A DNA stretch of 32,840 bases from a virus. Of the stretch, positions 1 through 32,840 are shown piece after piece. The stretch is taken from positions 1-32,840 of the IMG/VR virus record IMGVR_UViG_3300031539_000171; one strand, written 5' to 3'. Position 1 is the stretch's first letter, and every line of letters begins with the position of its first letter. The notes beneath the pieces were generated by a model that saw only the letters and a list, made by a program, of their open reading frames with translations, did not search any database and was not told the origin of the DNA. A program made the position numbers and the translations under genes.

Positions 1-458
1 GCTTTTCCTCTATAAAATAAAGAAGGAGAGAAAATTCCTAATTCTGCAGCAATTAATCCCATATAGGCATTAGAAAATTCAGAATAATAGAATTTATAAA
101 AAAGTTCTCTTCCTTCATCTATTTTGTATTGAGGTACCTTTTCCTCATTTAATAAGATTGGCGGAGTATTTGTCTGGGTTATTCTAAGGGCTTCTGAAGG
201 ATCTTTGGTCTTAGATAATATGGTTATAAAATTTTCAATAAAAAGGTGCATAGCAGTCCCTCTATAACCTGCATTTGTTAGGATCTCATCTACTTTTGCT
301 TGCCCAACTTTACGAACCCATTCTTCCATTTCTGGATCTGGAATCATTTCATTGATAATAGACGTAACACCCGGAGTTTTAACTTTAACATAACACTCCG
401 GGAGTCCTTTCCATCCAGTGATCCATTTAATGTCTCTTATATCAGGCCTTGTAACCAT
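1..458 (-). CDS. PD-(D/E)XK (RecB/Cas4-like) nuclease, N-terminal part, cut by window edge
   Basis: This open frame has no stop before base 1, so only about 152 N-terminal residues are visible. Around residues 29-34 it has GVTSII. Residues ~67-76 read RGTAMHLFIE, and the last visible residues are AAELGIFSPSLFYRGK. The order GxTSI, RGxxxHxxIE, then E-x-L-x-S-x-x-L-x-Y-x-G is the pattern I know from phage RecB-family exonucleases, where the catalytic D and ExK follow just after. Those residues lie outside the window, so catalysis is inferred. The ATG at 458 is preceded by AAAGGAGGATTGGC, one of the few real Shine-Dalgarno-like sequences here, and this decides the start. The start lies 22 nt inside the end of the upstream gene. 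Alternative: a non-catalytic member of the same fold. Confidence 0.6.
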   Translation of the reverse strand, partial: MVTRPDIRDIKWITGWKGLPECYVKVKTPGVTSIINEMIPDPEMEEWVRKVGQAKVDEILTNAGYRGTAMHLFIENFITILSKTKDPSEALRITQTNTPPILLNEEKVPQYKIDEGRELFYKFYYSEFSNAYMGLIAAELGIFSPSLFYRGK

Positions 459-916
459 GCCAATCCTCCTTTATTAATGAATAAAGAAATTGCTGTTATA
501 ACTACTGCCCATTTAAATAAGAATTTTAAACCCCATACTAACGATAACTTATTAAAAACAAATCTATATGCAATTAAATAAGTTAGGGTAGGTTCATTAT
601 TATCATCATAAAATTGATTAAATTCAGGAGTTAAACATTCTGCAAAACCTAATTCTTCATCCAAATATCTATGAAGAGGAGCAAATGATTCAACCATCCT
701 TAATCTCATAATTTTATCTGGAAGTTGTGTTTCAGTTTCCTCTACAGTATGAGTAAAATAAATAGTGTAAAATTTATTGTGATTTAATTTCCACTGATTG
801 AATTTTGAATTCGGATCTTTTCTTTCTTGTTTTATAACTCTTATAAAATCCCTATAGTTTTCAATGTCTCTCCAAACTTTGGAAACGCCCCATGATGATG
901 GTTTAAATAGTGCCAT
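437..916 (-). CDS. Hypothetical protein with C-terminal membrane helix
   Basis: This is a 159-aa protein of no family I recognise. The N-terminal ~110 residues are soluble, charged and rich in aromatic residues. A hydrophobic stretch near residues 128-148 (FLFKWAVVITAISLFI) looks like one membrane segment close to the C terminus, so it may be tail-anchored. The ATG at 916 follows an exact copy of ATAAATAAAATAAA (919-932), the recurring leader motif, which suggests its own late-type transcription start. Its last codons also encode the GGAGG that precedes the next gene, so the two are probably translationally coupled. Confidence 0.7.
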   Translation of the reverse strand: MALFKPSSWGVSKVWRDIENYRDFIRVIKQERKDPNSKFNQWKLNHNKFYTIYFTHTVEETETQLPDKIMRLRMVESFAPLHRYLDEELGFAECLTPEFNQFYDDNNEPTLTYLIAYRFVFNKLSLVWGLKFLFKWAVVITAISLFINKGGLAWLQGLI

Positions 917-918
917 GT

Positions 919-932
919 TTTATTTTATTTAT
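919..932 (-). promoter_or_regulatory. Late-promoter-like motif before the 159-aa membrane protein
   Basis: An exact ATAAATAAAATAAA ending 2 nt from the ATG at 916, the shortest spacing among the copies. A transcript starting a few bases downstream would have almost no leader, so a translational role is also possible. Confidence 0.4.
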
Positions 933-1065
933 CTTCTATCCTTCTTTCTAAGGCTTCTAAGGCCATTTGTGCTTCAGAAATTAAACTCTTGATGTACTTT
1001 ATATCCATCTTGAGTTCTGTTTCTTTGTCCACTTTTCTATAGGCTTCTGTGATTCCGTCGCTCAT
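925..1065 (-). CDS. Small hypothetical protein (46 aa) coupled to the sigma gene
   Basis: This small ORF starts with MSDGITEAYRK and ends with ERRIEDK. Its ATG shares one base with the stop of the sigma factor gene (TAATG), a classic coupling arrangement that supports it being real. The sequence is strongly helical and heptad-like (IKYIKSLISEAQMALEALER), so a short coiled coil is likely. No function is recognised. Its place directly behind a sigma factor gene makes a partner or regulator of that factor conceivable, but nothing in the sequence shows it. Confidence 0.55.
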   Translation of the reverse strand: MSDGITEAYRKVDKETELKMDIKYIKSLISEAQMALEALERRIEDK

Positions 1066-1688
1066 TAGTCCTCTTCATTATATGCACTAACTAAATCAGG
1101 ATAATGCTTTTTAATATTTTCAGCAATTACTCTTCTTGCTTTACGTAATCTGGTTTTTACTGTTGAAGTATTCCAGCCTAATTCATCTGCAATTGTTTGA
1201 AGTTGTTTTCTATTAACTTCTCTTTCAATCATCACAGTTTTATAGGGTTCATTTAAATTATAAATTGCACTTACTGAAGCATCATATAATTTTTGTACTA
1301 ATTCTTCTCCTGTTGGTCCAATAACTTCTATTTGAAATTCTTCTAATGGAGAATTATTTCTAAGTGCTTTAGAATGATTTTCCGTTAATTGTTCGTGTGA
1401 TAAAGTTTTGTTCTTTATACGTATTTGACCTAATGCTTCATTTTTTGCGATAGCATAAACCCAAGTTGAAAAATTATATTTAGAATTGTATTGATCTATC
1501 TTTTCCCAGATAGATATGAAAGTTTGTGATAACACATCATTTATTAAATCCTTATCTTGGACATATCTATAAACGAATGATACCAATCCTGGCTTCAACC
1601 TATCTATTAAATTTGAGAAAGTTTCATTATCTTTCTTTTCTATAAAATCTAAAGCGATTGATTGAATTGACCTGTTTTGTTTACTCAT
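1065..1688 (-). CDS. Sigma-70 family (ECF-like) RNA polymerase sigma factor
   Basis: This 207-aa protein has a two-domain ECF-type layout. A region 2-like part spans ~residues 24-92 (FVYRYVQDKDLINDVLSQTF, then FSTWVYAIAKNEALGQIR). A region 4 helix-turn-helix spans ~residues 136-195 (LQTIADELGWNTSTVKTRLRKARR). It should bind host core RNA polymerase and direct it to a promoter class. It is clearly different from the two gp55-like proteins at 7886-8572, so the phage seems to carry at least three sigma-like proteins. A hairpin (1720-1750) lies in the leader just upstream. Whether it drives early, middle or late genes, or competes with host sigma, cannot be told from sequence. Confidence 0.85.
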   Translation of the reverse strand: MSKQNRSIQSIALDFIEKKDNETFSNLIDRLKPGLVSFVYRYVQDKDLINDVLSQTFISIWEKIDQYNSKYNFSTWVYAIAKNEALGQIRIKNKTLSHEQLTENHSKALRNNSPLEEFQIEVIGPTGEELVQKLYDASVSAIYNLNEPYKTVMIEREVNRKQLQTIADELGWNTSTVKTRLRKARRVIAENIKKHYPDLVSAYNEED

Positions 1689-1719
1689 TAGCTGTTTTGT
1701 TTTATTTGGTATGATGAAT

Positions 1720-1750
1720 CGTAGTCGACACTACTTAGGCGTCGACTACG
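1720..1750. repeat. 10-bp perfect inverted repeat between the 118-aa gene and the sigma gene
   Basis: CGTAGTCGAC (1720-1729) and GTCGACTACG (1741-1750) are perfect reverse complements around an 11-nt loop. The element follows the stop of the 118-aa gene (1776) and lies 32 nt before the sigma ATG. No T-run follows on the minus strand, so it is not a standard intrinsic terminator. It could be an mRNA hairpin, a processing or partial termination site, or a dimeric operator controlling the sigma gene. Confidence 0.6.
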
Positions 1751-1775
1751 AACTAATTTGTTAAAAAATTCTCTC

Positions 1776-2132
1776 TTAATCTTCAGGAATAACTTGCTCG
1801 ACGTAAGCATTGATGTTTGTTAAAAGCTTTTCAACCCTTACGAAAGGGAATTGGCCAATAACCTTAATCACCTGATCCAAAGTGTTATGATCCATAGTTG
1901 GAACATTGATAGCATTGATAAGTCCAGCAATTTCATTAAAAGGGCGATCACCAATTGCTTGGAGAACAGCTTGCTTAAATTCTGGCTTGATCTTATATGT
2001 TGGAACATATGCATCTTGTTCTACTTTTTGGGTAGCATCAACTTTAGGAGCTGCATCAGTTTGAGGAACTTCAGTTTGAGGAACTTCACTTTGAGGAACC
2101 TGAGTTTCTTCTACTTTTTCTTTTTCCGGCAT
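1776..2132 (-). CDS. Hypothetical protein with N-terminal PQ(S/T)EV repeats
   Basis: The 118-aa protein has a disordered acidic N terminus (~45 residues) holding near-identical short repeats (VPQSEVPQTEVPQTD). A folded, helical C-terminal half follows (~47-118, KPEFKQAVLQAIGDRPFNEIAGLI). The composition resembles small structural or scaffold-associated phage proteins, but I recognise no family. It has an ATG start at 2132 with no Shine-Dalgarno and a long AT-rich leader. The downstream inverted repeat at 1720-1750 separates it from the sigma gene. Confidence 0.7.
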   Translation of the reverse strand: MPEKEKVEETQVPQSEVPQTEVPQTDAAPKVDATQKVEQDAYVPTYKIKPEFKQAVLQAIGDRPFNEIAGLINAINVPTMDHNTLDQVIKVIGQFPFVRVEKLLTNINAYVEQVIPED

Positions 2133-2277
2133 AATTGTAATTATTTTAGTTTAAAATTGTAATTCTATTATTTTATACATAAGTAGGCAAAAGGTTTTAA
2201 GATCTTATTATATATTACGAATAATTAAATATAATACATTTTGGGCGTTATGGTTTGTTAAGATTGTTAAGCAGAGG

Positions 2278-2541
2278 TTATTTTTCCTGTTCAATCCATC
2301 CTAACCTTTTATACCATTCGGTCCATTGCTTAACATCTCTTTCTGTGATCCATCCTTCTTCGTCCATGACTTGTCCTGTTTTGGTTTGTATTTCCATTAC
2401 ATCAATAAACCAACCATCTGGATCTCCACACGCAAACATTCTAGTTCTTGGTGATCTTGGTTTATTAAATTTCTTGATAAGTTTAAATCCCGGATAATCT
2501 TTCGGGAAATACTTTTTAGTTGTATATTTCTTTTTAGCCAT
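2278..2541 (-). CDS. Hypothetical 87-aa basic protein
   Basis: This small protein is rich in lysine and aromatic residues, starting MAKKKYTTKKYFPKDYPGF and ending in a WTEWYKRLGWIEQEK helix. No family is recognised. Its ATG overlaps the last 8 nt of the thymidylate kinase gene, so it is translated from the same message and probably coupled. The ~145 nt between its stop and the next gene start (2132) are AT-rich, and I see no further gene there. Confidence 0.65.
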   Translation of the reverse strand: MAKKKYTTKKYFPKDYPGFKLIKKFNKPRSPRTRMFACGDPDGWFIDVMEIQTKTGQVMDEEGWITERDVKQWTEWYKRLGWIEQEK

Positions 2542-3229
2542 TATCTATTATGTTATCTATGTAAAATTTGTATGAATTAAATAAATCTTCCGGAGAAAGT
2601 AAAACTCCATTTACCATGCATGGAACTATTTCATAATCTTCGTAATCTTTTAGATTTTTTATATAAGCATCTCTTACTCTACTTTGAAATTCTAAATCTT
2701 GTTCATGAATATCTTGTTTTCCTTGTAAATATTCTCTATCAGCACCATCTCTTTGATTTTCTAATCTTTCTTTTACAACGTTCATTGGAACATCTAAAAA
2801 TAATGTTAGATCTGGATAAGGAAGATCTAAAAATTCAAATTCAAATTGATCTATCCAGTCAATAATTCTTTGAGCTCCTTCTGCATTTTTATATTTACCT
2901 GCCTGAAATGCCATACCCGAAAAAACATAACGATCTAATATGACAACGTCATTTTCTTCTAGCATTTCATTCAATTCTGGTAAAAATAAGAATCTATCCA
3001 TTGCATAGATATTTGCAACGAAATAAGGGTTTACCTCATCAGCTTTTCCATATTCTCCTCTTAAAAAAGCTGCAATAACTTTACTAAATTCATTATGACC
3101 ATATTTTGGAAAATGAAGAAAGTCAAAAGTTAATTTATGTTTGTAGAGATGTTGTTTAATAAGTTCTAATTGAGTACTTTTTCCAGCACCATCGGTTCCT
3201 TCAAGTACAATAAGTTTTCCTTTTGCCAT
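2534..3229 (-). CDS. tmk: Thymidylate kinase (dTMP kinase)
   Basis: The enzyme phosphorylates dTMP to dTDP using ATP, feeding dTTP synthesis for phage replication. The 231-aa length is normal for the family. The Walker A P-loop is GTDGAGKS at residues 11-18, and the substrate-site LDRYVFSG has the DRY motif at 99-101. A LID-like segment rich in R/D (ERLENQRDGADREYLQGK) lies near 155-175. It sits in a run of tightly packed genes and overlaps the next gene by 8 nt. T4 itself uses the unrelated gp1 dNMP kinase, so this phage has a host-type replacement. Start ATG at 3229; no Shine-Dalgarno. Confidence 0.92.
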   Translation of the reverse strand: MAKGKLIVLEGTDGAGKSTQLELIKQHLYKHKLTFDFLHFPKYGHNEFSKVIAAFLRGEYGKADEVNPYFVANIYAMDRFLFLPELNEMLEENDVVILDRYVFSGMAFQAGKYKNAEGAQRIIDWIDQFEFEFLDLPYPDLTLFLDVPMNVVKERLENQRDGADREYLQGKQDIHEQDLEFQSRVRDAYIKNLKDYEDYEIVPCMVNGVLLSPEDLFNSYKFYIDNIIDNG

Positions 3230-3231
3230 TT

Positions 3232-3534
3232 TTATTTATTTTTTGTAAATATGTCTGTTATTGTATTTAATATTAAATCTAAAGAAAAACCGACTGCTAA
3301 AAAAGCTATAAATTTCCAATCAGTAGCGAAGATAGTTTTAGCTGCAAAACCATATCCTAATGATTTTAGAAATACCATGCTAAAATTTATGATTAATGTT
3401 ATAAACGAAGAAAAGAGAGTATTTCCACCGACATACTCTCGTTCAAGTGTTTCATCAAAATTGTCTGGTTCTGGAATTGGTTCTCCGTTCCTAAATGCGT
3501 TTAATCTTTCTGCCAATAAATTATTATTGATCAT
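3232..3534 (-). CDS. Small membrane protein, hypothetical
   Basis: The frame can start with TTG at 3558, but the ATG at 3534 (MINNNLLAERLNAFRNG) is preferred because it cuts the overlap with the upstream gene to 11 nt, giving 100 aa. Two hydrophobic segments are visible, roughly FSSFITLIINFSMVFLKSLGYG and FIAFLAVGFSLDLILNTI, with a charged N terminus and a lysine-rich tail. It should sit in the host inner membrane. There is no family match from memory; holin-like or virion-membrane roles are possible but not shown. Confidence 0.6.
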   Translation of the reverse strand: MINNNLLAERLNAFRNGEPIPEPDNFDETLEREYVGGNTLFSSFITLIINFSMVFLKSLGYGFAAKTIFATDWKFIAFLAVGFSLDLILNTITDIFTKNK

Positions 3535-4003
3535 TCTTATTTTTGCTTTTGACGTCAATCTTCATTTGTTGAGACTTAGGATCCTTTTTTGGAGTTTTTT
3601 CTGAAGCTTGAACTTCTACTTTTTCGCTAGTCTCTTCTTTTTTCTCTGCAGGAGTTTCCTCCTTTTTGTTTTTAGGAGATTTAGGTTCAGGAGTTTCATT
3701 ATCTGATGTTTTTACATCACCAAACATTCCAGGTTTGAAATCTTTTACAGATTTAAGATCGGTTTGTAAATCATAACCAGGTTTAAAAGATGATCCCTCA
3801 CCTTTAATTTCAACCTTAACCTCAGTTTTACCTTTTTGGTATTCGGACTTCAACCAATCAAAACTTTTCTTAGTAGCACCATCATCAGGCATAAGAATTC
3901 CATCTTGAGCTGATCCAACAGTGAACCCCTTTTGAGTATTTGCTTCAGCTTGTTCGTGAAGTTTTTCTAAGTAATCGTTAAAATTAAAACTACCTGTTTC
4001 CAT
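3524..4003 (-). CDS. Hypothetical low-complexity charged protein, probable virion-associated
   Basis: The N-terminal ~100 residues of this 159-aa protein may be folded (FNFNDYLEKLHEQAEANTQKGF). The last ~60 are a Lys/Glu/Pro-rich disordered tail with repeated EETPAEKKEETSEK-like units. An exact ATATATAAAATAAA motif (4012-4025) lies 8 nt before the ATG, the arrangement seen before other probable late genes. This suggests late expression and perhaps a structural or scaffold-like role. No family is recognised. Confidence 0.65.
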   Translation of the reverse strand: METGSFNFNDYLEKLHEQAEANTQKGFTVGSAQDGILMPDDGATKKSFDWLKSEYQKGKTEVKVEIKGEGSSFKPGYDLQTDLKSVKDFKPGMFGDVKTSDNETPEPKSPKNKKEETPAEKKEETSEKVEVQASEKTPKKDPKSQQMKIDVKSKNKNDQ

Positions 4004-4011
4004 AATAATGC

Positions 4012-4025
4012 TTTATTTTATATAT
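4012..4025 (-). promoter_or_regulatory. Late-promoter-like motif before the 159-aa charged protein
   Basis: An exact ATATATAAAATAAA on the coding strand, 8 nt from the ATG at 4003. The identical 14-mer occurs before the genes starting at 12426, 17942 and 31860. Confidence 0.5.
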
Positions 4026-4040
4026 CTTTTTTTATATATT

Positions 4041-4071
4041 CAAAAAAGAAGCCCACACTTTGGCAGTGGGC
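4041..4071 (-). terminator. Intrinsic terminator of the tmRNA transcript
   Basis: On the minus strand GCCCAC and GTGGGC (plus 4051-4056 and 4066-4071) form a GC-rich 6-bp stem. It is followed by TTCTTTTTTG, a clear U-tract, ending the tmRNA precursor just before the next gene's leader. Confidence 0.85.
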
Positions 4072-4197
4072 AAGTCTCCTGACTGTGAGTGCCTTCTTAG
4101 GCAGCCATAGCCATTTCATTTTTATTTACGCCGTTTATTGCGTTCCTGAGACCTACTCATCGCTACTTTCATATGCAATCAAATCCATGTCAGCCCC
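4072..4197 (-). ncRNA. tmRNA coding piece (5' half with tag reading frame)
   Basis: The mature 5' end is predicted at G4197. In order follow the acceptor strand, the D-region, the P2 5' strand and a hairpin TGAG/CTCA enclosed by GCG/CGC, probably the PK1 position. The resume site comes next, then the tag frame. With resume at GGC (4130-4132) the tag is GVNKNEMAMAA followed by TAA (4097-4099). With resume at GCA (4139-4141) it would be AINGVNKNEMAMAA. I prefer GGC because the five bases before it (TAAAC) resemble known pre-resume contexts, and Bacteroidota tags start with glycine. The stop lies in a small hairpin TGCC/GGCA. The 3' end of the mature piece is not defined by sequence. Confidence 0.85.
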
Positions 4198-4364
4198 TTT
4201 CGCCGAACTGTTCTCGGCGGTCAGGTTATTTATCCATGGCTTATAACCAAAGCACTATTGGATATAAAAATTTCTACCGGCCCTATCGTTACTCATTTAT
4301 GTGTTTTTGTCTTGCTTCTCTGCAACGGTCACCATTTAGGTCGTAACCCGAGGTAGAAATTTAG
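4198..4364 (-). other. Intervening segment of the permuted tmRNA precursor
   Basis: These 167 nt join the 3' end of the acceptor piece to the 5' end of the coding piece and should be excised. An 11-bp perfect inverted repeat (4268-4278 with 4352-4362) closes most of the segment right behind the acceptor end. A CGCCGA/TCGGCG hairpin (4201-4219) sits three bases before G1, at the expected RNase P side. No ORF of note is seen. Confidence 0.75.
4268..4362. repeat. 11-bp inverted repeat closing the tmRNA intervening loop
   Basis: AAATTTCTACC (4268-4278) and GGTAGAAATTT (4352-4362) are perfect reverse complements. The right arm begins three bases from A73 of the tmRNA acceptor end, so the stem probably presents the pre-tmRNA ends to processing enzymes. 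Confidence 0.7.
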
Positions 4365-4434
4365 TGGAGCTGCGGGGACTCGAACCCCGGTCTTACATAC
4401 TAACCTCACGACTAGACACTTTTGGTGTCGAGTC
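4365..4434 (-). ncRNA. tmRNA acceptor piece (3' half)
   Basis: It holds, in transcription order: a 5' hairpin GACT-C-GACAC/GTGTC-T-AGTC (plus 4410-4434), the P2 3' strand TATGTAA, the linker GAC, a perfect T-arm, the acceptor strand CAGCTCC and the discriminator A. The mature 5' end is uncertain; the hairpin may be part of the piece or a processing signal. The 3' CCA must be added after transcription because the DNA reads CTA. Confidence 0.85.
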
Positions 4435-4546
4435 TCATTATTTTTAATTTTTTTAGAACCTCAAGATTATTTTTTATTCTTTTTGCGTCTTTTAACGCAG
4501 AAGAACGACTTTTAGCTTTCGGAATTCTTTTTTTAGCTTTTCCCAT
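4412..4546 (-). CDS. Small lysine-rich ORF (44 aa) running into the tmRNA acceptor piece
   Basis: The ORF begins MGKAKKRIPKAKSRSSALKD and ends KIMRLDTKSV. It is very basic, with one amphipathic helix. The stop TAG and the last six codons lie inside the 5' hairpin of the tmRNA acceptor piece. There is no Shine-Dalgarno, as for most genes here. It could be a real small nucleic-acid-binding peptide made from the tmRNA precursor, or chance: short lysine-rich frames are common in A-rich DNA. Conservation in relatives would decide. Confidence 0.35.
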   Translation of the reverse strand: MGKAKKRIPKAKSRSSALKDAKRIKNNLEVLKKLKIMRLDTKSV

Positions 4547-4567
4547 TTGTGTAAGTATAATATAATA

Positions 4568-4575
4568 CAAAAATA
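4568..4575 (-). promoter_or_regulatory. Candidate Bacteroidota-type -7 element for the tmRNA transcript
   Basis: TATTTTTG on the minus strand fits the Bacteroidota -7 consensus TAnnTTTG and lies ahead of the 44-aa ORF and tmRNA. I see no matching -33 TTG, and the region is AT-rich, so this is weak. Confidence 0.25.
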
Positions 4576-4621
4576 AAAAATTGGTACTATAAAAATGTTA
4601 AATTTTTGTTATATTTCCCGT

Positions 4622-4783
4622 TTACTTTTTTGCTATTTTGTAAACTACCCATCCAAGAGCTGGTAGAAATATAGCTGCCCAAGCTAACCATAGTGGAGCA
4701 ACTTCAACTGAAATTAAGAAACATACAAGTGTAAGTTCCGCTGCATACCAATTTTTCTTTAAAAAATCAACTACTTTTTTCAT
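4622..4783 (-). CDS. Small membrane protein (53 aa)
   Basis: MKKVVDFLKKNWYAAEL leads into a long hydrophobic region (LTLVCFLISVEVAP, then LWLAWAAIFLPALGWVVYKI) and ends KIAKK. Two short membrane segments with positive ends are likely. An exact ATAAATAAAATAAA motif (4793-4806) lies 9 nt before the ATG, overlapping the portal stop codon, as for other probable late genes. No family is recognised; a small holin-like or virion membrane role is conceivable only. Confidence 0.6.
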   Translation of the reverse strand: MKKVVDFLKKNWYAAELTLVCFLISVEVAPLWLAWAAIFLPALGWVVYKIAKK

Positions 4784-4792
4784 AATATATCA

Positions 4793-4806
4793 TTTATTTT
4801 ATTTAT
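4793..4806 (-). promoter_or_regulatory. Late-promoter-like motif before the 53-aa membrane protein
   Basis: An exact ATAAATAAAATAAA, 9 nt from the ATG at 4783. It contains ATAAATA, the core of T4-type late promoters. Confidence 0.5.
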
Positions 4807-6575
4807 TAAAATTCTAATTCGGTACCTTCCTCACCCCCGCCAAGATCTTCACCTCCACCGAGTTCACCTCCGCCTCCGAATTCTCCACCACCAAATCCAC
4901 CACCAGCTTCACCACCAGCAGCTTCTCCGGATCCATTAGCAGCATTTAATCTAGCATAAGCAGATATAAGTTTTCTAACTTCTTCATTAGTTTCTGCTAT
5001 ATATTTACTATTTAATTTAAGATCAATATCTGATAATTGCATATATTTTTCTACTAAAAATTTAGGAGCAAAGAAAGGAACATCAACAGGTGATCCATCA
5101 GGACCAACACTCGGATGGGTTATACCCATTAATTTAGATACTAAATCTGCTCCGGCAGATGCAACTTGTCTTTCTTTAGCAACAGTAAATAAATTTTCTT
5201 CTATAAATAAAAGACCTATTGCTCCCTTTAGATTTTTATCATTTTCAAATTCGGGATGTTTAAGAACAAATTGATACCAAGTAGGTTTAAGAAGTATTTC
5301 TTTAAATATTGATCTAATACGATTAATGAAATATGAGAATCTAACTTCTTCTCTTGCAATACTATCATTGCCAACAGACCAATTAGGTCCTTCTCCACCA
5401 CCGCCACCACCACCGGATTCAAAACTTGAACCGAATCTACTTTCTGGAACCTTTGATTCCACAATGAATCTCATCCAGAAATATTTAAGAGCTTCAGTAT
5501 CTCCTAAATTATAACCTTCTGGTTTAAATGAATCTACTTCTGTTTGTGTTCCATCCTTAGATGGGAATATGTATGTTTTTGCAAATGAAAAGTTTGGTTG
5601 CCCATTAACTGTAATTTCACCAGATTCGTCAGCAATGTTAATATCTTCTTTGTACATACCACGAAGTTCTGCTAATCTTGTTCTTGCTTTTGCTTCTGAT
5701 TGAGTTCCAATAGGAACAACAATTTTCATTCTATATTGAGCATTGATAACGTTCCAAATAATTCTGGAATTTTCAAGAGTTCTAAGCATATTAAAAGAAC
5801 GAACTAATCTCTCAACATAAGAAAGTCTGGAGATGAAGTTCGTTCTTGCCCATGACATGTAAATTAAGTTGGCATCTAATAATTCCCTTTGTCTTTCTGA
5901 ATCACCTCTATATTGAATCCAAACTTTATAGTCATTTCCTTCTTCATCTTTCTTTAATTCTGGTTCTAATGAAACTGGATCAAGTTCTTTAAAGCCAATT
6001 ACATTTTGGGCATCATCTTTAGCATCTACATCATAAATAATTTCGAATGCTAAAAATCCATCAATCAATAATTTTTTACAATAGTGCCATGCATCATGGC
6101 CATTGTTAAATCCAAATGCATAATAAATCTTTTTATAAGCAGCATTTAAATCATCTATAATTTCTTTAGCCTTATCTTGTTTTAAAACAGATTTTAAAAC
6201 TCGAGTATTTGGATATGCAAAATAATTATTATCGTCTAAAATAATAGCTTCATCAGCAATTATTTCTAAAACGTGTTCAATTTCACCATTCATTGCAAAT
6301 CTTCTAAGGAAATCTCTTCTTGTGGGATATTCCTTATCATAATAAGCTATAAATTCCTTTTGATTAATGTCACCACCTGAAAATATCTGAGATTGGCCAT
6401 AAAGGTTATACATGTTATCCTCTATAGCTTCAGTAATACCTATAGCCTTTGACTGTTTAATTATTCTGTCATCCCATTTCATGCCTAATGCAGAAAGATA
6501 ACGAAGGTTTCTCTGTATATTAGCTATGAATCCAGATGGTCTTCCATCAATATTTCTAAGCGTAAATCCCGCCAT
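4806..6575 (-). CDS. 20: Portal vertex protein, T4 gp20-like
   Basis: It forms the dodecameric portal at the unique capsid vertex, the site of DNA entry and neck attachment. The 589-aa length is close to T4 gp20 (524) plus a tail. Family-typical stretches are SYVERLVRSFNMLRTLENSR, the IWNVINAQYRMKIVVPIG core strand, and VDSFKPEGYNLGDTEALKYF before ESKVPESRF. T4 gp20 has the matching LGEIADIEYF and NVPISRL. Two oddities: a Gly8-type insertion near residue 387 (ESGGGGGGGEG), just after the VPESRF segment, and a Gly/Glu-rich repeat tail from ~548 to the end. A 13/14 match to the late motif precedes the ATG. Confidence 0.93.
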   Translation of the reverse strand: MAGFTLRNIDGRPSGFIANIQRNLRYLSALGMKWDDRIIKQSKAIGITEAIEDNMYNLYGQSQIFSGGDINQKEFIAYYDKEYPTRRDFLRRFAMNGEIEHVLEIIADEAIILDDNNYFAYPNTRVLKSVLKQDKAKEIIDDLNAAYKKIYYAFGFNNGHDAWHYCKKLLIDGFLAFEIIYDVDAKDDAQNVIGFKELDPVSLEPELKKDEEGNDYKVWIQYRGDSERQRELLDANLIYMSWARTNFISRLSYVERLVRSFNMLRTLENSRIIWNVINAQYRMKIVVPIGTQSEAKARTRLAELRGMYKEDINIADESGEITVNGQPNFSFAKTYIFPSKDGTQTEVDSFKPEGYNLGDTEALKYFWMRFIVESKVPESRFGSSFESGGGGGGGEGPNWSVGNDSIAREEVRFSYFINRIRSIFKEILLKPTWYQFVLKHPEFENDKNLKGAIGLLFIEENLFTVAKERQVASAGADLVSKLMGITHPSVGPDGSPVDVPFFAPKFLVEKYMQLSDIDLKLNSKYIAETNEEVRKLISAYARLNAANGSGEAAGGEAGGGFGGGEFGGGGELGGGEDLGGGEEGTELEF

Positions 6576-6584
6576 AGTCTATGT

Positions 6585-6598
6585 TTTATTTAATTTAT
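6585..6598 (-). promoter_or_regulatory. Late-promoter-like motif before the portal gene
   Basis: ATAAATTAAATAAA on the coding strand, one mismatch from ATAAATAAAATAAA, 9 nt from the portal ATG. Confidence 0.4.
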
Positions 6599-6602
6599 AT
6601 AT

Positions 6603-7283
6603 TTATCTTTTATCCCAGTACAAGCTCTGTATTTGTTTTTGGTTCATTCCTGTAAATGCATTTCTTGAATCATAAAAAGGAATATAGTTCCATTCACAAT
6701 ATTCTACCATCCTGAGATTTCTTATTTTCTTTGTTTTATACTTCCTAAATCCATATTTAAAATTAGCGTTTGCTGCTTTAGAAAAAATATCTATGATTGT
6801 TTTTCCTTCTGGAGTGCCGGCAAAATTTATGAATTTCTTATTTAATGCTAATTTATTAAAATCGGTTGTTTTTTCTAAATTTTTAAAAAATGCTTCATAA
6901 CTTCTGTAATATCCTTCTAAAAATTTTACCCTTTCTAAGTTAGGTAAAAAGTTAAAATTTATTCCAGAAAATGTATCTTTATCTATGCCTAAACAAAACA
7001 CTATAGGAATATGATCAACATATTCTTTTTCTTTAGAACCAACTTTTATTTTGTCTTTCCCTAATTCTGGAGGATAAATGAATGTATAAATAAATCCAGG
7101 TAAAGGAAATCCTCCATTTTTTGCTATCATCAAACTTTCTTGATCAGTTGATTCAATTTCCCATAATTTTTTATCACCTCTTAGGTCTTCTACAATATAT
7201 TTAGTAAATAACGTATCATACGCTATATCTTTTATATTGTTGATATTCAATAATGTTTTATATTTTTCAATAGGAGGTTCCAT
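6603..7283 (-). CDS. Probable virion protein with a SGINFNFLP motif, unassigned
   Basis: This 226-aa protein lies between the gp4-like gene and the portal, so it is probably structural or packaging-related. The middle contains FIYPPELGKDKIKVGSKE, then DHIPIVFCLGIDKDTFSGIN and NFLPNLERVKFLEGYYRSYE. I associate the layout 'proline-rich strand, xPIV, GxNxxxLPxxxRxxFL' with a conserved T4-like structural protein whose number I cannot name with confidence. The C terminus is basic (RKYKTKKIRNLRM). It begins 5 nt after the gp4 stop, clearly in the same operon. DNA end protector gp2 is one possibility but is not supported by any residue I can point to. Confidence 0.7.
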   Translation of the reverse strand: MEPPIEKYKTLLNINNIKDIAYDTLFTKYIVEDLRGDKKLWEIESTDQESLMIAKNGGFPLPGFIYTFIYPPELGKDKIKVGSKEKEYVDHIPIVFCLGIDKDTFSGINFNFLPNLERVKFLEGYYRSYEAFFKNLEKTTDFNKLALNKKFINFAGTPEGKTIIDIFSKAANANFKYGFRKYKTKKIRNLRMVEYCEWNYIPFYDSRNAFTGMNQKQIQSLYWDKR

Positions 7284-7288
7284 TGGAA

Positions 7289-7876
7289 TTACTTATTTTC
7301 ATGCCAGAATCTTCCTAAGATTCTTTCTAGGGTATGTTCTGTAAACACATAGAATTTACAGCCATTACGTTCTGACCATTCTTTCATTGCTGCAAATTTT
7401 GCTTCATTTATAAGAAATTCTCTAGCTGCTTTATTGAATTTTCGTTGTTCTGCTAAAGGAGCATCTCTATCTGGTGGGAGCGGCTTTTTTAATTTGTACG
7501 ATGGTTTGATTTCTACAAAAATCTTTTCCTTTTCATCTTCACCTCTATCTAATTCAAACCAAAAATCTGTATTGTAATTTTTAACTTCCCAATTTCTTGG
7601 ATCGTTTGGATCTAAACCTAATTTAGCACATTCTTCTAATTTCGAAACTCTATCATAATAAGGAATGGTAACAGGTTCGGATGACCATCTTGTTACAGAT
7701 GGAGACATGTCACAAAATTTACAAAAACCATATTCCCAAGAACTTCTATAAATTACTAACTCAGGATCACCTATATATTTGTCTAAATTTTTAGGTTTAT
7801 AATATCCTTGTTTAGTTTTTGCAGTTGGTTTTTGATCAGGTTTATGCCATTGTTTGTATGAATTGTTATAAGCCAT
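7289..7876 (-). CDS. 4: Head completion protein, T4 gp4-like (TnsA-type nuclease fold)
   Basis: It acts after DNA packaging to finish the head so that tails can join. The 195-aa protein has the family start QGYYKPKNLDKYIGDPELVI, then YRSSWEYGF (E48), the WSSEPVTIPY strand, the D104-containing strand (YNTDFWFELD) and VEIKPSYK (E122, K124). The E...D...ExK series is the TnsA-like catalytic layout, and all residues are present. Adjacent to the portal and sigma genes. Homology to T4 gp4 (also called gp50/65) is from recognised motifs, not alignment. Confidence 0.88.
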   Translation of the reverse strand: MAYNNSYKQWHKPDQKPTAKTKQGYYKPKNLDKYIGDPELVIYRSSWEYGFCKFCDMSPSVTRWSSEPVTIPYYDRVSKLEECAKLGLDPNDPRNWEVKNYNTDFWFELDRGEDEKEKIFVEIKPSYKLKKPLPPDRDAPLAEQRKFNKAAREFLINEAKFAAMKEWSERNGCKFYVFTEHTLERILGRFWHENK

Positions 7877-7885
7877 ATAAGTCTT

Positions 7886-8233
7886 TTATAGATTATATAT
7901 CTGGTGTTGACTTATAGAAACTTTTGAGGATTTTGGCATATTGCCGTAGAGTTTTCTCCAACCTTTAGCAAAACCATTTTTAATTATTTGAGTATAATAA
8001 GCAAAAGCATTTTGAGATTTTTCAGGATCATATCCTCTCCAATACATATAACAATCCATTATAGCAAATTGAATACAATCTTCTTTATCTTCTGTGTAAA
8101 TATAATTTAATTTATTTGCAAATTTTTGGGCCATCAATATTAACATATCTAATGCTTCTGCAGACAATTCCCCCTTCTCTTTTGAAGCTATAATAGCTTC
8201 TCTTAGATCTTTGTTTTTAACGTGGTGTGCCAT
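7886..8233 (-). CDS. 55: T4 gp55-like late sigma factor, copy A
   Basis: It should recruit host RNA polymerase to phage late promoters. The 115-aa protein aligns with T4 gp55 over its core: VKNKDLREAIIASK corresponds to VNNKELLQAIIDWK, and DPEKSQNAFAYYTQIIKNGF to [20 protein letters not shown]. T4 gp55 is 185 aa, so this one is short and ends soon after the core (KVSISQHQIYNL). An obvious LDFLYE-type clamp-binding tail is missing. It lies 3 nt after the second copy, in one transcript. Assignment is by motif recognition. Confidence 0.8.
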   Translation of the reverse strand: MAHHVKNKDLREAIIASKEKGELSAEALDMLILMAQKFANKLNYIYTEDKEDCIQFAIMDCYMYWRGYDPEKSQNAFAYYTQIIKNGFAKGWRKLYGNMPKSSKVSISQHQIYNL

Positions 8234-8236
8234 ATT

Positions 8237-8572
8237 TTATGTTTCTTTTATTTTCTTTTTAAATTTTGATACTGATTGGGCAAATGAACACCTTATCACT
8301 TGAGACATATAAGCAAAAGCGTTTTCAGATACTTCTGGATTATATTTAGTGAAATGTTTACCACAGGATACGAAAGCTAAAACTTCTGCTAATATAGATT
8401 GATCTATTGCCTCTGCGACTTCCATTTCTTTTAACCATGGCCATACATATCTGTGCGATAACGATGTTATCATTTTTGATACCATTTCCACGGCATTTTC
8501 TGTAAGCTTTCCTATTTCTTTAGATTTGATAAGTTCTTCTCTTAATTCATCATTACGAACGTATTTCTCCAT
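8237..8572 (-). CDS. T4 gp55-like sigma factor, copy B (paralogue)
   Basis: The frame is open from an ATG at 8644, but the ATG at 8572 (MEKYVRNDELREELIKSKE) lines up with the start of copy A and follows an A-rich leader. That gives 111 aa. It shares the copy A framework: RNDELREELIKSKEIGKLT / KNKDLREAIIASKEKGELS, and YNPEVSENAFAYMSQVIRCSF / YDPEKSQNAFAYYTQIIKNGF. The middle differs, including an extra aromatic WPWLKEM segment, so it may have a different promoter or polymerase contact. An ATTGTT/AACAAT hairpin lies just before the ATG. An upstream terminator (8682-8712) means the pair probably has its own promoter between 8573 and 8680. Confidence 0.75.
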   Translation of the reverse strand: MEKYVRNDELREELIKSKEIGKLTENAVEMVSKMITSLSHRYVWPWLKEMEVAEAIDQSILAEVLAFVSCGKHFTKYNPEVSENAFAYMSQVIRCSFAQSVSKFKKKIKET

Positions 8573-8681
8573 ACTTAATTGTTTTTTAACAATAATTAGT
8601 GTTTTATGTGAAAAATTTTTATTAATTTTTATGTGAGTACACAAGCAAAATCACTTAAAAATTAAAGTATACCTATTTTAT

Positions 8682-8712
8682 AAAGAAAAGCGGAAATAGT
8701 TTTATCTCCGCT
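8682..8712 (-). terminator. Intrinsic terminator after the 95-aa membrane protein gene
   Basis: On the minus strand AGCGGA...TCCGCT (plus 8689-8694 and 8707-8712), extended by G-U and A-U pairs, is followed by TTTCTTTA. It separates the membrane-protein operon from the sigma pair. Confidence 0.7.
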
Positions 8713-8737
8713 AAAGTATTTTAAGAAATTGTTAAAA

Positions 8738-9025
8738 TTAATTTTCTGCTAAGGTTCCGGTGAGTTTGTTTAATTTCTCTAATTGCTCATTTTGTTTTTC
8801 TATTTGTTCTGTATGAACAATAATAGCTGATTCCATTTCTGGTAATTTTTTATCTAAATAAGTTTTTAAACTATCAAATTCTGTTGTCACATAATCAACT
8901 TTTTCTTGAAATTTAGGTTTACAAATAGTAGCATCTATTATAGCATATCCAAATAAAATTGCTAGAATCATGGCTATAAGAAATGATGACCATGTTATTT
9001 TAATAGATTTTTTGGTTTTTTGCAT
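8738..9025 (-). CDS. Membrane-anchored coiled-coil protein, hypothetical
   Basis: The 95-aa protein has a positive N terminus (MQKTKKSIKIT), one membrane segment (FLIAMILAILFGYAII, ~15-30) and then a long helical, heptad-rich domain (IEKQNEQLEKLNKL). That predicts a type II protein with an extracytoplasmic coiled coil, the layout of inner-membrane spanins (Rz). No lipoprotein partner is visible nearby, so the spanin idea stays a guess. It is the last gene before a terminator and 8 nt behind a second protein of similar design. Confidence 0.7.
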   Translation of the reverse strand: MQKTKKSIKITWSSFLIAMILAILFGYAIIDATICKPKFQEKVDYVTTEFDSLKTYLDKKLPEMESAIIVHTEQIEKQNEQLEKLNKLTGTLAEN

Positions 9026-9033
9026 TTTATTGA

Positions 9034-9573
9034 TTATTTTATAATTGGCTTAGCTTTTATACTAAATTTTGATGAATCAATAGATTCTGGATTTCCAAAT
9101 TCATCTAATGGAATAAATTCTACTTCTCCTTTATATGTGCTTGGATTTTCGAATTCTTTAGGAGTATATGCTTTTTGTAATTTCTCATAAGATTCATTTA
9201 ATAATGTTAATCTTTCAAGAATTTCTGATGTATTTTCTCCTCCTTGTGAAATAATCAAATCTAATTTTTTGTTAGTATTTTCATTTAGTTCTTCAACTAA
9301 AGTATAAATGTTTTCTAAATAATCTAATATTTCAGAGTTATACGCATATTGTGCTTTTCTGAAATCATCAAATCTATCTATTAAAGTATAAGTGGTTTCT
9401 ATTGTTTGCTCTATTTTAGCTAATTCCTTATCCTGACCATTAGACACTTTTTTAGAGAATAAGAAATAACTCCCAAGAATTATTAATGACATAACCAGAA
9501 TGTACTTCAGTACAGTCGGAGTTTTCTCATAAAATTGATTAAAATTGAATTTTTCAAATTGAACAATTGCCAT
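9034..9573 (-). CDS. Membrane-anchored helical protein, hypothetical
   Basis: The 179-aa protein has a short N-terminal part, one membrane segment (~22-41, VLKYILVMSLIILGSYFLF), a KK stop-transfer, and a helical region to ~residue 135 (YLENIYTLVEELNENTNKKL). The C-terminal part is proline- and strand-rich (VEFIPLDEFGNPESID). It shares the plan of the next gene (8738-9025), and the two probably act together at the host envelope. No family is recognised. Confidence 0.7.
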   Translation of the reverse strand: MAIVQFEKFNFNQFYEKTPTVLKYILVMSLIILGSYFLFSKKVSNGQDKELAKIEQTIETTYTLIDRFDDFRKAQYAYNSEILDYLENIYTLVEELNENTNKKLDLIISQGGENTSEILERLTLLNESYEKLQKAYTPKEFENPSTYKGEVEFIPLDEFGNPESIDSSKFSIKAKPIIK

Positions 9574-9621
9574 GTTTTAATTAATGACGTTTCATAGTGC
9601 ACCTAAGTGCATTATTTTAAT

Positions 9622-9650
9622 TTAGAACTCTTATACAGAAAGAGTTCTAA
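9622..9650 (-). terminator. Hairpin around the stop codon of the 931-aa gene
   Basis: TTAGAACTC (9622-9630) and GAGTTCTAA (9642-9650) are perfect complements, with the stop codon (9631-9633) in the loop. The following minus-strand sequence is AT-rich without a clean T-run, so termination may be partial. Confidence 0.45.
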
Positions 9651-12426
9651 GTAGAGCCACCGGAGCAGATGAAACCTCTTGGGTTCCATTTGCATTTTTA
9701 ACAATTCTTACTTCGTCAGTATCTCCTACTGCTTGAGTAAAATCTGTAACATTAATTAAAACATTTTCAAGAGCCTCACCAGAGGTTTCATCAATTAAAA
9801 CACCTTCAACAAAATTATCTGGATTTGCAAAGTCATTGATGTTTTCTAGAATCCTAATTTGTGATTTTGGTAAAATTGATGTTCTTCCTTCAACTAATAC
9901 GTTGACAGGTTTTTCATCTTCGGCATCATTCCACTCATTAAACTTAACAAAACAATTACTTACTTTTACAGGTGTGTTACCCATAAAAATGCCACATTTA
10001 ACATATTGTTCAAATAATGACTTAGTAGTTAAGTTTTGAAGTGTTACTTTATCGAATTTATATGGAGGTTTTGTTATTTCAACTTGTTTTTCTCCAACAA
10101 CTTTTACTTTGTTAGGAGCAACTTGTTTGGTAGAATATTGTATTTGAACAAGTAAGTCACCATTACTCATTATTCCAACAACATTACCTTTTTTACCATC
10201 AACTGTTACCTCGTCAAGAATTTGAGCATCTTCGTTTAAACTCTTAAACTTTTTTTTTACGTTTTTGGATTCAGTAACTTTCTTTTTAAGAAATACTCTT
10301 GGAACATTTGCCGGTCTTTCTTTAACATCAACATCTTCAACTTCAACTTCATCTTCACTTTCCATATCGGTTTGTTCTAATTCCTCAGGTGCTACTTCAG
10401 CAGGTTCTGCTTCCATTTCAATTTCTTCAGCTGCTTCATCTTCTCCTTCTTCAGAAATATCCTTCTTGGGATCGTATTCTTCATCTTCATCTTCTTCAGC
10501 TGGCAATTCTTCCTCTTCTTCATCGCCTAATCCAATTTCTTCTTCTCCACCTTCTTCTTCAGCTCCGATTTCTTCTTCTCCACCTTCTTCTCCACCTAAT
10601 TCTCCTTCTTCGCCTTCAACTTCTCCAGCTTCTTCTTCGCCTTCAATTTCTTCCTCTTCTTCTCCAGCTTCAGCAGCATCTGCAGCAGCTTCAACATTGT
10701 CAACACCTAAGTCAACTTCGTCATCTTGAATTGATGGTGAGTCGCCAAGAAGTTCTGTTTGATCGTCCTGGAATGTTATTTCAGAAGCGGGAGAGTCTTC
10801 CATGTGCTCAGCACCTACAACGACACCTGCAGTTTGGTCAACTTCTTCTCCTTTTGCAGTAGAAGTTGGTTCAGGAATTGGAACAGTATACTTTTCTCCG
10901 TCAACGTCAATACTAACTGTAACACCTTCTGCTACACTAGTATATTTTTCAATTTCGTTAACATAATCTTTATACTCTTCTTTAACTTCTTTAAGTTCTT
11001 CCTGTAAAGCTTCTAATACTTGTGAAGTAACTTCATTTATAGGTTGATTATTAAATTTTTCTATTTTTTGATTGAGATCAGTTATATAATCTCTATATGC
11101 TTTCTTAGCTTCATTTATTTGAGCTAAAATCTTTTCTTTATTCGGTAAAATATCAGCAAATGTCTTAGATACATCAAATCTCATATGTTCCATCATTACC
11201 TTCTCAGCTTGGATTGGGTTAATGTTTCTATAGAACGTAGTTTTGTTATTTGTAGGATCATAAGTAGTGATATAGATATTGTTTCTTAATTTAATGATAT
11301 CAGCCGCATGGCCTTCATCTTCCTTAAGATAAACTCTTTTAGCAAAATCTATTTCAACTATTTCATCATAGTTTTTCATAAGAGCCTCTGCTAACATAAA
11401 GAAATGAGTGTTTCCAGTCCATTGAGAAACTTGTGCAGCATCTTTAAGCTCTTGTTCATTCATTGAATGAGTATTAATAGTAACAACACCTTCACTAATA
11501 ATAGCTTTGTCACTTCCAACATAAAGTGTTATTTCTTTCTTTCCAATTTCTACATTAGGAAGGTTAACAGCTTCACATAATCTTTTAAAGCTTTCATCTA
11601 TTTTTTCAACTTCGGCTTTCTTAAGTTTATTAACGTTATTTCCTTTTTTAACATAAAAACTGCCTTTGATATTAAATAAAACTTCATTTTCTCCTAAATA
11701 CATAAGAGGTGAATAAACTTTATCAATATCGGCTTGACCATTCGCATATTCTAATTGAAGATCAGTTGCATCTACCATTACGATATTAATAATATCTCTT
11801 ATAAATGGATCATAACTAAACTTAACAAGAGTTTCCTTTAAGAAACTTTTTGTTTGCTCAGTTTTATTTGCAAGATAATTGTTAACCACATCTTCAATAA
11901 GAGGCAATAAATAATTGCTCTTAGTTGCCTTCATAGTTTCAATAATCTTAGTGATATCAATATCATTTCTGTACTGAGAAACTCTCTGAGATAATGCATC
12001 TAATTGAGTAGTAACGCCAGATACCCAATTGTATTCGCCAGCCAAAGCAGAAATGAAATCTTCATAAATAAGAACCTCTGGATATTGATTTATCTTTTCT
12101 TCAAAATGCTCTAATATTCCCATGAGGGTTTGATCATCCTTTGCTTCTGTTTCTTTAAGAATATTTATAGCCTTTCTAACACCAATATTCTTGATGGAGA
12201 AAAGTCTTTTCTCATTCGTTAACCACTCTGCAATTAATTCATTTTCAGGATGTTTTTCTAATCCTTCAAATAAATTTTCCATGGCCACTCTTTCTATTTC
12301 GAATCTAGCTTCTGGAGTTACACCATTGTAAATTGCAGAACTCATTGCTGCGATTGTTGTTTCGCATAATGATTTAACCTCTGGCAAGGTAGTAGTTCTC
12401 TTAAGTTCGTTAATCTTTGCTATCAT
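9631..12426 (-). CDS. Large acidic probable virion protein (931 aa)
   Basis: This is the longest gene in the window. Residues 1-~500 are helical (MIAKINELKRTTTLPEVKSL), followed by a charged coiled coil (~440-500, LQEELKEVKEEYKDYVNEIE). Residues ~550-700 are an extreme Glu/Gly/Ala-rich region with imperfect EEGGEEEIG units. A basic stretch (FLKKKVTESKNVKKKFKSLNE, ~707-731) follows. The C terminus is strand-rich and domain-like (~735-931). FKSLNE fits the L/I-x-E type of T4 prohead protease sites. Its place in the virion block and the late-type motif upstream suggest an abundant structural or internal protein. No family is recognised. Confidence 0.8.
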   Translation of the reverse strand: MIAKINELKRTTTLPEVKSLCETTIAAMSSAIYNGVTPEARFEIERVAMENLFEGLEKHPENELIAEWLTNEKRLFSIKNIGVRKAINILKETEAKDDQTLMGILEHFEEKINQYPEVLIYEDFISALAGEYNWVSGVTTQLDALSQRVSQYRNDIDITKIIETMKATKSNYLLPLIEDVVNNYLANKTEQTKSFLKETLVKFSYDPFIRDIINIVMVDATDLQLEYANGQADIDKVYSPLMYLGENEVLFNIKGSFYVKKGNNVNKLKKAEVEKIDESFKRLCEAVNLPNVEIGKKEITLYVGSDKAIISEGVVTINTHSMNEQELKDAAQVSQWTGNTHFFMLAEALMKNYDEIVEIDFAKRVYLKEDEGHAADIIKLRNNIYITTYDPTNNKTTFYRNINPIQAEKVMMEHMRFDVSKTFADILPNKEKILAQINEAKKAYRDYITDLNQKIEKFNNQPINEVTSQVLEALQEELKEVKEEYKDYVNEIEKYTSVAEGVTVSIDVDGEKYTVPIPEPTSTAKGEEVDQTAGVVVGAEHMEDSPASEITFQDDQTELLGDSPSIQDDEVDLGVDNVEAAADAAEAGEEEEEIEGEEEAGEVEGEEGELGGEEGGEEEIGAEEEGGEEEIGLGDEEEEELPAEEDEDEEYDPKKDISEEGEDEAAEEIEMEAEPAEVAPEELEQTDMESEDEVEVEDVDVKERPANVPRVFLKKKVTESKNVKKKFKSLNEDAQILDEVTVDGKKGNVVGIMSNGDLLVQIQYSTKQVAPNKVKVVGEKQVEITKPPYKFDKVTLQNLTTKSLFEQYVKCGIFMGNTPVKVSNCFVKFNEWNDAEDEKPVNVLVEGRTSILPKSQIRILENINDFANPDNFVEGVLIDETSGEALENVLINVTDFTQAVGDTDEVRIVKNANGTQEVSSAPVALLRTLSV

Positions 12427-12455
12427 AGCTTTTGCGTTATTTAAATTATGAAGAT

Positions 12456-12469
12456 TTTATTTTATATAT
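12456..12469 (-). promoter_or_regulatory. Late-promoter-like motif before the 931-aa gene
   Basis: An exact ATATATAAAATAAA, 29 nt from the ATG at 12426, the widest spacing among the copies. Confidence 0.5.
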
Positions 12470-12508
12470 TTATTGTTTACATACAAATTCTTTCTTTTTC
12501 CTAATAAG

Positions 12509-13855
12509 TTAGATGATTTTTAATTCCTTGACAACCCCGAACACATCATTATTAACACTGTTGGCTATGTGGAGATCTATTACCTTGTAATCTACCGTAC
12601 CTGGGAATACAATGCTGGCATCAGGAGCCACCCACACAGGGTTAATAGAATCAATTTTGTAATGATTTATATTCAAGAAAATATCTCCCGGTTCAGTATA
12701 TTTAGTTTCCCCGGTATCATATTTCATTTCCAAAATTATTCCTATGCTTGTATCAGAAGATGAAGCCATAAAATACCCTTCATTTATAATATAGAATGAA
12801 GATTCATTTATAATTTTTGTATCTGTGTTTGGAAGTATTGCAATTATAGGTTCTCTGTATACAGAAATGCTACCATCTATTTCTTCATAAGTGATAGTTG
12901 GTTGCTTATAATTTGTGAAAGTTTCCGGAATATTCCAATACCAATATTCGTGGTTTTCAATTCCCTTTTCTAGTAAATTCCATTCATTATCACCGCTTAT
13001 TAGCCAGTATGCATCTACTTTATTTAAAATAAATAATTCTTTATTGTATGACCATTCTACTAATAATGGATAGCCCTTTGGAATAACTGTTAGAGTTTGT
13101 GGAGTTATTAGTTCAATAGTTCCGTCATCTTTTTCAATATCTCCATTATCCCTTTCTCCATACATTCTAAGACCTATTCCTCTCATATAATTATTTGCAT
13201 CCATTTCGGTTGTTGGATCAAATACTGGTTGATATGTTTCTACTTCTATAGTGAATTTTAATTTTGGCCTGCTTGTATCACCTTGTTCAAATGAATATTC
13301 TATCATTTTCTCCATTGTATTATCTTCTGAGAATCCGGAAGTTGCTCCTAATCTCATTCCTTTGTAATAAACATAGAATGTTTTTGTTTTATAGAAAGCT
13401 TCCCTGATTGCTTGTTCTACTTTAAGAGCAGTTACTTGTGTGTCAAGCCATAATTCACATTCAAAATTTACCGTAAGTGGAATTGAATAAAGAAAAGATA
13501 CAAATGATTGAAGTTTTCCATCAACTTCTTTGACATAACGTCCTTGTACAAATCGATTTGTAATTCTATTTGCATCTATTGTAGATCCAGTATAAGTGAG
13601 TATTCCTCTTGGAATTCTATCAAAATTACCATCTACTGGTTTTGGGAAATTACAATCGGCATAATGGGTGTAAAAATCCTGCATGAATCTTTCATCGCCT
13701 GATTGATTATAAAACCAAGGAACATCTACTTCCTCAATTTCTTCATTAGACCATACTTGATTGTATTTGATACCATTATTAAGCACATCAAGCATACCTG
13801 CTATAATAGCCCTTGAAATAATATCCTCATTGTTATAAGTATTGTATAGACTCAT
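12509..13855 (-). CDS. Tail/neck structural protein, possibly T4 gp15-like tail terminator
   Basis: The N-terminal ~230 residues of this 448-aa protein look like a tail-terminator fold. VPWFYNQSGDERFMQDFY is followed by RIPRGILTYTGSTIDANRIT, SFLYSIPLTVNFECELWLDT, a helix (VEQAIREAF) and KLKFTIEVETYQPVFDP. T4 gp15 shows the same order: LPRINLHL..., IKMIYELSIFTRYEDD, IVEQILPYF, IEWSLTFEVNGWMYP. This resemblance in order, not identity, is the basis, so confidence is moderate. Residues ~235-448 form strand-rich, immunoglobulin-like extra domains absent from T4 gp15. A 12/14 late-motif match lies 10 nt from the ATG. Confidence 0.6.
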   Translation of the reverse strand: MSLYNTYNNEDIISRAIIAGMLDVLNNGIKYNQVWSNEEIEEVDVPWFYNQSGDERFMQDFYTHYADCNFPKPVDGNFDRIPRGILTYTGSTIDANRITNRFVQGRYVKEVDGKLQSFVSFLYSIPLTVNFECELWLDTQVTALKVEQAIREAFYKTKTFYVYYKGMRLGATSGFSEDNTMEKMIEYSFEQGDTSRPKLKFTIEVETYQPVFDPTTEMDANNYMRGIGLRMYGERDNGDIEKDDGTIELITPQTLTVIPKGYPLLVEWSYNKELFILNKVDAYWLISGDNEWNLLEKGIENHEYWYWNIPETFTNYKQPTITYEEIDGSISVYREPIIAILPNTDTKIINESSFYIINEGYFMASSSDTSIGIILEMKYDTGETKYTEPGDIFLNINHYKIDSINPVWVAPDASIVFPGTVDYKVIDLHIANSVNNDVFGVVKELKII

Positions 13856-13907
13856 TTAATCGATTGTTTTTTTATATATTCTTTGAAAAACAATGAGTCT
13901 CAGAAAA

Positions 13908-14237
13908 TTACACGTCAAAAGTCATCCCTTTGGTATACGAATTCCATTGTTTTAAAGTCATTCCATATTTTTTGGCATATCTTTTAGTATAATAATGTTT
14001 AACTAAGAAGGAAGAAAATGCCCACATTACTAATCCGAATAATCCAAAGAACATTCCTTTAACAACATCGAATATAGCATCGTTGAATATGATCATTAAA
14101 GCACCTATGGTTATTATACCAAAGAATATAAAATTGCCTATCCATTTAGTATAAAATTTATAAAACCATTTATAATATTTTGGTGGGTCAAAATTATTTA
14201 TTGCTTCTAATTGTTCTGGTGTTGGTGGAGGGTACAT
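13908..14237 (-). CDS. Small two-helix membrane protein, hypothetical
   Basis: The 109-aa protein has an N-terminal Pro-rich start (MYPPPTPEQLEAINNFDPP), a basic aromatic segment, two membrane helices (~35-52 FIFFGIITIGALMIIF and ~62-80 GMFFGLFGLVMWAFSSFLV), then a cytoplasmic-looking tail with KHYYTKRYAKKYGM. An exact late motif (14245-14258) lies 7 nt from the ATG. The gene is on its own, since the helicase stop is at 14255. No family is recognised. Confidence 0.7.
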   Translation of the reverse strand: MYPPPTPEQLEAINNFDPPKYYKWFYKFYTKWIGNFIFFGIITIGALMIIFNDAIFDVVKGMFFGLFGLVMWAFSSFLVKHYYTKRYAKKYGMTLKQWNSYTKGMTFDV

Positions 14238-14244
14238 GGCTATT

Positions 14245-14258
14245 TTTATTTTATTTAT
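14245..14258 (-). promoter_or_regulatory. Late-promoter-like motif before the 109-aa membrane protein
   Basis: An exact ATAAATAAAATAAA, 7 nt from the ATG at 14237, overlapping the helicase stop. Confidence 0.5.
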
Positions 14259-15970
14259 TCGCGTATTTTTATTCTACTCATGAATTCTGGTGGAAAAGCC
14301 TTTCTATTTTTATGAATTAAATCTGCAAGTGATCCATCTAACATATAAGTTGTTGCATAATCATCTTCACTTCTTACACTTCTTCCGGTTCCTTGAAGTA
14401 TATTTATAATGGCTTTCCATTGATACCAAGAAGGATTTATGCTTAATTTTGTTTTTACGAATCTATCAGCAAGTGATAAATAAGGCACCTTAGCGAATAT
14501 CTGAAAGCGGCTCCATTCGTCTTTAAGGTCCAATCCTTCCAACAAACTGGGGCCCATCAGGACCTTCGAGTGATCCCTCTTGAGCATCTCAAGTACCTTC
14601 CTCTTCTCTTCGGTCCCTTCATACACTAAAATCCTTCTTTTATTTTTTGCAGAAAGATTGTTATGAATTTTCATTGTGAGATTATAAGAAGCACTATGGA
14701 TTATTCCATTTTCATTTGGATGTTCATCAAGAATATCATTTATTTTTTCACATAACCAAGGGAGATTAGCTTCTATTTGATTATATGTCATCCTTCTTTT
14801 ATTCCAAAAATAAATAGGTGAATTAGAATAATCAAAATTAGAATCCATTTTTATATAGCTAGCTTCACTTAATGCAATACTTTTTAAATAATCAGATGGA
14901 TTAGCAAATGTAGCAGACATTAAAAGACGAAATCCTGTGTGAGCATGAAAATATTTTTTCATCATATAATTTTCTTCCAAACAATTGAAAACTAATTCTT
15001 CATCATTAGAAGGATTTTTTACAATATTTCTTGTAGAAGTTTTATCTATGATGTAAACATAATCTTCTACTTTACAATGAAAGTCTTTTAACCAATCACA
15101 TAATCTTAGGGCTTCTCTCCATTCTTTTGGTGGATCATCCTTTGGGTACTCTTCTTTTACCGTGTCTTTAAGTAATTCAATTGAAGGTTTATAATTTTCT
15201 AAATAAATTTCTACTTTCCTTAAAGTTTTAAACAACTCATCTTGATTTTCAAAATCGAATAAAGCTTTAGTTAAAACTTTAAGTGATTGGAAATCTTTTT
15301 CATGATCTTTTATTTTATATGTCCCAAAGAAATTTGTTAATTTTTCTAATTTGTCAAGTGTTTTAGAATCAAATCTTGGGGAATAATGATTTTGGACAAT
15401 ATCAAGAATTTTATGGCCTTCATCACATATTGTAAAATCTCTTGGTGGAAATAATTGTTCATCTTCATCCATGTGATTATTTACATAGTTTTGCATTATA
15501 AGCCAATAGGCATAATTAAGAAGAGCTGTTTTTGATTCTGATGCAAAATCCCTAGCATTAAAATAAGGGCATTCTGTGTAACAATGCATTCCTCTTGGTT
15601 TTTTATTTCTTATTCGACAAGTACCAAGGGAATTTTTCTCCATATTATCAATACACAGATAATTGTCAATTCCTTTCACAGATCCCCATCTTAGGTGATA
15701 TTTTCTAAAGTCATTTTCATATTGTTCTTGTAACGAAATATCAGAAGCTAATATGTACCCTTTCTTTCCATTTTCATTTAAAATAAAGGCAACAGCCATT
15801 CCAATAATAGATTTTCCAGATCCAACAGGAGCATCTAAAATTACAGTTTTTGATCCTTTTTCATAAGCATTGATTATTTGTTCAATTGCTTCCTTTTGTC
15901 CCTTACGCCATACAAAATCTTCAGGCATAAATGTTTCTACAAATTCTTCTAAAAGATTGTTTATTTTCAT
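14255..15970 (-). CDS. XPD/DinG-like superfamily 2 helicase with Fe-S cluster cysteines
   Basis: A predicted 5'-3' DNA (or R-loop) helicase of 571 aa. Motif I is DAPVGSGKS at 46-54. Four cysteines at 106, 118, 130 and 134 (YLC, GTC, MHC, TEC) sit between motifs I and II, where XPD/DinG bind a 4Fe-4S cluster. Motif II is DEGH at 183-186. HSASYNLT and KVLMGPSLLEGLDLKDEWS lie in the second RecA-like domain, and motif VI is QGTGRSVRSEDD near the end. All key residues are present, so it should be active. T4 itself encodes Dda and UvsW instead. It probably acts in replication or repair; the neighbouring genes are mixed. Confidence 0.88.
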   Translation of the reverse strand: MKINNLLEEFVETFMPEDFVWRKGQKEAIEQIINAYEKGSKTVILDAPVGSGKSIIGMAVAFILNENGKKGYILASDISLQEQYENDFRKYHLRWGSVKGIDNYLCIDNMEKNSLGTCRIRNKKPRGMHCYTECPYFNARDFASESKTALLNYAYWLIMQNYVNNHMDEDEQLFPPRDFTICDEGHKILDIVQNHYSPRFDSKTLDKLEKLTNFFGTYKIKDHEKDFQSLKVLTKALFDFENQDELFKTLRKVEIYLENYKPSIELLKDTVKEEYPKDDPPKEWREALRLCDWLKDFHCKVEDYVYIIDKTSTRNIVKNPSNDEELVFNCLEENYMMKKYFHAHTGFRLLMSATFANPSDYLKSIALSEASYIKMDSNFDYSNSPIYFWNKRRMTYNQIEANLPWLCEKINDILDEHPNENGIIHSASYNLTMKIHNNLSAKNKRRILVYEGTEEKRKVLEMLKRDHSKVLMGPSLLEGLDLKDEWSRFQIFAKVPYLSLADRFVKTKLSINPSWYQWKAIINILQGTGRSVRSEDDYATTYMLDGSLADLIHKNRKAFPPEFMSRIKIRE

Positions 15971-15982
15971 GTAGTTTTTATG

Positions 15983-16013
15983 ACAAAAAAAGACCTAAGT
16001 TTCCTTAGGTCTT
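15983..16013 (-). terminator. Intrinsic terminator after the 269-aa gene
   Basis: On the minus strand AAGACCTAAG and CTTAGGTCTT (plus 15990-15999 and 16004-16013) form a 10-bp stem with a 4-nt loop, followed by TTTTTTTGTC. Its core CCTAAG/CTTAGG recurs in the terminator at 24244-24274. Confidence 0.9.
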
Positions 16014-16035
16014 GTTAAATATTTTTATATAATTT

Positions 16036-16845
16036 TTACCATCTTCTACCATATCCACCCATCATCATTCCACCTCCACCTCCGCCAGGTCTTACTACTC
16101 TACTTCCATTAGGACTTTCTGTTGGAACTTCTCTTTCTCCTGAATCATCAACTCCCATTCCACCTGGATTAGAGAAATTGTTATCTAAATATTTTTCAAC
16201 GGCTTCTTCGGAATTGAAAGGTCCATAAGTAGTTGCGTCGTCCCATTCTCCATATTCGTTGGATGCTAAATCCATGTACCATTTTCCATCTTTAGTTTTA
16301 TAAAAATCACAATATCTTGACATTGATTCATTTAATGATTCTAATATTCTGCCATTTTCATAAGAAGCAACAGTTTGATCAGAATCATACCAATCTTCTA
16401 TTCTATAAACTCCAGGACGAATTTCATTCACATGTTGAACCACACCTTCTTCTTTGCTAATTCTTTCAGCTTCCATTTTTACTTTGGATAACTCATCTGA
16501 TTCTGAATCAAAATATTCATTTACAAATTTTGCTTTCATTGGTTCTTTTTTATTTTCATTAGCTAATTTTTTTCCACCTACTTTACTCCAATAATCTGGA
16601 TCTGCCATTTCATCTCTTCTGATATTATAGAAAAAAGTTAAAGCTTTTTTAGCTCTTTTATCTAGTTTAGAACTATGCATATAGAAATTATACAATTTTT
16701 CTAGTCTTTCTTCATCATCTATTTTTTTAAATAACCTTTCATAGAATGATGTAGCATAAAGTGCCCAAAACATTGTATAATCAGGAACTGTTGAAGGATC
16801 AACTCCATAATATTCAAATAAAGTATTAAGTAATTTTCTATTCAT
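16036..16845 (-). CDS. Hypothetical protein with ESLNE motif and Gly/Met-rich tail
   Basis: The 269-aa protein has a helical N-terminal ~110 residues (MNRKLLNTLFEYYGVDPSTV). A linker holds FVNEYFDSE and ILESLNESM (ESLNE at 169-173). A compact region with W/Y residues follows (KTKDGKWYMDLASNEYGEWD), and the tail is PGGGGGGMMMGGYGRRW. The ESLNE motif recurs in neighbours and could be a prohead-protease site or a capsid-targeting signal. The start overlaps the upstream gene by 8 nt. No family is recognised. Confidence 0.7.
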   Translation of the reverse strand: MNRKLLNTLFEYYGVDPSTVPDYTMFWALYATSFYERLFKKIDDEERLEKLYNFYMHSSKLDKRAKKALTFFYNIRRDEMADPDYWSKVGGKKLANENKKEPMKAKFVNEYFDSESDELSKVKMEAERISKEEGVVQHVNEIRPGVYRIEDWYDSDQTVASYENGRILESLNESMSRYCDFYKTKDGKWYMDLASNEYGEWDDATTYGPFNSEEAVEKYLDNNFSNPGGMGVDDSGEREVPTESPNGSRVVRPGGGGGGMMMGGYGRRW

Positions 16846-17284
16846 AATCTTTTACTGATTCAGATACGAATTTTACAGGACCTTTAAATGTCTCAACAAT
16901 CATATCATCTACTCTGATTTTCTTCATTCCATTTTGAGTTTTAAACAAATAAGCTTCTCCTCCACTTAATTTAGCCATTGGACTGCCTTTAATTTTTTCT
17001 CCTGATGATCTTACTTTAAATTTTAAAATACCTCTACTAAATTCTGGAATCTGAAGTTCATTATCTAATGTTTTAGTAATTTTTTTAACTAAAGCTGCAT
17101 CAGTAACTTCATCTTCTAACTCAACATCCTCTATTTGTTCTGGACCAGTTGGTTCATCGGCATCAAATTCATCCTCGGACTCATACCAATTATCTGTTTC
17201 TTCTGGATCTACGTTTTTAATCTTACGAGGTCTACCCCTTTTGCCAAATTCATTTAAAGATTCGTCTACAAACATTTTTTTCAT
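16838..17284 (-). CDS. AT-hook-containing probable head-interior protein
   Basis: This 148-aa protein begins MKKMFVDESLNEFGKRGRPRK. GKRGRPRK (13-20) is a textbook AT-hook, which binds the minor groove of AT-rich DNA. ESLNE (8-12) directly precedes it. An acidic stretch (~24-62) and a strand-rich C-terminal domain (~75-148, GILKFKVRSSGEKIKGSPMA) follow. Short N-terminal signals of the F-x-x-E type target T4 internal proteins to the head and are cut by gp21. The layout here would release a DNA-binding protein inside the capsid. That is inference. Confidence 0.7.
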   Translation of the reverse strand: MKKMFVDESLNEFGKRGRPRKIKNVDPEETDNWYESEDEFDADEPTGPEQIEDVELEDEVTDAALVKKITKTLDNELQIPEFSRGILKFKVRSSGEKIKGSPMAKLSGGEAYLFKTQNGMKKIRVDDMIVETFKGPVKFVSESVKDYE

Positions 17285-17306
17285 AGCGCATTTTTATTTT
17301 TAAAAT

Positions 17307-17942
17307 TTATCCTAAAGTATTAGGGTGAATATCATATTTTTGTGTTACTAATTCCATAACTTTATTTCTAACAGCAGTCGGTTCATCATCTGTATTTATT
17401 ATTAACCAAGATTCGATTTCAGATAACTCTTCGTCTTCATCATATATTTGTTGTTTTTTTAACCACTCTTCTAATTCTTCTAATATTTCTTGAGCAACTC
17501 TTTCTGGTGTTTCTCCTTCTTCGTATTGTGGTTTGCTCATTGGATATTCCCCCCATTTTTGATACATATTTTCCGATAAAGATTCTGCTACTATTTTTTC
17601 TCCAGCATAAACTGATGTAGATAACCCGGCTGTAGAATCTTCAGTACTTGAAAATGGAACAAATGAAAGTTTATGTCCTCCTTCTAAATCAATATTTAAA
17701 TGATCAAACTCACCATCAAACTCTTCAGTAAATTTAAGAATCTTTTTTCCTAAAATATCTGATGGTTGTAATCCATTTGTGTCTACATCTAATTGAGCAA
17801 CTCCCTCATCACCATTAAGATAAGAAGTGATGTTTAATTTGCCACCATCTTTAAATTTAATAATGAAATATGAGTTAACCCCGTCCGTATCTTCGTGAAC
17901 AGAATCAATGATTTTTCCTTCCAATCTTTTAAGATCATCCAT
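17307..17942 (-). CDS. Hypothetical protein with ESLSE motif
   Basis: Residues 1-~100 of this 211-aa protein contain two similar strand-rich halves (GKIIDSVHEDTDGVNSYFII, then GKKILKFTEEFDGEFDHLNI), which looks like an internal duplication. VAESLSEN (ESLSE at 120-124) marks a junction. The C-terminal ~85 residues are acidic and helical (AQEILEELEEWLKKQQ). An exact late motif lies 11 nt from the ATG. It starts the three-gene set that ends at the terminator at 15983-16013. No family is recognised. Confidence 0.7.
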   Translation of the reverse strand: MDDLKRLEGKIIDSVHEDTDGVNSYFIIKFKDGGKLNITSYLNGDEGVAQLDVDTNGLQPSDILGKKILKFTEEFDGEFDHLNIDLEGGHKLSFVPFSSTEDSTAGLSTSVYAGEKIVAESLSENMYQKWGEYPMSKPQYEEGETPERVAQEILEELEEWLKKQQIYDEDEELSEIESWLIINTDDEPTAVRNKVMELVTQKYDIHPNTLG

Positions 17943-17953
17943 ATTAAAGACAA

Positions 17954-17967
17954 TTTATTTTATATAT
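17954..17967 (-). promoter_or_regulatory. Late-promoter-like motif before the 211-aa gene
   Basis: An exact ATATATAAAATAAA, 11 nt from the ATG at 17942, directly after the terminator of the recombination block. Confidence 0.5.
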
Positions 17968-17974
17968 CTAAAAC

Positions 17975-17999
17975 CAAAAAGGAGATTGTTAATCTCCTT
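17975..17999 (-). terminator. Intrinsic terminator overlapping the gp46 stop codon
   Basis: On the minus strand AAGGAGATT and AATCTCCTT (plus 17979-17987 and 17991-17999) pair around 3 nt and run into TTTTTGG. The stop TAA lies at the stem-loop junction, so gene end and terminator are fused. Confidence 0.85.
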
Positions 18000-19692
18000 C
18001 TCTTTCTAATTCTTCAACTTCAATATCAGAGAAGCCTGCATTTTTAGATATTTGTATCTTAAAATCGAAATGTTCAATTGGTAATGGTGAGTGGTTAATG
18101 ATGAAAATATTTATGTTCATTTCCTTAGATATGCTTTGTAACAATCCAATGATATCATAAATTCCATCTCCATCAATAGATGAAAGAACTTCATCTAACA
18201 TGAAAATATTTAATGAGGGGTATTTTCTTTTTAACATCCTAATAATAGAAATCAATACAGCTAAATCAACTCTTTTCTTTTCTCCTGTTGATAAAGTATC
18301 AACACTTATTTCTAATCCAAGTTGATATAATTCCGGTTCAAAATCAGAATTAAATGTTAAAGAATATGGAAAATGAAGTTCATGTAATGTAAATTCAATT
18401 TCTTTATTTAATGTTGGAAGATAGCTTTCAAGAATTTTCTTTTTAACACCTGCGTCAGAATAAAGTTCTTCTAACATTGCAAGATATTTAAAGTCATCAT
18501 CATATTTTACTTTTTCTCCTTCTTTTTCTTGTAATTGTCTAGAATTCTTATTAATAATGTTTCTTATACTAACAAATTCTTGTGGTTTATGCGCTTTAAG
18601 CCTATTGAGTTCTCCTTCTAAAGTTTTATATGCAGATTCATATTGAATAATAAAATCATTAATTTTGTTTATTCCATCATCTAATTTATCAAAAGCGATT
18701 TTATATGTGTCTTCACTTTTGGAAATATTTTCTAAGGAATTTTTCTTTTGATCAATATCATTATGCAATTTTTCTTTAATTAACTCAAATCTAGCTTCAG
18801 AAAAAGGAGTTTCACATGTTGGACATTTATCTTGATCATATAAATCAATCTGTCGTTGGATATCTCGTATTTCTTGATTTAATTTAGATTTTTGTTGGAG
18901 AAAAATATTATAAGATGTTGTTATTTCTTGTTTTTTAGAAAGGTATTCATTTCTCTTAGCATATCCTTCTTTAAGTTTTGGTTTATAAGCGGTTAATTGG
19001 GTTGTTATTTCACTAATTCTAACTGTGTTATCTTTGGTAACTTGCTCTTCTAATTTTGCTAATTCTTTTACAGCTGAATTAATGTTATTTTTAAGAGAAA
19101 TTATTTCTCTATCAAACAACGACATATTCATTTTTATGTCCCTTAAATCAGACTTAACGAGATCATTCATTTTATTGATGACCTCCATAGCAAATAACTT
19201 ATCAATAATGATACGTTTGTCATGGGGAGTCATTGAAATAAATGACTTAAAATCATTAACGGATAATGAAATAATATTGGAAAAGATGTGGTATGGCAGT
19301 CCGGTAACTTCAGCATCTATATAAGCCTGATAGTTTGCTATACCACTTTTTCCAATATCGTTGTCATCATTAGGTTCTTCCCCAGGAGCATATTTGTAAA
19401 CAATTAAATCTGATGGTGATATTTTTCTTTCAATTGTAACATCAGTTGTTGGATTAACAGAAATTTCTCCTTTAATCCAACCATGTTTATTCATTCTATT
19501 AGCAATTTCATCCTTCTTGAATTTATCTAACTTACCATAATACAATATCTTAGGTAAATTAACAAAGAAAGATTTTCCATGGCCATTTTTTCCAAGAACC
19601 ATCCAAAGACCTCCTGATTCAGAAAATTCTACAGTTTGTAATTTATTTCCAAATGGACCAATATTTCTCCATTCTATTTTTTTAAGCTTCAT
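17989..19692 (-). CDS. 46: Recombination endonuclease subunit gp46 (Rad50/SbcC-like)
   Basis: This is the ATPase subunit of the Mre11-Rad50-type complex that resects DNA ends for recombination-dependent replication. The 567-aa protein has Walker A GKNGHGKS at 34-41, a coiled coil split by the zinc-hook CPTC at 290-293, and a returning coiled coil. The ABC signature LSTGEKKRV is near 467-475, Walker B IFMLDE at 496-501, and the H-loop INHS at 532-535. All motifs are intact, and the length matches T4 gp46 (560). It lies two genes downstream of gp47. T4 has 47 before 46 in the same way. Confidence 0.95.
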   Translation of the reverse strand: MKLKKIEWRNIGPFGNKLQTVEFSESGGLWMVLGKNGHGKSFFVNLPKILYYGKLDKFKKDEIANRMNKHGWIKGEISVNPTTDVTIERKISPSDLIVYKYAPGEEPNDDNDIGKSGIANYQAYIDAEVTGLPYHIFSNIISLSVNDFKSFISMTPHDKRIIIDKLFAMEVINKMNDLVKSDLRDIKMNMSLFDREIISLKNNINSAVKELAKLEEQVTKDNTVRISEITTQLTAYKPKLKEGYAKRNEYLSKKQEITTSYNIFLQQKSKLNQEIRDIQRQIDLYDQDKCPTCETPFSEARFELIKEKLHNDIDQKKNSLENISKSEDTYKIAFDKLDDGINKINDFIIQYESAYKTLEGELNRLKAHKPQEFVSIRNIINKNSRQLQEKEGEKVKYDDDFKYLAMLEELYSDAGVKKKILESYLPTLNKEIEFTLHELHFPYSLTFNSDFEPELYQLGLEISVDTLSTGEKKRVDLAVLISIIRMLKRKYPSLNIFMLDEVLSSIDGDGIYDIIGLLQSISKEMNINIFIINHSPLPIEHFDFKIQISKNAGFSDIEVEELEREGD

Positions 19693-19697
19693 ATTTT

Positions 19698-19853
19698 TTA
19701 CATAAAATGTTCACCACATGCTTCCTCATACCAAATTTGCCTATCTCCAGGATATTCTGGTTTGGGAGTATATTGACGTTCTCTATATTTTCTTTCTCTA
19801 CCACAAAGTACACAAGTGTATGTTGTTGTAAAGTACCAATATTTCTTTTTCAT
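19698..19853 (-). CDS. Zinc-finger-like mini-protein (51 aa)
   Basis: MKKKYWYFTTTYTCVLCGRE begins this small protein. C14-x2-C17 and C46-x2-H49 form a CxxC...CxxH zinc-binding pattern over a basic, aromatic middle. Its ATG overlaps the stop of the upstream gene as ATGA, and its stop lies 5 nt before the gp46 start, so the spacing strongly supports a real gene. Function unknown; small zinc ribbons often bind nucleic acid or partner proteins. Confidence 0.65.
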   Translation of the reverse strand: MKKKYWYFTTTYTCVLCGRERKYRERQYTPKPEYPGDRQIWYEEACGEHFM

Positions 19854-20338
19854 TCTTTATAAAATTCAATTTTTAATACTAATATTTTAATATGTTCTAC
19901 TAAATCATTTAAGTTATCAACTATATAAGTTTTTGGCCTAGATAATTTAGTTTGAATTTCAACATCTTGTTTTCTTTTATATTCTGGATGAATTCCTATA
20001 ATAAGAGCTTTATCTTTTGAAGAATTTCCCCATCTTCCTAATTCATAAAGAGTTATAGGTCCTAATGAACCGGAGTCAAACCAAAATGAAACTGCATCTG
20101 CAATTTTTAATTTTTCATATTCCCATTTAATCTGTTCTGGTGCAGCTGTTGGATCGTCTATTGGAAAGTTTGCTCTTCTGGGATTAAAAATTGTTAATCC
20201 TTGCACATTTTTTAATTTTTCTATAACTTCTGATTGCCAATCTGGACAATTAGTTATAGATCCTGCCAAAAATAATTTTACATTTTTATCATTTACAGGT
20301 GAATACCATTCATTGGGTGCTTCTACTATTATTGCCAT
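19850..20338 (-). CDS. Nucleoside 2-deoxyribosyltransferase-like protein
   Basis: The family moves deoxyribose between bases or hydrolyses the glycosidic bond of (deoxy)nucleosides or nucleotides. In this 162-aa protein LFLAGSITNCPDWQ (~22-35) is the N-terminal nucleotide-binding strand and loop. FNPRRANFPIDDP (~51-63), AAPEQIKWEYEKLKIADAVS and LYELGRW (98-103) follow, and E99 fits the catalytic glutamate. Such genes occur in phages next to nucleotide metabolism. The exact substrate cannot be read from sequence. It sits between gp47 and gp46 in one operon. Confidence 0.78.
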   Translation of the reverse strand: MAIIVEAPNEWYSPVNDKNVKLFLAGSITNCPDWQSEVIEKLKNVQGLTIFNPRRANFPIDDPTAAPEQIKWEYEKLKIADAVSFWFDSGSLGPITLYELGRWGNSSKDKALIIGIHPEYKRKQDVEIQTKLSRPKTYIVDNLNDLVEHIKILVLKIEFYKE

Positions 20339-20340
20339 TT

Positions 20341-20529
20341 TTATTCTAATTTAAGATTTTCATCTGGATTTTCTAATTTTCTAATTCTTTCTTCAAGTGA
20401 TTCAGTATATAATGTCAATTTATTTATAGTATGTGCTATATCGCTAACCCAATTGATTATATGTTCTGAGTCTATTTCTTTTTTGTTAGATTCTTTAAAT
20501 ACTAAAACGTCTCCTATAAGTGTTGCCAT
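20341..20529 (-). CDS. Small coiled-coil hypothetical protein (62 aa)
   Basis: MATLIGDVLVFKESNKKEID leads into a helical segment with heptads (IAHTINKLTLYTESLEERIRKLE). It lies tightly between gp47 (stop 20541) and the deoxyribosyltransferase-like gene (ATG 20338), with 11 and 2 nt spacing. Position suggests co-expression with the recombination genes; nothing more can be said. Confidence 0.6.
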   Translation of the reverse strand: MATLIGDVLVFKESNKKEIDSEHIINWVSDIAHTINKLTLYTESLEERIRKLENPDENLKLE

Positions 20530-20540
20530 AATTTTAAATT

Positions 20541-21650
20541 TTAACCTATTTCATCTTTACTTGCCTTTTCATAATACTGTTTATTCAATACCTTTAATCT
20601 TACTAATACTTCCATTTGATGTTGAAGATCATCGATACTCATTTCAAGCAATGCTAAAATATCTTTAATATCGACACCTTCCATTACCTGCGAAAGTTCT
20701 TCTTCTAATTTCATCATCTCTCCAACAGTTTGGATTTGCTTATATTTGCAATTTTCTAAGAGATCTACGAACTTTGTAAGATTAAAAAGATGGATGTGTT
20801 TATCCGGGACAATAATATCCGAATAATTATTATTAAATACTTTAACTGTTTGATCTAACGTAAGATCTAAAATATCTTCCAATCTAACTTTTTGGAATAT
20901 AGGAGAAAAAGCATTTTCTGTAAATTTTGTTCTATTTGTTTTTGGATTAAAATAATAAACCCCTTTTGAATTTCCTATGTCAGATCTTTTTGTAGAATAA
21001 GGAGAACCAATATAAGTGTATTGTTGATATTCTTGTCTTTTATGAATATGTCCAGAGAATAATCTTTTAATTCCTTTTATGTTTGTTAAATTAGCACCTT
21101 TGTGAATATGTCTTCCATTATCATATTTAAATCCTGCAATATTAGTATGAGCAAATACATAATTAAAATCATTTTGCTTAACATATTCTTCTTCTAATTT
21201 TTCATCACCTACCCAAGGTAAAATAAGAATCTTAGAAATTTCATTTGAAATCACTACAGGTTTTTCAAAAATATGAACGTTTGGAATATATCTGAATGCT
21301 GATATTGAATTAACATCGGTATCATATTTCTTATAAATATCATGATTTCCAGTAAGAAAATAAACAGGGAGTATTAAGGAAAGCTCCATTACAATATCAA
21401 TGGAAGTATTCATTACATAAATATCAAGTAACTGTCTATTGTCGAACCAGTCACCTAGAATAAACAAAATATCTCCTTCTTGATAATTTTCTTTTAAATA
21501 AGGAATGTAGAAATCTTTAAAAAAACTTTGATGGTTTTGTAACCATTCTAGTGAATTTGCTCTAACCCCAAAGTGTAAATCTGAAATAAGGAATATATTG
21601 TTGTAGTTTATTTTTTCTGTATCAACTTTAAATGAACTCGGACTTGTCAT
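20541..21650 (-). CDS. 47: Recombination endonuclease subunit gp47 (Mre11/SbcD-like)
   Basis: This is the nuclease subunit that works with gp46. An in-frame TTG at 21677 would add nine residues, but the ATG at 21650 (MTSPSSFKVD) is preferred, giving 369 aa (T4 gp47 is 339). The calcineurin-like metal motifs are complete: SDLHFG (D24, H26), GDWFDNR (D67), GNHD (102-104), FAHTN (H168) and GHIHKR (H201, H203). The C-terminal cap is helical. A terminator just upstream (21675-21709) insulates it from the previous gene, so it probably starts its own transcript. Confidence 0.93.
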   Translation of the reverse strand: MTSPSSFKVDTEKINYNNIFLISDLHFGVRANSLEWLQNHQSFFKDFYIPYLKENYQEGDILFILGDWFDNRQLLDIYVMNTSIDIVMELSLILPVYFLTGNHDIYKKYDTDVNSISAFRYIPNVHIFEKPVVISNEISKILILPWVGDEKLEEEYVKQNDFNYVFAHTNIAGFKYDNGRHIHKGANLTNIKGIKRLFSGHIHKRQEYQQYTYIGSPYSTKRSDIGNSKGVYYFNPKTNRTKFTENAFSPIFQKVRLEDILDLTLDQTVKVFNNNYSDIIVPDKHIHLFNLTKFVDLLENCKYKQIQTVGEMMKLEEELSQVMEGVDIKDILALLEMSIDDLQHQMEVLVRLKVLNKQYYEKASKDEIG

Positions 21651-21674
21651 ATAATAGTTTTTTATATTATAATT

Positions 21675-21709
21675 CAAAAATCCTCTAAAGTTTTATCCTC
21701 AGAGGATTT
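21675..21709 (-). terminator. Intrinsic terminator upstream of gp47
   Basis: On the minus strand AAATCCTCT and AGAGGATTT (plus 21678-21686, 21701-21709) form a 9-bp stem, followed by TTTTTG. It ends the transcript carrying the 60-aa gene. Confidence 0.8.
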
Positions 21710-21730
21710 CGAGATTTTCTTAACAGGACT

Positions 21731-21913
21731 TTAAATATCTCTGCCTTCTTCTTTATGATAATAATAACGAGATATTCCTTGTAATTCTTCTTTAGCCTCT
21801 TCAGATTCTGCTTCATCGACCATTTTATCTACCAAATAATGATCGATATAATGAGTTTTTCTTGCTTTGTCGATAAGATCTTGATCGTGTTGAGAATATT
21901 CTTTATTGACCAT
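21731..21913 (-). CDS. Hypothetical acidic protein (60 aa)
   Basis: A small helical protein (MVNKEYSQHDQDLIDKARKT...KEEGRDI) rich in Glu, Asp, Tyr and His. It is the last gene before the terminator at 21675-21709. A leader related to, but not matching, the late motif (AATAAAATAAAA) precedes the ATG. No family is recognised. Confidence 0.6.
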   Translation of the reverse strand: MVNKEYSQHDQDLIDKARKTHYIDHYLVDKMVDEAESEEAKEELQGISRYYYHKEEGRDI

Positions 21914-21943
21914 TTTTGCTCTCGTAATATAGATTTTATTTTA

Positions 21944-22414
21944 TTAAAATAACCTCTTTGTTTTTATCTTATGTTTTAAACTATACTTTTCATTTAGTTC
22001 CTTTAATAAATTTTCTTTATCAGAAACTCGAATTTCATTATATAATTGGTCGTAATTAATTTGGAAGAATTCGGCAAACCCAATAAAAAATTCCATTGAG
22101 CTAAATGATTTAACTTTTACTACTTTTTCTTTAAAATAGTAATACATTTTAATCATATCATTTTTGTCAACTCTTTTTGGAACTTTATATTTTTCATAAA
22201 AAGGAGAATCTTTAAAAATATCATAAATTGTATCATTTAAAAGTTGCATAGTTCTATGCTCTATTACATCTCCTAATTGATCTTCATATAAATGTGATAC
22301 TCTATTGTCTACTTTAATGGATCCTGAAAATTCCTCGTAATTTAATTCTCCAGAATTAAAAGAATTATTGATAATTTTATCTTCTTTCATATTGTTTTCT
22401 TTTATAAAGTCCAT
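21944..22414 (-). CDS. Hypothetical protein behind the replicative helicase
   Basis: The N-terminal ~45 residues of this 156-aa protein are polar and probably disordered. The rest is helical, with a basic and aromatic core (KVPKRVDKNDMIKMYYYFKE, then SMEFFIGFAEFFQINYDQLY) and a basic C terminus (KHKIKTKRLF). It lies directly downstream of the gp41-like helicase, so a helicase accessory or loading role is conceivable, but I see no motif of T4 gp59 or DnaC. Not recognised. Confidence 0.65.
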   Translation of the reverse strand: MDFIKENNMKEDKIINNSFNSGELNYEEFSGSIKVDNRVSHLYEDQLGDVIEHRTMQLLNDTIYDIFKDSPFYEKYKVPKRVDKNDMIKMYYYFKEKVVKVKSFSSMEFFIGFAEFFQINYDQLYNEIRVSDKENLLKELNEKYSLKHKIKTKRLF

Positions 22415-22452
22415 TAAGTCAAGATTAATTTTATTTCTATTTATTATAGAAC

Positions 22453-23943
22453 TTAAAACAAATCGTGACCAGTTATTTTTGGATCTCCTTCATTTTTATT
22501 TTCTTTCAGTTCAGATAATGTAGGGGAAGGGTTTTCCGTCGTCATTACCGATCCAACAAATGCTTCCGGCGATCCCATTCTACCTCCTCTTGGACCTCTA
22601 TGCCCAGGAGGATGAACAACATTATTAATAATAAAGTCCATATCTTGAATTGGGGAATTTTTATCTTCTTCAATTCTTGCATATTTCCATTCTATTGTAT
22701 ACCTCTTTTTTGTATTTTCTAATCCGGCTACTCGGTTGGCAAGACATTTTAAATAATACTCACCCCTTGCTTTCATTTCAGCATTTGTAATGATACCAAA
22801 TAATACATCCACTGTATGTAATAAAGCTCCTGATTCTGCAATTTGCGTGATATTTAAATCATTACTTTCCCAACCACCTCTATTTGTTTGAGTTGCTGTG
22901 ATAACTGCCCATTTTTCTTCCATTGCCATCGCCCTTAAATCTTCGGCAATTTGCTTGATTTTCATGTAAGTATTTTCGGTATTAGGATTTCTCCAGTTTT
23001 TCATAATGTTAATGTAGTCAACAAAAACATTATCAAACTTAATTCCTAAAACTTCTTCAGCTTTTTTCAAATAAGTTCTTAGATCATTAACTGAACATGT
23101 TGATGCTCCGAATTCTTTGGTATGTAAAATTCCTAAAGGAATAATTGATGATTGTCGTGCATTAGCTATTTTTGTTTTTAATTTATCTTGATCTTTAGCC
23201 CACTCCTCATAATTATCTAATGGAATTGTGAACATGTTAGCTCCAATTCTCATATTGATAATTTCTTCTTGCAATTCAAATGAAACATACGCTGTGTTAT
23301 GTCCCGTTTGAACTGATTTTAATGCTAAATTACCAAGCCATGTTGATTTACCGGCTTTTGGGCCGGATAAAAATGCAATAAGAGATCCTTTCCACCATCC
23401 ACCTTTAAGACATCTATCAATATAGTCATATCCTGTTGGGGTTCTTGCTAATCTAGTTTGAAGGTGAGCAGTTGGATCAAAGAAATCAGATCCAATATTG
23501 AATCCAAAATCTATTGCTGTTTCACTGGAAAGCATGTGTCTTATTTTCTCAACAACCTCACTTGCATTTTCTGCATTTACATTAGTTGTTCTCATAAACG
23601 CAATGGCTTTCCTCATTACGTTATCTAAATTTCTTACTTGAATCCAAGGTGATATATTGTTTTCTAGCCATTCTTCACCATATTGGCCTAAAAGAGCTTT
23701 AGTGTTATATAAACCCTCTAATTGCTCTTCACTATATTTTTCACCAAGTCCCTTGACACGAATAAGTGCCACCATTTGTTCTTTAGTTGGCGGTTCCTTA
23801 TATTTAAGTGCATGTTCCTTTGCTATATCAAATAATTCTCTTAACTCCTGATTCTGAAAAAATTCCGATTTTGTTACATGTAGAAATATTTGATTGTCAA
23901 GTATGTAATGAAAAAATATTTGCTCTTGATACGCGTTATTCAT
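22453..23943 (-). CDS. 41: Replicative DNA helicase, T4 gp41 / DnaB-like
   Basis: A hexameric 5'-3' helicase unwinding DNA ahead of the polymerase. The 496-aa protein has an N-terminal helical domain (1-~140) and a RecA-fold motor: TGYDYIDRCLKGGWWKGSL, Walker A GPKAGKST (194-201), the H1a-type AYVSFEL strand, Walker B NVFVDYINIM and ITATQTNRGG (sensor Q). It ends with a Gly/Pro/Arg-rich flexible tail (PPGHRGPRGGRMGSP) and a terminal GHDLF. The order uvsX - small genes - 41 mirrors uvsX-40-41 in T4. No gp61-type primase is in the window. Confidence 0.93.
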   Translation of the reverse strand: MNNAYQEQIFFHYILDNQIFLHVTKSEFFQNQELRELFDIAKEHALKYKEPPTKEQMVALIRVKGLGEKYSEEQLEGLYNTKALLGQYGEEWLENNISPWIQVRNLDNVMRKAIAFMRTTNVNAENASEVVEKIRHMLSSETAIDFGFNIGSDFFDPTAHLQTRLARTPTGYDYIDRCLKGGWWKGSLIAFLSGPKAGKSTWLGNLALKSVQTGHNTAYVSFELQEEIINMRIGANMFTIPLDNYEEWAKDQDKLKTKIANARQSSIIPLGILHTKEFGASTCSVNDLRTYLKKAEEVLGIKFDNVFVDYINIMKNWRNPNTENTYMKIKQIAEDLRAMAMEEKWAVITATQTNRGGWESNDLNITQIAESGALLHTVDVLFGIITNAEMKARGEYYLKCLANRVAGLENTKKRYTIEWKYARIEEDKNSPIQDMDFIINNVVHPPGHRGPRGGRMGSPEAFVGSVMTTENPSPTLSELKENKNEGDPKITGHDLF

Positions 23944-23947
23944 AATA

Positions 23948-24220
23948 CTACTCCCATAAATGTTTAAGAACCTTATATGAAGTGTATTTTAGTTTTTCGA
24001 TATATCCCATTTTTTCAAGTTTGGCTAAATCATCTAATAAATCTGAATTTATCCTTACTCTTGTAAATAATGCGACTTCTCTTTTTAAAAATTCACCGTC
24101 GTATCTCTTTGTGTTATCCAAATATTGAACTATCTCAAAAAGCAAATCCTCATATATAGGATCATCAATAATACCTATGAGGTTTTTCATTTTGACATTT
24201 TTCTTATTAATTGGCTTCAT
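23948..24220 (-). CDS. Small protein, possibly winged-helix-like, between uvsX and 41
   Basis: The 90-aa protein has a basic N terminus, then helices with LLFEIVQYLDNTKRYDGEFL, VALFTRVRINSDLLDDLAKL and EKMGYIEKLKYTSYKVLKHL. The helix - helix - 'GYI...YKV' hairpin order resembles a winged helix, but this is weak. It is 4 nt ahead of the helicase start. A terminator (24244-24274) upstream separates it from the uvsX transcript. In T4 the gp40 gene occupies this place; I see no similarity. Confidence 0.65.
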   Translation of the reverse strand: MKPINKKNVKMKNLIGIIDDPIYEDLLFEIVQYLDNTKRYDGEFLKREVALFTRVRINSDLLDDLAKLEKMGYIEKLKYTSYKVLKHLWE

Positions 24221-24243
24221 AAAGGTTTTATTTTTATAATACG

Positions 24244-24274
24244 AAAAAGGACCTAAGTTTTCTTAGGCCCTTTT
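24244..24274 (-). terminator. Intrinsic terminator after the uvsX transcript
   Basis: On the minus strand GGGCCTAAG and CTTAGGTCC pair (plus 24249-24257 and 24262-24270, one G-U pair) with a 4-nt loop and then TTTTTCG. The single G-U pair works only in the minus-strand RNA, which fits the gene direction. Confidence 0.88.
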
Positions 24275-24282
24275 AAATTTTT

Positions 24283-24543
24283 TTAAGTTATTGTAGGAAG
24301 TTTGGCCGGACCTGGAGAAGTGTCAATTACAACTGTAGGCATCGGAATTCCTTTTTTATCAAAACCCTCTTTAATTCTTTGATAAAGCTCTTTTTGATTT
24401 CTATTCCATCGTTCAACATCTTTTGGATTTCCAGGATCAAACTTAACAATATCTTGTGCAATTGTTTTTGCCCCCAAATGTTTTACTTTTGGCAACAATA
24501 CCGAAGAGGTCCTTTTTGTTTTTAACTTATGAGTCTTTTTCAT
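24283..24543 (-). CDS. Hypothetical basic protein (86 aa) behind uvsX
   Basis: The N terminus is very basic (MKKTHKLKTKRTSSVLLPKV), followed by a helical middle (VERWNRNQKELYQRIKEGF) and a Pro-rich C terminus (VVIDTSPGPAKLPT). It starts 3 nt after the uvsX stop and ends just before a terminator, so it is co-expressed with uvsX. Single-strand or recombinase accessory roles such as UvsY are conceivable by position only; I do not recognise it. Confidence 0.65.
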   Translation of the reverse strand: MKKTHKLKTKRTSSVLLPKVKHLGAKTIAQDIVKFDPGNPKDVERWNRNQKELYQRIKEGFDKKGIPMPTVVIDTSPGPAKLPTIT

Positions 24544-24546
24544 AAT

Positions 24547-25905
24547 TTAGGCTTCGCTATCATCCATTTCTGCTTCATCTACTAAATCTGCTGTTACATC
24601 GGCTAAATCTTCTAATGATTCAATTGAAGGAAGCATAAATGTTGGTTTAACTATATTTTCATCTAATTGCTCTATTACATCTTCTGTAAATACCTTATCA
24701 GTATAAAGATCATCTAATGGAACTTCACCTCCTAAATGTTTACAAACTAAAGTTCTTGCTGTATCTTTTGGCAAAGCATATTTAGTTACTTTTTCTTTAA
24801 TATAATTATCACCATCTTTAACAATAACTTTCTTTTGTTCTTCTTCTGATAATTTTCTAAATGCAGCAGGTGATAATTTAATTTCTTCTATTGCTTCAAA
24901 CTCAAAACAAGTTAATTGCTCATCTTCTGATAATTTTGCCCAATCTTTTAGTGTTAAACACTTCCCTCTAAGAATTCCACAATTTTCCCATGAGATAAAT
25001 TTCTCTAATCCAACATAAGGATTAGGTTTCTTATAAAATGGAATATGAATTTGAACTTTTATTGGCCTCGCAAACCTTTGTTTAATTGGGTTAACAGTTA
25101 CCACAACACCAATTTTTGTGTGTTCGTCTAATCCTTGTTTCTTTACATGTTCAGAAGAATCTTTGTCTGTTAACTTAGATATTGTTAACATTGCAATAAT
25201 AGAAGAATTGTAAAGAATTCCACCACCTCCAGATACAGTTTTTGATGGAAAGAATGAGCCAATTGATTCATAAACATGGTTACAAATAATAAATGGAACT
25301 GCATTCTTAGCAAAATCATTTCCAACAACTCTAAAGGTTCTCCTAATAGCTTGTTGCTTAGTCATATCCCTTTTTCCAGAACCGGAAGTTGTATCTTCTT
25401 TTTCTTTTGTTGATGAAAGGTTTCCAAGAGAATCAAGAACTACCATTACTTTTGGTGGTGTTTGTCCTTTTTCTCTCATTGAATAAAGAGTTTCATTTAA
25501 CTTAGCAGTTAATGTAGCAAACTCTTCTACTGTAGAAATATTTTCAATACGAACTCTTTTAGTATCTACTCCTAATCTTTTTACAAATTCAATATCGATA
25601 GCTCCTTCTGAATCATAATAGATTATATTATAACCCATTTCTTGAGCATTTCTTACAATGCTTAAAGCTAAATAAGTTTTTCCCGTTCCTTGTTCTCCAG
25701 CAAATGTTAAAGATCTTCTATTAGGCATTCCACCTCTTAATGATCCTGATAATGCAGCATTTAAAATATATGACCCAGTTGGAATAAATTCATCTATTTT
25801 TGCATATACACTATCTTCTAATATTTCACCATCTGATATTTTGCTTAAGGCATCATTCAATTCTGAGAAACTAGCTTGTTTTCTTTCTCCTGTTTTCTTC
25901 GCCAT
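24547..25905 (-). CDS. uvsX: UvsX, RecA-like recombinase
   Basis: It forms filaments on single-stranded DNA and drives strand exchange for recombination-dependent replication. The 452-aa protein is longer than T4 UvsX (391). SLTFAGEQGTGKTYLALSIV holds Walker A GEQGTGKT (70-77). IIYYDSEGAID is the catalytic-Glu strand, MVVLDSLGNLSS is Walker B, and FIICNHVYESIG is the sensor. VSGGGGILYNSSIIAM is the L2-like loop. The extra C-terminal length is acidic and helical (LEDLADVTADLVDEAEMDDS). It lies in front of the helicase block. Confidence 0.94.
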   Translation of the reverse strand: MAKKTGERKQASFSELNDALSKISDGEILEDSVYAKIDEFIPTGSYILNAALSGSLRGGMPNRRSLTFAGEQGTGKTYLALSIVRNAQEMGYNIIYYDSEGAIDIEFVKRLGVDTKRVRIENISTVEEFATLTAKLNETLYSMREKGQTPPKVMVVLDSLGNLSSTKEKEDTTSGSGKRDMTKQQAIRRTFRVVGNDFAKNAVPFIICNHVYESIGSFFPSKTVSGGGGILYNSSIIAMLTISKLTDKDSSEHVKKQGLDEHTKIGVVVTVNPIKQRFARPIKVQIHIPFYKKPNPYVGLEKFISWENCGILRGKCLTLKDWAKLSEDEQLTCFEFEAIEEIKLSPAAFRKLSEEEQKKVIVKDGDNYIKEKVTKYALPKDTARTLVCKHLGGEVPLDDLYTDKVFTEDVIEQLDENIVKPTFMLPSIESLEDLADVTADLVDEAEMDDSEA

Positions 25906-25945
25906 TTTTACATAGTATTTTAGTTATTATTTATATGCGGCGAGG

Positions 25946-25973
25946 GCTAAAAGTTTCCTATTCTAGGAACTTT
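25946..25973 (-). terminator. Hairpin at the end of the Nudix gene
   Basis: On the minus strand AAAGTTCCTA and TAGGAAACTTT pair with one bulge around GAA (plus 25950-25960 and 25964-25973), followed by a short T-run. The stop codon TAG is inside the stem. A weak or partial terminator. Confidence 0.45.
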
Positions 25974-26407
25974 AATAATGGTTTGAAGCGACCAAAAATT
26001 CTTCGTTTAGCCTCACTGAGTTGTAAGAATCCGGCCCAATCCACTTCATCATATTGTAATTTGAAATCCCCGGGGCTTATTAGCTTTGGAGGGAATGCTA
26101 CGAAATAATAAACTTTTTTATAGATATTTCCTTTTTCATCTGTATAATTAATGACACCATCTAGTTGTCTATCAATATGTTTCTTTTTTATTTTAATTCC
26201 ACATTCTTCTTCAGTTTCTCTAATGGCAGCATCTAATAAATCTTCTTTTTTATCTGTACCACCTTTTGGAATAGAATAAGTTCCCCACCAAGGAGAATTA
26301 GTAGGATGAACTAACAACATTTTATTATCTTGAATCACTACAATACCTGCAGAAATTTTCACACCATTCGTATCTTTCCATTCGTTTAAAGATTCTGGAA
26401 CTTTCAT
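25958..26407 (-). CDS. Nudix hydrolase with ESLNE N terminus
   Basis: It hydrolyses a nucleoside diphosphate linked to another moiety. In this 149-aa protein the Nudix box is complete: G49-x5-E55-x7-R63-E64-T-x-E67-E68-x-G70-I. The first nine residues are MKVPESLNE, sharing ESLNE with three neighbouring putative internal proteins. An exact late-type motif (26416-26429) lies 8 nt from the ATG. Together these suggest a late, possibly packaged enzyme. Substrates (oxidised dNTP, ADP-ribose, dinucleoside polyphosphate, RNA cap) cannot be told from the sequence. Confidence 0.9.
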   Translation of the reverse strand: MKVPESLNEWKDTNGVKISAGIVVIQDNKMLLVHPTNSPWWGTYSIPKGGTDKKEDLLDAAIRETEEECGIKIKKKHIDRQLDGVINYTDEKGNIYKKVYYFVAFPPKLISPGDFKLQYDEVDWAGFLQLSEAKRRIFGRFKPLLKFLE

Positions 26408-26415
26408 TTAAGGAA

Positions 26416-26429
26416 TTTATTTTATTTAT
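26416..26429 (-). promoter_or_regulatory. Late-promoter-like motif before the Nudix gene
   Basis: An exact ATAAATAAAATAAA, 8 nt from the ATG at 26407, just after the phosphoesterase terminator. Confidence 0.5.
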
Positions 26430-26432
26430 CCC

Positions 26433-26468
26433 AATAAAAAAGGGAGTAACTTATAAGCTGCTCCCTTT
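26433..26468 (-). terminator. Intrinsic terminator overlapping the phosphoesterase stop
   Basis: On the minus strand AAAGGGAG and CTCCCTTT (plus 26439-26446 and 26461-26468) form an 8-bp stem followed by a TTTTTTATT run. The last codons and the stop TAA lie within the hairpin. Confidence 0.8.
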
Positions 26469-27161
26469 ATCAATTCCTCTGTTCCATTCTAAGACGTTTT
26501 CATCCCATAATGGTTTGTCTACCATTATTTCACATATCTGATAAAGATTAAGTGGTCTCCACATATTAACTGGATTATCAATACCAACATCATGTGATCT
26601 ACCAACTCCTGGGTTTCTACCGTGAACGTGACCAAATAAGTGCCATGATCCATGTATTCTCCTATTCCATGATAGCATCGGATAGTGACAAAGCACTATG
26701 TGAATATTTATTCCATTGGCTTTATTACCATAAGAGAAGTCTTTTAATTGTGTAATTTCAGCAAACCTTGTAGAATGTAAAATGTTTTTATCATGGTTTC
26801 CAACGATAAGAGTCTTGTTTCCATTTAACCTATCAAGGAATTTATCACTAGCAATTTTATTAGCCATTGTTACATCACCTAGAATGTAAAGCCTATCTCT
26901 TTTTCCAACTGTGCTATTGATAACATCTCTTACTATCCATTCATCATTAGCAATGTTTATAAGTCTTTTATATTCTGGATCTGATACATCTTTTACTTTT
27001 ACATTTTCTAATTCCCTTTGAGATAAATACACAGGTCTATTGCAGATATCCACAATCTTTGGGTGTTGAGCGTGGGGATCGGCTGTAAACCAAATTGACT
27101 CCATTTCTTTTTTAATTTCTGGATTCACTTTGTCTAATATATCTCTTTTTACATCTTTCAT
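26451..27161 (-). CDS. Calcineurin-like metallophosphoesterase
   Basis: A two-metal phosphoesterase of 236 aa with a full motif set: TADPHAQH (D28, H30), LGDV (D96), GNHD (122-124), LCHYP (H159) and FGHVHG (H178, H180). Residues 35-90 form a helical insert after the first motif. The short HYP and GHVHG motifs are like small phage phosphatases and UDP-sugar or nucleotide phosphoesterases rather than Mre11. Substrate unknown. The ATG overlaps the preceding stop by 4 nt (ATGA), so it is coupled to the 84-aa gene. Confidence 0.88.
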   Translation of the reverse strand: MKDVKRDILDKVNPEIKKEMESIWFTADPHAQHPKIVDICNRPVYLSQRELENVKVKDVSDPEYKRLINIANDEWIVRDVINSTVGKRDRLYILGDVTMANKIASDKFLDRLNGNKTLIVGNHDKNILHSTRFAEITQLKDFSYGNKANGINIHIVLCHYPMLSWNRRIHGSWHLFGHVHGRNPGVGRSHDVGIDNPVNMWRPLNLYQICEIMVDKPLWDENVLEWNRGIDKGSSL

Positions 27162-27412
27162 TCTAATTTTATTCCTTGTTCTTTTTTGTAATCATTATTT
27201 GACGGGACTTCAGTAGCACTACAAATACTATCTAACTGTATTAAAACTGCATCTCGTAAATTTTTTTGGCTACACATTAATATTTCATACAAATATCTAC
27301 CTTCATCTATTGGTTTGTATAACAATATTTTTATTCTGGTATCATCAAGTGGATAATACGAGCGAATATTGTTAACATTTACTCTAAATTTATCATATAA
27401 TTTTATAAACAT
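27158..27412 (-). CDS. Hypothetical protein (84 aa)
   Basis: The N-terminal half is strand-rich (FIKLYDKFRVNVNNIRSYYP, then IKILLYKPIDEGRYLYEILM), with a helical, Lys/Glu-ending C-terminal part. It has two cysteines but no metal motif. It is packed between the 110-aa gene (1 nt gap) and the phosphoesterase (ATGA overlap), in the operon behind the polymerase fragment. Not recognised. Confidence 0.65.
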   Translation of the reverse strand: MFIKLYDKFRVNVNNIRSYYPLDDTRIKILLYKPIDEGRYLYEILMCSQKNLRDAVLIQLDSICSATEVPSNNDYKKEQGIKLE

Positions 27413-27413
27413 A

Positions 27414-27746
27414 TCATTTAATGTTTTTCATAATCTCAAATGCTTTGAATAAATCAGCTGGAGCATCATGATCAATTTCATTTTCCTCTTCATATTTCTT
27501 TAGAATTGGATAGTAATTACATGTCATGCACTTTCTACTAAAACAATCCCTATGAATCCAAGTACCTTTTTCATCCCATATATCAGAACATCCAAACTTT
27601 ACTAATTCTTTGTATTTTTCTTCATCTGCACTACCAGGAATTTGCTGGTTTGGGTATGTTAATTTTACACCTGATTTTTCTTCAACTTCTTCAATTGTTA
27701 TCCAACCCTTTTTTTGCTTCCACTTTTTCTTTTTAAATAGTCTCAT
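27414..27746 (-). CDS. Hypothetical Cys-containing protein (110 aa) behind the polymerase
   Basis: It begins with a strongly basic stretch (MRLFKKKKWKQKKGW) and continues with an acidic helix (TIEEVEEKSGVKLTYP). The segment GCSDIW...HRDCFSRKCMTC holds four cysteines and a histidine, enough for a zinc site. The ATG shares one base with the polymerase stop (TAATG), so translation is coupled. A DNA-binding or polymerase accessory role is possible from context only. Confidence 0.65.
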   Translation of the reverse strand: MRLFKKKKWKQKKGWITIEEVEEKSGVKLTYPNQQIPGSADEEKYKELVKFGCSDIWDEKGTWIHRDCFSRKCMTCNYYPILKKYEEENEIDHDAPADLFKAFEIMKNIK

Positions 27747-28921
27747 TAGAATAAACTTTTTGCATAGATTAAATTTCCTGGAACTGGATTAAATCCAGCA
27801 GAGGTCATAAATCTATTAAATGGTTCTATAATAACTTTTTCAAACTGCAAATCATAATCAACTTCTGGTGCTATTTCAAATGGATAATCACCCGGTAAGA
27901 ATCCAAAAACTTCTAGATCACTTTTTGCATAATAATGCTTTATTTTATCACCTGTTCTGATTAGATTATACTTTGTCTTCCATTTTGTATTTAACATTGT
28001 ATGATTATAAACAGAAGCAGCCCTTACATTTATTGGGCATTTAGGTGCTAATCTAATTTCATTTCTATCTTCTAAAACATATTTTTCATAATCACCAATT
28101 GAAACTGTTTTAGATATTTCATTTGGTTCTTGCATTACAAATTGCTTTTTATATTCTTTTAACAATTTTACTACATCCGCATATTCAATCTTTTTGCCTT
28201 TTGCAAATAAATGGTTTAATAATTCTTTAAGAACTCTTCTTGAAAATGGTGGTGTTGATCCTTGAACTACTTCAACACCAACAGGAACAATTTTTTGTTG
28301 AGGTTTAAAATAAATTCCTGGATCTTTCCATGCCAAGTCTAAAATATATTTCTTCTTGGCAACCATTAATGATGAATATGAAATTTTCTCTAATTCTAAA
28401 TCTTGAAGATTTTTAGTATTATATTTCTTAGCATATTCATCAAATTTAAGTTTGATATATCCTTCTAATCTTAATTTTTTAATTTTAAGAATTAATTCTC
28501 TTGGATCACCTTTCCAATCACAAGATTCTAAAACAGGTCCAAGTGTTATATATGTAGAGTCAGTATCATTATAAATTACAATTGTTTTTGCTAGGATTTT
28601 GTTTACAAATTTTAATCCAAGTGCCTCATGCAATTTTTTATCAAGATGCCATTTATTTAAGAAATAATCATCTAAAAAATCATTAGAATACTTAATCATA
28701 TCTTGACCCTGCAAAGTAACAGCCTCTGCAAGTGCAACATTATAACACTCAAACCACGGTGATCCTACTCCACCATAAATAGAGTTAATAAAAATTTTAA
28801 TGGATTGTTCAAGATTAAAATATTCTTCTTTTAAAAGCTTTAATCTTTCTATTTCCTTATCAATTTCTTCTACAGAACATGTAGTTGGATCAATATTAGT
28901 TAATTCAAACTCAAAACTCAT
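27746..28921 (-). CDS. 43: DNA polymerase family B, C-terminal fragment of a split T4 gp43-type enzyme
   Basis: This 391-aa ORF has its own ATG and lacks the 3'-5' exonuclease and palm motif A. It starts with a helix (EEIDKEIERLKLLKEEYFNL) in the fingers. Motif B follows (KIFINSIYGGVGSPWFECYN, ~42-61), then motif C YNDTDS (117-122), the KKKY primer-contact motif (189-192) and the thumb. It ends LIYAKSLF, similar in place to the SLDFLF clamp-binding tail of T4 gp43. The missing half is not in the window, since upstream lie a 59-aa ORF and phoH. Split gp43 genes are known from some T4-like phages. Two polypeptides must assemble for activity. Confidence 0.88.
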   Translation of the reverse strand: MSFEFELTNIDPTTCSVEEIDKEIERLKLLKEEYFNLEQSIKIFINSIYGGVGSPWFECYNVALAEAVTLQGQDMIKYSNDFLDDYFLNKWHLDKKLHEALGLKFVNKILAKTIVIYNDTDSTYITLGPVLESCDWKGDPRELILKIKKLRLEGYIKLKFDEYAKKYNTKNLQDLELEKISYSSLMVAKKKYILDLAWKDPGIYFKPQQKIVPVGVEVVQGSTPPFSRRVLKELLNHLFAKGKKIEYADVVKLLKEYKKQFVMQEPNEISKTVSIGDYEKYVLEDRNEIRLAPKCPINVRAASVYNHTMLNTKWKTKYNLIRTGDKIKHYYAKSDLEVFGFLPGDYPFEIAPEVDYDLQFEKVIIEPFNRFMTSAGFNPVPGNLIYAKSLF

Positions 28922-28971
28922 AACATATTTTTTAAGTTCTATGAACTAATTAATTAGAAGTTTTTTAAAAT

Positions 28972-29151
28972 TCAATTAAGACATATGAAATTTGGCGGCC
29001 AATCATTATACCTAAATCCCAGAAATATTTTATGTTGCATTTTTTCATTTTCAATAGTAGCCACTTGTTCAAGGCGGATAAAATCATCAGCAGAAATTTT
29101 ACTTTCATTGAACCAGTAAAAAACCATATTTGTATAGTCTTGTTCTTCCAT
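28972..29151 (-). CDS. Small hypothetical protein (59 aa)
   Basis: MEEQDYTNMVFYWFNESKIS begins this acidic, aromatic protein, which ends in WPPNFICLN. It fills the space between phoH and the polymerase fragment, with ~50 nt AT-rich spacers on both sides. No family is recognised. It is not homing-endonuclease-like, so it does not explain the polymerase split. Confidence 0.55.
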   Translation of the reverse strand: MEEQDYTNMVFYWFNESKISADDFIRLEQVATIENEKMQHKIFLGFRYNDWPPNFICLN

Positions 29152-29203
29152 ATAACTAATATAACAAAAATAATCTAAATAGAAAAATTTTTGGTCAATT
29201 ATT

Positions 29204-29950
29204 TTAAGCTATTTTATCTAAAACTTTAAGTACTAACGGAATTATTGGATTTCTGACACATTCTTCGGCGGTAAATTCAACAGTACCAACAAATTCTTCT
29301 TCCTTAAAAGCTTTAAATACTCCCGCTAAACAAGAATCATTTCCTTTTCTATCAATCTGCTCAATATCTCCAAGAAATATCATTTTGCTATTTTTTCCAA
29401 TTCGAGTAACGATAGTTTTAAATGTATGCATATCAATATTTTGAGTTTCATCTATGATAACAATTGAATTGTCCATAGTGTTACCTCTTACATAAGCAAT
29501 TGGTTCAATGGAAATCATTCCAGCCTCCATCATTCGTTGTGATGTTACTCTATCTCCAAAGATTTTGTTTAAATTACCCAAGTAAGACCACATATATGGT
29601 TCCATTTTTTCTTGCAAAGTTCCTGGAAGAAAACCTAGTTCCTCTCCTTTAATAGTGGTTACTGATTTAATTAACACAATTTTACGATACTGTGGTTGTG
29701 ATTTTAATAAATGGAGCCCGGTTATTAAACTTAAATAAGTTTTACCGGTTCCTGCGGGGCCAATAGCAATTGTTACCTCCTTTTCTTCTATGGCTTTTTT
29801 TAGTTGTTTTTGTTTTTCATTTAAACATTTAACTTCTATTTTTTTATTCTGTAAATCTAGTGTTTGTTTGTACTCGATTCTTTGTGAGTGATCTTCCCAT
29901 GTATAAACATCTTTAAGATCATCGGCGGATAAATTTTTTTTCTTAGCCAT
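29204..29950 (-). CDS. phoH: PhoH-like ATPase
   Basis: A predicted RNA-associated P-loop ATPase, common in marine and other large phages. The 248-aa protein has Walker A GPAGTGKT (64-71), the KIVLIKSVTTIKGEELGFLPG segment typical of PhoH (R/K-x-V...GEELGFLPG), Walker B NSIVIIDETQN and the GDIEQID sensor-like motif. It lacks an N-terminal PIN domain. Its cellular role is unsettled; links to RNA decay and phosphate stress are reported for the family. A palindrome lies ~25 nt upstream. Confidence 0.92.
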   Translation of the reverse strand: MAKKKNLSADDLKDVYTWEDHSQRIEYKQTLDLQNKKIEVKCLNEKQKQLKKAIEEKEVTIAIGPAGTGKTYLSLITGLHLLKSQPQYRKIVLIKSVTTIKGEELGFLPGTLQEKMEPYMWSYLGNLNKIFGDRVTSQRMMEAGMISIEPIAYVRGNTMDNSIVIIDETQNIDMHTFKTIVTRIGKNSKMIFLGDIEQIDRKGNDSCLAGVFKAFKEEEFVGTVEFTAEECVRNPIIPLVLKVLDKIA

Positions 29951-29972
29951 TCAATACTTATTTTATTTTAGT

Positions 29973-29988
29973 TATCACCTCTGTGATA
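29973..29988. promoter_or_regulatory. 16-bp palindrome upstream of phoH
   Basis: TATCACCTCTGTGATA: TATCAC and GTGATA are perfect complements around CTCT. The position, 22 nt before the phoH ATG, would suit an operator or a 5' leader hairpin. Not recognised. Confidence 0.35.
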
Positions 29989-30025
29989 TCCTATATTTTA
30001 ATATCTATTCGCCCTTAATAAAGCT

Positions 30026-30053
30026 TAAAAGGCCCTCCTTGCATAGGAGAGCC
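30026..30053 (-). terminator. Intrinsic terminator after the 594-aa gene
   Basis: On the minus strand GGCTCTCCT and AGGAGGGCC pair (plus 30031-30039 and 30045-30053, one G-U pair) around a 5-nt loop, followed by TTTTAAG. Confidence 0.8.
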
Positions 30054-30075
30054 TTACATTTAAGTTAATGGTTTG

Positions 30076-31860
30076 TTAATCTTTAAACAACCTTGGATAA
30101 AAGGATTCACTTATTCCAGCCCTTGTATCTTGATAAATTTCATAATAAGTTTTTTCATCTTGAGCTTTCCATTGTTTAAATGCTCTATCAGCATGCTGTT
30201 CACCCTTACCTTCTGATCTTCTATCTTTATCAATAATTTTTACACCCTTTTGACTTATTGTATCAAATACATAATTTTCAAGTTTTTTAATTGAAACTTC
30301 TTTTGGTAAAAATACCATAAAATAATCAACATGAGCATTTTTGGAATATTCTTTTCCTATTTCATCTAAATCTTTTTGAAATTGAAGTGGATTTCTAACA
30401 TATTTTATAGAAGATAATTCTTTAAGCACACTCAAATCTTCTTTGTCGTAATGTACATCAATTTTATCAACTTTATCTATATCTTTTTTAGGAACTGGAT
30501 CAATTGTAACTGTTTCTGGATCAACATCATTCCCCTTTAAAATAGCATAAGTATATTTTCCTGACTCATCTTTTTTACCTCTTGTTAATAATTCATGAAT
30601 TAAGGCATAAAATACTTTTAGAGTTGCTATTTTAGAAGAATTTACTTCACCAGCTTCAACAGCGCTACCTACAACTCTTGTTCCTTGATAAGGTTCTTCA
30701 GATGCTATAAAATTCCATACTGCAAATGCTGCATTATTTCCTAATATAGATTTTAATTTTTCAGGTCCTAATTTTCTTAATACATTTCGAGCTTCTTCTA
30801 CAGTTTTTTCCATTTGTTTCCACCAATCAAATCTTGTTAACGCTCCATGCGCACCTAAACGAATGGATCCACCAGCATCTGAATAATCCTTAAGCTCATA
30901 AGTAATATTATTTGCAGTTACATCAAATGATTCAGAACCTCCTGCAAATCTAGCACCTTGCATAATATATGCCATAAGAATTTCACCTCTACCAACACCT
31001 TTAGGTTCTGCTATAAATAACATATTTAAGAAGGTTCCAGAATCTAAAACCTCATCCATATATGTTCCATCTTTATTTATGCTTAGAATATCATCGGTTG
31101 TATATTTTCCAATATATTCTAACATATCCTTTTTCCATTTGGCTCTTTCTTCTGGAGTTTTTAATTGTAATTTGATCTTTTTAGCAGCAGTATAGGTTGG
31201 ATCTTCATCAACTTCATTCATTAATACCTGATCCATTATTGTTACAATATCATCAAGCACACCAATAATTGATCTACCTTCTCCATGAGTTATATTTTTA
31301 GCGAAGGCTGCCCATTCTTTTATTTTTCCATTTTCTTCAAAAAACTTTGTTAAAGATTCCGGAATATCTAATTCTGAAACAATTCTTTCATCTTTTTTAG
31401 AATAGGATTTTTTTGTAGATTTTTTATCAATTGTTGAACGGGAAAGTTCTTTAAATTCTTCTGGATGTGTTTTAAATTGGTAATCCCAAAAATCTCCATA
31501 AGTTAATCCTTTAGGAACTTCTGGAACAATTAATGGTTTCCATGTTTTAGCTTTGCCAGTTGCTTGTTCTTTAGCTTTCTTTTGATTTTTATCAAAATTG
31601 CTTATTGCTTCTTGAACATCGTATTTATTACCTACCTTACTTTGAATAAAGCTAATGAGTTTAGGAGCATGTTGTTTCATGTCCTTTACATCTTGCCATC
31701 CCTTTATTGTATCATTTCTTCTTTTTCCGTTAACCTGGAGAATTTTATCAGTGTAGTCATCAATATTAATATTGTTACTGATAGCTCCTACTAATTTGCC
31801 AATAGCTCTTTCTAATTCTTTCTGTGTAAGTTCTTCGTATAAACTTGGATAAAATGACAT
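30076..31860 (-). CDS. Large protein with a PD-(D/E)XK-like nuclease core, probable virion protein
   Basis: The N-terminal ~280 residues of this 594-aa protein are helical and charged. Residues 288-337 read GVGRGEILMAYIM, then SESFDVTANNITYELKDYSD and IRLG. This gives E293, D313, E322 and K324 in the order E...D...ExK, as in restriction-endonuclease-like folds ('GkGE... Dv... yElK'). The C-terminal ~150 residues are mixed alpha/beta. The protein begins MSFYPSLYEEL and ends SESFYPRLFKD, the same motif at both ends. An exact late-type motif lies 9 nt from the ATG, and a terminator follows. Nuclease activity is inferred from motifs only; I know no close family. Confidence 0.75.
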   Translation of the reverse strand: MSFYPSLYEELTQKELERAIGKLVGAISNNINIDDYTDKILQVNGKRRNDTIKGWQDVKDMKQHAPKLISFIQSKVGNKYDVQEAISNFDKNQKKAKEQATGKAKTWKPLIVPEVPKGLTYGDFWDYQFKTHPEEFKELSRSTIDKKSTKKSYSKKDERIVSELDIPESLTKFFEENGKIKEWAAFAKNITHGEGRSIIGVLDDIVTIMDQVLMNEVDEDPTYTAAKKIKLQLKTPEERAKWKKDMLEYIGKYTTDDILSINKDGTYMDEVLDSGTFLNMLFIAEPKGVGRGEILMAYIMQGARFAGGSESFDVTANNITYELKDYSDAGGSIRLGAHGALTRFDWWKQMEKTVEEARNVLRKLGPEKLKSILGNNAAFAVWNFIASEEPYQGTRVVGSAVEAGEVNSSKIATLKVFYALIHELLTRGKKDESGKYTYAILKGNDVDPETVTIDPVPKKDIDKVDKIDVHYDKEDLSVLKELSSIKYVRNPLQFQKDLDEIGKEYSKNAHVDYFMVFLPKEVSIKKLENYVFDTISQKGVKIIDKDRRSEGKGEQHADRAFKQWKAQDEKTYYEIYQDTRAGISESFYPRLFKD

Positions 31861-31869
31861 ACCATTAAC

Positions 31870-31883
31870 TTTATTTTATATAT
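31870..31883 (-). promoter_or_regulatory. Late-promoter-like motif before the 594-aa gene
   Basis: An exact ATATATAAAATAAA, 9 nt from the ATG at 31860, right behind the clamp terminator. Confidence 0.5.
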
Positions 31884-31887
31884 CTCT

Positions 31888-31917
31888 AAAGAAAGGGGCT
31901 GAGATAACCCCAGCCCC
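31888..31917 (-). terminator. Intrinsic terminator after the clamp gene
   Basis: On the minus strand GGGGCTG and CAGCCCC (plus 31895-31901 and 31911-31917) pair around 9 nt and run into TTTCTTTAG. Confidence 0.85.
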
Positions 31918-31950
31918 GAACATTCAAACATACCAAACATGACAGCTACG

Positions 31951-32733
31951 TCAATCTTTTTCAACCATTGATATGACTGTGGTTGTGTTTAAATCATGAG
32001 ATGAAAATACTAATCTATCATCTCCCATTTTTACATTATAGTTTTCAACATCAATACTTTCAAATTGCTCTTTGAATACATTAATTGTTTGTTCTGATCC
32101 ATCATGTTCACCTGGATTCTCTCCAATAAGTAGATCAAAAGTTTTTCCACTTACATAAACATTTGCTGCATTCTTAAATTCCATGAATTTATACTCACTA
32201 TCTAATGAACATAATGAATTTACTTTTTCAATATTTTCTGAAGAAAGTTCAAATTTTGCTACAACATCATCTAATGCTGCAATTCTATCTACAAATAATT
32301 CATCAGAAATATATTTGAAAATATTAAGAGAAGTACAATCTACAGTAATTTTTAAACTTTTGTTCTTAAGAACTAAATTTAATCCTGCGAACTCAGTTGA
32401 ATTATCACCTGTGACTTCATCATAATTTACCGTAAATGAAAATTCTTCAGATCCAAACTGATCCATTACTTTCATTAATCGAGCAATGTTATAAATACCA
32501 ACTTTAACTCTTTGGGGGTCTTTTGATTTTTTAACAGTTAATCCTGCTTCATCGAATTTTATCTTTGAATACTTGACAACTGAACGTTCTTCGTTGTACG
32601 TTTTTGCTATGAACAAAGATTCATTTTCATCAATCTCTAAAAGAAGTGATTGATCTATTGAAACGAATTTTTTAAGCCATGTAGAAAAGGCTTTAACATT
32701 TTTTGCTGAGAATTCAATTTTTTTAGCTGCCAT
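31951..32733 (-). CDS. 45: Probable sliding clamp (T4 gp45-like)
   Basis: A trimeric ring protein that tethers the polymerase and, in T4, also activates late transcription through gp55. The 260-aa length is close to T4 gp45 (228). Clamp-like features are the strand-rich repeat plan, VKVGIYNIARLMKVMDQFGS (compare VAIYDLNGFLGILSLV in gp45), a second-domain helix (SENIEKVNSLCSLDSE), and the final strand pair YNVKMGDDRLVFSSHD / TTTVISMVEKD. Identity is low and no catalytic motif exists, so this rests on pattern and on nearby phoH and polymerase genes. A 13/14 late-motif variant lies upstream. Confidence 0.65.
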   Translation of the reverse strand: MAAKKIEFSAKNVKAFSTWLKKFVSIDQSLLLEIDENESLFIAKTYNEERSVVKYSKIKFDEAGLTVKKSKDPQRVKVGIYNIARLMKVMDQFGSEEFSFTVNYDEVTGDNSTEFAGLNLVLKNKSLKITVDCTSLNIFKYISDELFVDRIAALDDVVAKFELSSENIEKVNSLCSLDSEYKFMEFKNAANVYVSGKTFDLLIGENPGEHDGSEQTINVFKEQFESIDVENYNVKMGDDRLVFSSHDLNTTTVISMVEKD

Positions 32734-32792
32734 TTTAATTTATTTTGTTTATCTTTTTTATGACAGCAAGTTGAAAGGTTTTCATATAAATG

Positions 32793-32821
32793 AAAAAAGA
32801 CCCAATTAATTGAGTCTTTTT
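32793..32821 (-). terminator. Intrinsic terminator for a gene beyond the right edge
   Basis: On the minus strand GACTCAA and TTGGGTC (plus 32799-32805 and 32810-32816, one G-U) with a 4-nt loop and a TTTTTT run. An A-run on the other side could let it work in both directions. Confidence 0.75.
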
Positions 32822-32840
32822 AGAATATTTTCTTTTATTT

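What the first reader, a model, noticed from the sequence alone, without database searches (positions are those of the whole stretch)
27746..28921. Split family B DNA polymerase without a visible mobile element
The ORF begins inside the fingers, just before motif B, and has its own start. The exonuclease and motif A half is not upstream in this window; phoH and a 59-aa ORF are. Split gp43 in some T4-like phages was tied to a homing endonuclease, but none is seen here, and the two halves are well separated.
Basis: partly seen in the sequence, partly recalled or inferred. Interest (0 to 1): 0.62.

Follow-up and report, generated by a model that had tools for sequence, protein, structure and literature searches.

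The report
C-terminal half of split phage polymerase
This gene makes only the second half of a large phage's DNA-copying enzyme; relatives keep the matching first half as a separate gene tens of thousands of bases away, and this two-gene arrangement is conserved across huge phages, so it is most likely a genuine working part and not a broken gene.

Summary
ORF 27746-28921(-) encodes 391 aa of family B polymerase from the second fingers helix to the C-terminus (motifs B and C, KKKY). It has its own start, shared by relatives from other assemblies. It is not a remnant: dN/dS is about 0.12, all catalytic residues are present, and long relatives hold no intact PolB and no recognisable family A or C polymerase. 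The window is colinear with a 322.9-kb relative whose N-half (exonuclease, motif A, first fingers helix, 478 aa) lies 30 kb upstream on the same strand, beyond the window's edge. Other relatives have the halves 22-58 kb apart; Lak and other huge phages range from about 6 to hundreds of kb, sometimes on opposite strands. The junction is always the fingers tip (T4 gp43 ~501-526). The same site is split, with halves close together, in PAU, MA9V-1, pT24 and, independently, in Acinetobacter ZZ1 and Aeromonas 25. No intein or endonuclease was found at this junction. Some relatives carry a second break, a split intein at motif C, making a three-gene polymerase. Most likely the halves assemble non-covalently, as shown for Aeromonas 43A/43B. 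A new variant of a known kind.

The parts
27746..28921 (-). PolB C-terminal half (fingers helix 2, palm, thumb), 391 aa, own ATG
   Evidence: PF00136 and phrog_1918; dN/dS 0.11-0.12
28799..28921 (-). residues 1-41: N-terminal segment with conserved start, then fingers tip/second fingers helix before motif B
   Evidence: aligned start and helix in window, L002-L004, L005, L010, G010, G011; the tblastn match to Lak begins at residues 4-5
28772..28798 (-). motif B KIFINSIYG (residues 42-50)
   Evidence: alignment with T4 K557...NSLYG
28556..28567 (-). motif C DTDS (residues 119-122); site of a split intein in relatives, uninterrupted here
   Evidence: intein pieces in L005, L010, Lak, LR756500
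28346..28357 (-). KKKY motif (residues 189-192, T4 KKRY 702-705)
27749..27775 (-). C-terminal tail NLIYAKSLF; possible clamp-binding peptide like the T4 gp43 C-terminus (inference)
   Evidence: tail conserved across C-halves; function not tested
28972..29151 (-). 59-aa ORF directly upstream, unknown; similar-length diverged ORF at the same place in the 322.9-kb relative
29204..29950 (-). PhoH-like ATPase, neighbour
   Evidence: PF02562 E 8e-58
22453..23943 (-). DnaB/gp41-like helicase, neighbour in the replication cluster
   Evidence: PF03796
24547..25905 (-). RecA/UvsX-like recombinase, neighbour
   Evidence: PF00154

Best explanation
The ORF is the C-terminal subunit of a naturally split, functional replicative family B DNA polymerase of a large T4-related phage. 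The N-terminal subunit (about 478 aa) is a separate gene on the same strand, predicted about 26-27 kb past the window's end, where the colinear relative G003 has it. The break lies at the tip of the fingers, so the first fingers helix (QRKxxKK) is on one chain and the second (KxxxNSxYG) on the other; the catalytic aspartates are likewise divided (motif A on the N-half, motif C on the C-half). The two proteins would fold together without covalent joining into one polymerase-exonuclease; neither half has a complete active site. Shown: sequence, boundaries, conservation, selection, co-inheritance, and absence of an intact copy in relatives. Inferred: the window's own N-half, physical assembly and activity.
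For: Domain content and start. N-half and C-half as separate ORFs with no intact PolB in the long relatives G003, G005, G011, G012 and in all six huge-phage records examined. Complementary, non-overlapping coverage of RB69 gp43: 107-503 by the N-half, 557-815 by the C-half. Junction at the fingers tip in every split pair. Catalytic residues present across the two halves. dN/dS 0.10-0.12 for C-halves and 0.06-0.22 for N-halves (dS is high, so approximate). No family A polymerase and no credible PolIII alpha in ten long records. The window is colinear with G003 52,177-85,572, with the N-half at 111,835-113,271 on the same strand. N and C trees correlate, r = 0.93, 0 of 5000 permutations as high. 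Aeromonas phage 25 43A/43B co-purify and are active (PMC2988022).
Against: The window's own N-half is not in hand because the contig ends first. No structure or biochemistry supports assembly here: AlphaFold models from shallow alignments were poor (C-half pLDDT 47; N-half 62). Correlated trees are also expected from plain vertical inheritance. A divergent or host-encoded polymerase could do the bulk of replication; Iyer et al. report a minimal split PolIII-like protein in group 2.2 jumbo phages (PMC7824862).
Confidence: 0.88

Rival explanations
1. It is a decaying remnant of a polymerase gene, with an intact enzyme elsewhere in the genome.
For: The window is a fragment, so the genome is not fully seen.
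Against: Strong purifying selection and intact catalytic motifs, and no intact PolB in long relatives; the same half-gene is conserved in Lak and other huge phages.
Confidence: 0.03
2. The halves are joined after translation by a split intein, as proposed for Nanoarchaeum PolB, so that the working enzyme is one chain.
For: Relatives do carry split inteins, at motif C.
Against: No intein-like sequence at the end of any N-half or the start of any C-half at the fingers junction; N-halves end within or just after the fingers helix.
Confidence: 0.03
3. The window's PolB gene is truncated by an assembly or chimera error at 28.9 kb.
For: The N-half is missing from the window.
Against: Contigs L002-L004 have the same start and upstream stops; colinearity with G003 runs straight through the junction.
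Confidence: 0.01
4. The C-half is expressed alone and serves another role (for example, regulation) while a host or unrecognised phage polymerase replicates the genome.
For: Iyer et al. describe a second, minimal PolIII-like protein in related jumbo phages (PMC7824862).
Against: Each half is conserved with its share of catalytic residues, and the halves co-occur in the longest records; the C-half sits near helicase, recombinase and gp46/gp47-like genes.
Confidence: 0.05

Closest known systems
Split gp43A/gp43B of T4-like phages (Aeromonas 25 and 44RR, Acinetobacter ZZ1)
   Same: PolB broken at the same fingers tip (tested for 25 N-half and ZZ1), each part with its own start; 43A/43B of phage 25 co-purify and are active (PMC2988022)
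   Different: There the halves are close together (under 2 kb) with a seg endonuclease, an untranslated insert or small ORFs between; here they are 22-58 kb apart in near relatives with no mobile element seen, and the tree places the split as a separate event
Two-gene polymerases of Bacteroidota-type jumbo phages PAU (gp105/gp110), MA9V-1 (ORF135/138), pT24 (gp165/gp168)
   Same: Same 100/100 clade and same junction
   Different: Halves only about 1.2-2.4 kb apart
PHROGs phrog_1918 (C-half size) and phrog_2062 (N-half size)
   Same: The half-proteins match these families nearly end to end
   Different: The families are simply labelled 'DNA polymerase'; the pairing is not stated
Archaeal split PolB3 (Methanobacteriales; Nanoarchaeum equitans)
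   Same: PolB from two genes, non-adjacent in Nanoarchaeum (PMC4104785)
   Different: Nanoarchaeum's halves carry split intein parts; none is present at this junction. Archaeal junctions were not aligned here
Rhodothermus phage RM378 polymerase
   Same: PolB polymerase domain in a gene apart from the exonuclease (the latter from memory)
   Different: One 532-aa ORF covers PF00136 41-378, so motif B and C are not separated from the palm start as here; the break lies elsewhere

Membership tests
Family B DNA polymerase | motifs B and C and KKxY in this protein; exo I-III and motif A in the partner | tested here: met
   KxxxNSxYG, DTDS, KKKY here; DIE, WNxxxYD, YxxxD, DFASLYPS in N-halves of relatives
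Split gp43 of T4-like phages (43A/43B) | junction at the fingers tip with independent starts | tested here: met
   T4 ~507-526 for the huge-phage clade, ~501 for ZZ1, ~509 for Aer25
Split gp43 of T4-like phages (43A/43B) | halves close together with inserted endonuclease, untranslated sequence or small ORFs | tested here: not met
   G003 gap 30.1 kb, others 22-58 kb; no endonuclease at the junction
Split gp43 of T4-like phages (43A/43B) | same origin as the Straboviridae split | tested here: not met
   T4/ZZ1/Aer25 and the huge-phage clade are separated by supported branches with intact genes between; at least 2 changes forced by starred branches
Split gp43 of T4-like phages (43A/43B) | halves co-purify and are active together | not testable with these tools
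   needs protein work
Split-intein fractured gene | intein N-part after the first fragment and C-part before the second | tested here: not met
   for the fingers junction; met only at motif C in relatives L005, L010, Lak, LR756500
phrog_1918 half-size PolB | end-to-end match | tested here: met
   residues 9-377 to 10-368/382, E 5.9e-59
RM378-type exonuclease/polymerase split | palm start, motif B and motif C in one ORF, exonuclease apart | tested here: not met
   motif A is with the exonuclease in this clade

The most novel reading that the evidence does not exclude
The polymerase of this clade of huge phages has been a two-gene, often unlinked enzyme since its common ancestor, and separate expression of the halves is used to gate or dose replication; in relatives with the motif C split intein, replication additionally depends on protein trans-splicing, giving a polymerase assembled from three genes.
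Probability: 0.2. Interest if true: 0.68.

Novelty: new variant of a known kind. Interest (0 to 1): 0.46.

Why it matters
The replicative polymerase of very large phages is kept as two genes, often far apart, over large evolutionary distance, although close-together and fused versions exist. This bears on how an essential enzyme tolerates being cut through its dNTP-binding fingers, why the same loop has been cut repeatedly, and how annotation of huge phages misses split enzymes (half-size polymerases are recorded as separate families). It also marks a permissive site for splitting PolB enzymes.

Tried and rejected
AlphaFold models of each half were too poor to compare with solved structures, so no fold search was run. 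A first joint alignment of unfused N- and C-halves misplaced them; it was redone with halves joined per genome. The single PF07733 hit in G003 (13.3 bits, below cut-off) falls in the region matching the portal gene and was rejected. Literature searches for a published account of unlinked PolB halves in Lak or related phages found none in the open library; subscription papers such as Petrov 2010 could not be read, only a review of them. Remnant, assembly-error and trans-splicing readings were tested and set aside.

Full report
What is there. ORF 27746-28921 on the minus strand (391 aa, ATG) is the C-terminal half of a family B DNA polymerase: PF00136 positions 155-352 and phrog_1918 nearly end to end. 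The motif B lysine is residue 42, DTDS of motif C is 119-122, and KKKY is 189-192. Its start aligns with T4 gp43 residue ~517, the tip of the fingers. The window is a 32,840-base virus record, and no N-half is in it.

The start is real. Contigs L002, L003 and L004 encode the same protein at 82% identity with the same start and in-frame stops 1-11 codons upstream. An assembly error is thereby excluded. dN/dS between the window, L002 and L004 C-halves is 0.10-0.12, with dS near 1, so the gene is under purifying selection.

The other half. In the 322,902-base relative (G003) PF00136 is found in only two ORFs: an N-half with exonuclease and motif A (478 aa, 111,835-113,271, minus strand) and the C-half (80,535-81,707, minus strand), 30.1 kb apart. 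The window is colinear with G003 52,177-85,572, so the window's N-half is expected about 26-27 kb past its end; this is a prediction, not an observation. In further relatives the gap is 22 kb (G005), 48 kb (G010, G012) and 58 kb (G011), with N upstream of C on the same strand. In Lak-A2, LR756501, LR756504 and LR745206 the halves are roughly 100 kb or more apart and on opposite strands; in Lak-B5 and LR756500 they are about 6-10 kb apart on one strand. In these long records no intact PolB was found, and in the ten tested no family A polymerase and no credible PolIII alpha.

The junction. With halves joined per genome and aligned to intact enzymes, every N-half ends and every C-half begins at T4 ~501-526, the length-variable fingers tip. 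Profile searches of solved structures agree: N-halves cover RB69 gp43 107-503, C-halves 557-815. The first fingers helix with QRKxxKK is on the N-half, the second with KxxxNSxYG on the C-half; exo I-III and motif A are on one chain, motif C and KKKY on the other. Neither half can therefore hold a complete active site. No intein-like sequence or endonuclease was found at this junction.

Evolution. A tree of joined sequences, tip columns removed, puts the huge-phage splits and those of PAU, MA9V-1 and pT24 together with intact Flavobacterium phage MaF61 on a 100/100 branch, separate from T4-like and cyanophage enzymes. A single split in this clade is not rejected (p-AU 0.18); MaF61 is a long branch and its place is unsure. 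The Acinetobacter ZZ1 and Aeromonas 25 splits, at the same site, fall among intact Straboviridae, so the site was cut at least twice. N and C trees correlate (r = 0.93). Cultured members PAU, MA9V-1 and pT24 have the halves 1.2-2.4 kb apart.

A second break in relatives. In L005, L010, Lak-A2, Lak-B5 and LR756500 the C-half is itself divided at DTD|S by a split intein: N-part 116-124 aa, C-part 43-47 aa ending HN; in L005 and L010 intein_Nterm TIGR01445 and intein_Cterm TIGR01443 score over their cut-offs (Pfam Intein_splicing). L005 has a 382-aa ORF between the pieces, without a Pfam match; from its position it may be a homing endonuclease (inference). The window's gene is uninterrupted there.

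Mechanism. The best-supported reading is non-covalent assembly of two separately encoded chains into one polymerase. The precedent is Aeromonas phage 25, whose 43A and 43B co-purify and have activity (PMC2988022); the archaeal split PolB3 is a further parallel (PMC4104785). Assembly and activity here are inferred. The origin of the break (lost mobile element, or simple fission followed by gene movement) cannot be told from these data.

Novelty. Splits at this site are known, and half-size polymerase families are already in PHROGs. What I did not find described in the open literature is the unlinked arrangement, its conservation through Lak and other huge phages, and the three-gene version. Jug phages were reported to have polymerase genes split by endonucleases (PMC12363816), and the passages of a jumbo-phage survey that I read do not mention the PolB split (PMC7824862). 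I therefore call it a new variant of a known kind.

Noticed in passing
window 4097-4413 (-): Permuted tmRNA gene in a phage genome: Rfam RF04321, 67.2 bits against a gathering score of 47; ARAGORN also calls a tmRNA here (tag GVNKNEMAMAA).
   Followed up: partly
L010 9001-10843, 13954-17084, 17690-20424: Three replication genes (PolB C-half, UvsX, DnaB-like helicase) in one relative appear interrupted by intein sequences, with free-standing ORFs near the UvsX and helicase breaks.
   Followed up: partly
window 28972-29151 (-): 59-aa ORF between phoH and the polymerase half; the 322.9-kb relative has a diverged ORF of similar length at the same place.
   Followed up: partly
window 31951-32733 (-): 260-aa protein conserved at 72% in G003, no Pfam or PHROGs match; from its size and place it could be a sliding clamp (guess).
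   Followed up: no
L079 3953-6937: Flavobacterium phage MaF61 has an intact 994-aa PolB within the clade of split enzymes; it could be a re-fusion.
   Followed up: partly
L036, LR756501 C-half: The C-half protein is about 170 aa longer than the window's in this 735-kb phage, with extra N-terminal sequence among the additions.
   Followed up: no
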